In this document: one piece after another, positions 1-49,968 of the stretch
How positions within the stretch are numbered: position 1 is the stretch's first letter
Layout of the letters: each line of letters opens with the position of its first letter
NCBI GenBank assembly: GCA_016178945.1
Contig: JACOSH010000583.1
Coordinates: forward strand, 1-49,968
Source of the DNA: Acidobacteriota bacterium
GTDB lineage: Bacteria > Acidobacteriota > Terriglobia > Bryobacterales > Bryobacteraceae
Direction: 5' to 3'
DNA length: 49,968 bases
Translations under genes and position numbers: made by a program
Notes under the pieces: model-generated
What the model was told of the DNA's origin: nothing
The model's database searches: none
The model's input: only the letters and a program-made list of their open reading frames with translations

Positions 1-522
1 GACGAGGCGCTGGCCATCGAGGACCCTTTCCTACGCAAGACTCTGAGCCTGGCGGTGGACGGGACCGACCTCCAGGAGCTGCGCAAGATGATGGAGCTGG
101 AGATCGTCTTGGGCGAACACGCCGTCGAGGCCCAGGCACGCGTCTTCGAGAGCGCCGGCGGATACTCCCCCACGATTGGGATTATCGGTGCCGTGCTCGG
201 ACTGATTCAGGTGATGCAGCAACTGGCCGACATCGAGAAAGTGGGTCACGGGATCGCCACCGCCTTTGTGGCCACTATCTACGGGGTGGGATTCGCCAAT
301 ATTTTCCTGCTGCCGGCGGGCGGTAAGATCCGGGCCCGGTCGCAGGCGCGCGTCCAGCTCAAGGAACTGATGCTGGAGGGCGTGATGGGGATCGTGGAGG
401 GGCTGAATCCGAAACTGATTCGCAGCAAGCTGGAAGCCTACTCCCAGGTTCCCCCCGAGCCGGCGGAGGAGAAAAAACCGGAAGGGCTGGTGGAAGAGGA
501 GAAAAAGCAGCCCGTGACGTGA
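1..522 (+). CDS. motA: MotA/TolQ/ExbB-type proton channel protein, 5'-truncated
   Basis: The reading frame is open from base 1, so the start lies outside the window and only the last 173 residues are present. The visible part has the two C-terminal membrane helices of the MotA family: the segment GGYSPTIGIIGAVLGLIQVM, and a second, GIATAFVATIYGVGFANIF, followed by the LPAGGKI turn. The tail is charged and rich in Glu, Lys and Pro. In the MotA family these helices pack around the single helix of MotB to form the proton- or sodium-driven stator that turns the flagellum. motB follows 6 bp after the stop, which makes MotA more likely than ExbB or TolQ. The coupling ion cannot be told from this fragment. 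Confidence 0.88.
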   Translation, partial: DEALAIEDPFLRKTLSLAVDGTDLQELRKMMELEIVLGEHAVEAQARVFESAGGYSPTIGIIGAVLGLIQVMQQLADIEKVGHGIATAFVATIYGVGFANIFLLPAGGKIRARSQARVQLKELMLEGVMGIVEGLNPKLIRSKLEAYSQVPPEPAEEKKPEGLVEEEKKQPVT

Positions 523-528
523 GGAACT

Positions 529-1326
529 ATGGCGCGGAAGACCCCAACCCGTACGCATGCGAACCACGATCGGTGGCTGGTGTCCTACGCCGACTTCATC
601 ACGCTGCTGTTCGCCTTTTTCGTGGTAATGTTCGCCAGCTCGCATGCCGACCGGGGCAAGGCCGAGCAGGTGTCGGAATCGATCCGGCGGGCCCTGTCGC
701 AGGATCAGATCGCCTCGGCGATCGCCGGGATCCTGGGCGGAACCACCGGGAAGAAAGGCTCCGGGAACGCTCAGTTCAAGGGGCCGGGCGGAGTGGAGCG
801 CTCCAGCGGCAGCCGCAAGGAGGCCCAGCTCGGCGATCTGGCCCTATCGCTGGCCGTGCTCAGGACCCAACTGCGCCAGGAGATCGAGGGCGGGATGCTG
901 CAGGTCAACCTGGAGGCGCGCGGGCTGGTGATCAGCCTGCGGCAGGCCAGCTTCTTTCCGTCGGGACAGGATGCCATCGCTCCGTCCACCTACGCGGCGC
1001 TGGACAAGCTGGTCGGGACCGTCCAGCAACTGCCCAACAAGGTGCGCCTGGAGGGCCACACCGACACGGTGCCCATCCGCGGGGGACGCTTCCGGTCGAA
1101 CTGGGACCTGTCGCTGGGCCGCGGGCTGGCGATGCTGGAGCTGCTGCGCGACCGCTATCGCGTCGCCGAGGAGCGGATGTCGGTGGCCGGATACGGGGAG
1201 ACCGTGCCCATCGACTCCAACCAAACTCCGGAAGGGCGCGCGCACAACCGCCGTGTGGACATCGTGATCCTCAACGAGATGGGCGTGAAGGGAGAGCCCA
1301 AGGCCGTTTCCGGCGCTCTACAGTAA
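529..1326 (+). CDS. motB: Flagellar stator protein MotB (OmpA-like peptidoglycan anchor)
   Basis: This 265-residue protein starts at an ATG preceded by GAGGAA and directly follows motA. Residues 16-36 form one membrane helix containing the family signature WLVSYADFITLLFAFF; Asp22 matches the ion-binding aspartate of MotB. A linker leads to an OmpA-like domain (about residues 130-255) with the peptidoglycan-binding signatures EGHTDTVPI, SNWDLSLGRG and HNRRVDI. MotB anchors the stator to the cell wall and forms the ion channel with MotA. Length and motif order are normal. The stop is 8 bp from the stop of the convergent pyrophosphatase gene, and I see no hairpin terminator between them. Confidence 0.93.
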   Translation: MARKTPTRTHANHDRWLVSYADFITLLFAFFVVMFASSHADRGKAEQVSESIRRALSQDQIASAIAGILGGTTGKKGSGNAQFKGPGGVERSSGSRKEAQLGDLALSLAVLRTQLRQEIEGGMLQVNLEARGLVISLRQASFFPSGQDAIAPSTYAALDKLVGTVQQLPNKVRLEGHTDTVPIRGGRFRSNWDLSLGRGLAMLELLRDRYRVAEERMSVAGYGETVPIDSNQTPEGRAHNRRVDIVILNEMGVKGEPKAVSGALQ

Positions 1327-1334
1327 CAGGCCCT

Positions 1335-3794
1335 TCACTTCTCAATCCGCATCCCGTAGAACGACCGCCGCACAAAGTACATCGAGACCAGCAGGAAGAC
1401 CGCGGCCAGAGTGTGGGTGAGCCCCGTACCCTGCTCGTTGGCGATCGAGACGGCCAGCTCCACGGCCAGCAGTCCGAATAGCGTGGTGAACTTGATGATG
1501 GGGTTCAACGCCACCGAAGAGGTGTCCTTGAACGGATCGCCGACCGTGTCGCCCACCACCGTGGCGGCGTGCAGATCGGTGCCCTTCTGCTTCAGCTCCG
1601 TCTCCACGATCTTCTTGGCGTTGTCCCAGGCGCCGCCCGCATTGGCCATGAAGATGGCCTGGTAAAGCCCGAACAGCGCGATCGAGACCAGGTAGCCGAT
1701 GAAGTAATACGGCTCCACGAAGGCGAAAGCCAGCGTGGCGAAGAACACCGTCAGGAAGATGTTGAACATTCCCTTCTGCGCGTATTGGGTGCAGATTTCG
1801 ACTACCCTCTTGGAGTCCTTCACCGAGGCCTTGGTGGTCCCTTCGAGCTGGATGTTGGCCTTGATGAACTCCACCGCGCGGTAAGCGCCGGTGGAGACCG
1901 CCTGAGTGGACGCCCCCGTGAACCAGTAAATCACCCCGCCGCCGGTAATCAGCCCGAGCAGAAACGGCGGGTGCAGGATCGACAGGTACTGCATCAGCTC
2001 CGGCTTCAGGCCGCTGGTGAGGGTCATAATGATCGAGAAGATCATGGTGGTCGCCCCGACCACGGCGGTGCCGATCAGCACCGGCTTGGCGGTGGCTTTG
2101 AAGGTGTTGCCCGCTCCGTCGTTCTCCTCCAGGGTGTCTTTGGCCCGCTCGAAGGCCGGGTCGAAACGGAACTCGCGTTTCACTTCCTCTTTGATCCCCG
2201 GAATCTGCTCGATGAGGGAAAGCTCGTAGACCGACTGCGCGTTGTCGGTGACCGGGCCGTAGGAGTCCACCGCGATGGTGACCGGTCCCATCCCCAGGAA
2301 GCCGAACGCCACCAGGCCAAAGGCGAACACCGCCGGCGCCACCATGAGGCTCGCCAGGCCCGCTGTGCTGACCCCGTAGGCGATGGCCATCAAGGCCATC
2401 ATCGCCATACCCAGCCAGTAGGCGCTGAAGTTCCCCGCTACAAAGCCGGACAAGATGTTCAGCGACGCCCCGCCCTCGCGCGACGCCGTCACCACTTCCC
2501 GCACGTGGCCGGACTCGGTGGACGTAAAGACCTTGACCAGCTCGGGGATGATCGCGCCGGCCAGCGTGCCGCAGGTGATCACGGTGGACAACTTCCACCA
2601 CAGCGTGCCATCGCCCAGATCCGGGATCAGGACCGCGGACACGATGTAGGTCAGGGCCACCGATACGAACGAGGTCAGCCAGACCAGCGTGGTCAGCGGG
2701 GTCTCGAAGTTCATCTTCTCGGCGCGGCCGTATTTCGCCTTGGCGATGAGGGCGTTGATAAAATACGATCCGCCCGAAGCGATCACCATCGTGACCCGCA
2801 TCATGAAGATCCAGATCAGAAGCTGGACCTTGACCAGCGGATCGTTGACCGCCAGCAGGATGAAGGAAATCAGGGCCACGCCCGTCACCCCGTACGTCTC
2901 GAATCCGTCGGCGCTGGGGCCGACCGAGTCGCCGGCGTTGTCCCCGGTGCAGTCGGCGATCACGCCGGGATTGCGCGCGTCGTCTTCCTTGATCTTGAAG
3001 ACGATCTTCATCAGGTCGGCGCCGATATCGGCGATCTTGGTGAAGATGCCGCCCGCCACCCGCAGCGCCGCCGCCCCCAGCGACTCGCCGATGGCGAAGC
3101 CGATGAAGCAGGGCCCGGCGTAGTCGCCCGGAATGAACAGCAGGATCAACAGCATCAGGAACAGCTCCACGCTGATCAGGAGCATCCCGATGCTCATGCC
3201 CGCCTGGAGCGGGATTTCGTGGCAGGGGAAGGGCTTGCCGCGCAGGCTGGCGAAGGCCGTGCGGGAGTTGGCGAAGGTATTCACCCGGATCCCGAACCAG
3301 GCCACCCCGTAGCTGCCGCCGATGCCGATCAGGCTGAACAGCAGAATGACGACCACCTTGACGGCGTCCAGGTGTTGCAGGAAACCGAAGTAGATGACGA
3401 TGATGGTCCCAATGAAAGCTTCCAGGATCAGCAGGAACTTGCCCTGCGTGATCAGGTAGGTCTTGCAGGTCTCATAGATCAACTCCGAGATCTCCAGCAT
3501 CGAGGGGTGCACCGGAAGGTTGCGGAGGTGAATCGAGATCGCCAGGCCGAAGGCCAGTCCCAGCGCGCACACCAGCAGGCCGCTCATCAGCAGGGTCCGG
3601 CCGTTGATGCCGCCCAGAAACGTGGCCTGTCCCAGATCGGGCAGCACCAGGCTGGCTTCGCCCCCGTGCGATTGCTGCGCCGAGGCGTCGCCGGCGCCGC
3701 TCAGAGCCAGCACAACCAACAGAATCAGCGAAAAACAGGTCCGCGCGTCAGGGCGCAAACGCGACATGACCGTATGGAAGGAATGCCAGTGCAT
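1335..3794 (-). CDS. hppA: Membrane-bound proton-translocating pyrophosphatase, divergent type
   Basis: This 819-residue polytopic membrane protein couples pyrophosphate hydrolysis to cation pumping. The start at 3794 was chosen because GGAGGA lies 10 bp upstream; a longer frame to 3887 has no such site. The first ~35 residues look like a cleavable signal peptide ending ...GDASA-QQ. The pyrophosphate/Mg site is recognisable: DIGADLMK, EDDARNP (residues 270-276) and DCTGDNAGD. Right after it comes GPSADGFETYGVTG instead of the usual GMAADLFETY. The ion-specificity motif is GNTFKATAK with Lys566; Lys here is the hallmark of potassium-independent enzymes, although Ala569 replaces the usual Thr. 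These features point to the divergent branch reported as Na-regulated proton pumps. The branch assignment is inference. Confidence 0.93.
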   Translation of the reverse strand: MHWHSFHTVMSRLRPDARTCFSLILLVVLALSGAGDASAQQSHGGEASLVLPDLGQATFLGGINGRTLLMSGLLVCALGLAFGLAISIHLRNLPVHPSMLEISELIYETCKTYLITQGKFLLILEAFIGTIIVIYFGFLQHLDAVKVVVILLFSLIGIGGSYGVAWFGIRVNTFANSRTAFASLRGKPFPCHEIPLQAGMSIGMLLISVELFLMLLILLFIPGDYAGPCFIGFAIGESLGAAALRVAGGIFTKIADIGADLMKIVFKIKEDDARNPGVIADCTGDNAGDSVGPSADGFETYGVTGVALISFILLAVNDPLVKVQLLIWIFMMRVTMVIASGGSYFINALIAKAKYGRAEKMNFETPLTTLVWLTSFVSVALTYIVSAVLIPDLGDGTLWWKLSTVITCGTLAGAIIPELVKVFTSTESGHVREVVTASREGGASLNILSGFVAGNFSAYWLGMAMMALMAIAYGVSTAGLASLMVAPAVFAFGLVAFGFLGMGPVTIAVDSYGPVTDNAQSVYELSLIEQIPGIKEEVKREFRFDPAFERAKDTLEENDGAGNTFKATAKPVLIGTAVVGATTMIFSIIMTLTSGLKPELMQYLSILHPPFLLGLITGGGVIYWFTGASTQAVSTGAYRAVEFIKANIQLEGTTKASVKDSKRVVEICTQYAQKGMFNIFLTVFFATLAFAFVEPYYFIGYLVSIALFGLYQAIFMANAGGAWDNAKKIVETELKQKGTDLHAATVVGDTVGDPFKDTSSVALNPIIKFTTLFGLLAVELAVSIANEQGTGLTHTLAAVFLLVSMYFVRRSFYGMRIEK

Positions 3795-3858
3795 TCGATC
3801 AGTTCCTCCAATATGAGAAAAGAAGAGAAGACACACCCAGGTTTTTGGGCCGCCTCCC

Positions 3859-3887
3859 ACAATAGCAACACGAGGGCGAAGAATCAA
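3859..3887 (-). promoter_or_regulatory. Candidate sigma-70 promoter of hppA
   Basis: On the minus strand, TTGATT (3887-3882) and TATTGT (3864-3859) are separated by exactly 17 bp. Transcription would begin near 3852, giving a leader of about 57 nt that contains the GGAGGA ribosome binding site. The call rests on consensus match and spacing only. Confidence 0.45.
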
Positions 3888-3926
3888 ATCAAGTAGTTAT
3901 GGAACTCCTACTGCCGCTGCGCGGGG

Positions 3927-3932
3927 TACAAT
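3927..3932 (+). promoter_or_regulatory. -10-like TACAAT six bases before the beta-lactamase start
   Basis: TACAAT ends 6 bp before the ATG at 3939, so a transcript starting at the usual distance would begin at or next to the start codon. No ribosome binding site is visible upstream of the ATG, which is consistent with a leaderless message. No good -35 box is seen. Confidence 0.4.
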
Positions 3933-3938
3933 GCCCGC

Positions 3939-4835
3939 ATGCGAACCCTGATCCCGGGCCTGACGCTTTTGGCCGTCTCACTGGCCGCGCAGCCGGCCCC
4001 GCCGGCCGGCTTGAAACGGCTGGAGTCGAACATTGAGCGAATCACGCGTTCGGCGAATGCGCGCTGGGGCATCTACCTGAAGTGCCTGGAGACCGGCGAG
4101 GAGATCTCGCTCAACGCCGCCCAGCCCATGGACACGATGAGCGTGATCAAGATCCCGCTGATGGTGGAAGCCTTCCGCCAGATCGAGGAGGGGCGTTACG
4201 CCCTAACGGACCGCGTCTCTCTTAAAGAGAGCGATAAGCGCCCGGGCACGGGCATTATCCGGTCGCTCGACGCCGGCGCCAGCTTCACCGTCAAGGATCT
4301 CCTGACCCTCATGAACATCGTCAGCGACAACACGGCCACCGACCTGCTGTTCGACAAAGTCGGCGGCGTGGAGCCGGTCAACCGGCTCATGCAGACCTGG
4401 GGCCTGGCCTCGATCCGCGCCACCGGGCCCACCAGCGTCTGGTTCGCCGCGTTGCGCGCCGCGCCGAGCCCCCAGCAGTTCCATCAGGAAGGCAAGACCC
4501 CCTTCGGGATGTCCAGCCCGCAAGACATGGGCCGGCTGCTGGAGCGGATCGCCACGGGCCAGGCCGTCAGCCGGAAGGCCAGCGAACAGATGCTGGAGAT
4601 GATGCGGGGCCAGGTCTACAACACACGCCTGCCGAAATACGTCACCGGCTTCCGCGTGCCCCACAAGACCGGCGACTTTCTGCCTTACATCGGCAACGAT
4701 GTGGGTGTGTTGGAAAGCCCGGCGCGGCGGGTGGTGATCTGCGTTTTCACGGCCGAGCATCTGGGGGTGGGTCCCTATCTGGAGGATTCGATCGCACGCA
4801 TCGGAGAGCTGGTGGCCAACTATTTCGCCCGCTGA
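3939..4835 (+). CDS. Class A beta-lactamase-fold serine hydrolase, secreted
   Basis: This 298-residue protein has a signal peptide (residues 1-17, cleavage near SLAA-QP). It carries three serine beta-lactamase/DD-peptidase motifs in correct order: S68-V-I-K71, S129-D-N131 and K243-T-G245. The class A omega-loop glutamate motif (ExxLN, Glu166) cannot be found: the stretch between SDN and KTG reads GLASIRATGPTSVWFAALR and then MSSPQDMG. Family knowledge says this glutamate deacylates the enzyme, so it may be a poor beta-lactamase, a penicillin-binding hydrolase or an esterase. It is divergent from hppA and 76 bp before the next gene. Resistance should not be assumed from the fold. Confidence 0.82.
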   Translation: MRTLIPGLTLLAVSLAAQPAPPAGLKRLESNIERITRSANARWGIYLKCLETGEEISLNAAQPMDTMSVIKIPLMVEAFRQIEEGRYALTDRVSLKESDKRPGTGIIRSLDAGASFTVKDLLTLMNIVSDNTATDLLFDKVGGVEPVNRLMQTWGLASIRATGPTSVWFAALRAAPSPQQFHQEGKTPFGMSSPQDMGRLLERIATGQAVSRKASEQMLEMMRGQVYNTRLPKYVTGFRVPHKTGDFLPYIGNDVGVLESPARRVVICVFTAEHLGVGPYLEDSIARIGELVANYFAR

Positions 4836-4911
4836 CCCACCGCTGACCCCCCCTTGACCTTTGACCCCCTCCGGTGGCACATTGGTTGGGCGCAGTGGAG
4901 GCGCGTGGAGC

Positions 4912-6003
4912 ATGTTGAGATTTCGTTACACCTTCTGCTTACTGCTGGCGGCCAGCCTGTTGAGCGGCGCCAGTGTCTATGCGTCGAGCTTGAAGGCAGG
5001 GAAGGCCGACCTGAAGTCGGCCGGCCCGCTGGCGTTCGGCCCCGAGGGCATCCTGTTCGTCGGCGATCCGATGGGCGCCGCGATTTTTGCGCTGGACACC
5101 GGAGATCAAGGTAAACCGGCCTCCGGGCCGGTCGACATCCAGGGGATCGACGGCCGCATCGCCGCCATGCTGGGCACGGCCGCGGACCAGATTCTCCTCA
5201 ACGATGTCGTGGTGAATCCCCTCTCCCGGAAGGTCTACATCTCGGTGTCGCGGGGCCGCGGTCCGGACGCCGTTCCCATGATTCTGCGCGTCGACCGCGC
5301 GGGTAAGATTCAGGAGGTGTCGCTCGCCGAGGTCCGGCACTCCAAGGTGATGCTGCCCAACGCTCCCGATGCAGCGGCCAAGGACCGGGGCGGCCAGCCC
5401 AAGCGCCTGGAGGCCATCACCGACTTGGCCTTTGTCGACGGCAACCTGATTGTCGCCGGACTCTCCAACGAGGAGTTCGCCTCCAACCTGCGCTCGATTC
5501 CCTTCCCCTTCCGCGATGCCGACCGCGGCGCTAACATCGAGATCTACCACAGCCAGCACGGGCGCTTTGAGACCGCCTCTCCGGTCCGGACCTTCGTCCC
5601 CTACAAGATTCTGGACACGCAGCACATCCTGGCCGCCTACACCTGCACGCCGCTGGTGAAGTTTCCCGTCGCCGACCTCAAGCCGGGCAAGAAGGTGATG
5701 GGCACCACCATCGCCGAGCTGGGCAACCGGAACCGGCCGCTCGACATGATCGTTTACTCCAAGGGCGGCAAGGACTATATCCTGATGAACAACTCGAGCC
5801 GCGGCGTGATGAAGATCTCGACCGAGAAAATCGACAGCTATCCGGGCATCACGCAACAAGTCGAGAAGCAGGGCCTTCCCTACGAGACCATCGCGGGCCT
5901 CAAGGACGTGCAGCAACTGGACAAGCTGGATGATTCCAGCGCGCTACTGTTGGTGCGCTCCGAGAGCGGCTCGCTGGATCTGAAGACCATCGCACTGCCC
6001 TAG
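4912..6003 (+). CDS. Secreted protein of unknown function, possibly beta-propeller
   Basis: The protein has 363 residues. The start at 4912 gives a proper signal peptide (MLRFRYTFCLLLAASLLSG..., cleavage near VYAS) with GTGGAGG 10 bp upstream; an in-frame ATG at 4861 would put 17 unneeded residues before it. The mature part holds short repeated strand-like blocks such as FGPEGILFVGDP, NPLSRKVYISVSRG, DLAFVDGNLIVAGLSNEEF and DMIVYSKGGKDYILMNNSSRG, which read like blades of a propeller. I recognise no catalytic motif and do not assign a function. The stop overlaps the next start by one base (TAGTG), so the two are probably co-translated. Confidence 0.72.
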   Translation: MLRFRYTFCLLLAASLLSGASVYASSLKAGKADLKSAGPLAFGPEGILFVGDPMGAAIFALDTGDQGKPASGPVDIQGIDGRIAAMLGTAADQILLNDVVVNPLSRKVYISVSRGRGPDAVPMILRVDRAGKIQEVSLAEVRHSKVMLPNAPDAAAKDRGGQPKRLEAITDLAFVDGNLIVAGLSNEEFASNLRSIPFPFRDADRGANIEIYHSQHGRFETASPVRTFVPYKILDTQHILAAYTCTPLVKFPVADLKPGKKVMGTTIAELGNRNRPLDMIVYSKGGKDYILMNNSSRGVMKISTEKIDSYPGITQQVEKQGLPYETIAGLKDVQQLDKLDDSSALLLVRSESGSLDLKTIALP

Positions 6004-7034
6004 TGGTTGTCTTCCTCCTGTTCTTTTTCGCGGCGGCGTCGATCCGCTTCGACGCCGCCTCCCAGCACTTCACGGTTTCGGGTTGGGACAAGAACTCGGA
6101 GTTTGCCGTCTATGTCGAGCGAAGCCCACCCGGCTCGCCGCCTTTGCTAGGCTCGTCCGAGGTCCAAGGAGACAGCCTCGTATTCCGGCCCCGCTTCGCT
6201 CTGCAGCCGGGGCTGGGCTACCGCGCCGTGCTGAAGACCGCGGCCGGAGAGATCGTCGAGCGATTTGAGATCCCCAAGCCGGCGCCGGTTTCGACCACCT
6301 ACGTGGCGCAGGTCTATCCTTCGGCCGCCATCCTGCCGGAAAACCAGCTCAAGTTCTACGTGCACTTCTCCGCACCCATGAGCCGTGGCGAGGCCCCGCG
6401 CCGGATTCGCCTGCTGGACGAAAACGGGGTTGCGGTCGAGCTGCCCTTTCTGGAGCTGGACGAAGAACTATGGGACCCGGAGTGGAAACGGCTCACGCTT
6501 CTGTTCGACCCCGGCCGCGTGAAGCGCGGGCTGATGCCGCGGCAGGAGGTCGGCGGGGCGCTGGTGGAGGGCCGCCGCTACAGCCTGGTCATCGACGCGG
6601 CTTGGCCGGACGCGGCGGGCAATCCCTTGCGCGAGTCATTTCGCAAGGACTTCCGCGTGGGGCCGGCCGATCGCCTGCCGATTGATCCCAAGCGCTGGCG
6701 GGTTAAGGCGCCCAAGGCCGGGACCCGCGACCCGCTGGTGGCGGACTTCGGCGAGCCTCTGGACCGCGCCCTTCTCGACCGGTTGTTGTCGGTGCCCGGC
6801 GTCGCGGGCTCGATCCGCGTCGATCGGGAAGAAACGCGATGGCAATTCACGCCGCGGGATTCCTGGAAGCCGGGACGCTACGAGCTGCGGATCGGCACGG
6901 CGCTGGAAGACCTGGCCGGGAATAAGGTGGGGCGGCCTTTCGATATCGACGTCTTCGAGCGGGTCAAGCGGCGCATCACTTCGGATTCGGTTTCGCTTCC
7001 GTTTCGAGTAGCGCCAGCGTCGCCCAGGCGGTAG
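6003..7034 (+). CDS. Secreted Ig-like (SbsA/Big_5-like) domain protein
   Basis: This 343-residue protein starts at a GTG overlapping the previous stop (TAGTG). A short hydrophobic N-terminus (MVVFLLFFFAAASIRF) is likely an export signal. The body contains Ig-like repeats typical of prokaryotic Big_5/SbsA domains: VYPSAAILPENQLKFYVHFSAPM (about residues 103-125) followed by a second unit ending WQFTPRDSWKPGRYELRIG and DLAGNKVGRPFDIDVFE. Such domains mediate adhesion or act as spacers in extracellular proteins; no enzyme motif is seen. Its last 59 bp overlap the 3' end of the convergent gene at 6976. It may work with the propeller-like protein encoded just upstream. Confidence 0.72.
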   Translation: MVVFLLFFFAAASIRFDAASQHFTVSGWDKNSEFAVYVERSPPGSPPLLGSSEVQGDSLVFRPRFALQPGLGYRAVLKTAAGEIVERFEIPKPAPVSTTYVAQVYPSAAILPENQLKFYVHFSAPMSRGEAPRRIRLLDENGVAVELPFLELDEELWDPEWKRLTLLFDPGRVKRGLMPRQEVGGALVEGRRYSLVIDAAWPDAAGNPLRESFRKDFRVGPADRLPIDPKRWRVKAPKAGTRDPLVADFGEPLDRALLDRLLSVPGVAGSIRVDREETRWQFTPRDSWKPGRYELRIGTALEDLAGNKVGRPFDIDVFERVKRRITSDSVSLPFRVAPASPRR

Positions 7035-7923
7035 TCGAGACGTGCTGGGCGTAGCTCCGGCCGCCAGGCGGGCGAGTGGTCTCGGGCCAGCCGCCAGTGG
7101 GAAGCTGCGTCGCGGCCAGAAATTTCCGCCCGCCCTCGACGGCGCTGGCGGGCCCGGCCTGCGAGTGCAGCGCCAGCAGAACCACGGCGGTATCGAAGAC
7201 CTCCGCGGGCGAGTTCGGGTACGGCCCCCAGCCGCCGTCTTTGGTTTGCGCGCGCAAAAGGAGGTCGACCCGCGGGCTTCCCGCCAGTGTCGCCACCGCC
7301 GCGTCGAGCGTGCTCTTAACCGGCGCAGCCAACAGCCAGCGCCTGGCGCGCATCCTGGCCTCCTGCCCCACTCCCGCGCGCTGTAGGGTGCGGTGCACCA
7401 GCCAGGTAGCAAGCCGGGCGCCGTAAGTGGCCGGTGAGCCCACTTCGGCTCCCGCATCGACCTGCCAGGATCCGTCCGCTTCCTGATAGGGCAGCAGGGA
7501 CTCGGCCGCCTGGACCAGAATCTTGCGGTCGGCGACCAAGCCCGATTGCACTGCTTCCGCCAGCGCCGCCGCAAACTGGATGCGGGCCAGCTTCTTGTCG
7601 CTGAATCCTGGATCGCCCCGGTTGTTGTCCCACTCCAGCGGGCGCATCAGCCATTGAGTAGTCTCAGCCAGAGCGACCGCCGGGGCTCTTGCGGCGTAGA
7701 GCGCCCGGGCGCCATCGCCATTGTTGTGACAGGAGAAGCAGTGGTTCTCGCGCGGCCAGGCCTGCACCTCGCGCGACAGATACTCGACGGCCCGCGCGGC
7801 CGGTTCTTGGGCCAGACCCGCCGCGCTGAGCGAGATCAACAGGACCGCCGGCGGAAGCCTCGTCGTACCTGTTCCACGCCGTGTGTGATCTGACACGCGC
7901 CTCCTATTACTCGTCTCATTCAT
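6976..7923 (-). CDS. Secreted alpha/alpha-toroid (prenyltransferase/squalene-oxidase repeat) protein with CxxCH
   Basis: The protein has 315 residues, with a hydrophobic export segment at about 25-38 (PPAVLLISLSAAGLA). A single haem-type motif C62-FS-C65-H66 follows. The rest shows repeats of the terpenoid cyclase/prenyltransferase toroid fold: LLPYQEADGSWQVD, LRAQTKDGGWGPYPNS and AATQLPTGGWPETT. The DxDD motif of squalene-hopene cyclase is missing, so cyclase activity is unlikely. A GTG at 7896 behind AGGAGG is an alternative start; TAGAAT overlaps the ATG at 7923, which favours the later start. The single haem motif suggests electron transfer or a redox sensor, but the role is unknown. Confidence 0.7.
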   Translation of the reverse strand: MNETSNRRRVSDHTRRGTGTTRLPPAVLLISLSAAGLAQEPAARAVEYLSREVQAWPRENHCFSCHNNGDGARALYAARAPAVALAETTQWLMRPLEWDNNRGDPGFSDKKLARIQFAAALAEAVQSGLVADRKILVQAAESLLPYQEADGSWQVDAGAEVGSPATYGARLATWLVHRTLQRAGVGQEARMRARRWLLAAPVKSTLDAAVATLAGSPRVDLLLRAQTKDGGWGPYPNSPAEVFDTAVVLLALHSQAGPASAVEGGRKFLAATQLPTGGWPETTRPPGGRSYAQHVSTTAWATLALLETEAKPNPK

Positions 7924-7980
7924 TCTAAACCACTTACTGGTTGGACCCGGCTGTGCCTCTGCATACGCGAGGAAACGAAA

Positions 7981-8508
7981 ATGATGACGCAACCAAGATA
8001 CACGATGCTGGCGGCGATGATGCTGGCAGCGGAGGCATATGCCCAAGACAATACCGATGCGCCCGAGCCCAGGCGCCGGATCGTGGCCAGTATTCCGGAT
8101 CGTAAGCTCGCCCTGATTGAAGACGACCAGGTGATCAAAGTTTACGACATCGCCGTGGGCGCCCCCAAGAGCCCAAGCCCGTCGGGCGCCTTCGAGATCG
8201 CCAATCGCATCGAGCATCCCACCTGGTGGGGACCCCGCGAAACGGTGGCCCCGGGCAAAGCGAACCCGCTGGGCACGCGCTGGATGGGCCTGAGCAAGAA
8301 AGGCTACGGCATCCACGGCACCAAAAACCCGCGCTCGATCGGGCGCAACGCGTCGCACGGCTGCATCCGCATGCGCAACGCCGAGGTCGAAGAGCTGTTC
8401 GCCCGCGTGAAGGTGGGCGATGAGGTGAGGTTGATCGGCGAGCGCACCGAGGAGACGGCCGTGCTGTTTGGCAGCGCCGAGCCGGCCGCCGCCGTCGCGG
8501 CTGAGTGA
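7981..8508 (+). CDS. L,D-transpeptidase (YkuD domain), secreted
   Basis: This 175-residue protein has a signal peptide (cleavage near AYA-QD) and one YkuD domain (about residues 33-155). The catalytic signature is complete: H112-G in YGIHGTKNP, then S-H126-G-C128-I-R-M, where Cys128 is the nucleophile. The family forms 3-3 cross-links in peptidoglycan or attaches proteins to it, acting in the periplasm. The start has AGGAAA upstream. The SPFH gene follows 20 bp later in the same direction, so the two are probably co-transcribed. There is no LysM or other cell-wall-binding domain, making this a minimal member. Confidence 0.9.
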   Translation: MMTQPRYTMLAAMMLAAEAYAQDNTDAPEPRRRIVASIPDRKLALIEDDQVIKVYDIAVGAPKSPSPSGAFEIANRIEHPTWWGPRETVAPGKANPLGTRWMGLSKKGYGIHGTKNPRSIGRNASHGCIRMRNAEVEELFARVKVGDEVRLIGERTEETAVLFGSAEPAAAVAAE

Positions 8509-8528
8509 AAGTTTGAGAGGAACAACCC

Positions 8529-9815
8529 ATGTTGCTACTGAAGAACCTGCTCTGGATTACGGGCGGCGGCTTGTTGGTGGCCGCCATCCTGGTATTGGCT
8601 TACGATGCCTGGCGGAGGGTCGAATTGTGGCGCAAACAGCGCGCGGGGGGAACCGGACTGGAGCCGCCGCCCCCGTGGCGCTGGCGCGAGGCCTTGAAAC
8701 TGGCTGGCGCGGCCGTGATTCCCTTCTGGCTGAGCAACGGCGTGGTGGTGGTCCCCAGCGGAATGGCGGCCGTGCGGGTGAGCCAGATCTCCGGGCCGCG
8801 CCCGGGAACGCTCTATCCCGGCGTCCACTGGATTACGCCGCTGGTCGACTCGGTCGCGCTCTACGATGTGCGCGACCGTGTGTTCTCCACAGCCTCCGTG
8901 GAGGATAAGAAACAAGCCGAGGGCCTGAAGGTGCAATCGCGCGAAGGGCTGCCGGTTGGGCTGGCCATCACGGTCCGGTACCGGCTGGATCCCCGGCGGC
9001 TCGACTTCATCCACGCGAACCTGCCGCAGCCCGTGGACACCCAGATCGTGACGCCGGTGGTCTCCAGCGTGTTTCGCGATCTGGCCCCGGGCTACCTGGT
9101 GCGCGAGCTGTTCGCCACGCGGCGCGAGGAACTACGGCGGCGCGCCGCCGAGGCCATCGCCGGAAAGCTCGCCTCCGACGCCATCGTCGTCAAAGAAGTC
9201 ATGCTGCGCGACCTGTCCCTGCCTGTCGAATACGCCCGGGGTCTGGAAGGCATCCTGCTCAAAGAGCAGGAGAGTGAGCGCCTGACGTTTGAAGTCGAGA
9301 TCAAGCAGAAGCAGGTGCGAACGGCCGAGCTAGAGGCCGAAGCCGAGAAGGCGCGCCAGGTCAAGCGGGCCGAGGCCGACGCCCAGACCACGGTGTTGCG
9401 CGCCAAGGCCGAGGCCGACGCCATGCAACACACCCTTCCGCTCAAGGAGAAGCAGATCCAGCAGACCCGGCTGGAGGCCGAGGCGCGCAAGGAATCCACC
9501 GTGAAGAACGCCGAGGCCCAGGCTCAGGCCAAGGTCATCGACAGCCGCGCCGAGCTGGAGCGCGGCAAGCTGATGGCCGAGGCCGAGTCCAACCGCATCC
9601 GGGTGGTCTCGGCGGCAGACGCGGAGCGGCTGCGCATCGAGGCGGCGGCCCTGAAAGACTCGCCGCTGCTGATCCAGAAGATCATCGCCGAGCGCCTGTC
9701 GGACAAGGTGCAGATCATGATGGTTCCGATGGACGGGAAGTTTTTCTTCACCAACGATGTGCTGAAAGGCGCGGCGCTCACCAGCGCGGCCACGCAGAGC
9801 GGCGCGCTCCGGTAG
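8529..9815 (+). CDS. SPFH/band-7 (flotillin/prohibitin-like) membrane protein
   Basis: The protein has 428 residues. It has an N-terminal membrane helix (residues 4-25), a basic stretch, a second hydrophobic segment (about 57-76), an SPFH/band-7 domain (about 75-260) containing PGTLYPGVHWITPLVDSV, and a long charged coiled coil rich in Ala and Glu (about 255-375) with KAEADAMQ- and KNAEAQAQAK-type heptads. Such proteins oligomerise into membrane rings or microdomains and often scaffold proteases or cell-wall enzymes. No NfeD-type or protease partner is adjacent; the upstream neighbour is an L,D-transpeptidase. A GAGAGGAA site precedes the start. The stop lies 4 bp from the stop of the convergent regulator. 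Confidence 0.87.
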   Translation: MLLLKNLLWITGGGLLVAAILVLAYDAWRRVELWRKQRAGGTGLEPPPPWRWREALKLAGAAVIPFWLSNGVVVVPSGMAAVRVSQISGPRPGTLYPGVHWITPLVDSVALYDVRDRVFSTASVEDKKQAEGLKVQSREGLPVGLAITVRYRLDPRRLDFIHANLPQPVDTQIVTPVVSSVFRDLAPGYLVRELFATRREELRRRAAEAIAGKLASDAIVVKEVMLRDLSLPVEYARGLEGILLKEQESERLTFEVEIKQKQVRTAELEAEAEKARQVKRAEADAQTTVLRAKAEADAMQHTLPLKEKQIQQTRLEAEARKESTVKNAEAQAQAKVIDSRAELERGKLMAEAESNRIRVVSAADAERLRIEAAALKDSPLLIQKIIAERLSDKVQIMMVPMDGKFFFTNDVLKGAALTSAATQSGALR

Positions 9816-9819
9816 ATTC

Positions 9820-11019
9820 TCACATGTGTAGCGCCACGACTTCGCTTTTCAGCGGAACTCCCCGGTTGACGGTCACCCTCAGCACCGCGGCGAAAGGGCG
9901 AACCGATCCCAGCCTGTCGATCAGGAGTTTCACGGTTGTGGCGCGGCACACAAACTCCACTCCGGCTTGCGTGCCGAACGTGGTCGTGCCCGCCGCCAGC
10001 AGAATCCAGTGCGCCGACCCGGAGCTCCGCGCCAGCTCGATTACGGCGTAGTCCTCTTCGATCGGAAGCCCGCTCGATGCCAGAAAGGCCGGCTGTTCCC
10101 CGGCCCGTGGATGCAGGTTGACGATCCCCAAGTCCCCTTTTCGCGGCGCGGTCTCCATGACCCGGAAGGCAAACTCCTTACCTAGGGGCAACTCGCGCAG
10201 GGCTGGATTCTCCGAGGGCGATCCAATGAAGATCAGGTTGCGGTCCTTTGTGTCATCCCAGTTGAGCAGCCGCCCGCGCTTCAATACCACGCGATGCCTC
10301 AGATCCGCGAAGAGTTGGGTCAGGGTGTGTACCGAGATCACCTCGCCCACTCCGGTGTAGTGATCGAAGGGCGCCGCGCCCTGGTCCGTCCTGGGGTTGT
10401 AGTAGCGCAGTCCGGTTTCCGGCCGGCCCACGAATTCGGCGTTGCTGAAAACCACCAGGGGCGACCGGTCACCCTTGGTGAATTCCTTCCAGAAGGCCAC
10501 CAGCGGGCCGGCCAGCGGGGTCTCCGTCCGCTGGATGGATCGAGGGAACACCCAGGCCGCGACCCCTGCCAGGATGGCCACGCCGGCCAGACCGAAGGCG
10601 ATCGGTGGCCGGGTCCAGGTACGCCGGGGCTCGGGCGTCTCGGGGCGCGGCGCCTCGGCCGGGAACCGCTCGCGGAACGTCACCGCATACGATCCCTTGG
10701 GGATCTCGAGCACGATCCGGTCGCCGCTGCCCAGCGTGGCGTAGTATTCCGCCAGCTTGGTTCGCAAGCGGGCAGTCTGGACGCGTACGGTAGAGTCGAT
10801 CCTGGGATCGAAGTCCGCCGGGCGGCCCAGCACTTCCGTGGCGATCTGGTACTCCTTCGGATGGCTGGACGGGGAATCCAGGGACTGCCGGACCAGGAAC
10901 CGGAGGATGTTCTGCAAGGCTTCGGAGTTCTGGAGGAGGGGACTCTCCAGGATCCGTTCGGCCTGCTGAATCCGTTCCTGCTTCTGTAACCGGCTATCGG
11001 GTTGTTGCTCGGCAGCCAT
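9820..11019 (-). CDS. Membrane-anchored winged-helix transcriptional regulator
   Basis: The protein has 399 residues in three parts. Residues ~18-115 form a DNA-binding winged-helix domain with QNILRFLVRQSLD, EYQIATEVLGRP, DPRIDSTVRVQTARLRTKL and a terminal hairpin IPKGSYAVTF. Residues ~139-159 form one membrane helix, and residues 160-399 would be outside the cytoplasm. Domains of this kind occur in one-component, CadC-like regulators. It is transcribed away from a TonB receptor across 188 bp, so regulation of the receptor and its glucan operon is the obvious hypothesis. The outer domain has no family I can name and may sense the sugar or receptor state. Confidence 0.8.
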   Translation of the reverse strand: MAAEQQPDSRLQKQERIQQAERILESPLLQNSEALQNILRFLVRQSLDSPSSHPKEYQIATEVLGRPADFDPRIDSTVRVQTARLRTKLAEYYATLGSGDRIVLEIPKGSYAVTFRERFPAEAPRPETPEPRRTWTRPPIAFGLAGVAILAGVAAWVFPRSIQRTETPLAGPLVAFWKEFTKGDRSPLVVFSNAEFVGRPETGLRYYNPRTDQGAAPFDHYTGVGEVISVHTLTQLFADLRHRVVLKRGRLLNWDDTKDRNLIFIGSPSENPALRELPLGKEFAFRVMETAPRKGDLGIVNLHPRAGEQPAFLASSGLPIEEDYAVIELARSSGSAHWILLAAGTTTFGTQAGVEFVCRATTVKLLIDRLGSVRPFAAVLRVTVNRGVPLKSEVVALHM

Positions 11020-11045
11020 ACCTCATCGGCAACTTGGCCGCTCGC

Positions 11046-11051
11046 ATTTTA
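11046..11051 (-). promoter_or_regulatory. -10-like TAAAAT for the membrane-anchored regulator
   Basis: TAAAAT on the minus strand ends 26 bp before the regulator start at 11019. The -35 region is weak. It lies in the 188-bp divergent region shared with the TonB receptor gene. Confidence 0.3.
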
Positions 11052-11107
11052 ACACCCCGTAACGGCGCCGGAACGAGGCTGGCAATCCTAGGCACGCAAA
11101 GGGCTTA

Positions 11108-11150
11108 TTGAGCGTAACCGTATTATACCGCGGCGCAGCTTGAGCAACCG
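11108..11150. repeat. Direct repeat (TTGAGC...AACCG) in the regulator-receptor intergenic region
   Basis: TTGAGCGTAACCG (11108-11120) and TTGAGCAACCG (11140-11150) are near-copies whose starts are 32 bp apart, about three helical turns. A TATTAT (11121-11126) lies between them and could be the -10 box of the receptor operon. A related CGTAACGG sits at 11058-11065 near the regulator's own -10. The layout would suit an operator for the neighbouring regulator, but this is inferred from position and repetition only. Confidence 0.35.
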
Positions 11151-11207
11151 CGAGAGCGGACGCACACTTGGGGCTCGGGATCACACGTCAACAGAAGGAG
11201 AGTACAC

Positions 11208-14200
11208 ATGATTCGCTCAAGTCATCGCCTGGCAGTGCTTCTGGCCCTGTCGTTCCTCTTGTCACTGGCGGTCCATGCGCAAACCGATAGCGCCCGCCTG
11301 CAGGGGATGGTGAAAGATACATCCGGCCTCGCGGTGGAGGGCGCCACGGTCGCCGTCACCAGCCTGGCCACGAGCCGCGTGACTCGAACCGAAACCCACG
11401 CTCAAGACGGCAGTTACTCGGTTCCGGCATTGCCCGTGGGCCGGTATCGAGTCGAGGTTTCCAAAGCCGGCTTCCACGGCATTCACCAGGAACTGACCTT
11501 GCAGGTGGCCCAGGTCGCCAGCCTGAACTTCACCCTGGAGATCGGGCAGGTCACCGAAGTGGTGAATGTGGTCGAGGAAGCGGCGCTGGTCGACGCCGTC
11601 AGCTCGGACATGGGCAAGTCGGTGGTGGGTCGCCAGGTGACCGAGCTGCCTTTGAACGGGCGCAACTTCACGCAGTTGGCCACTCTGATTCCAGGGGTGA
11701 CGCGCGGCGTGCCGGACGGCCAGGCCAGCGGCGCGCAGGGCAATGCCGAGACTTTCCGCAACGGGACCAGCGGCGGGGCCGCGCTGGCGATCAACGGCTT
11801 GCGGCCTCAGGCCAACAGTTTCCTGCTCGATGGAGTCGACAACAACGAGTCGCTGGTGAACACCATCGTCTTCTTCCCGCCGGCTGAAGCCATTCAGGAG
11901 TTCCGGGTGCAGACCAGCATCGCGCCCGCCGAGTTTGGAAGGGCCGGGGGCGGCATCATCAACACCTCCATCAAGTCCGGCTCCAACGAAGTCCATGGAA
12001 GCGCCTTCGAATTCCTGCGCAATTCCGAACTGGATGCCCGGCCAACCTTCGCGCCCGGCCGGAATCCCTTCCAGCGCAATCAGTTTGGCGGCACCTTGGG
12101 CGGCCCGATCGTGAAGAACAAGCTGTTTGCCTTCGGCGACTACCAGGGACTCCGGCAGAGCACTCCGCTGGGCACGGATTTCGCCAGCGTCCCCACGCCG
12201 GAGTTCCGCGCCGGCGATTTCAGCCTCCTGCTCGACCCGGCGCGCTCCGGACAATCCGGCGCTTACCCGGTGCGGGATCTGCTGACCGGCGCGCCGTTTC
12301 CGGGGAACCGGATTCCGCAGTCGCGTCTCAATCCGGTGGGCCAGAAGTATCTGAGCGCGTTCCCATTGCCCAACACCAACGCCGGCCGCGCGACCCAGAA
12401 CTACGTCACGCAGCGGAAGCAGATCCAGGAGTTCAACGACTTCGACATCCGCATCGACTACCTCGCCGGCCTCAAGGACAGCCTGTTTGGCCGCGTCAGT
12501 TACGGGCAGGATAGCTCGGTGACCACCTCGCGGCTGCCCGGCCTCCCGGCGGGCTTCGGCAGCGGCCAGAACTTCAATCACACCCGCGGCGTGGTCCTCG
12601 GGGAAACCCACACTTTCACTCCGAGTTTGCTCAACGAGCTTCGTCTTGCCTTCACGCGCGTCCACTACGGATATGCCCCGCCTTTCCAGGACCAGAAAAT
12701 CTCGGCCGATCTGGGTATACCCAACGCCAACACCAGCCCGCTGTTGGGCGGCGGCGCGCTGATCGGCGGATGGAACGGCCAGCTCAAGTACACCGGCGAC
12801 TTTGGTCCCTATCTGGCGCCCCAGAACACCTGGCAGTTCGCCGACTCGCTCACCTACAACCGGGGCGCTCATACCCTGAAGGCCGGCGGTAACTTCCTGC
12901 GACGGCAGGTTAACCTGTTCCGCCCCAATCGAGGCAAAGGATACTTCTTCCTGTTTGGCAACGGCATGGGGCCGGGCTCGACGGGATGGGAATCCGCGGA
13001 TGTTCTGGCCGGCTTCGTCAACGAGTACACCATCGGGCCTCCTTTCGGCATGGTGGGCACCCGCAACAACGAGAACGGCGTCTATCTTCACGACGACTGG
13101 CGGGTTTCCCCGCGCCTCACCTTGAACCTGGGAGTGCGCTATGACCTGTTCACCTGGCCGGCGGAAGTCGCCAACCGCCAGGCGAACTTCGACATCGTGA
13201 CGCGCGAGCTCCGCGTGGCCGGGACGGGCGGCAACTCCGGCAGCCTGATCCACACCGACAAGAACAACTTCGCGCCGCGCGTCGGCTTTGCCTACGATCT
13301 CAGCGGCAGCGGCAAGATGGTGCTGCGCGGCGGCTACGGCCTGTTCTACTTCCTGGACCGTGGCGGCATCGACAACCAGCTTGCGCAGAACCCGCCCTTC
13401 AGCGGCTTCTCCTCCTTCCGGTTCGACGACGGTGTCCGCATCACCCTTTCCGGACGCGCCGCCAACGGCGCCGGCCCGGAGGGCGCCCTGGACAGCCGGC
13501 TGGCAACCAACGCTCTGCCCATCGGCAGCACGGCCGGACTGGATCTGAAGAACCCCAGGGACATCACGGTGTTCGCGGCCTTGCCGGGCAACGCCACCTC
13601 TTACGTCCAGCAGTGGAACGTGCAGCTCCAGCGGCAGATCGCGTCACACTACTCTTTCAGCACTGCTTACGTCGGCACTTCCGGAAGGAAGCTGATGTTC
13701 TACTACAATGCCAACCGGCAGTGGTTCGATTCGCCCGCCGGCACGCGAGCGTTTCCGGGGCTGGGAGACGTCAATGTGCAGGATACCCGAGGGAACTCGA
13801 TCTATCACTCCTGGCAGTCGCAGTTGGAACGGCGTTTCACGCGCGGGCTCCAGTTGCGCGCGTCCTACACCTGGTCGCACGCCATCGACGACAGTCTGGG
13901 CGCTTTCGATCGCGGCCAGCCCGCCGACATCCGCAACTTCCGGCTGGAGCGGGCCAGCTCGTCGCTGGATAACCGGCATCGCTTCGTGTTCAGCGGGATG
14001 TACGAGATCCCCTACGGCCGGGGCCGCCAGTACGGCGCCCGGATCCCGGCCCTCGCCGACTCCCTGCTGGGTGGGTGGCAAGTCAACGCCCTGATGACCT
14101 TCGCCAGTGGATTCCCCTTCAATGTGACCACGCCCGGCAACCCGGGCGACAACCGGGCCGACCTGGCCGGCTTGGTCCGCATCTCCGGCAATCCCGATGC

Positions 14201-14510
14201 CTACTTCAACCGGGACGCCTTCGCCCGAGCGCCCTCCAGCGGCCAGGGTGTGCTGCTGCGGCCCGGAACCCTGGGACGCAACGTGCTGGTGGGACCCGGA
14301 ACCAAGAACGTGGATCTGTCCCTCTTCAAGGACTTCCGCATCACGGAGAAGATCAAGTTCCAGCTTCGCGGCGAGTTTTTCAACCTGACCAACACCTCGC
14401 AATTCTCGAATCCGAACGGCGACATCGGTAGCGCCGACTTCGGCCGTATCCGGGGAACCAGGCTGGCTTCCGAACGCCAGGTGCAGTTCGCCGCCAGATT
14501 CTCCTTTTGA
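11208..14510 (+). CDS. Oar-like TonB-dependent receptor, probable maltodextrin receptor
   Basis: The protein has 1100 residues and AAGGAG before the ATG. It has a signal peptide (cleavage near VHA-QT), a carboxypeptidase-regulatory-like beta-sandwich (about 27-115, LQGMVKDTSGLAVEGATV), a plug region (about 125-245, ELPLNGRNFTQLATLIPGV and FLLDGVDNNE) and a long beta-barrel ending in an aromatic C-terminal strand (FAARFSF). Such receptors take up oligomeric substrates across the outer membrane using TonB energy. No SusD partner is present. The next gene, malQ, begins 13 bp after the stop and is followed by a sugar transporter and a GH13 enzyme, so an alpha-glucan substrate is inferred from context, not from the receptor sequence. 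Confidence 0.9.
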   Translation: MIRSSHRLAVLLALSFLLSLAVHAQTDSARLQGMVKDTSGLAVEGATVAVTSLATSRVTRTETHAQDGSYSVPALPVGRYRVEVSKAGFHGIHQELTLQVAQVASLNFTLEIGQVTEVVNVVEEAALVDAVSSDMGKSVVGRQVTELPLNGRNFTQLATLIPGVTRGVPDGQASGAQGNAETFRNGTSGGAALAINGLRPQANSFLLDGVDNNESLVNTIVFFPPAEAIQEFRVQTSIAPAEFGRAGGGIINTSIKSGSNEVHGSAFEFLRNSELDARPTFAPGRNPFQRNQFGGTLGGPIVKNKLFAFGDYQGLRQSTPLGTDFASVPTPEFRAGDFSLLLDPARSGQSGAYPVRDLLTGAPFPGNRIPQSRLNPVGQKYLSAFPLPNTNAGRATQNYVTQRKQIQEFNDFDIRIDYLAGLKDSLFGRVSYGQDSSVTTSRLPGLPAGFGSGQNFNHTRGVVLGETHTFTPSLLNELRLAFTRVHYGYAPPFQDQKISADLGIPNANTSPLLGGGALIGGWNGQLKYTGDFGPYLAPQNTWQFADSLTYNRGAHTLKAGGNFLRRQVNLFRPNRGKGYFFLFGNGMGPGSTGWESADVLAGFVNEYTIGPPFGMVGTRNNENGVYLHDDWRVSPRLTLNLGVRYDLFTWPAEVANRQANFDIVTRELRVAGTGGNSGSLIHTDKNNFAPRVGFAYDLSGSGKMVLRGGYGLFYFLDRGGIDNQLAQNPPFSGFSSFRFDDGVRITLSGRAANGAGPEGALDSRLATNALPIGSTAGLDLKNPRDITVFAALPGNATSYVQQWNVQLQRQIASHYSFSTAYVGTSGRKLMFYYNANRQWFDSPAGTRAFPGLGDVNVQDTRGNSIYHSWQSQLERRFTRGLQLRASYTWSHAIDDSLGAFDRGQPADIRNFRLERASSSLDNRHRFVFSGMYEIPYGRGRQYGARIPALADSLLGGWQVNALMTFASGFPFNVTTPGNPGDNRADLAGLVRISGNPDAYFNRDAFARAPSSGQGVLLRPGTLGRNVLVGPGTKNVDLSLFKDFRITEKIKFQLRGEFFNLTNTSQFSNPNGDIGSADFGRIRGTRLASERQVQFAARFSF

Positions 14511-14523
14511 CGAGGAACCCGGC

Positions 14524-16050
14524 TTGAACCTGCCAAGATCAAGCGGAATTCTGCTGCATCCGACCTCTCTTCCGGGGCGCTTCGGGATCGGGGACCTCGG
14601 TCCCGAAGCGTACCGTTTTGTGGAATTCCTGCAGGAAGCCGGGCAGCGGCTGTGGCAGGTCTTGCCCCTGGGTCCGACCGGCTATGGCGATTCTCCCTAT
14701 CAGTGCTTCTCCGCCTTTGCCGGCAATCCGCTGCTGATCGGCATGGAGCGGCTGGTCGACCAGGGACTGCTGCCGGCCGGCTCGCTTCGGAACACGCCGG
14801 CCTTTCCGGAAGAGAGCACCGGCTACGGACAGGTCATCGCCTGGAAGATGCCTCTTCTGGAATGCGCCGGGCGGGCTTTCCTGGCCCAGGCCTCCGGAGA
14901 AACGCGGGCGCGTTTTGAAGCCTTCTGCGAGAGCCAGGCCGGCTGGCTCGACGATTTTGCCCTCTTCATGGCGCTCAAGCGGGCGCACGGAGAAGAAGCC
15001 GTCTGGACCCACTGGGATCCCGACATCCGCTCGCGCCAACCCGCGGCTCTGGACGAATGGCGGCGCCGGCTATCCGCGGAAATCGACCGGCAGCGCTTCT
15101 ACCAGTTCGAATTCTTCGTCCAGTGGTGGGCCTTGAAGCAGGTCTGCGCCTCCAGCGGCATCCGCGTCATGGGAGACGTGCCCATCTACGTGGCTCACGA
15201 TAGCGCCGATGTCTGGGCCCATCCCCAATACTTCGATCTGGACGAGTGCGGGAACCCGGACTCGGGCGCGGGCGTGCCTCCGGACTACTTCAGCGCCACC
15301 GGCCAGCTCTGGGGGAATCCGCTCTACCGCTGGGATGTGCTCGCAGCCTCCGGCTACGAGTGGTGGATCGAGCGGCTGGGCGCGGCGCTATCCCTGGTCG
15401 ATCTCCTGCGCCTGGATCATTTCCGCGGATTCGCCGCCTACTGGGCGGTCCCCGCCGGTGAAACCACCGCCGTAAACGGCCGCTGGCTGAGAGGACCGGG
15501 CGCGGCCTTTCTGCAGGCGGCCGTCGATGCGCTGGGAGAGTTGCCCCTGGTGGCCGAGAATCTCGGCGTCATCACGCCCGAGGTGGAAGCCCTCCGGCTC
15601 CAGTTTGGCTTTCCGGGCATGAGCATTCTCCAGTTCGCCTTTGGAAAGGATCCCCAGGCGCCCGACTTCCGCCCGCACAACTACCCCCGCCAGCGCGTGG
15701 CCTACACCGGCACGCACGACTGCGACACGACGGCCGGCTGGTGGTCCAGCGCGGGGAAGGGCGAGAGCACGCGCACGGCGGAAGACATCCGCCGGGAGCT
15801 CGACTTCGCCCGCCGTTACCTGAACACCGACGGGCGCGAGATCCACTGGGACTCGATCCGGGCGCTGATGGCGTCGGTCGCCGATACCGTGATTGTGCCT
15901 CTTCAGGATGTCCTGGGCTTGGGGAGTGAAGCCCGCATGAACCTTCCCGCCACCCCCAGCGGCAATTGGCGCTGGCGGTACAAGCCAGGGGCGCTGACGC
16001 CCGAGTTGACCCGGCGCCTGCGGAAACTGACCGAGGTCTACGAACGATGA
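14524..16050 (+). CDS. malQ: 4-alpha-glucanotransferase (GH77, MalQ)
   Basis: The protein has 508 residues and starts at TTG (14524) with GAGGA upstream; no earlier start exists, and the N-terminus RSSGILLHPTSLPGRFGIGDLG is the normal family beginning. Family signatures are present in order: GDVPIYVAHDSADVWAHP, VPPDYFSATGQLWGNPLY, LLRLDHFRGFAAYW (catalytic Asp), VAENLG (catalytic Glu) and YTGTHDCDTTAGW, where Cys replaces the common Asn of THDND. The enzyme transfers maltosyl or longer units between alpha-1,4-glucans in the cytosol. Length matches the compact bacterial form. The stop overlaps the transporter start (ATGA), indicating translational coupling. Confidence 0.95.
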   Translation: MNLPRSSGILLHPTSLPGRFGIGDLGPEAYRFVEFLQEAGQRLWQVLPLGPTGYGDSPYQCFSAFAGNPLLIGMERLVDQGLLPAGSLRNTPAFPEESTGYGQVIAWKMPLLECAGRAFLAQASGETRARFEAFCESQAGWLDDFALFMALKRAHGEEAVWTHWDPDIRSRQPAALDEWRRRLSAEIDRQRFYQFEFFVQWWALKQVCASSGIRVMGDVPIYVAHDSADVWAHPQYFDLDECGNPDSGAGVPPDYFSATGQLWGNPLYRWDVLAASGYEWWIERLGAALSLVDLLRLDHFRGFAAYWAVPAGETTAVNGRWLRGPGAAFLQAAVDALGELPLVAENLGVITPEVEALRLQFGFPGMSILQFAFGKDPQAPDFRPHNYPRQRVAYTGTHDCDTTAGWWSSAGKGESTRTAEDIRRELDFARRYLNTDGREIHWDSIRALMASVADTVIVPLQDVLGLGSEARMNLPATPSGNWRWRYKPGALTPELTRRLRKLTEVYER

Positions 16051-17348
16051 CCGCCGCTCCCGCCACTGCGCCCGCGAGCTTCCAGCGGATCTGGAACATG
16101 TCGTTCGGCTTCTTCGGCATCCAGTTCGGCTGGGCTCTCCAGATGGCCAACATGAGCGCGATCTACGAGTATCTGGGCGCGCGTCCGGATCAGATTCCGA
16201 TGCTATGGCTGGCAGCGCCGTTGACCGGCTTGATGGTCCAGCCCATCGTGGGTCATCTGAGCGACCGCACCTGGGGAAAGTGGGGACGCCGGCGGCCGTA
16301 CTTCCTGGTGGGCGCGTTGCTCAGCTCGACGGCGCTGCTGGCCATGCCCCATGCGTCCACGCTGTGGACCGCCGCCGGCCTGCTGTGGGTCCTGGATGCT
16401 TCCATCAACATCAGCATGGAGCCGTTCCGGGCCTTCGTGGCCGACCTGCTGCCGCCCGAGCAGCGCACCCGTGGATTCGCGATGCAAAGCCTGTTCATCG
16501 GGCTCGGCGCCGTGATCGCCTCTGCGCTTCCCTGGATGCTGGCCACGCGTTTCGGGGCGGGCGGGGGCACAATTCCGCCGGCGGTGAGGTTCTCATTCTA
16601 TGCCGGCGCGATCGTTTTCCTGGGCTCCGTTCTGTGGACCGTACTCAGCACACCCGAGCTTCCGCCTCAGGACCCGGAGGCGTTCCGGAAACTGAAGTCC
16701 GAAAGCCGGGGAGTACTGGCCGGAGCCCGGGAGATTCTCGCCGCAATCGCCGCCATGCCGGCCACCATGAAGCAGTTGGCCTGGGTGCAAATCTGCACCT
16801 GGCTGGGATTGTTCTGCATGTGGCTCTACTTTCCCGTCGCGGTGGCCTACCACGTCTTCGGCGCGCCCGATCAGACCTCGCCGCAATACACTGCCGGCGT
16901 CGCCTGGGGCGGAATCTGTTTCGCCGCTTATTCGGCGGTGTGCTTTGGGTTTTCGTTCGCGTTGCCGGGGATCGCTCGCCGGCTGGGACGGCGCCTGACG
17001 CACGGCCTTTGCCTTCTGGCCGGGGCCGCCGGGCTGCTCTCCGTAATGCTGGTGCATAATCAATACCTGTTGCTGCTCTCGATGGCGGGCGTCGGCGTCG
17101 CCTGGGCCTCCATTCTGGCCCTGCCCTACGCCATTCTGTCCGGCTCCCTGCCGCCCGGGAGAGTGGGAGTTTACATGGGAATTTTCAACTTCTTCATCGT
17201 GATTCCGGAGATCCTGGCGTCTCTGGGTCTGGGCTGGGTGATGAATCACCTGCTTCACAACAACCGGGTGGCCGCCGTCGTGCTGGGCGGAGTCTTCCTG
17301 GCCATGGCGGCCCTGTTGACCCGGCGTGTGCAGGAGGCGGTCACGTGA
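16047..17348 (+). CDS. MFS sugar transporter (GPH/SLC45-like)
   Basis: The protein has 433 residues and about 12 membrane helices. The ATG at 16047 overlaps the malQ stop; a longer reading frame from 15966 would run through malQ and is not needed. The loop SDRTWGKWGRRRPYFLVGAL between helices 2 and 3 is the signature of the sucrose/maltose-type branch of the major facilitator family. Such carriers import di- or oligosaccharides with cations. Placed between malQ and a GH13 enzyme, it likely brings maltose or short maltodextrins across the inner membrane. Its stop overlaps the GTG of the GH13 gene by two bases. Confidence 0.88.
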   Translation: MTAAPATAPASFQRIWNMSFGFFGIQFGWALQMANMSAIYEYLGARPDQIPMLWLAAPLTGLMVQPIVGHLSDRTWGKWGRRRPYFLVGALLSSTALLAMPHASTLWTAAGLLWVLDASINISMEPFRAFVADLLPPEQRTRGFAMQSLFIGLGAVIASALPWMLATRFGAGGGTIPPAVRFSFYAGAIVFLGSVLWTVLSTPELPPQDPEAFRKLKSESRGVLAGAREILAAIAAMPATMKQLAWVQICTWLGLFCMWLYFPVAVAYHVFGAPDQTSPQYTAGVAWGGICFAAYSAVCFGFSFALPGIARRLGRRLTHGLCLLAGAAGLLSVMLVHNQYLLLLSMAGVGVAWASILALPYAILSGSLPPGRVGVYMGIFNFFIVIPEILASLGLGWVMNHLLHNNRVAAVVLGGVFLAMAALLTRRVQEAVT

Positions 17349-19207
17349 TCCGTCCGATTGCCTTCGCGCTGTGGCTGATCGGCCTCGGCCCGGCCTGGTC
17401 CGCGCCGGAAGTCCTGAAGGTCGAGCCGCCCAACTGGTGGCTTGGACATAGCCTGAATCCGGTGCGTCTCCTGATCCGCGGGAAGAATCTGAGCGGCGCC
17501 AAAGTGGAGTCAGCGGTTCGGGGTGTCAAGCCGGGCGCCGCGCGGACCAGCGCCTCCGGTTCGTACCTGTTCGTGGATCTCGAGATCCTCAAGCAAGCCC
17601 GGCCGGGGCCCTCCCCGCTCAAGATCGTCACGCCCCAGGGCACGGCCATCGCGCCCTTTGACCTCCTGGCGCCCGTCAGCCGGGAGGGCCGGTTTCAGGG
17701 CTTCTCTTCCAGCGACGTCATCTATCTGATCCTGCCGGACCGTTTTTCGAACGGAGATCCCGGCAACGACGATCCGCCCATCTCGCGCGGGCTGTATGAT
17801 CGCCGCAAGGCGCGCTATTACCACGGCGGCGATCTCCAGGGCATCCGGCAGCGCCTTCCCTATCTGAAAGACCTGGGCGTCACGGCCCTGTGGATCGCGC
17901 CGCTCTACGACAACGCCAACCGCCTCAACGAGCGGGAGAAGTACGACGGCCAGGCGATCACCGACTACCACGGCTACGGCGCGGTGGACTTCTATGGCGT
18001 CGAAGAGCACTTCGGCGACTTAAACACCCTGCGGGAGCTGGTCGACTCGGCGCACGCGCTGGGGATCAAGATCATTCAGGACCAGGTCGCCAATCATACC
18101 GGACCCTACCACCCCTGGGCCGGCGATTCACCCACTCCAACCTGGTTCAATGGAACGATCGAGAAGCATCTGGCGAATACCTGGCAGACCTGGACCCTGA
18201 TGGATCCCCACGCGCCGGCGGATCTGCAAAAAAGCACGTTGGAAGGCTGGTTCGCCAACCTTCTTCCCGACTTGAACCAGAACGATCCCGAGGTAGCCCG
18301 GTACCTGGTGCAGAATACCCTGTGGTGGATTTCCAGCACCGGCATCGACGGAATACGCCAGGACACGCTGCCTTACGTGCCCCGCCGATTCTGGCGCGAG
18401 TGGATGGGCGCAATCAAGAGGGAACACGCCGGGTTCCGCGTAGTGGGAGAGATGTGGGACTCGAATCCGGCCCTGGTCTCGTTTTTCCAGGGCGGAATGA
18501 CGCGTTTTGACGGGATCGATTCCGGTATTGACGCACTCTTCGATTTTCCGCTCCACTCCGCCCTCCGTCGCGTCTTCGCCGGCAAGGCGCCCATGACCGA
18601 GCTGGCGCTCACCCTGGCGCACGACCACTTGTATGCCAACCCGAGTCTGCTGGTGACCTTCCTGGGCCTTCACGATGTGGCGCGGTTCATGAACGAGCCC
18701 GGCGCCACGGCGGAAGGTCTCAAGCTGGCGTTCACCTTCCTGCTGACCGCGCGCGGCATTCCCATGATCTATTACGGAGATGAAATCGCCATGCGCGGCG
18801 GCAACGATCCCGACAACCGGCGCGATTTTCCCGGGGGGTGGCGGGAGGACTCCCGCAACGCGTTTGAATCCGCGGGCCGCACTCCCGAAGAACAAGCCGT
18901 CTTCGACCACATCCGGCGGCTGACCCGGTTACGCGCCAGGCTCGCTCCGCTGCGGAACGGATCGCTTCTCCACTTGCGGGTGAACGAGCAGACCTATGCC
19001 TTCACGCGCGCCTCCGGATCGTCGACGGTGCTGGTGGTCTTCAACAACGGCCCGCAGCCGGCCTCGTTTTCCGTGCCCACTCCGGCTGCGACCGGCGCCT
19101 CCCTCCGCGATGAGCTGGGCGTCGCCCCGGACGCGCGGGCCCAGGCTGGCATGTTGGCGGTTCAGTTGTCGGCCCGCACGGCGGCGGTGTATACGGTAAC
19201 CCCTTAA
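17345..19207 (+). CDS. Secreted GH13 alpha-amylase family enzyme (neopullulanase/cyclomaltodextrinase-like)
   Basis: The protein has 620 residues and a GTG start overlapping the transporter stop (GTGA). The signal peptide is MIRPIAFALWLIGLGPAWS. An N-terminal cyclomaltodextrinase-type beta domain follows (about 20-110, VEPPNWWLGHSLNPVRLLIRG), then the GH13 barrel. Conserved regions are DQVANHTGP, GIDGIRQDTLPY with nucleophile Asp340, VVGEMWD with acid/base Glu369 and FLGLHDVARF with Asp444. A C-terminal beta domain ends the protein. The architecture resembles SusA-type neopullulanases, which cut cyclodextrins, pullulan or maltodextrins in the periplasm. Its stop shares a TTAA with the stop of the convergent VOC gene. 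Confidence 0.92.
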   Translation: MIRPIAFALWLIGLGPAWSAPEVLKVEPPNWWLGHSLNPVRLLIRGKNLSGAKVESAVRGVKPGAARTSASGSYLFVDLEILKQARPGPSPLKIVTPQGTAIAPFDLLAPVSREGRFQGFSSSDVIYLILPDRFSNGDPGNDDPPISRGLYDRRKARYYHGGDLQGIRQRLPYLKDLGVTALWIAPLYDNANRLNEREKYDGQAITDYHGYGAVDFYGVEEHFGDLNTLRELVDSAHALGIKIIQDQVANHTGPYHPWAGDSPTPTWFNGTIEKHLANTWQTWTLMDPHAPADLQKSTLEGWFANLLPDLNQNDPEVARYLVQNTLWWISSTGIDGIRQDTLPYVPRRFWREWMGAIKREHAGFRVVGEMWDSNPALVSFFQGGMTRFDGIDSGIDALFDFPLHSALRRVFAGKAPMTELALTLAHDHLYANPSLLVTFLGLHDVARFMNEPGATAEGLKLAFTFLLTARGIPMIYYGDEIAMRGGNDPDNRRDFPGGWREDSRNAFESAGRTPEEQAVFDHIRRLTRLRARLAPLRNGSLLHLRVNEQTYAFTRASGSSTVLVVFNNGPQPASFSVPTPAATGASLRDELGVAPDARAQAGMLAVQLSARTAAVYTVTP

Positions 19208-19992
19208 TCCCGCCGAGCGGCTTGGAAGATCGCGAACACGGCCCCCTGCGGATCGGCCACCACCGCAAACCGCCCCACCTTCTCCATTGTCATCGGCGCC
19301 AGGTGGAGCCGGGCGCCCAGCCCCGTGGCCTGGGCCGCTGAGGCGTCGCAGTCCGACACGGTGAAGTAGGGCAGCCAGTGGGCCGGCATGTTCGGATCGC
19401 GATGCGCCGCGGGCGGAATGCCTCCGATGAAAGCCTCTCCGTTGACGATGTGCAGGTAGCCGGACGGATCTTTCTCTCCCGCCATGATCTTCCAGCCAAA
19501 CAGCCCCGAGTAGAACTCAGTGGCGCGCGCCGGATCGGGCGTGCTCAGATCGGCCCAGCACAGAGCGCCGTCGACGCCGGCGATGCCGATCCCGCTATTC
19601 CGCTTAGGCTGCCAGAGGGAAAAGACGGCGCCCGTAGGGTCCCGCAAGACCGCCATTCGTCCCACGTCGGAGACATCGAAAGGCCCCGCCAGCACCGTGG
19701 CCCCAAGCTGGGAGGCCTTGTTCGCGGCCTCGTCGGCGCTGTCGGCCGCCACATAGATCATCCAGTGAGGCGGCACGCCTTGTTCCCGCTGGTCCGGCCG
19801 CAGCGTGTAGGCGGCGCCGGCGTCGCGTCCCTGGAGCTTGAACATGGTGTAGAAGTCGCTCGGGCCCATGGGGACGTCGTTGACGGACCATCCGAACAGC
19901 GCGCCATAAAAACTCTTGGCGGCGTTCTGATCGCTGGTACCCAGCTCGATCCAGCAGAAAGCGCCGGGGGAATGTTTGTCGATTTGCGTCAT
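19204..19992 (-). CDS. VOC (glyoxalase/bleomycin resistance-like) protein with two domains
   Basis: The protein has 262 residues. The start at 19992 is preferred over an upstream in-frame ATG at 20052 because the fold begins right after it (GAFCWIELGTSDQNAAKSFY). Two homologous VOC domains are visible, about residues 8-122 and 138-256, with paired motifs FYGALFGW and FYSGLFGW, and ends VGRMAVLRDPTGAVFSLWQ and VGRFAVVADPQGAVFAIFQ. VOC proteins bind metals or small ligands in the cytosol; the substrate here is unknown. TATACT lies 6 bp before the ATG and no ribosome binding site is seen, suggesting a leaderless transcript. Confidence 0.88.
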   Translation of the reverse strand: MTQIDKHSPGAFCWIELGTSDQNAAKSFYGALFGWSVNDVPMGPSDFYTMFKLQGRDAGAAYTLRPDQREQGVPPHWMIYVAADSADEAANKASQLGATVLAGPFDVSDVGRMAVLRDPTGAVFSLWQPKRNSGIGIAGVDGALCWADLSTPDPARATEFYSGLFGWKIMAGEKDPSGYLHIVNGEAFIGGIPPAAHRDPNMPAHWLPYFTVSDCDASAAQATGLGARLHLAPMTMEKVGRFAVVADPQGAVFAIFQAARRD

Positions 19993-19998
19993 GAGGCG

Positions 19999-20004
19999 AG
20001 TATA
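19999..20004 (-). promoter_or_regulatory. -10-like TATACT six bases before the VOC gene start
   Basis: TATACT on the minus strand is separated from the ATG at 19992 by only 6 bp and no Shine-Dalgarno-like sequence intervenes. The spacing is identical to that at the beta-lactamase-like gene (3927-3939). It supports a leaderless message. Confidence 0.42.
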
Positions 20005-20045
20005 GCTTGACCCGGCCCGGAGCGAAACTCGCGCGGAACCCGGCC

Positions 20046-20075
20046 TTGACATCGCCCAATTCCGCCTGCTAGCCT
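20046..20075 (+). promoter_or_regulatory. Candidate promoter of the DUF1549/DUF1501 operon
   Basis: A perfect TTGACA (20046-20051) is followed after 18 bp by TAGCCT (20070-20075). Transcription would start near 20082, leaving a leader of about 17 nt that contains GGGAGG (20085-20090), 8 bp before the ATG at 20099. Confidence 0.5.
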
Positions 20076-20098
20076 GCTAGGGTCGGGAGGCGGCAGGT

Positions 20099-21907
20099 AT
20101 GCGTGTGACGGTCCTGGTCCTGGCCCTGGTGGCGGTGGGTGTGTTGCCGGCGACCGATCCCTATTGTCCGGCTTACCCCAGAGAGCAGCGCGAGTTGGAT
20201 CGCGGCCATGCGGATCTGGAGCGGGCGGCGCAGGCCTTTGCCAGCCGTGGCTCGAAGGCTCCCGTACACCTGGCGATCATCCGCGCCAACTTCATCGACG
20301 ACTTTATACTCGGCAAGATGGCCGCCGATGGCGTGAACCCGGCGCCTCTGACCACGGACCCCGAGTTTCTGCGCCGCGTGATGCTGGACCTGACCGGACG
20401 CATCCCCACGCCCGACGAGGTCACGCAGTTTGTCACCAATCCGGACACCGGCAAGCGGATCCGGTTGATCGACTCGCTGATCGGCTCGGAGTCGTACATC
20501 GACCGCTTTACGAATTTCTACGGCGACCACTTCCAAGTTACCAGCGGATACTACAACTACATTGGAATTCCGGGACGCAATGCCTTTTACAACTACCTGC
20601 GCGACTTCGTCACTCGCGACCGGTCCTACCGCGAAGTGGCCGCCGAGCTGATCTCGGGCGAAGGCGATAGCCACGAGTCCGGACCGTTGAATTTCCTGGT
20701 GCGCGGCTGGCAGCAGGGCGATCCCATCCAGGACACCTATGATGTCCTGACCGACCGGGTCACTCTGAAGTTCCTGGGAGTCAAGACCGAGTGCATCTCC
20801 TGCCACGACGGGCGCGGCCACCTGGAGCCCATCAATCTGTACCTGTCGGTGCGAAAGCGGGAGCAGTTCTGGCGGCAGTCGGCCTTCTTCTCGCGCATGA
20901 GCATTACCTTCCGGTCGATCGATGCCTTCGCGCAGCAGGTGAGGGCGCTCATTGAGGAACGGGACACCGGCGCCTACCACACCGCGACCTTAGGCGGGCC
21001 CCGCCCCCCGCGCACTGGCGGGCCCTACGAGCCGACCTACCTGTTCAGCGGCGAGCAGCCGAAGACCGAGGAATGGCGCAAGGAGCTGGCCCGCATCCTC
21101 ACCGCCGACCGGCAGTTCGCCCGCGCCGCGGTCAATTACCTGTGGGCGCATTTCTTCACGGTCGGCATCGTCGATCCACCCGACGCCTGGGATCTGCGGC
21201 GCATCGACCCTTTGAATCCGCCGCCGGCGCCCTGGGCGCTTCAGCCGAGTCATCCGGAGCTGCTCGAAGCGCTGGCGAACGAGTTCATCCGAAGCAACTA
21301 CTCCGTGCGTACCATCATCCGGCTGATGGTGGAATCGAAGGCCTACCAGCTTTCCAGCCGCTACTCGGGCCAGTGGCGCCCCGAATACGACCGCTATTTC
21401 GCCAAGCACACGCCGCGGCGACTGTCGGCCGAGGAGATCTTCGATGCGGTGGCCGCGGCCACGGCTACCGAGATCCCCATGTTCGTGGAGGGTTTCGACC
21501 AGCCGCTGTGGCGCGCCATGCAGCTCCCCGACCCCACCGAGCCGCGCATGGATGGCGGCATCCGCAATTTCCTCTTCCAATTCGGGCGCGGCGACTGGTG
21601 GAACAACGTCCGGAGCTCCAAGCCCAACGTCCTGCAGGTGCTGTACCTGATGAACGACTACATGGTGAACTTCCGCACCTTCGGCAACCAGCAGGGCTTG
21701 TCCACCACGCGGGTCGCGCAGTTGATGGAGATGCCGATGGCGGACCGCGCGGCGATCGCGCTGATGTTCCGCGCCACCCTGGGCCGCGACCCAACCGACG
21801 ACGAGATCGCCGTAGCGGAACGCAACCGGAAGCCCCAGCGCGAGCAGTGGCTGAGCGACCTGCAATGGGCGCTGCTCAACAAGCTGGATTTCATCTTTAA
21901 CTACTAG
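20099..21907 (+). CDS. DUF1549/DUF1553 family secreted protein with CxxCH
   Basis: The protein has 602 residues, with a signal peptide at the N-terminus (MRVTVLVLALVAVGVLPAT) and GGGAGG before the start. The N-terminal half matches DUF1549: DPEFLRRVMLDLTGRIPTPDEV, then SESYIDRFTNFYGDHFQ. One haem-type motif, C232-IS-C235-H236, precedes the C-terminal DUF1553-like part (AVNYLWAHFFTVGIVDPPDAWD, RTIIRLMVESKAYQLSSRYSG). In planctomycetes and acidobacteria these proteins are usually paired with a DUF1501 protein, as here. Their biochemical role is unknown. It is shorter than many relatives, which carry a separate N-terminal cytochrome-like domain. It heads a four-gene operon. Confidence 0.88.
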   Translation: MRVTVLVLALVAVGVLPATDPYCPAYPREQRELDRGHADLERAAQAFASRGSKAPVHLAIIRANFIDDFILGKMAADGVNPAPLTTDPEFLRRVMLDLTGRIPTPDEVTQFVTNPDTGKRIRLIDSLIGSESYIDRFTNFYGDHFQVTSGYYNYIGIPGRNAFYNYLRDFVTRDRSYREVAAELISGEGDSHESGPLNFLVRGWQQGDPIQDTYDVLTDRVTLKFLGVKTECISCHDGRGHLEPINLYLSVRKREQFWRQSAFFSRMSITFRSIDAFAQQVRALIEERDTGAYHTATLGGPRPPRTGGPYEPTYLFSGEQPKTEEWRKELARILTADRQFARAAVNYLWAHFFTVGIVDPPDAWDLRRIDPLNPPPAPWALQPSHPELLEALANEFIRSNYSVRTIIRLMVESKAYQLSSRYSGQWRPEYDRYFAKHTPRRLSAEEIFDAVAAATATEIPMFVEGFDQPLWRAMQLPDPTEPRMDGGIRNFLFQFGRGDWWNNVRSSKPNVLQVLYLMNDYMVNFRTFGNQQGLSTTRVAQLMEMPMADRAAIALMFRATLGRDPTDDEIAVAERNRKPQREQWLSDLQWALLNKLDFIFNY

Positions 21908-21924
21908 AGGATTTGGGAGGCGCT

Positions 21925-23265
21925 ATGAATGAGTGGGCCACCTGCACGAAGTTGTCGCGGCGCCGGCTGCTGACCGGCGTGGCGGGATCCGCGGCTTTTG
22001 CCGCGCTGGCGCGGCGCGGCGACGCGCAGGTCAGCGCCGCTCCCGTGCGCGTGCGCAACACCGCCTCGGCGGTGATCTTCGTCAACCTGGCGGGCGGACC
22101 GAGCCACCTCGACACCTTCGACCCCAAGGACGCACCCTGGAATCCCGCCGACGCCGACCTCCGGCAGTACCCGGGCGGCATCGTGCTTTCCCGCACGCTG
22201 TTTCCGGAGTTGTCCAAGATCACCAACGACCTGTGCATCTTGAAGTCGGTGCGGAGCTGGGAAGCCATCCACGACCGCGGCCAGTTCTACATCCAGACCG
22301 CGCATCCCGCCAACCCGGCCTTTCTGGCCGAGTCGCCGCACTTGGGCGCGGTGGTGTCGATGGAAAAGTCCGGAAAGGGTTCGCTGCCGCCCTTTCTTTC
22401 CCTGAGCGGCGGGACCAGCCAGGGCGCCAGCTTTCTGAGCGGACGCATGGAGCCGATGGCCGCGCCCAACAACCCTGGCGGCCTGAACACCATCCAGCAC
22501 AATTTCTTCGGCCCCAACAGCCAGCAGCGCTTTCTGGATCGCTACAAACTGATGCAGGAGCTGGACGCGCCGCTGCGCAACGCCCCCTACGGCAAGTCCA
22601 TGGCCAACCACGCCGAATACTACCAGGCGGCGCGCAACCTGATGTACGACCCCGCCATCACCGCCGTGTTCCAGTTCAGCAGCGAAGACAACCAGCGCTA
22701 CGGCGGCACCGACTTCGGGCGCTCCTGCATGGTAGCGCGCAATGCCGTCCGGGCGCGCAACGGCACGGTCTACGTCAACATCAACAGCGGCGGCTGGGAC
22801 ACCCACAACAACATGTTCGATCGCCAATACGCGCCCAACATGTACACCCTGGCCAACAACCTCGACCGCGGTCTCGGGATGCTGGTGGAGGACCTGAAGG
22901 CCTCGGGCGACTTCCAGCGCACGCTGATCGTGCTGATGGGCGAGTTCGGCCGCTCCCCCAGCGCGCTCAATGCCCGCGGAGGACGCGATCATCACAAGGA
23001 CGCCATGAGCGTCCTCATGCTGGGCGGAGGAGTGCGAGGCGCCAAGGCCATCGGCTCCACCGACGCCGAAGGCCGCTTCGTCTCGGTTCCGGGCTGGAGC
23101 GCGGACCGGGCCATCGTCGTCGAAGATATCGCGGCCACCATTTATTCGGCCATGGGCATCAACTGGACCAAGAGTCTCACCGACACCCCCTCGGGCCGAA
23201 AGTTTGAATACGTGCCCTTCGGCATCCAGGGCACCTATACGGCAATCGACGAGGTCTTTGCGTGA
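21925..23265 (+). CDS. DUF1501 family protein, Tat-exported
   Basis: The protein has 446 residues. The start at 21925 has GGGAGG 4 bp upstream and puts a twin-arginine signal in place: S11-R12-R13-R14-L-L followed by a hydrophobic stretch and AQ. The body has the DUF1501 features VIFVNLAGGPSHLDTFDPK, NINSGGWDTHNN and LIVLMGEFGRSP, which resemble the metal-binding pattern of the alkaline phosphatase/sulfatase superfamily. Tat export suggests folding, possibly with metal, before secretion. It follows the DUF1549 gene by 17 bp and its stop overlaps the next ATG (TGATG). The function of the pair is not established. Confidence 0.9.
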   Translation: MNEWATCTKLSRRRLLTGVAGSAAFAALARRGDAQVSAAPVRVRNTASAVIFVNLAGGPSHLDTFDPKDAPWNPADADLRQYPGGIVLSRTLFPELSKITNDLCILKSVRSWEAIHDRGQFYIQTAHPANPAFLAESPHLGAVVSMEKSGKGSLPPFLSLSGGTSQGASFLSGRMEPMAAPNNPGGLNTIQHNFFGPNSQQRFLDRYKLMQELDAPLRNAPYGKSMANHAEYYQAARNLMYDPAITAVFQFSSEDNQRYGGTDFGRSCMVARNAVRARNGTVYVNINSGGWDTHNNMFDRQYAPNMYTLANNLDRGLGMLVEDLKASGDFQRTLIVLMGEFGRSPSALNARGGRDHHKDAMSVLMLGGGVRGAKAIGSTDAEGRFVSVPGWSADRAIVVEDIAATIYSAMGINWTKSLTDTPSGRKFEYVPFGIQGTYTAIDEVFA

Positions 23266-26021
23266 TGCGCCCGGTGGGGCGGGTTTCCGGCCCGCCGGCA
23301 AAGGTTCTTTGTTCCCTGCTCCTGCTCACCGGCTCGACGGCCGCCCAAATCTACGTCACCGCGCCCAGCCCGCGGCTGATCTCCGGCGAGTCGGTCCAGT
23401 TGGCCGCCAGCATGCGCAATTCCGACGGCTCCATCCGCCAAGGGGTAGCGTTCAACTATAACTCCAACGACACCAGCATCCTCGCGGTGGACGCCCGGGG
23501 TGTGGTCACCGGTAAGGGCCTGGGGCTGGCCAACATCCTGGTGGACGCGGGCGGGCCCCGCACGTCGATCCGGCTCCAGGTGTTGCCCAAGAAGATCCAG
23601 GTGCTGCCCGCCGACAAGGAGATCGCGGTCGGCGACACCCTCCAGTACACCGCCACGGCGCTCGACACGGCCGGGAAGCCGATCCCGGGGACCGTTTTCC
23701 AGTGGCAGGTGACCAACGCCAACGGGAACAACAGCACCATCGCCAGCGTGCGCAACGGCCTGCTTACCGCCTCGGCCGCAGGGAGGTTCACCGTGCGGGC
23801 CATGGTCAATTACAACACGGGCACACCCTTTGTGGCCCAGTATGTCGGGTTGGCGCACGCCACCGCCAAGCCGCGCGCCGACTACCGGCTCACCCGGCTG
23901 CTGTCGACCGAAGAAGTGCGCACCGGATTCGACCTGCGCCCCAACCGCGTCCCCATGACGGCCAACGACCAGGGGCAGGTGGCCTTCGTCGGCCTGCTCG
24001 ACGGCCTGTCCAGCGGCCTCCTGCTGTACGACAACGGCCGCATCGACCTGTTGGCCTCCACCGGACAGCCCGGCCCGGTGGCCGGCGGGATCGCCACCAA
24101 CTTCTCGGCGCCGGCCATCAACAACCTGGGGCAAGTGCTGGTCTATCTCGATTCCATGGGGCAGGGCGGCAGCCTGCTGCTGGCTTCGCGCGCCGGCGTG
24201 AGTTTGCTCATCGCCGACGGCCAGTCGGGCGGCGCGGATTTCGCCGACCTGCGCAACTTCGCCATCTCGCGGCAGTCGCTCAACGATGCGGCCGAGGTCC
24301 TGTTCCGCGCCAGCTTCCTGCCTTCGAGGGCGACACAGCGCCAGACCGGGCTATTCCGCCTCTCGGGCGGGCGGCTGCAAGTGGTGTGGACCACCCGGGA
24401 CGCGCTGCCCGGCCTCACCGGCGCCTACAGCTTCGGCGGCGACTTCGGCCTCACCAACCAGGGCTCCGTCTGGTTCACCGCCTCCGATGTACGGGGGCGC
24501 GCGGTATTCCGCGTCGAGGGATTTGACCGGCCCGTCAGAATGTTGGGCATCGACAGCGATCTGGACGGATCGACCGTGCGCGTCATAGCCGGCAACCTGG
24601 TGGCCGCCGCCGACGGCGATGCTGCCATCCAGGTGGTGCTGGGCGACGGATCGAGCCGCGTGGCGCATTTCAATCGCGGCGCCTGGCGCACGCTGGCGCT
24701 CGCCAACATTCGCGCCATCCAGGCCGTCAACGCGGCCGCCGGCGTGGCCATCTTCGGCGACGATGGCCGCGGCCTGGGCCTGTACCGCTGGCAGGGCGAT
24801 GATCTCACTCCAGTCCTTTTCAATGGGCGCCTCGCCCCCAACCAGGAGCCGATTACTGTGTTCGACGCCGCCGCCCTGACCTCCGACGGGCGTCTTTTCG
24901 CGCAGATTCGCACCACGCAGAACAGCCACGTGGTGGTCGAGCCGGGCGGCGCGAACCCGTTGCTGTATCAGGCCGGCAACCGCGTCGACGTGGTGTCTAA
25001 CTTGCTCTTCCGCGCGCTGCTGCCCGGCGCTCGAGCTGGTGGGCCGCTGCTGCTCATGGGCGATTTCACGAACAACGTTTTCCAGGTGGAGGGCAGGACG
25101 CTGGTGCCACGGCTGGTGCAGGGCGATCGCCTCCCCTTCGGCGAGTACACGGGCCTCCCGGCCAACGCGCGCGGTCCGTCGGGCGACTACTTCCTCTCCT
25201 ACGGCAGCGGCCTGTACCGTCTGGGCGCCGATGGCGTGTCCCTGGTCATGGGTTACCCGGTGACGGGCGAGGACGGCGCGGTGCTGAATTCCGCCAATGC
25301 CCTGACTGTGAACTCCAGCGGCCACATCCTGAGCTCCCACAATGCGGCGGATCATCAGCGCCTGGCGCTGTTCCGCGACGGCGTGGCCAAGACGCTGGCC
25401 ACGTACAACGCCACCAATCCGCGATGGCAGATGCCCAGTCCGGCCGGCGGCATGATTACCGGTTGGAGCCAGCTCGCCCTCGACGATACTGGCCGCGTGA
25501 TGGCGTTCCTCTCCGTACAGAACGGCCCTTCGGGCTACTTTCTCCACGACGGCGCCCGCTGGCAGGCCGTGGCCGTGGTGAATACCACCCAGATCCAGGG
25601 CTACACGGTGACCGGGATCGGTGCGCCGCGCGCGGACGGAGACAGCTTTTATGCGATCGTGAACCTGCGCGGCGGCCCAAACCAGATGATCGCCCAGTTC
25701 CGGGCCGGTGACTGGACGCCGCGCGTGCAGCTTGCGGATATCACTCCGGAAGGCAGCCAGGTAACCTTCTTGAGCGCCTTCGACGTCAACCGGCGCGGGG
25801 AAATCCTGTTCTTCTGCGGGTTGACCAACGGAGCCAGCGGCATGTACCTGAAGTCCGGAAGCACGCTGCGCCTGATAAACAACACCACTCAGCCCGGAGA
25901 AGGCGAGGACGAGTTCCAGCGATATTTCGAAATCAATCTACTGGACGACCGCCGCGCCTACTTCACCGCCTTTACGATCGCCGATCAGTTGGTGCTTTAT
26001 GTCGCCGAGCCGCTATTCTAG
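23265..26021 (+). CDS. Large secreted protein: Ig-like domains plus tandem NxxG-V/I-F repeats
   Basis: The protein has 918 residues. The ATG at 23265 overlaps the DUF1501 stop and has GAGG upstream; a GTG three bases earlier is also possible. After a signal peptide (cleavage near TAA-QI) there are bacterial Ig-like (Big_2) units (about 30-195) with SNDTSILAVDARGVVTGKGLG. The rest is built from repeats such as NDQGQVAFVGLL, NNLGQVLVYLDS, DDTGRVMAFLSV and NRRGEILFFCGL, each followed by a short strand like GLLLYDNG, probably forming a propeller or solenoid. No catalytic motif is seen. It looks like a surface or periplasmic binding/scaffold protein and is a paralogue of the next gene. Confidence 0.78.
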   Translation: MRPVGRVSGPPAKVLCSLLLLTGSTAAQIYVTAPSPRLISGESVQLAASMRNSDGSIRQGVAFNYNSNDTSILAVDARGVVTGKGLGLANILVDAGGPRTSIRLQVLPKKIQVLPADKEIAVGDTLQYTATALDTAGKPIPGTVFQWQVTNANGNNSTIASVRNGLLTASAAGRFTVRAMVNYNTGTPFVAQYVGLAHATAKPRADYRLTRLLSTEEVRTGFDLRPNRVPMTANDQGQVAFVGLLDGLSSGLLLYDNGRIDLLASTGQPGPVAGGIATNFSAPAINNLGQVLVYLDSMGQGGSLLLASRAGVSLLIADGQSGGADFADLRNFAISRQSLNDAAEVLFRASFLPSRATQRQTGLFRLSGGRLQVVWTTRDALPGLTGAYSFGGDFGLTNQGSVWFTASDVRGRAVFRVEGFDRPVRMLGIDSDLDGSTVRVIAGNLVAAADGDAAIQVVLGDGSSRVAHFNRGAWRTLALANIRAIQAVNAAAGVAIFGDDGRGLGLYRWQGDDLTPVLFNGRLAPNQEPITVFDAAALTSDGRLFAQIRTTQNSHVVVEPGGANPLLYQAGNRVDVVSNLLFRALLPGARAGGPLLLMGDFTNNVFQVEGRTLVPRLVQGDRLPFGEYTGLPANARGPSGDYFLSYGSGLYRLGADGVSLVMGYPVTGEDGAVLNSANALTVNSSGHILSSHNAADHQRLALFRDGVAKTLATYNATNPRWQMPSPAGGMITGWSQLALDDTGRVMAFLSVQNGPSGYFLHDGARWQAVAVVNTTQIQGYTVTGIGAPRADGDSFYAIVNLRGGPNQMIAQFRAGDWTPRVQLADITPEGSQVTFLSAFDVNRRGEILFFCGLTNGASGMYLKSGSTLRLINNTTQPGEGEDEFQRYFEINLLDDRRAYFTAFTIADQLVLYVAEPLF

Positions 26022-28680
26022 CCTGATTCTGGCGCTTGCGCCGGCGCTCTGCGGCCAGCCGCTGGCCTCGATCGACATCACCGCTCCGCGCTCCTGGCTC
26101 CTGTCCGCCCGCACCATGCGGCTCGATGCGCGGGCCGCCACTCCGCTGGGCCTGCCCGTCCCGAATTTCGCGCCCGCCTGGCGGTCGCTCAATCCCGCCG
26201 TGGCCACGATTGACTCGAGCGGCCTGGTGCGGGGCCTGGCTCCCGGTGTGGCTTCCATTGAAGCCACCGCGGGCGGAGTCACCGGTCGATTCAAGCTGGA
26301 GGTCTATCCGGGACGGATCGAGATTACGCCCCGGCGCGTCGAGCTGCGCGCCGGCGAAACCATGGATCTCGCCGCCGGCGCCTACGACGCGGACGGTAAG
26401 GTCATCCCGGGGGTGCGCTTCACCTGGATCTCGAGCCTGGCCAACATCGCGGCCGTTTCGCCCTCCGGGCAATTGCGGGCGGCGGCCGAGGGGTCCACCA
26501 GTATCACGGCGCGCGTGGATGCCGGGGCGCCGGAATACAACGCCGAGGCGCAGGCGGCCGTTATCGTGCGGCGCCGTCCCGACTATCAGCTTGCCGCGCT
26601 GGCGGCCAACGACACCGAGGCGGGGCCCGTTACCTATCGCTACGGGAGCGTGGCCAGCTTCGCCGGCGACTGGATCACGCTCTGGGCGGGGATTTCCAGC
26701 GGCGCACAAGCGCTGCTGCTGGCCGGGCCGGGAGGCACCCAGGCCTTGGCCGTTTCGGGCCAGTTCCTCGACCAGGCCGGCCGGGTGCTGGCGGGCGTCC
26801 GCGAGACCTCGGTGAACACGCGCGGCGACGTGGCGGCGCGCCTCTACTTTTTCCCGGCCAATTGCGATGTCGTATTCCTGTTCCGCAACGGCGGCGCCGA
26901 GCCCATAATGCGCGATTGCGGCGCGGTCCTCACTCCCCGCTCGATTTCCGACGCCGGCGATGTCCTGTTCCTGCTCAACGGGCAGCTTTTTCTGCGCCGA
27001 TCCGACGGCAGCCGCGAATTGATCGCCAGAATCGGCCTGGATGTGCCCGAATTCGGCGTGGTCACCAACTTCGGCGACCGCCAGTTGTGGCCTTCCGGAC
27101 AGGTGATCTTCGAGCTGCTCAATGCCCAGGGACAGCGCGGCAGCTTCACCTGGGAGGGCGGCCAGATCCGCAAGCTGTACGCGCGCGGCGAAACCTACGA
27201 TGGCGGCCTGATCAACAACGGCATCGTTCCGGTTCCTTCCCAGTCCGGCGATTTCTACGCCGTGATTCAAAACACCCGCACCACCCAGATCGCCCGCAAC
27301 TCCGGCGGCGCCTGGTCCAATGTCCTGACATCCGGACAGACCTACGGCTCGGTGCGGCTGGACTTCATCTACGTTTCGTTCCTGGATGTGTCCGCCGACG
27401 GCAGCCTGGTGTTTCTGGGCCGCACGCAGCAGGGCGATGCCCTGCTGCGCCGGCAGGGCCAAACCCTTGAGATCCTGGCCCGCTACGGCGCTAACGTCGA
27501 CTGGCGCTCCATTTCCCAGGCGTTTTTCACTTCGCAAGGAGTGGTCGCATCCGGCGCCCCGCGCGACGCCCTCTACCGGCTGTATCGCTTCGGCGAGGGC
27601 GGCGGCCCGATTCTCCAGACCGGACAGGCGGTCGAGTTCCCGGCCCCCGCCGGCATCCTCTGGTCGGGTTTGTTGAATACGGTGTCGGGTCCGGTGTTTC
27701 GCACCTACATCGATTCGCTGGCCAGGCCCGGCGCCGAAGGCGTCCTCTCCCAAGGCGACACACTGCCCGACGGCAGCACCTTCACCGGCGTCCAGGGCGC
27801 GGCCTTCGACACCAATCTGAACGGCGACATCGCCTTCGTCTCCAACCGGCTGCTGCTGGCGGCGGCGCTCTATGTGTGGCGCGGCGGGACCGTGTCGCTG
27901 GTCGCCGCCCCCAACGGTTCGGTGCGCGGATCGGGCGACCGCGTCATCTCCAACGTCTTCTACCCGGTGTCGCTCAACACCCGCGGCCAGTTCGTGTCCG
28001 GAGCCACTGTCGGAGGCGTGAACGAGCTGCTGCTGTTCACCGCCGGATCGCCGGTCGCCCAGACCGTGTTCGCCATCGGAAGGCCGGCGCCGGGCGGCGG
28101 AAACTTTGCCGGATTCCGCGAGGCGGCCCTGGACGACAACGGGCGCGTGCTGTTCCAGGCGAACATCAGCGGAGGCCCCACGGCCGTGTTCCTCTGGGAG
28201 AACGGCGAGCTGAAGCAGTTGGCTCGCACCGGCGAGGCCAATGACCGCGGCCTGACTTTCGCTCTCATGCGCTTCCCGCAGGCCGCCGGCGACCGCTTCT
28301 ACGCGCTGCTGCGCTGGAATCCCGGACAGGGCTCCGAGATCGCCGAATACCGCGACGGATGGCGGACCGTGGTTCGGACCGGAGTCCGCTCCACGCTCGG
28401 TCCGGTCGTCAACAGCTTCGTGAGCGAGCGGTTCGTCGTGAACGCGGCGGGCGACATCGCCTTCCTTCCGGCGTTGTCCAACGGTACCGGGGTCATGGTG
28501 CGAAAAAGCGACGGCAACGACCTGCTGGTGGCCCACACCGCGGAGCGCTCCCCCGACGGCGCCTGGTTCGGCAACTTCTACGACCTCAGCTTCACGCCCG
28601 ACGGAAGCCTGTTCTTCACCGCGATCTCGCCAGCCGCCTCGAGCGACCGGCTGGTGGTGTATCAGGCCTCGCCGCAGTAA
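25999..28680 (+). CDS. Second large secreted Ig-like plus tandem-repeat protein, paralogue of its neighbour
   Basis: The protein has 893 residues and its ATG lies inside the 3' end of the preceding gene (23-bp overlap), so translation is probably coupled. It has a signal peptide (LILALAPALCGQP), then Ig-like units (about 24-190; PAVATIDSSGLVRGLAPGVA and LANIAAVSPSGQLRAAAEG). Repeats follow: NTRGDVAARLYF, SDAGDVLFLL, NLNGDIAFVSN, DDNGRVLFQANISG and NAAGDIAFLPAL. The same domain order as the upstream protein implies tandem duplication, but the two are clearly diverged. Function is unknown. It ends the operon 17 bp from the convergent TonB receptor. Confidence 0.78.
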   Translation: MSPSRYSSLILALAPALCGQPLASIDITAPRSWLLSARTMRLDARAATPLGLPVPNFAPAWRSLNPAVATIDSSGLVRGLAPGVASIEATAGGVTGRFKLEVYPGRIEITPRRVELRAGETMDLAAGAYDADGKVIPGVRFTWISSLANIAAVSPSGQLRAAAEGSTSITARVDAGAPEYNAEAQAAVIVRRRPDYQLAALAANDTEAGPVTYRYGSVASFAGDWITLWAGISSGAQALLLAGPGGTQALAVSGQFLDQAGRVLAGVRETSVNTRGDVAARLYFFPANCDVVFLFRNGGAEPIMRDCGAVLTPRSISDAGDVLFLLNGQLFLRRSDGSRELIARIGLDVPEFGVVTNFGDRQLWPSGQVIFELLNAQGQRGSFTWEGGQIRKLYARGETYDGGLINNGIVPVPSQSGDFYAVIQNTRTTQIARNSGGAWSNVLTSGQTYGSVRLDFIYVSFLDVSADGSLVFLGRTQQGDALLRRQGQTLEILARYGANVDWRSISQAFFTSQGVVASGAPRDALYRLYRFGEGGGPILQTGQAVEFPAPAGILWSGLLNTVSGPVFRTYIDSLARPGAEGVLSQGDTLPDGSTFTGVQGAAFDTNLNGDIAFVSNRLLLAAALYVWRGGTVSLVAAPNGSVRGSGDRVISNVFYPVSLNTRGQFVSGATVGGVNELLLFTAGSPVAQTVFAIGRPAPGGGNFAGFREAALDDNGRVLFQANISGGPTAVFLWENGELKQLARTGEANDRGLTFALMRFPQAAGDRFYALLRWNPGQGSEIAEYRDGWRTVVRTGVRSTLGPVVNSFVSERFVVNAAGDIAFLPALSNGTGVMVRKSDGNDLLVAHTAERSPDGAWFGNFYDLSFTPDGSLFFTAISPAASSDRLVVYQASPQ

Positions 28681-28697
28681 TCCGGTTCCCGCCAGGA

Positions 28698-31600
28698 TCA
28701 GAATATCAGCTTGAGCGCCAGTTGCACGTTCCTCGGGTCATTCGCCTGGGAAGGCGACACCACTCCAAACGCCGACGAGCCCAGCGTCGTGTTCGGGCCG
28801 CCGAACCAGGGGGTGTTGTTGAGGTTGAAGGACTCGGCGCGGAACTGGAGGTTCAGGCCTTCCCGCAGGGTAAAGGCTTTGAACACCGAGAAATCCAGGA
28901 TTCCGGGCCGAATGGTGCGGATGTTGGGGAAACGGGTCGAGAGCGTGCGCAGGGTAAAGGGCGGCTGCACGGCGAAGGCTACCGGTTCGTTGGGGCCGAT
29001 GCAATTCTGGCGCGCGCCATTGAGGGCCAGCGTGCAGGTGTTGAACCAGCGGCTGAAGGTGCGCTCGTCTCCGGACAACTTGGGGCCGAGTCCGGTCGAG
29101 AAGGCGCCGCCCGGCGTGCCGATGGCCAGGCCCGACTGGAAGCTGGCAATGGCGTTGAGCTGCCAGCCGGCGAGCAGCGCCTTCTTCACACCGCGCGAGT
29201 CTTTGAAGAACGGCAGGTCGTAGACGCCGCTCACGATGAAACGCTGAGGCGAGTCGACGGCGGTCAGGACGCGGGCCAGGTCCTCGAAGCGGTCTTGGGC
29301 GTTGAGATAGCCAACCGCCTCGATGGATTTGGAGAAGGTGTAACTGCCGAGGAAGTGGAAGCCGTGGGAAAGGCGCTTTTCGACCCGCAACTGCAAGGAG
29401 TTGTACCAGGTGTAGCCGATGGGGTTCTTGTCCTGGGTGATTCCGGTGAATTGGGGGAAGGGGCGAAGCAGGGCTTGGCGCGTCACGGTGGCGCTGTTCA
29501 GGCTGGTTCCCGGCAGGAGGCCCTGGAAGGGATTCGGCATAGCGGTCAGCAGATCCGTGCCCAGCTTGAGCTGCTCGGCGGTGATTTCGTTGATGCCCTT
29601 GGCGGCCGGCAAGGCCTTGGTGCGGCTGCCCACGTAGGAGGCGTCGACCAGGATGCGCCAGGGCAGCTCCTGCTGGAAGCCGGCGGAGAACTGGTGGACG
29701 TAAGGGATGGTGCGGGCGGCAAATCCGTAGGTGAAGCCCTGCCCCACCAGCGTAGCCAACCCTTGCGAGCGGCCCGGTGGCGAAAGCAGGCCCTCCGGAA
29801 AAGGATTGCTGAGACGATTCGCCGGTGTGATGCCGCCGTCGATGGAGGCCACGTAGGGCGTGTTCAGACTGAAGCCGTTGTTGAAGCCGGTGTCGAAGGT
29901 GGGCAGGTAGCTCAGGCCCCAGCCGGCCCGGAAGACAGTAGTAGCCCGGAACTGGTAGGCGATGCCCGCGCGAGGCTGCCAATTGTTCAGGTCGCGGACG
30001 TAAGGCAGGCGATTACTCTCATCGGTGAACAGCAGGCCACCCTTAAGTTGCAGGCCGGGCGCCCGGAACGGGTTCGCCGCATTGGGATCGAAGCCGCGAT
30101 TCTGCTGGTTAAAGCGTTCGGATTGCGGCGACTCGTAGTCCCAGCGCAGGCCCAGGTTCAGAGTGAGGCGGCGGGTGACGCGCCAGTCGTCCTGGACGAA
30201 GAAGACCAGGTACCGGTTCGAGTACGCCGGCGCGACGTTGCGCGCGTGCGAGCCGCTCTCCGGGGAGCCGAGCAGCAGGGAGGCGAACGCGTTGCCGGAA
30301 GCGGCGTCGCCGCGCAGCGGGTCGCGCTGATTGAAGCCCTTTCCGAAGGTGAAGGTGGCGAACGACGAGGTGAGGTTCTGCTGGTTGTCGAACTTGACCC
30401 GGTATTCGGCGCCGTACTTCAGGGAGTGACTGCGGACCACCTGGCTGAGCGTTTCGGCCAGGGACCAGGTATCGGAGAAAGTGAACTGGCTGCCGGTGTT
30501 GCCGAAGTTGGTGTAGTCGGTGGAGAAGTTGATGCGCGGAAAGAATCTGCGCGGAAGCTGGGCAATGGTGCCGGCCGGGAAGCCCAGGCTAGTGGCGTCA
30601 AAGCCGTCGCCGTAGCGGGCAATGGCGAACTGGTGGCGGATGTAGCCCGCGCGGGAGCTGAGCACCAGCCTGGGGGAGAGCATCGAGGTCAAATCGAAGT
30701 TGCCGCCCTGATTGGTGCGCCAGTGCGTGTACCAGGGCGAGGCGTCGTGCGGGAAGCCCGCGTCGGAATTGACTTCGTGCCGGTTGCCGCGCACATAGCG
30801 GGTGAAGAATTTGTGCTTGTCGGTGATCCGCTGGTCGATGCGCGTGATGAACTGATCGTACTCGTCGGTGACGGTATTGGGGCTGGCGATCAGGTTGAAG
30901 AAACCCTGGGCGTTCCCGGGTTGGTTGGGTAGCGGAATGAAGTCCAGCAGTTTGCGCGACACGGGGTCGAAGCGGCCGGCCGGGACCCGATTGCCGGGAA
31001 ACGGCTGGCGCGTAAACGTGCTGCCCGCCTGCACCGTCGTGGTGGGGTCATAGATGGTGATGGGCTGGCCGTTGGCCTGGATGGTGCGCGAGAAGTCGCC
31101 GGCCCGCTGAGCGGACGTGGGGACGGTGTAGGTCTGAGGAAACGGGATGGCGCTCTTGATCTTCTCCCAGGAGAACATCCAGAAGGTCTTGTTCCGGCCG
31201 TCGTAAAGCCTGGGGATATAGAAGGGTCCGTCCGCCTGGACGCCGGGCTGGTTCCACCGGAATTTGCTGCGCTGAGCGCCGGCCAGGTTGGACTCGAAAG
31301 CGTTGGCATTGAGTTTATCGTGACGGAAGTAGTCGTACAGCGCGCCGTGGAGGCTGTTGGTGCCGCTCTTGAGGCTGACATTGATAACGCCGCCGCCCGT
31401 GCGTCCGTACTGCGCGTCGTAGTTGTTGGTCTGTACCTTAAACTCGTCCGTGGCGTCGGGGGAAGGGACAAAGCTCAAGTTCGAAGCCGAGCCGGTTTCG
31501 GTGTTGGTGTCGGGCACGCCGTCAAGGAGGAATTCGTTGGTGGTCTGGCGGCCGCCGTTGATGGAGAAGCTGTCCATGCCGCCGTTGTCGAAGGGGCGAT

Positions 31601-32105
31601 CGGAGCGGCTGCGGCGCGAGGGAGTGTACTGGACGCCGGTGGAGATGGAAGCCAGCAGGAAGGGATTGCGTCCGAGAAGCGGGAGCGCCGCCACCTTGCC
31701 CGCGTCGATGACTTGGCCCTTGGAAGCGGTGGTGGTTTCCAGCAAATCGGCCGTGGCCGACACCGTGACTTGCTCGTTGACGCCGCCCACTTCGAGCGAA
31801 AAGTCGATTTGCGGGCGGTCGCCGACGCGCAACTCCAGGTTCTCGCGCACGGCGCGCTTGAAGCCTTTCCCGATGGCGGTGACCGTGTACCGGCCGATGC
31901 GCAGGAAGGGCGCCACATAGTTGCCGGTTTCGTTGGTGACCGTGGCGGTCACGGCGTTGGTCTCCAGATTCCGGATTTCGAGCCGGACGCCAGGGACTAC
32001 CGCGCCTTGCGGGTCGGTGACCGTGCCGACGATGGTCGCGCGGAACTCCTGGGCGGTCAGACCCGCGGCTAGACACAAAGCAAGCAGCTTGATTCGCGCC
32101 AGCAT
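28698..32105 (-). CDS. Oar-like TonB-dependent receptor
   Basis: The protein has 1135 residues. The start at 32105 is supported by AGGAGGT 5 bp upstream and a signal peptide (MLARIKLLALCLAAGLTAQ); the frame stays open upstream to 32330 but that stretch is not protein-like. A carboxypeptidase-regulatory domain (about 22-105, IVGTVTDPQGAVVPGVRLEI), plug (LPLLGRNPFLLASISTGV, TNEFLLDGVPDTNTE) and long barrel follow, with a C-terminal strand ending LALKLIF. It belongs to the SusD-less outer-membrane receptors common in Acidobacteria. The substrate is unknown: no catabolic gene lies in the same operon, and the divergent neighbour is a lactonase-family protein. Confidence 0.9.
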   Translation of the reverse strand: MLARIKLLALCLAAGLTAQEFRATIVGTVTDPQGAVVPGVRLEIRNLETNAVTATVTNETGNYVAPFLRIGRYTVTAIGKGFKRAVRENLELRVGDRPQIDFSLEVGGVNEQVTVSATADLLETTTASKGQVIDAGKVAALPLLGRNPFLLASISTGVQYTPSRRSRSDRPFDNGGMDSFSINGGRQTTNEFLLDGVPDTNTETGSASNLSFVPSPDATDEFKVQTNNYDAQYGRTGGGVINVSLKSGTNSLHGALYDYFRHDKLNANAFESNLAGAQRSKFRWNQPGVQADGPFYIPRLYDGRNKTFWMFSWEKIKSAIPFPQTYTVPTSAQRAGDFSRTIQANGQPITIYDPTTTVQAGSTFTRQPFPGNRVPAGRFDPVSRKLLDFIPLPNQPGNAQGFFNLIASPNTVTDEYDQFITRIDQRITDKHKFFTRYVRGNRHEVNSDAGFPHDASPWYTHWRTNQGGNFDLTSMLSPRLVLSSRAGYIRHQFAIARYGDGFDATSLGFPAGTIAQLPRRFFPRINFSTDYTNFGNTGSQFTFSDTWSLAETLSQVVRSHSLKYGAEYRVKFDNQQNLTSSFATFTFGKGFNQRDPLRGDAASGNAFASLLLGSPESGSHARNVAPAYSNRYLVFFVQDDWRVTRRLTLNLGLRWDYESPQSERFNQQNRGFDPNAANPFRAPGLQLKGGLLFTDESNRLPYVRDLNNWQPRAGIAYQFRATTVFRAGWGLSYLPTFDTGFNNGFSLNTPYVASIDGGITPANRLSNPFPEGLLSPPGRSQGLATLVGQGFTYGFAARTIPYVHQFSAGFQQELPWRILVDASYVGSRTKALPAAKGINEITAEQLKLGTDLLTAMPNPFQGLLPGTSLNSATVTRQALLRPFPQFTGITQDKNPIGYTWYNSLQLRVEKRLSHGFHFLGSYTFSKSIEAVGYLNAQDRFEDLARVLTAVDSPQRFIVSGVYDLPFFKDSRGVKKALLAGWQLNAIASFQSGLAIGTPGGAFSTGLGPKLSGDERTFSRWFNTCTLALNGARQNCIGPNEPVAFAVQPPFTLRTLSTRFPNIRTIRPGILDFSVFKAFTLREGLNLQFRAESFNLNNTPWFGGPNTTLGSSAFGVVSPSQANDPRNVQLALKLIF

Positions 32106-32130
32106 GAACCACCTCCTGATGCGACGCACT

Positions 32131-32136
32131 ATCATA
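32131..32136 (-). promoter_or_regulatory. -10-like TATGAT of the second TonB receptor gene
   Basis: TATGAT on the minus strand lies 25 bp before the ATG at 32105, within a small AT-rich patch (ttatatgata). The -35 region is weak. The resulting leader of about 19 nt would contain the AGGAGGT site. Confidence 0.35.
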
Positions 32137-32214
32137 TAACAAACCAGGAAACTCAGGAGACTTGCTCGCCCGGCACGGCCGCTCGCTTGCATCTTCCCCT
32201 CCCGATGCGGTTTC

Positions 32215-33381
32215 ATGGAACCCATGAGAACTGTTCGGCGCTCCTTCCTGCTCCTGGCCGCTCTGCTGTCCGCGCTGCCCCCCTCCGTCCAAGCGAAGTC
32301 CAAGGGCGAATACTGGATGTATATCGGCACCTACACCCGGCAAAACAGCAAAGGGATCTACGTCTACCGCTTCGATCCGGCTTCCGGGAAGGCGACGCCG
32401 GCGGGCCTGGCCGCCGAGACCTCCAATCCGTCTTTTCTGACCGTGCATCCCAATCGCCGCTTTCTCTACGCTGTAAACGAGATCGGAAACTACAACGGCC
32501 AGAGAGCCGGATCGGCCAGCGCCTTCGCCATCGATCGCAAGACCGGCCGGCTCACGCATTTGAATACGGTCTCCTCGCGCGGCGGCGGCCCCTGCCACTT
32601 ATCCGTCGACAAGACCGGCAAGAATCTCCTGGTGGCCAACTACGGCGGCGGGAGCATCGCGGTGCTGCCCATCGGCGCCGATGGACGCCTGGGCGAAGCC
32701 ACCACCTTCATCCAGCATGAGGGGTCCGGCGCCGATCCCAAGCGGCAGCAGGGGCCGCACGCGCACTCCATCCATCCGGCCCGCGGCAACCGCTTCGTCA
32801 TCGCGACCGACCTGGGACTGGACCAGGTGCTCTCCTACCGGTTTGACGCCGCCAAAGGCTTGCTCACGCCCAACCAACCGCCTTTCACCAAGCTGGCCCC
32901 TGGGGCCGGCCCGCGCCACTTCGCCTTCCACCCCGCGGGCCGCTTCGCCTACGTGATCAACGAAATGAAATCCACGGTCACGGCCTTGGCCTACGACGCC
33001 GCGCGCGGAAGTTTCCAGGAGCTGCAAACCGTCACCACTCTTCCCCAGGACTTTCAGGGCGAGAACAACACCGCCGAGGTCCAGGTGCATCCCTCGGGCA
33101 AGTTTCTGTACGGGTCGAACCGCGGCCATGATTCGATTGCGATCTTCGCCATCGACGCCGCCAAAGGCACGCTCACACCCATCGACCGGGTCTCGACCCA
33201 GGGCAAGACTCCGCGCAACTTCGGCATCGACCCCACCGGCGCATGGCTGCTGGCGGCCAACATGGGCTCGGACAACATCGTCGCCTTCCGCATCGACCTA
33301 GCCACCGGCCGCCTGACCCCCACCGGCCAGGTCCTCGAAGCCGGGTCGCCGGTGTGCGTCAAGTTCGTCCCGATGAAGTGA
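32215..33381 (+). CDS. Lactonase family beta-propeller (YbhE/6-phosphogluconolactonase-like), secreted
   Basis: The protein has 388 residues. A second in-frame ATG at 32224 gives the cleaner signal peptide (MRTVRRSFLLLAALLSALPPSVQA) and may be the real start. The mature part has typical lactonase-propeller features: MYIGTYTRQNSKGIYVYRFD, NPSFLTVHPNRRFLYAVNE, GPHAHSIHPA, GPRHFAFHPAGRFAYVINE and TPRNFGIDPTGAWLLAANMGSDNI. Cytosolic YbhE hydrolyses 6-phosphogluconolactone; an exported version more likely acts on an unphosphorylated sugar lactone or has a binding role. Its stop is 6 bp from that of the convergent TonB receptor. It could handle lactones made by the PQQ dehydrogenases encoded nearby, which is inference. 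Confidence 0.87.
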   Translation: MEPMRTVRRSFLLLAALLSALPPSVQAKSKGEYWMYIGTYTRQNSKGIYVYRFDPASGKATPAGLAAETSNPSFLTVHPNRRFLYAVNEIGNYNGQRAGSASAFAIDRKTGRLTHLNTVSSRGGGPCHLSVDKTGKNLLVANYGGGSIAVLPIGADGRLGEATTFIQHEGSGADPKRQQGPHAHSIHPARGNRFVIATDLGLDQVLSYRFDAAKGLLTPNQPPFTKLAPGAGPRHFAFHPAGRFAYVINEMKSTVTALAYDAARGSFQELQTVTTLPQDFQGENNTAEVQVHPSGKFLYGSNRGHDSIAIFAIDAAKGTLTPIDRVSTQGKTPRNFGIDPTGAWLLAANMGSDNIVAFRIDLATGRLTPTGQVLEAGSPVCVKFVPMK

Positions 33382-33387
33382 CCGGCC

Positions 33388-36300
33388 TTACCACAGCAGC
33401 TTCAGTCCGAACTGGATCTGCCGCGGCGCGTTGGACTGGGAGCTGACCTCGCCGAAGGAGCTCGAGGTCACGCTGGTGTTCGGGCCGCTGAACCGCACCC
33501 GGTTGAACGAGTTCAGCGCCTCGGCGCGGAACTGGACTCTCAGCCGTTCGATGGGGAAAAACTCCTTGAACACCGAAATGTCCCAGTTGCGCACGCTGTC
33601 GTCGCGGATGTCGGCCAGCCGCGGGCCCAGGTTACCCAGCGTGAAGGCATCCGGCTGGCTGAAGACGGTGGTGTCGAAGTAGCGGGTCAGCCGGTCCTGG
33701 ATTCGCCCGCTCAGCTTGCCGCTCTTCCAGTTGTTGTTGGCGTAGAAGGCAGGGTTGAACAGCCCGGACCGGTTGCTGGCGCTGATGCCCAGCGGCGTCC
33801 CCGTCTGGTAGTTGGTAATGCCGTTGAGCTGCCAGCCGCCCAGCAGCAGGTTGGTCCATTTCGAAACGTCCGTACCGAAGCGCCGCCCGCGCCCGAAGGG
33901 AAGCTCGTAGACGTAGCTCATCAGAAAGCGATGGGCGACGTCGATGCTGGACAGCGCGCGGCTGGAGCGAATGTTGTAGGTGTCCTGGTGGCTTTCGCCG
34001 TTGTCCAGGTTCTTGGCCCAGGTGTAATTGCCCTCGAACTGCAAGCCTTTGGACAGCCGTTTCTTGAAGGTGGTCTGAAGCGAGTGATAGGTGGAAGCCG
34101 ACCCGGCCGAATACAGCGGCACGATGGAGGTGAACTGCGGATAGGGCCGCAGCGATTGCGCGCGGCTGATGTTCCGGCTCACCAGCACGCCGTTGTTGAC
34201 GATCCCGAAGAACGGGTTGGGGACCTGGTCGTTCAACCGGTTGCCCAGCGCCATCCGGTCGGTGGTGAGCTGGTTCAGGTCGAAGCCGCCCTCCGTGCTG
34301 CGGTTCAGTTGCAGGCCGCGCGTGCCCACGTAGCCGGCCTCCAGCAGCACCTGGCCGGGCAGCTCGCGCTGCACCGTGAGATTCCACTGCATGGAATAAG
34401 GGGTGGGCGTCTCCCGCAGTACGCCTTGAATCGGCCCGCCGGCGCCGGTGATCAGACCGTCGGCGGCGCCCGGCGGCGGCCGGAATCCCTGCGGATAGGG
34501 ATTCTTCAGCAGGTTGAACGGCGTCAGGCCGTTATCGAGCGAAGTCACCCAGGTGTTCTCGACGCGGAACCCATAGGGGCCGACCGTGCCCTGTGCCGCC
34601 TGCGCGGACAAGCCGTACAGGTTGCCCCAACCCATCCGGATCGCCGTCTTCTTGTCCAACTGGTAGGCCAAGCCGATCCGCGGCGCCAGGTTGTTCTTGT
34701 CCATTTCGTACTGATACCGGTCGCGCCCGTTCACGCCCACGAACACCAGTCCGCCTTGCAGGTTGGGGAACTGGGAAACCTGTTTGGCGAGCGGCGAAGC
34801 CGCAAGCGGATCGAAGAAGTTGACCCGGTTAAAGCGCTCGGTGCGGGGCGTGTCCAGGTCATAGCGCACGCCCAGGTTCAGGGTGAGTTTCGAAGTGATC
34901 CGCCAGTCGTCTTGAAAGTAGCCCGCGTAGTAGATGCTCTGGGCCGCGACGTTCTTCCAGGCCTGATAGAGGTTGCCGCCGCTCCCGGTGCCCAGCAGCA
35001 GAGAGGCCAGGCTGTTGCCGGCCGTGGAGCTGGCGCGTGTCGGGTCGGGTCCCTGGGTAAACGACCGGCTGAAGTTAAAGCTGCCCGCGTCGCGAGCTTC
35101 CCAGACGTTGACGCGAATCAGCCGGCCCTCAAAGCCGGTCTTCATGGTGTGAACGCCCCTGACCTTGCTCACGCTCGCATTCAGGGTGTAGGTGTTGAAG
35201 CCGCTGCGGCGATGGTCGTTGCCGCCCAGCCCCACGTAGTCGGCGCCAAAGCGCGGGAACATCTGGCGGTCCACCGCCGTGTCGATCTCCTTCGGCAGAC
35301 CCAGGCTGGAGGGCACGAATCCCAACCCCTGGTTGGCGAACTCGAACAAAGTGCGGGCGAACCCCATGCGCACGCTCAGGATCGTAGTGGGCGACAGTGT
35401 GTGGGTGTAGTCGGCCACCGCGCCGTAGGGCGTGTTTCTCTGGATCACTCGGCCCTCGGCGATGGCCAGATCGGCGGGGAAGAAGGCCGGCGGCGCGTCC
35501 TCGATGGCGCGGCGCGAGAAGCGGCCAAAGAACCGCTGCTTGTCGGAAAGGTTGTGGTCGACGCGCACGTCGAACTGATCCAGGTTCAACTGGCGCGCGC
35601 CGCTCAACTGGTAGTTGTTCTGATTCGTGACCGCATTCCCCACCGCGTTCGGACGCGGGTAATACTTCAACACGTTGGTGGCCACCGGGTCGAACATGGA
35701 GGCCGGGACCAGGTTGCCGGCGAAGGCATCGCGGATCGAGCCCGAGCCCGAGGGCCGGGTCGAGAGGGGATTGAACACCTGGATGAGCTGGCCGTTTTGG
35801 GCCAGGGTCCTGGAGAAGTCGCCGCGACGCTCCAGCTCGGTGGGCACGGTGAACGTCGTGGTGCTCAAGCTGCGTTCCCGCAAGCCCTCGTAGTCCACCA
35901 GGAAGAAAGTCTTGTCCTTGCGGATCGGTCCGGAGAGCACGCCGCCGAACTGGCTGCGCTTGAAGCTGCCCAGCGGCTGCCCGCGGCGGTTGGAGAAGAA
36001 GTTGTTGGCGTCCAGCACCGAGTTGCGCAGGAACTCGTAGGCGCTGCCATGCCAGGCGTTGGCGCCCGATTTGAAAGCTACGTTGAGCACGCTGCCCTGG
36101 CTGCGTCCGAACTCCGCCGGCGGGTTGGCGCCCATCACCTTAAACTCTTCAATGGCGTCCACGGACGGAAACACCGACACTCCGCCCGCCCCGTTCACGG
36201 TGGGATGCGAGGCGGCCACTCCGTCCACCAAGGTGTCCAGCATGCGCTGGCGACCGCCGTTGACCGAATAGCGCATGTCGTCGTAGTTGATGCCCACCGT

Positions 36301-36783
36301 GCCGGTGACGCCGGGCGTCAGGAATATCAGGGAGTAGACGTTGCGGGTGTTCAGGGGCAGATTGACGATGCGCCGGTTGTCCACGACCTTTCCGACCGAA
36401 GAGGTGGTGGACTCCAGCAGAGGCGCCTCGCCCGTGACCACCACCGAGTCGGTGACCTCGCCCACCGGGAGAATCACCTCCAGGTTGGCGGTTTGCTGCA
36501 CCTGGAGCACGATTCCCTCGCGCACGAACTTCTTAAAGCCGGCCGCGGACACCTCCAGATGGTAGGTTCCCGGCGGCAACTGAAGCGCCGCGAAATTGCC
36601 GGTGGCGCCGGAGCGGGTTTCGGATCGGGCATTGGTGGCCGCGTTCAGAAGGGTCACGGTGGCGTTCGGTATCACCGCGCCGCTCGAATCTTTCACGGTT
36701 CCGATGATGCTTCCCGTGTAAGACTGCGCCCCAGCTAACGGAACAAACAGCGAGAGGACCAGCAGGCACGTAAGAAAACGCAT
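33388..36783 (-). CDS. Oar-like TonB-dependent receptor
   Basis: The protein has 1131 residues. It has a signal peptide ([20 protein letters not shown]), a carboxypeptidase-regulatory domain (about 23-108, [20 protein letters not shown]), a plug region ([29 protein letters not shown]) and a large barrel whose last strand ends [14 protein letters not shown] run precedes the start codon. It lies 52 bp downstream of the phosphatase gene on the same strand, so it may be the last gene of the PQQ/cytochrome block, or have its own promoter in the gap, where I see none. The substrate is unknown; the neighbours hint at a sugar or a phosphorylated compound. Confidence 0.9.
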
Positions 36784-36835
36784 ATGACCCCCTGGCTCCG
36801 ATTCTACCGCGGCTACGGCCTGCCCGGTCGGATCG

Positions 36836-38374
36836 TTACTGCAAAATCTCGGTCAGGATGCGGCCGGCCGCCCCGCTGGGCGGCTCGACTTCCAGAAGGT
36901 AGGCCAGCGTCGGCGCGATGTCGTTGGGAATGATCCGCTGGGGATATCGACCGGCCTTCACGCCTGCCCCCATGAAGATCACCGGGACATGCGTGTCGTA
37001 GCCGTAGGGCGAGCCATGCGTGGTGCCGCGCGACGCGTACATCCAGTAGGGCTCCAGCACGATCATGACGTCGGCGCCGCGCGCGTGGTGATAGCCGTTC
37101 ATGATGCGGCGGCCGATGGCGTCCTCCATCGCCACGCCCCCGGTCAATTGGTCGCGGGTGTAGACACGGGCCACGTGGGCCACCGTCAGGGCCGCCTCGG
37201 CGGCCACGCGCTGCACGTCCCGCTGCTCCAGCCGCTTCTGCTGGATCAGCTCGCGGTTGAAGTACAGGGAGTGCTCCGAGGGGCTCAAGATCCACTTTCC
37301 TTTGCCGTACTTGTCTTCCAGCGCCTTCTGCACCGTGTCCTGGATCACGCGCAAGGGCATGCGCCCGCCCGGCATCTTGCGCGCCGCGGTGACCTCAGGC
37401 AGGGGCGCCACGCCGTGATCCGCGGTCAGGATCACCAGCACGTTGTCCATCCCCACCTGCTGGTCCAGAAACTGGAAGAACTTGGCCAGCAGCTTGTCGG
37501 TGTGGACCGAAACCGAGTGTACCTCGGAAGAATCCGGCCCCTTGTCGTGTCCGATGTAATCGTTGGAGGACAGGCTCAGCGCCAGAATATCGGTGGTGTC
37601 GCGCTTGCCCATCTGCTCGGCCGCCAGGGCGCGCTCGGCGAACAACTCGAGCAATTCGTTTCCAAATGGAGTCGCGGTGACCGAATCGTACAGCCGGGCA
37701 TCGCCCGCCGCGGGAAGCTTGTAGCCGCGCTCGGCGTAGGGGGCCAGGCTCCACACCGCGCCCGCGTACTTGTCAGCCGGTTTGCTGGCGTTGAAATCCT
37801 TCACCCAAGCCGGCAGATCGTTGAAGTAATAGGTGCTGCTGACGAATGCGCCGGTCTTGCGCTCCACCCAGTAGGCGGCGTCGGCCATGTGACCCACGGG
37901 CAGGATCGCCGAGCGGTCCTTCATCGAAATGCCGATCACGCGCGTCTTGCCGCCATTGGCCATCTTCACTTCATCGCCTAGGGTGCTCACCAGGAGCCTG
38001 CGCGGCGACGAAGCGCCTTCGCTGGATCCGCCCAGCAGCTTCACTCCATCGTCCGAGACGCTGGTGACGCTCTTGCCCGAGGCCAGATCGAACCAGTCGT
38101 TGGCGATGATGCCGCTGGTGGCCGGATACGCCCCAGTCAGGAAGGTGCTGTGGCCGACCGCCGTGACCGAGGGGAAATGGTCGTAGTGCGCGTTGGTAAA
38201 AACCGCTCCCTTGGTGAGCAAACGGTCCAAGCCGGCCGTGTAGTCGCCGCGAAACCTGACCAGATAGTCGTAGCGGAACTGATCGATGGTGAGGGCCACC
38301 ACCAGCTTGGGCTTGGGAGCGGCCAGCAAGGGTGCGGCGGCGGCAAGAAGCAGGACGAACGAGTTTCGGGTCAT
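36836..38374 (-). CDS. Alkaline phosphatase superfamily phosphatase/phosphodiesterase (PafA/NPP-like), secreted
   Basis: The protein has 512 residues and a signal peptide (cleavage near LLAA-PK). Alkaline phosphatase superfamily landmarks are present: metal ligand Asp31 in [12 protein letters not shown], the probable nucleophile Thr71 in [31 protein letters not shown] and [12 protein letters not shown]. Thr rather than Ser is typical of PafA-type monoesterases and NPP phosphodiesterases. It probably removes phosphate from organic esters in the periplasm. The gene begins 10 bp after the five-haem cytochrome stop, in the same operon. Choice between monoesterase and diesterase is not possible from motifs alone. 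Confidence 0.88.
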
Positions 38375-38384
38375 GGGCGGCGCC

Positions 38385-38750
38385 TTACTGATTGAGTTCG
38401 TGGCAAAGATTACAGCTTACACCAGCGCGATGCGCCTTGTGGCAGCCGATGCAGGCTTTCATGGTGGTCGGGTAGTGAAGCCGCGGGGCGTCCCGTGCGG
38501 CCACGTCCCCGTGGCAGGCGGCGCAGGGCAACTTCGCGGCGCGATGGCGGGCGTGACTGAAGAAGACAAAGTCGGCCACCCGGTACAGCCGGCGCGGTTC
38601 CGGTTGCTCCACTCCCTGGTGGCAGACGGCGCACTTCTCATTGGGCGGGAAACCCGCGCGCTCGCCCGTCTCCGACGTCGCATGGCAGGTCACGCACTCC
38701 ATCTTCAGCGGCGCGTGCTTCTTGTGGCTGAACCGGTCCGCCCAGCACAC
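38385..38750 (-). CDS. Small multihaem c-type cytochrome (five CxxCH), start uncertain
   Basis: From GTG 38750 it has 121 residues with five haem motifs: C19-x2-C22-H, C40-x2-C43-H, C76-x2-C79-H, C100-x2-C103-H and C113-x2-C116-H. Extra histidines (FSHKKH, FSHARH) resemble cytochrome c7/c3 axial ligands. The GTG overlaps the stop of the upstream quinoprotein (TAGTG), a coupling seen elsewhere here. This start omits an export signal, yet the frame continues upstream through a hydrophobic stretch (YAGGLLLAVVCWA) with no ATG, GTG or TTG near it; the frame is open to an ATG at 38903. Haem attachment needs export, so a longer or unusual start is possible. It probably accepts electrons from the quinoproteins. 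Confidence 0.75.
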   Translation of the reverse strand: MCWADRFSHKKHAPLKMECVTCHATSETGERAGFPPNEKCAVCHQGVEQPEPRRLYRVADFVFFSHARHRAAKLPCAACHGDVAARDAPRLHYPTTMKACIGCHKAHRAGVSCNLCHELNQ

Positions 38751-40603
38751 TACGGCAAGGAGTAAACCACCAGCGTATCGGAATACACTTCGTTGTATTT
38801 GTTCCCTCCCCCGGCCGCGATTGCCACAAACTGCTTGCCGGACCTCTTTCCACGATACGTCATCGGCGTGGCATGGGCGCTGGCGGGCAGTTTCGCCACC
38901 CAAAGCTCCTTGCCGCTCTCCTTGTCGAAGGCGCGGAAGCGCGCGTCGTTGGTGGCGCCGATGAAGACCAGGCCCCCGGCCGTGACCACGGAGCCGCCGA
39001 TGTTGGAGGTGCCCGTGGGGGGGATGCCTTTGGCGATCAGCTCATCGACCACGCCCAGGACCGAGCGCCAGCGAAACTCGCCGGTGGTGAGATCGATCGC
39101 CGTCAGATGTCCCCAGGGCGGCTGTTGGCAGGGATTGAGCTTCGGATCCCAGAAGCGCGAGTTGGGCGACCCCAGCCCCTGCGTGCGATAGGGGATCTGC
39201 GACCCCTCCGGCCGCTTGACCATGCGAAACACCATTCCGGCATCCATCGAGTTCACGTACAGGGTCTGCGTGCCGGGATCGAAGGACCCCCCGCCCCAGT
39301 TTGCGCCGCCGTTGGTGCCCGGGAACAGCACCGTCGGTTTCAAGCCGATGGGCGTGTAGAGGTCGCCGAACACCGCGCCTTCGATCAGTTTGGCGCAGTA
39401 GGCCCGGGATTCGGGTGTGACGTTGGTGAGTTCTTCCGCACGGAAATTCTGGCGCGCGAACGGCGGCGGCTTCACCGGACGCGGCTGGGTGGGCCAGGCT
39501 TGTTCTCCGGGCACTTCGCTGGCCGGGACCGGCCGCTCCTCGATGTCGAACAGCGGCCGGCCCGAGACGCGGTCGAACAGGAACACGTAGCCGGTCTTGG
39601 TGACTTGGGCGACCGCATCCACCAGCTTCCCGTCGCGGCGCGCCTGGACCAGGTTGGGCTGCGCCGGGATATCGTAATCCCAAATGTTGTGATGAACCGT
39701 CTGGAAGTGCCAGAGCCGCTTCCCGGTGGCGGCCTCCAGGGCCACCAGCGAGTCGCCGAACAGATTGGCGCCCTTGCGGTCTCCGCCGTACATGTCGGTG
39801 GCGGGCGAGGTCAGGGGCAGGAAGACGATGCCGCGCGCGGTGTCGACGCTCAGGATGGACCAGGCGTTGGCCGCGGCCCGGTCGCGCCAGGAGTCCTTGG
39901 CCCAGGTGTCGTTGCCGAACTCGCCCTCGCGCGGTACGGTGTGGAATTGCCAGACCAGCTTCCCCGTGCGCGCGTGAAAGGCGCGCACGTCGCCGGCGGG
40001 CCCCCGCGGTTCGCCATCCGCGGTGAGCGCGCCGCAGATCACCAGGTCCTTGTAGATCGCCGGCGGCGAGGTCATGCCGTAGCCCTTGCCCGGGAAGCGG
40101 TCCGCCACGCCCTGGCGCAAGTCGATCGAGCCGCCCTGGCCGAAGCTGTCGATGGGCTTGCCGGTGGCGGCCTGGATCGCAAACAGCCGGCCGCTCAAGG
40201 TGCCCAGAAACAAGCGGCGCTCCTGGCCGTCGCTCCAGTAGGCCGCGCCGCGGCTGATGAACAGGTTGTAGGGCCGCTCCCGGTCGATCTTCGGATCGAA
40301 GGTCCACAACTCCTTGCCGGTCTCGGCGTCGAGCGCGATCAAACGGTTGAACGGCGTGGTGAAATACATCACTCCGTCGACGACCAAAGGTGTGGTCTCA
40401 AACGCGCTGCGGACCGGCAGTGTCTTCCCGTCGCTGACGTCGCCGGTGCGATAGCTCCAGGCGACCTTCAGACGCGCCACATTGGAGCGATCGATCTGCT
40501 CCAGCGGCGAGTACTTCATGCCGCCCGGATCGCCGCCGTAGTGCGGCCACTCCTGGGCGGAGAGGGCGGCCGTGAGAATCAGGAGCGCGGGTCGGGTCCC
40601 CAT
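38750..40603 (-). CDS. PQQ-dependent dehydrogenase, membrane-glucose-dehydrogenase-like propeller, soluble
   Basis: The protein has 617 residues and a short signal peptide (MGTRPALLILTAALSAQ). The eight-bladed quinoprotein propeller begins at once (WPHYGGDPGGMKYSPLEQIDRSNVARLKVAW). Blade motifs include LIALDAETGKELWTF, VRAFHARTGKLVWQFH, LWHFQTVHHNIWDYDIPAQP and FRAFDKESGKELWVAKLPA. The HHNIWDYD stretch is typical of glucose/quinate-type PQQ dehydrogenases. The N-terminal membrane-helix domain of E. coli Gcd is absent, so this is a periplasmic form oxidising a sugar or polyol. It is 23 bp downstream of another quinoprotein gene and overlaps the small cytochrome gene, which may accept electrons. 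Confidence 0.88.
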   Translation of the reverse strand: MGTRPALLILTAALSAQEWPHYGGDPGGMKYSPLEQIDRSNVARLKVAWSYRTGDVSDGKTLPVRSAFETTPLVVDGVMYFTTPFNRLIALDAETGKELWTFDPKIDRERPYNLFISRGAAYWSDGQERRLFLGTLSGRLFAIQAATGKPIDSFGQGGSIDLRQGVADRFPGKGYGMTSPPAIYKDLVICGALTADGEPRGPAGDVRAFHARTGKLVWQFHTVPREGEFGNDTWAKDSWRDRAAANAWSILSVDTARGIVFLPLTSPATDMYGGDRKGANLFGDSLVALEAATGKRLWHFQTVHHNIWDYDIPAQPNLVQARRDGKLVDAVAQVTKTGYVFLFDRVSGRPLFDIEERPVPASEVPGEQAWPTQPRPVKPPPFARQNFRAEELTNVTPESRAYCAKLIEGAVFGDLYTPIGLKPTVLFPGTNGGANWGGGSFDPGTQTLYVNSMDAGMVFRMVKRPEGSQIPYRTQGLGSPNSRFWDPKLNPCQQPPWGHLTAIDLTTGEFRWRSVLGVVDELIAKGIPPTGTSNIGGSVVTAGGLVFIGATNDARFRAFDKESGKELWVAKLPASAHATPMTYRGKRSGKQFVAIAAGGGNKYNEVYSDTLVVYSLP

Positions 40604-40626
40604 GAGCGGATAGCGTATCGCAACGC

Positions 40627-42228
40627 CTACTCAATCTTGATTTTGGGCAGGGCCACCGGCCGGACCGGCTCAAACAGCCCGAAGGAGAAGATCGCCGTCG
40701 CCGAGGCGATGGCCACATACTGCTTGCCGTCGACCGCGTAGGTCATGGGGGATGCGGTCAGCCCTTCTCCCATCTGGAAATGCCACAGATGTTTCCCATT
40801 GCGCGCATCGAGCGCCACCAGTTGGCCGTCGTCGTCGCCAAAGAACACCACCCCGCCGGCGGTCGACACGGTTCCGGCCCAGGACTCGCCGGGACCCGTC
40901 ATGGGATACTCCCACTTGCGCTCGCCGGTCTTGGGATCGTAAGCCCGCAGGAAGAACTGTCCCACCTCGGACGGCTTGGGTCCCGCCCCGCCGCCCGAAA
41001 AATTCTTCTTGGGCTCGGGCTCTTTCGCCGAGCTGGTGTAGAGGTCGCACTGCTCCAGAGTCACGACATACAGCAGGCCGGTCGACGGGTTGAAGGAGGG
41101 CGACATCCAGTTGGTTGCGCCGCGCACGCCCGGGCAGGCCCGAGTGCCTTCCGGCGTCGGGTCCTTGCCGGGAATCAGGATGGGCCGTCCCTTGGCGTCG
41201 ATCCCCGAAGCCCAGTCCAGCTTGTCGACCAGGCGCGTGGCGTTGAGGAACTCGCCCGTCACCCGGTTCAGCACGTAGAAAAAGCCATTGCGGTTGGCGT
41301 GCAGCACCAGTTTCTGCGGGGAGCCTTTGTAAGGCAGATCCACCAGCACGGGCCACGCCTGCGCGTCCCAGTCGTGGGTGTCGTGGGGCGTGAACTGGAA
41401 ATGCCACTTCTTCTTGCCGGTGTCGGCATCCAGCGCCAGCAGCGAGCAGGAATAGAGATTGTCTCCGCCGCGGTCGCCCCCGTAAAAATCGGGCCAGGGA
41501 TTGCCCGTGGTCCAGTAGACGACATTGAGCGCCGGATCATAGGTTCCCGAGAGCCACGTCGCGCCGCCGCCGTAGTCGACGTACTTGCCCCAGGTCTCCG
41601 AGCCCGGCTCGCCCTTGGCCGGGATGGTGTAGGTCCGCCACAGCTCCTCGCCGGTCGATGGGGAAATGGCGGTGACGTAGCCGCGCATGCCGGTGTCGCC
41701 GCCGGACACGCCGACCAGCACCTTGTCCTTCAAGACGAGCGGCGCCGCCGAGGCGTACAGGCCGTCCTCGGTGCTGCCGTACTTCTTCTGCCAGAGCACG
41801 GCCCCGGTACGGCGATCGAGCGCCACCAGGTAGATGTCCGAGGTGACAAAGAACACGCGGTCGCCCAGGATCGCCGCGCCGCGATTCACGTCCTGCTTCT
41901 TGGAACGGCCCTCCTTGTACTGCCAGATAAGCCGGCCGGTGCGGGCGTCCAGCGCGCGCAGCTCGTTGGAGTTGGTGATGTACATCACGCCGTCATAGAC
42001 GATGGGACAGGTGCGCAGGCCGTTGGCCTTGGCAATGTGGTGCACCCACTGAGGTGTGAGCGATCCGGCGTTGTCAACAGTGATCTGTTTCAGCGCGCTG
42101 TGGCGCTGGCCCTGGTAGTCGCCGGCGTAGGTGAGCCAGTTCTCTCCAGGGCCTTTCAAGATATCTTCAAACCGCACCTGTCCGGAGGCGGCGCCCATCA
42201 GAGTCAGATACAGACATAGATTGCGCAT
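40627..42228 (-). CDS. PQQ-dependent alcohol dehydrogenase-like quinoprotein
   Basis: The protein has 533 residues and a signal peptide (MRNLCLYLTLMGAASGQ). The fold starts GENWLTYAGDYQGQRHSALKQITVDNAGSL, which is the alcohol dehydrogenase (methanol/ethanol) version of the PQQ propeller. Blade motifs include LRALDARTGRLIWQYK, VALDRRTGAVLWQKK, LLALDADTGKKKWHFQ, PHDTHDWDAQAWPVLVD and LVALDARNGKHLWHFQMG. The vicinal Cys-Cys disulfide of classical enzymes is not seen; the matching loop reads VGVSGGDTGMRG. Substrate is unknown. The start overlaps the stop of the upstream cytochrome (TAATG), so the cytochrome is probably its electron acceptor. Confidence 0.88.
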   Translation of the reverse strand: MRNLCLYLTLMGAASGQVRFEDILKGPGENWLTYAGDYQGQRHSALKQITVDNAGSLTPQWVHHIAKANGLRTCPIVYDGVMYITNSNELRALDARTGRLIWQYKEGRSKKQDVNRGAAILGDRVFFVTSDIYLVALDRRTGAVLWQKKYGSTEDGLYASAAPLVLKDKVLVGVSGGDTGMRGYVTAISPSTGEELWRTYTIPAKGEPGSETWGKYVDYGGGATWLSGTYDPALNVVYWTTGNPWPDFYGGDRGGDNLYSCSLLALDADTGKKKWHFQFTPHDTHDWDAQAWPVLVDLPYKGSPQKLVLHANRNGFFYVLNRVTGEFLNATRLVDKLDWASGIDAKGRPILIPGKDPTPEGTRACPGVRGATNWMSPSFNPSTGLLYVVTLEQCDLYTSSAKEPEPKKNFSGGGAGPKPSEVGQFFLRAYDPKTGERKWEYPMTGPGESWAGTVSTAGGVVFFGDDDGQLVALDARNGKHLWHFQMGEGLTASPMTYAVDGKQYVAIASATAIFSFGLFEPVRPVALPKIKIE

Positions 42229-43046
42229 TACTTAGATTCCTCTTTCTTCTTCTTGGGCTCCGGCGGGCGGAGGCTCTGCCGGCTCAGATACGCCACCAGG
42301 TTGTCGATCTCTGGCTTGCCGAGCCGCTGGGCGAAATCTTTGGGCATCGGCGAGCCTTTGGTGAGGGTCAGCTCGCTGACCTCGGCCATTGACAGCAGGT
42401 GCAGATTGCCGTCGGCGTCCTGAAGCTGAAGCGAGTAGTTGGTCCGGTTGCGCGCCACGCCCCGCAGCGTCTTGCCGCTCTTCAACACCACCGTCGCGCC
42501 GCGGTAGTTCGGCGCGCCGTCGGCGTCCGGATCCACGATGGCCTCGCGAAGCTGCGGCGCCGCGCGAGTGGCCCCGATATTGGTGAGATCGGGACCCAGC
42601 TTCCCGCCGCGTCCCTGGATCTGGTGGCATCCACTGCACCCGGCCTTGCCCCAGAACAGCTCCTGGCCGATTTTCACATCGCCGGCCACCGGGTTCTCGT
42701 AGGCCGGAGAGGTCAGCGATCGCACGAACGCCACCACCTGCCAGGCTTGGTCTTCCGGCAGGTTGGCCGCCGGCATTCCCCCGCCGGGAATCCCTTTTTG
42801 GATGGCGCTGAAAAGGGTGTCGTCCTCGAGGGGATGCCACATCACGCGCTCGCGTAGGTTGGGCCCGCGCCCCCCTTGTCCCTCGGCCCCGTGACAGGCT
42901 GCACAACCGCCGCCAAACAGCGTACGGCCGGCCTCGATCGCCTTGGCATCGCCGATGAACGGATGCTTGGGCTTCTCGCCTTCCTTCTCGTGCTGAGCCG
43001 CCACAGGCCAGGCAGCGGCCAGGCAAAGAGCCACGCAGAATCGCAT
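42228..43046 (-). CDS. Di-haem cytochrome c with C-terminal planctomycete/Verrucomicrobium-type haem-binding domain
   Basis: The protein has 272 residues. The start at 43046 gives a signal peptide (MRFCVALCLAAAWPVAAQ); the frame runs further upstream to 43124 but overlaps the divergent gene. There are two haem motifs, C48-AA-C51-H52 (in GGCAACHGAEGQGGRGPNL) and C137-SG-C140-H141. The second is followed by LGPDLTNIGATR and a beta-rich end (YRGATVVLKSGKTLRGVARN, MPKDF), the layout of the putative haem-binding domain known from Pirellula and Verrucomicrobium. The lysine-rich C-terminus (KKKKEESK) may help docking. It heads the quinoprotein operon and probably carries their electrons in the periplasm. 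Confidence 0.88.
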   Translation of the reverse strand: MRFCVALCLAAAWPVAAQHEKEGEKPKHPFIGDAKAIEAGRTLFGGGCAACHGAEGQGGRGPNLRERVMWHPLEDDTLFSAIQKGIPGGGMPAANLPEDQAWQVVAFVRSLTSPAYENPVAGDVKIGQELFWGKAGCSGCHQIQGRGGKLGPDLTNIGATRAAPQLREAIVDPDADGAPNYRGATVVLKSGKTLRGVARNRTNYSLQLQDADGNLHLLSMAEVSELTLTKGSPMPKDFAQRLGKPEIDNLVAYLSRQSLRPPEPKKKKEESK

Positions 43047-43055
43047 ATCCCGTCT

Positions 43056-43061
43056 ATTATA
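43056..43061 (-). promoter_or_regulatory. Consensus -10 TATAAT for the cytochrome/PQQ operon
   Basis: A perfect TATAAT on the minus strand ends 9 bp before the ATG at 43046. With normal spacing only two or three leader bases would remain, and no ribosome binding site is visible. No -35 box is apparent. Confidence 0.48.
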
Positions 43062-43096
43062 CGCGGTCGGGGCTGGCTCCCCGCCGGCCCCCAGTT

Positions 43097-43102
43097 TACT
43101 AT
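43097..43102 (+). promoter_or_regulatory. -10-like TACTAT of the radical SAM-like gene
   Basis: TACTAT lies 20 bp before the ATG at 43123 and leaves room for the GAGG ribosome binding site at 43114-43117. The -35 region is weak. It is back to back with the TATAAT of the cytochrome operon. Confidence 0.33.
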
Positions 43103-43122
43103 GATGGCTGCAAGAGGCGACC

Positions 43123-44388
43123 ATGATTTTCCCTGGGCTTCATGAACAACTCCCGGACGTCCCGCCGCAGGTCCTCTGGAAGACGGAGTTGCTTTTCCGC
43201 GGCGTCCGGTTTACAGAGGCGCTTGCGCAGGCCGCGGCGCAGGGGGCGGCGCCGAATTTCTGGCCCTACTGCAAGTCCACTGATGACGGCCGCCGTCAAT
43301 ACATTCCCGTGCCGTATCTGTTCCGCCTGGATGGCGGGAGCGTGGCTCGTGTCCGCGTGGATGACAGCAGCCCGCTTGAAGTGCGGCGCGCTGCCGGGCA
43401 GGGATTCATGCTGTGGCACGGGGACCAGGCCGTGTGCGCCATCGATTTCGTGCCCGCCCACGCCTGGCACTCCTTCCGCACGCGCGACGGACTCACGCAG
43501 TTCGAAGCGGGTGTCGAGCAGCTCGGGGACATGCTGGTTGTCAACGTCGCGCCGGGGTGTGAGTATCACCGCGTGAAAGATGACGGCGGCCGGTCGCTGC
43601 GCTGCGGTTTCTGCGCCTATGGCCGGTTCGGACAGCGCTCAGCGGCGCTGGGGCAGGCGCCCGGACGTGTGGCGCCCGACCCGGACACGCTCGCTCGCCT
43701 CGAAGAGGTGCTGGCCTACGCCGCCCAGACCGGCGAGGTGCGTCATGTCTACCTCACGGGCGGCTCGCTGCTCGACCCGGCCCAGGAAGCCGAGCGCTTC
43801 TTGCCCGTCGTTGAAACCGCGCGCCGGGCCGTCGGCGATCGGCTGCGCGTCACCTGCGGATCCGGCGCCGTCGATCCGGCCGACTCGGAGCGTTATCGCC
43901 AGGCTGGCGCGGATAGCTGCTGTTACAACCTGGAGGTCTGGGACGAAGAGACCTTCCGCGCGACTTGTCCGGGCAAGGCAAAGTTCGTCGGGCGCCAGCG
44001 CTGGATCGACGCGCTACTCGGCGCGGTCGAGGTCTTCGGGCGCAGTAACGTGGGATCGGCTTTCGTGGCCGGGCTCGAGCTGGGGCCTCCCGCCCCAGGC
44101 ATGCCGCCCGAACGGATGCTGGAGAGCATCGCCGAAGGGGCCGCCTTTTTTCTCGACAGCGGCATCGTGCCCCTCTACTCTCCTCTATGGCCGATGCAAG
44201 GGACCGCCTACCAGCCCGAAGATGGGCTTTCGCCCGAGCTCTACGTCCGGCTGGAAATGGAGGTCTATCGCCTCCGGGCCGAGCGGGGCTTCCCGGTACC
44301 GGAGTGGCTGATCTGCCCCGGCTGCTCTTACATGTTGCTGGAGGTGGACCTGGATCGCGCTCTGGGGCTGGCGCTCCGGGAAGCCTAG
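43123..44388 (+). CDS. Radical SAM-like protein with atypical C-x14-C-x2-C cluster motif
   Basis: The protein has 421 residues, starting at an ATG with GAGG 5 bp upstream. The usual CxxxCxxC is replaced by GCEYHRVKDD... followed by RCGFCAYGRFG, that is Cys, 14 residues, CxxC, at about residues 146-164. The rest fits a radical SAM barrel: VYLTGGSLLDP resembles the GGE motif, then LRVTCGSGAVDP, DSCCYNLEVWDEETF and VGSAFVAGLELG. The N-terminal ~140 residues (FWPYCKSTDDGRRQ, VPYLFRLDGG) form a separate domain, and a late CPGC (residues ~405-408) could bind more metal. The substrate is unknown. It is divergent from the PQQ operon and 48 bp before hrcA. Confidence 0.75.
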   Translation: MIFPGLHEQLPDVPPQVLWKTELLFRGVRFTEALAQAAAQGAAPNFWPYCKSTDDGRRQYIPVPYLFRLDGGSVARVRVDDSSPLEVRRAAGQGFMLWHGDQAVCAIDFVPAHAWHSFRTRDGLTQFEAGVEQLGDMLVVNVAPGCEYHRVKDDGGRSLRCGFCAYGRFGQRSAALGQAPGRVAPDPDTLARLEEVLAYAAQTGEVRHVYLTGGSLLDPAQEAERFLPVVETARRAVGDRLRVTCGSGAVDPADSERYRQAGADSCCYNLEVWDEETFRATCPGKAKFVGRQRWIDALLGAVEVFGRSNVGSAFVAGLELGPPAPGMPPERMLESIAEGAAFFLDSGIVPLYSPLWPMQGTAYQPEDGLSPELYVRLEMEVYRLRAERGFPVPEWLICPGCSYMLLEVDLDRALGLALREA

Positions 44389-44395
44389 TCTTGTC

Positions 44396-44424
44396 TTGAC
44401 CGTTGCTTTTCAGTCAGATAGAAT
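44396..44424 (+). promoter_or_regulatory. Sigma-70-like promoter of hrcA
   Basis: TTGACC (44396-44401) and TAGAAT (44419-44424) are separated by exactly 17 bp, starting 8 bp after the stop codon of the upstream gene. The start site would fall near 44431, right at the AGGAG ribosome binding site (44431-44435), so the leader is extremely short. No CIRCE inverted repeat (TTAGCACTC-N9-GAGTGCTAA), the normal HrcA operator, is visible. Confidence 0.55.
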
Positions 44425-44436
44425 GACGGTAGGAGT

Positions 44437-45471
44437 ATGCGAATCGAGAATTCGCTGAACGCTCGCTCGCGGGAGATCCTGGAGTCGATCGTCAGGACCT
44501 ATATCGCCACTGGAGAGCCGGTCGGTTCGCGTACCCTGTCCAAGCGCCACCGCGACGGGCTGAGTCCGGCCTCGATTCGCAATGCCATGGCCGACTTGGC
44601 CGAGGAAGGGTACCTGTCGCAGCCGCACACCTCCGCGGGACGGATTCCCACCGGCAAAGCCTTTCGCCATTACGTGCGGTCCCTGGCGGTGGGGCGAATC
44701 GCTCCGGCCGAGGCTCAGCGCGTGCACGCGGAGCTGCGCGGCGTCGACACCCTGGAAGAAAAAATCGAGCGCTCCTCGCGTATCCTGACCGAGCTGACCC
44801 ACAACGTCGGGATTGCCGCGGCCATGCCGGCTTCTGGCCAGGTACTGGATCAAATCGAGCTGCTGGCACTGGCCGACGGCCGCGTGCTCCTGATTCTGGT
44901 CACCCGCGACCGCGTGGTGCGCAACCGCGTGGTCACCCTGGAAGAGCCGGTGACGCAGGATGAGCTGGTATCGATCCGCAATTACGTGAACCGGAACTTC
45001 AGCGGCTGGTCGCTGCGGGAAGCTCGCCTGGAGCTGCTGCGCCGCATGGACGTCGAGCGCGCCGTCTACGACGGCCTGATGCGCAAGCTGCACGTGCTCT
45101 ACAGCAAAGGGCTGCTGGATCTGGATCAGTCGCCCGAAGTCCACATGGAAGGCGCGTCCAACCTGTTCGGCATCGACCTGCACCTGACCCGCGAGAAGAT
45201 GCGCGACTTGCTGCACGCGCTGGAAGAGAAGAAGCGGCTGGTGGAGCTGCTGGACCGCTTCCTGGAGGAATCCGGCGGCGAATTGCAGGTCCAGGTCGGC
45301 TTGGGCGAGGCCCATCCGGCCATGGCCGAGCTGGCGCTGATCGGCATCTCCGTCCGCATTCCCAGCGGTCTGACGGCGCGCATCGCCGTGCTCGGCCCCA
45401 TGCGCATGCATTACGGCCGGGTGATGGGAGCGGTGCTGCACATCGGCAGGACCTTCCAAAGCGTGATCTGA
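44437..45471 (+). CDS. hrcA: Heat-inducible transcription repressor HrcA
   Basis: The protein has 344 residues and AGGAG before the ATG. The N-terminal winged helix carries strong family motifs: RSREILESIVRTYIATGEPVGS, LSPASIRNAMADLAEEGYL and PHTSAGRIPTGKAFRHYV. The central and C-terminal parts (GASNLF, GLGEAHPAMAELALIGIS, GPMRMHYGRVMGAVLHIG) also match. HrcA represses chaperone genes by binding CIRCE operators. It leads a hrcA-grpE-dnaJ cluster, the common bacterial arrangement except that dnaK is missing between grpE and dnaJ. Its targets may lie elsewhere, because no CIRCE is found here. Confidence 0.96.
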   Translation: MRIENSLNARSREILESIVRTYIATGEPVGSRTLSKRHRDGLSPASIRNAMADLAEEGYLSQPHTSAGRIPTGKAFRHYVRSLAVGRIAPAEAQRVHAELRGVDTLEEKIERSSRILTELTHNVGIAAAMPASGQVLDQIELLALADGRVLLILVTRDRVVRNRVVTLEEPVTQDELVSIRNYVNRNFSGWSLREARLELLRRMDVERAVYDGLMRKLHVLYSKGLLDLDQSPEVHMEGASNLFGIDLHLTREKMRDLLHALEEKKRLVELLDRFLEESGGELQVQVGLGEAHPAMAELALIGISVRIPSGLTARIAVLGPMRMHYGRVMGAVLHIGRTFQSVI

Positions 45472-45507
45472 TTCGCCGTTCCGTTCGCGCTCTCTACGAG
45501 AACCGGG

Positions 45508-46083
45508 ATGGGTTTTGTTAATCTAGACAATGTGAGCGACGAGAATCAGGAGACCCCGCTGGAGGACACCACTACCCAGGCCCTATCCGACCCGGTGATC
45601 GAAGAGGGCTTGGCGGAAAAGCTGGCCGCCGTCGCCGCCGAACGCGACCAGTTGGGGGCGGAGAAAGCGGACTTAACCGACCGGCTGCTGCGCCGCCAGG
45701 CGGAATTCGAGAACCTCCGCCGGCGCGCCGAGCGCGACCGCCTCGAGTTCGTTCAATACGCCGGCGCCGAGATAATGCGCGACATCCTGCCCGCGGTGGA
45801 CGATTTTGAGCGGGCCCTCAAAGTGGAATCGGCCGATGCCGAGTACCGGAGGGGCGTCGAGTTGATCTACCAGCGCCTGCTGGAGGCGCTGAAGAAGGCC
45901 GGGCTGGAGCCCATGGAGTGCGCCGGAAAGCCCTTCGATCCCAACCTCCATCAGGCCGTGGATCGAAAAGAAACCGAGGAGGTGGAAGATCAGACCATCC
46001 TCGAAGAGTACCAGCGGGGATACAGTTTCAGGGGAAAGCTGCTGCGCCCCGCCATGGTCAAGGTTGCCGTCCGACCGTCGTAA
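45508..46083 (+). CDS. grpE: Nucleotide exchange factor GrpE
   Basis: The protein has up to 191 residues. A disordered acidic N-terminus precedes the long coiled coil (about 40-100; LLRRQAEFENLRRRAERDR) and the C-terminal beta domain (GLEPMECAGKPFDPNLHQAV, EYQRGYSFRGKLLRPAMVKVA), all typical of GrpE. GrpE releases ADP from DnaK. It is 36 bp after hrcA and 3 bp before dnaJ. A GTG at 45532 is an alternative start, giving MSDENQETP...; the acidic N-terminus does not decide between them. No strong ribosome binding site precedes either. Confidence 0.94.
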   Translation: MGFVNLDNVSDENQETPLEDTTTQALSDPVIEEGLAEKLAAVAAERDQLGAEKADLTDRLLRRQAEFENLRRRAERDRLEFVQYAGAEIMRDILPAVDDFERALKVESADAEYRRGVELIYQRLLEALKKAGLEPMECAGKPFDPNLHQAVDRKETEEVEDQTILEEYQRGYSFRGKLLRPAMVKVAVRPS

Positions 46084-46086
46084 GCC

Positions 46087-47202
46087 GTGACAAAACGAGA
46101 TTACTACGAAATCCTGGGCATCGACCGAAGTGCCGGCGATGGGGAGTTGAAGTCCGCCTACCGGAAGCTGGCCTTGCAGTATCATCCTGACCGCAATCCC
46201 GGCAACCATGAGGCCGAGGAGAAGTTCAAGGAAGCCGCCGAGGCCTACGGCGTGCTGAGCGATCCCCAGAAGAGGGCCACCTACGATCGTTTCGGCCACC
46301 AGGGATTGCAAGGGGCGGGCGCGGGCTTCGATCCCACGCAGTTCACCGATTTCGGCGATATCCTGGGCGACCTGTTCGGGCTCGGCGACATGTTCGGCGG
46401 CGGCGCCCGGCGGCGCACCCGGGCCCAGCGCGGCGAGGATCTGCGCTACGACCTGGAGATCGACTTCGAGGACGCGGCCTTCGGTATGACCGCCGAGATC
46501 CAGGTGCCGCGCCTGGAGGCCTGCAAGCGCTGCGGCGGCAAGGGCGCCGAGCCGGGCAGCGGAACGGTGACCTGCCCCACCTGCCGCGGGCGCGGCGAGG
46601 TGGTCTACCAGCAGAGCTTTCTTTCCATCCGGCGCACCTGCGGCCAGTGCAACGGGAGCGGCGAGACCATCCGCCAGCACTGCCGCGAGTGCCATGGCGA
46701 AGGATACAAACAGGTGGAGCGCAAGCTCAAGGTCAACATCCCGGCTGGGGTCGACAACGGCACGCGCATGAGACTGTCTCACGAAGGGCAGCCCGGCCTG
46801 AACGGCGGGCCCACCGGCGACCTGTACGTGGTCTTGAAGGTGCGGGAGCACCCCTTCTTCGAGCGCCGCGACTCCGACCTCCACTGCACCATTCCCGTCA
46901 ACGTGGCCCAGGCCGCGCTCGGCGCCGAGATCGCGGTGCCCACGCTGGGCGGGGGCAGCGAGCTTCTCAAGATCCCCGAAGGCGCCCAGAGCGGCTCGCG
47001 ATTCCGCATCCGCAATCAGGGCATCTCGCACGTCAACGGCCACGGGCGCGGCGACTTGTACGTGCACTTGGAAGTGAAGGTTCCCTCCAAGCTGTCCAAG
47101 GCGCAGCGCGACCTGTTTGAGAAGCTGCGCGAGACTTTGCCTGCGGAAAACGAGCCGGCCGAGAAGGGCATCTTCGACAAGGTGAAGGATTATTTCATGT
47201 AG
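46087..47202 (+). CDS. dnaJ: Chaperone protein DnaJ
   Basis: The protein has 371 residues and a GTG start 3 bp after the grpE stop. Domains in order: J-domain (1-70) with the DnaK-stimulating HPD in [11 protein letters not shown]; Gly/Phe-rich linker ([21 protein letters not shown]); zinc domain with four CxxCxGxG units (from Cys146: [32 protein letters not shown]); and a C-terminal substrate-binding region. This is a full type I DnaJ, not a CbpA-like short form. It works with DnaK and GrpE in folding; dnaK is not in the window. Confidence 0.96.
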
Positions 47203-47203
47203 T

Positions 47204-47229
47204 GACAGAGCCGCGACCGTAAGGGAGCG
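47204..47229. repeat. Copy of a GCGACCGTAAGGGAGCG-type dispersed intergenic repeat, truncated
   Basis: The stretch from GACAGAGCCGCGACCG through TAAGGGAGCG fills the gap between dnaJ and the next gene. I recall this sequence as a dispersed intergenic element in Acidobacteria and Planctomycetes; read backwards it gives the familiar spurious peptide LPYGRGSV. The complete element would pair GACCG with CGGTC around TAAGGGAG; here the right arm is lost and the sequence runs straight into the ribosome binding site of the next gene. The identification is from memory. Confidence 0.45.
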
Positions 47230-47242
47230 TTTTAGGAGGCGC

Positions 47243-48784
47243 ATGGGAAGAATTCTGTGGTGCACGGGCGCCTTCGCGACGGCGCTGCTGCTGGCGCAGC
47301 CGGCCGGCACGCGGCGGATTTCGCTCGAAGAGCTGCACGACCGGATCGAAGGGGGCTGGGCAGGCCAGATGATTGGCGTCAGCTTTGGCGCGCCCACCGA
47401 GTTCCGCTTTCTGGAGCGGATCAACGAGGGCGAGCTGCCCAAGTGGACGCCCGGCCGCGTTTCCAACGCGCTGGATCAGGACGATCTCTACGTCGACATG
47501 ACCTTTGCCAAGGTCCTCGATGACAAAGGTCTCGACGCCACCACCGAAGACTTCGGCGCCATGTTCCGGGAGGCCCGCTACCGCCTGTGGCACGCCAACC
47601 TGGCGGCGCGGCGCGCGCTGAAACGCGGAGTCCAGGCGGCGCTGGCCGGCACGCCCAAGTACAACGCGCACGCCAACGACATCGATTTCCAGATCGAATC
47701 GGACTTCATCGGCCTGATGGCGCCCGGCCTGCCCCGCGCCTCCAACGACCTGTGCTGGCGCGCCGGCCGCGTCATGAACCACGGCGATGGCATCTATGGC
47801 GGCATGTTCGTCTCCGGGATGTACGCGGCCGCCTTCTTCGAGAGCGACCCGCGCCGCGTCGTGGAAGCCGGCTTGGCCTGCCTGCCGCCCCAGAGCCCGT
47901 ATGCCCGGGTGATCTCCGACGTGCTGGCCTGGTCCCGGCAGCACCCCAACGACTGGCGCCGGACCTGGCATCTGATCGAAGACAAGTGGAACAAGCGCGA
48001 GCCCTGCCCGGAGGGAGCCAACAAGCCCTTCAACATCGACGCGAAGTTCAACGGCGCCTACATCGCCCTGGGTCTGCTCTATGGCCAGGGCGATTTCTGG
48101 AAGACGCTGGAGGTCGCGACGCGCGCCGGCCAGGATTCGGACTGTAATCCCTCCAATGCCTGCGGCGTGCTGGGCGTGATGCTCGGATACAAGAGAATCC
48201 CGGAGGAGTGGAAGGGCGGCATCCCCAAGCTGGCCGATCAGAAGTTCAACTACACCGAATTCTCCTTCAACTCGATCGTGGCCAGCACCCAGAAGCGCGC
48301 CATCGCGCTGGTGGAGCGAAACGGCGGCCGGCTGGAAGGCCAGACGCTGGTCGTGAAGGTGCAGTCGCCCGTGCCCGCCAAGCTGGAGTTGTGGGACGAC
48401 TATGGTTCGCCGGTCGAGCGCGTCGCCGCCGCAGACCCGCGCTGGAGATGGAGCGGCGTCTGGAAGACGCCGCCCAAGTCCAACGGCAAACTGGCCAGCG
48501 AGAAGAGCGCCGCGGCCGAGATCCAATTCGACGGGACGGGCGCCATCGTCGTGGGACCCTACCTGCCCACCGGCGGGCGCGCGGATGTCTATCTGGACGG
48601 CAAGCTGGACAAGACCATCGACGTGTACCCCGACGAAGATTCCACCAAGCGCGGCGAATCGGTCTGGCATGCCTTCGGATTGAAGAACGGGCGCCACGCG
48701 ATCCGCCTGGTGGTGCGCGGCGAGCCCTACTCCGGCTCGAAAGGCAGCGACGTGGGGATCGACGCCCTGGTCGTGTTCCGGTAA
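47243..48784 (+). CDS. Secreted ADP-ribosylglycohydrolase-fold protein with C-terminal beta-sandwich
   Basis: The protein has 513 residues, AGGAGG before the ATG, and a signal peptide (MGRILWCTGAFATALLLAQP). The ADP-ribosylglycohydrolase fold spans about 25-340: GGWAGQMIGVSFGAPTEF, QDDLYVDMTFA, NHGDGIYGGMFVSGMYAAA and GQDSDCNPSNACGVLGVMLG, with the Asp residues expected to bind two Mg ions. Residues ~390-513 form a beta-rich domain (DVYLDGKLDKTID, HAIRLVVRGEPYS) like carbohydrate-binding modules. Classical members remove ADP-ribose from proteins inside cells; an exported member with a sugar-binding-like domain more likely acts on another N- or O-glycoside. The substrate is unknown. Confidence 0.85.
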   Translation: MGRILWCTGAFATALLLAQPAGTRRISLEELHDRIEGGWAGQMIGVSFGAPTEFRFLERINEGELPKWTPGRVSNALDQDDLYVDMTFAKVLDDKGLDATTEDFGAMFREARYRLWHANLAARRALKRGVQAALAGTPKYNAHANDIDFQIESDFIGLMAPGLPRASNDLCWRAGRVMNHGDGIYGGMFVSGMYAAAFFESDPRRVVEAGLACLPPQSPYARVISDVLAWSRQHPNDWRRTWHLIEDKWNKREPCPEGANKPFNIDAKFNGAYIALGLLYGQGDFWKTLEVATRAGQDSDCNPSNACGVLGVMLGYKRIPEEWKGGIPKLADQKFNYTEFSFNSIVASTQKRAIALVERNGGRLEGQTLVVKVQSPVPAKLELWDDYGSPVERVAAADPRWRWSGVWKTPPKSNGKLASEKSAAAEIQFDGTGAIVVGPYLPTGGRADVYLDGKLDKTIDVYPDEDSTKRGESVWHAFGLKNGRHAIRLVVRGEPYSGSKGSDVGIDALVVFR

Positions 48785-48795
48785 GCGGCGCCTGT

Positions 48796-48801
48796 TACAA
48801 T
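48796..48801 (+). promoter_or_regulatory. -10-like TACAAT before the 69-residue protein gene
   Basis: TACAAT is separated from the ATG at 48811 by 9 bp, which are almost entirely the ribosome binding site AGGAGGG. If used as a -10 box, the transcript would start inside or after that site. It is the same short spacing as at other genes in the window. Confidence 0.35.
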
Positions 48802-48810
48802 AGGAGGGTT

Positions 48811-49020
48811 ATGTCCATTCCCAACGTCAAGCGGTTTCGGATCACCAGCCCGGATGGAGCGCAGAGCACCACCCTGATGGCCGTGCTGCCCAAGGATGCG
48901 GACGTCAATGCTTACCTGTCGGAAGCCTCGAAGCGGTTCGACTGGAAGGCTCACGCCGAAGCCCAGCAGAAGCAGTTCAAGATCCGCGTCGGCCAGCAGA
49001 AGCAGAAGAAGGCGAAGTAG
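48811..49020 (+). CDS. Small cytosolic protein of unknown function (69 residues)
   Basis: The ATG has an excellent AGGAGG site 4 bp upstream. The 69-residue product begins MSIPNVKRFRITSPDGAQST, has a middle part VLPKDADVNAYLSEASKRFDW and ends in a Gln/Lys-rich basic tail (QQKQKKAK). There is no signal peptide or membrane segment. The tail suggests binding to nucleic acid or ribosome, but I recognise no family. It lies 26 bp after the ADP-ribosylglycohydrolase-fold gene and its stop is 6 bp from the convergent HEAT-repeat gene. Confidence 0.72.
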   Translation: MSIPNVKRFRITSPDGAQSTTLMAVLPKDADVNAYLSEASKRFDWKAHAEAQQKQFKIRVGQQKQKKAK

Positions 49021-49026
49021 CGCTGT

Positions 49027-49968
49027 CTACAGGCGGGCTTTCAGATTTCGCAAGGCCCGCAACGCCTCCTTGGCGACCTCCGCGTCGCCGTCCCGGGTGA
49101 GCCTCTCTACCTCCGCTACCGAAGTCTGGTCGCCGCTTCTCGCCATCACCAGGGCCAGTTGGATCTTTTCGTCGCGAGTGCCGGAAGCCATTCCCGTGTA
49201 GAGCTTGGCGCGAATCCCCGGATCGCGGGCCAGCTCCACCAGGAACGCGAACGCCTCGCCCTGGCGCACCTTGGAATTCAGCGTGTTCACCAGCAACTGC
49301 AACGGGCTAAACTCGGCGATTTCTGTCTTGCCGCCGGCAGCCAGCGCGAAAGCCAGGGAGATCCGTGGGGACGGCTTGCCTTCCTCCTCGAAAGCCTTTG
49401 CCAGCATGGGGCGGTCCGCCGGGCTCTTCAGGCGCGCGAATCCCTCGGCGGCCGCGGCGCGCATGCGCTCATCCTTATCGGTCAGATACTTCGTGTAGAG
49501 CGCGCGGCTGGACTCGTCCGGAATCATGGCGATGGCCGTGAGGGCCGCGCGCCGCACCTTGGGAGTGCTGCGCGGGCGGTTGAGGACATCCACCAGATCG
49601 GACAGCGCTTCCTTGTTCTGCAACAGCCCGGTCGTTTCGATGGCGGCAAGCTGCACCTTTTCGTCCAGGTCGCGGAGCAGATAGCGGATCTTGACCGCGG
49701 CGGCCGGATCATGGATCTTCTGGAGCGCCACCAGGCTTTCGTACAGCACCGCGCTATCCTTGGAGCGCAGCGCTTCGAGCAGGTAGGGCAAGGCGCCTTG
49801 CGCGCGCAGGATGCCGGCCGCTCGCGCCGCGTTGGCGCGGGATTCCAGGCTGGCCCCGCCGCGCGCCAGCTTGCCGATCGCCTCCACGACATCGGCTCGC
49901 ACCTGAATGTACGGGTCGATCACCTGGTCGTTGACGTCGGTGAACCGGGCCTTGATCACCGAGCCGGC
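49027..49968 (-). CDS. HEAT-repeat protein, N-terminus outside the window
   Basis: The frame is open to the window edge, giving the last 313 residues; a GTG at 49959 is probably internal. The visible part is a run of about eight HEAT-type helical repeats, for example AARAAGILRAQGALPYLLEAL, VLYESLVALQKIHDPAAAVK, VQLAAIETTGLLQNKEALSD, VRRAALTAIAMIP, MRAAAAEGFARLKSPADRP and VAKEALRALRNLKARL at the C-terminus. HEAT solenoids bind other proteins; some bacterial ones are phycobilisome-lyase-like, but no such motif is seen. No partner gene is in view and the function is unknown. Confidence 0.82.
   Translation of the reverse strand, partial: AGSVIKARFTDVNDQVIDPYIQVRADVVEAIGKLARGGASLESRANAARAAGILRAQGALPYLLEALRSKDSAVLYESLVALQKIHDPAAAVKIRYLLRDLDEKVQLAAIETTGLLQNKEALSDLVDVLNRPRSTPKVRRAALTAIAMIPDESSRALYTKYLTDKDERMRAAAAEGFARLKSPADRPMLAKAFEEEGKPSPRISLAFALAAGGKTEIAEFSPLQLLVNTLNSKVRQGEAFAFLVELARDPGIRAKLYTGMASGTRDEKIQLALVMARSGDQTSVAEVERLTRDGDAEVAKEALRALRNLKARL

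Follow-up and report, generated by a model that had tools for sequence, protein, structure and literature searches.

Gene and genomic context

We analysed a stretch of 49,968 nucleotides of a genome of Acidobacteriota (hereafter the window). Its forward strand carries an intact open reading frame at 43123..44388, which starts with ATG and encodes a protein of 421 residues matching the radical SAM family NF045502 (variant_rSAM) and the Pfam model PF04055. In the translation, residues 146-164 read CEYHRVKDDGGRSLRCGFC and constitute a putative cluster-binding loop, Cys146-x14-Cys161-x2-Cys164 (43558..43614, +), which is six residues longer than the usual x8 of the family; the spacing of 14 and 2 was thus exactly as the first-pass annotation had reported. 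This loop is preceded by an N-terminal domain common to the family (approximately residues 16-136; 43168..43530, +). It is followed by TGGS (residues 212-215; 43756..43767, +), which occupies the position of the SAM-binding GGE-type motif and by analogy may bind SAM. The alignment further revealed a family signature, N-x-E-x-W-D-x3-F-x3-C-P-G-K (residues 269-285; 43927..43977, +). Near the C-terminus, we found the CPGC that had been noticed before (residues 398-401; 44314..44325, +).

Upstream on the opposite strand (38753-43046, -) lie genes for a cytochrome c, with two successive matched stretches, and for two PQQ-type beta-propeller dehydrogenases, which together probably form one electron-transfer unit. 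Downstream on the same strand (44437-48781, +), hrcA-grpE-dnaJ are followed by a gene for an ADP-ribosylglycohydrolase-domain protein, and no dnaK was found in this stretch. A sigma-70-like promoter match (TTGACC-17-TAGAAT; 44396..44424, +; 10 of 12 positions, as a consensus match only) precedes hrcA, which suggests that hrcA-grpE-dnaJ form a separate transcription unit. As had been proposed, the genome context of the homologues was compared, and an all-against-all comparison of flanking ORFs detected no neighbour common to the four close orthologous loci. The radical SAM gene stands alone.

Family assignment and predicted fold

The protein scored above the curated cut-offs of both PF04055 (Radical_SAM, 33.6 bits vs 29.5) and NF045502 (175 bits vs 125), the latter match being nearly full length (residues 17-376, model positions 5-346 of 357). 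On these matches, it can be assigned to the radical SAM enzymes, as the first-pass annotation had supposed, and among the radical SAM models to NF045502, a catalogued but uncharacterised family. The three close orthologues and two remoter acidobacterial proteins also exceeded the NF045502 cut-off, and proteins from Streptomyces and Agrobacterium and of the MSMEG_0568 type likewise pass it. With regard to TIGR04043, the model of the MSMEG_0568 family, the score of 60.2 bits was far below the equivalog cut-off of 303.7, and this identity was rejected. Our literature search found nothing on NF045502, its biochemistry or radical SAM enzymes with Cx8Cx2C.

The N-terminal domain had been regarded as unique, but it is a family trait because the NF045502 model begins inside it. 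Within it, K20, L24, G27, P64, G72 and V77 each recur in over 90% of the aligned relatives, and S83 and G123 are also conserved. Most members of NF045502 share this N-terminal domain, and the first cysteine spacing is widened in every member (x8 or x9). From the cysteine pair to E271, remote profile matches were obtained to biotin synthase, aminodeoxyfutalosine synthase, PylB and HydE.

An AlphaFold model built from a four-sequence alignment was weak (mean pLDDT 53.2, pTM 0.58), with pLDDT below 50 in the cysteine loop and the C-terminus; strands and helices alternate between about residues 187 and 345. The PDB folds closest to the model were those of lipoyl synthase, biotin synthase, ThiH and HydE, in agreement with the profile matches. 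These matches support membership of the radical SAM superfamily rather than one precise relative, because the TM-scores, normalised by query length, were low (about 0.2-0.4), with TIM-barrel enzymes of no known relation ranking just below.

Cysteine spacing and the subclade

It is evident that C146, C161 and C164 are invariant in all 28 aligned rows, and G213 and G214 of TGGS are kept in 96-100% of them. Shuffling the protein sequence produced a Cx14Cx2C pattern 0.4% of the time; given this frequency, the conservation of the cysteines in relatives and the scores above curated cut-offs, the pattern is not due to chance. The first-pass annotation took 3 and 2 as the expected spacing and the deviation as exceptional. 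The canonical Cx3Cx2C is indeed absent here, but it is usual rather than required, as QueE, HmdB and ThiC deviate too (PMC4389238), and among the 24 remoter relatives aligned 23 have Cx8Cx2C and the remaining one, the MSMEG_0568 (Nit1C) protein, has Cx9Cx2C. Moreover, a precedent for x14 exists in QueE, whose cluster site is canonical and whose Cx14Cx2C goes with a single extended loop (PMC4389238).

Within the close clade, x14 is shared by the protein of the window and two orthologues (P0002 and P0003), and the third orthologue (P0004) has x8, the near-general pattern of the other members, which describes the aligned NF045502 proteins and is not known as part of the family definition. P0004 branches outside the three x14 proteins with fork support of 85/72. 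The simplest reading of this alignment would be a single in-frame insertion, which added six residues to an already long loop, and the direction of the change, from x8 to x14, is inferred from a fork of moderate support. As judged from the aligned proteins, the protein is a modest length variant inside NF045502, not a new kind of enzyme, since its spacing amounts to six extra residues in a loop that is long throughout the family.

All four close members retain C398 and C401 of the C-terminal CxGC, whereas most of the wider family carries other residues at these positions. At a comparable place, the sequence of the MSMEG_0568 protein is rich in cysteines. C245, C266 and C267 are also retained in the four-member subclade.

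Distribution

Only three further genomes, each of them an acidobacterial MAG, were found to encode a close orthologue, with identities of about 65-72% (72, 67 and 66%). The four proteins form one clade with full support and a long stem, and the deeper placements in the tree are unsure as some remote branches are long. The remoter members (about 25% identical) are spread across the class; the wider relatives were drawn from genome searches and from plasmid records. In the scans of genome contigs, a pattern derived from the single protein found no relative, and patterns derived from the alignment found the same three MAGs only, these patterns being few and of limited sensitivity. The viral contigs scanned gave no relative, and phage records gave one weak match.

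Several observations on other radical SAM proteins were made in passing. A remote relative occurs in 507 plasmid records, 369 of them from Klebsiella. Two loci of the same bacterial family (L025 in G545 and L026 in G507) encode a further radical SAM group with CITFSNKKECAFC (x8) and a C-terminal CVRC, which is distinct both from the present clade and from the P0005-like group. At another locus (L015:9874-13203), a P0005-type radical SAM gene is followed by a gene resembling molybdopterin oxidoreductase by its N-terminus; this pair is not conserved in the short flanks of other members.

Discussion

We consider it highly probable that the protein performs radical SAM chemistry as a member of NF045502 with an expanded cluster loop, a judgement that concerns the chemistry and the family and leaves aside the substrate and the role of CxGC. 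It would be a stand-alone enzyme, whose barrel core is nearest the group of lipoyl synthase, biotin synthase, ThiH and HydE. Cys146, Cys161 and Cys164 may hold the [4Fe-4S] cluster via the 14-residue loop, much as the extended loop of QueE does. SAM bound at the cluster and TGGS would then be cleaved reductively to give the 5'-deoxyadenosyl radical, which in turn may take a hydrogen from a small-molecule substrate. The CxGC would probably sit near the mouth of the barrel, where it may help to ligate an auxiliary cluster or serve as a redox thiol pair.

The absence of an evident substrate or partner, as stated by the first-pass annotation, holds for the window, though the relatives offer one weak partner lead, the ebo cluster, which has been tied to precursor transfer into the periplasm in scytonemin synthesis (PMC6282210). 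In one carrier (G036), the same strand carries, directly downstream of the radical SAM gene (L012, about 6170-7435), an O-methyltransferase gene and then an ebo-type cluster with genes for UbiA, a 3-dehydroquinate-synthase-like protein, a TatD-like protein, a xylose-isomerase-like protein and a phosphodiesterase; together these span L012:7452-14777. Of the four carriers, three possess an EboD-like gene, vs seven of 61 relatives (hypergeometric p ~0.004, for a partner picked after seeing it and uncorrected for that choice and for kinship); the corresponding figures within the order are two of three carriers vs nine of 257 genomes, a set overlapping the former. The enzyme could thus be a tailoring step, together with the O-methyltransferase, for an ebo (EDB)-linked metabolite, which would be compatible with radical SAM chemistry. 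On the other hand, searches of the genome of the window (92% complete) found no EboD- or EboE-like gene, the ebo genes of two carriers (G011 and G058) are on a different contig from the radical SAM gene, a close copy of the O-methyltransferase occurs in only two of the four carriers, and most ebo genomes are devoid of the radical SAM gene, so that we regard this role as unlikely. Also unlikely is a functionally new subfamily, in which the lengthened loop and CxGC would make a new site for a substrate or an auxiliary cluster serving an ebo-linked metabolite, and whose members have so far been found only in Acidobacteriota.

A role in a nitrile-related pathway, like that of the relative MSMEG_0568, could be imagined from the weak TIGR04043 match (60 bits) and the homologous cysteine loop and barrel. 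MSMEG_0568 is the third gene of the Nit1C nitrilase cluster and was placed closest to the biotin-synthase-related COG2516 (PMC1199592). However, the match is far under the equivalog cut-off and none of the flanking ORFs scanned at the four loci was recognised as a nitrilase, GNAT or AIR-synthase-like gene, making such a role very unlikely. Similarly, the sporadic distribution, with four close members found, might be expected of a degenerate or non-catalytic protein, but the three cysteines, TGGS and the family signature are kept across proteins 65-72% identical and the frame is intact in all four genomes, and we give this explanation very little credence. QueE (7-carboxy-7-deazaguanine synthase) is not known to carry the N-terminal domain. 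The identical spacing notwithstanding, no QueE model or structure was matched at E values up to 10, and this identity was rejected on the model scores; moreover, x8 in P0004 indicates that x14 arose independently of QueE. A QueE-type enzyme is therefore extremely improbable here.

Under the preferred reading, radical SAM chemistry within NF045502, the protein draws attention to a small and so far unstudied subclade from Acidobacteriota within an uncharacterised family. Orthologues about 65% identical can differ by six residues in the interval between their first two cluster cysteines, and thus the spacing of the motif on its own is a poor indicator of novelty among radical SAM enzymes.

Among known systems, the protein resembles the NF045502 members most, in the near full-length match, the N-terminal domain, the widened first cysteine spacing and the NxExWD...CPGK signature, though it differs by 14 vs 8 residues in the cysteine loop and by the C-terminal CxGC, and shares only some 25% identity with the aligned members beyond its four-protein clade. 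The MSMEG_0568 family has a homologous barrel and also a non-canonical spacing (x9), whereas the present protein is accompanied by no recognised Nit1C genes. The group of biotin synthase, lipoyl synthase, HydE and ThiH provides the best remote matches in both sequence and fold, but the cysteine spacing and the N-terminal domain are different, and the auxiliary-cluster ligands of that group were not recognised in our protein. Finally, QueE has the same Cx14Cx2C spacing (PMC4389238) but no detectable sequence relation.
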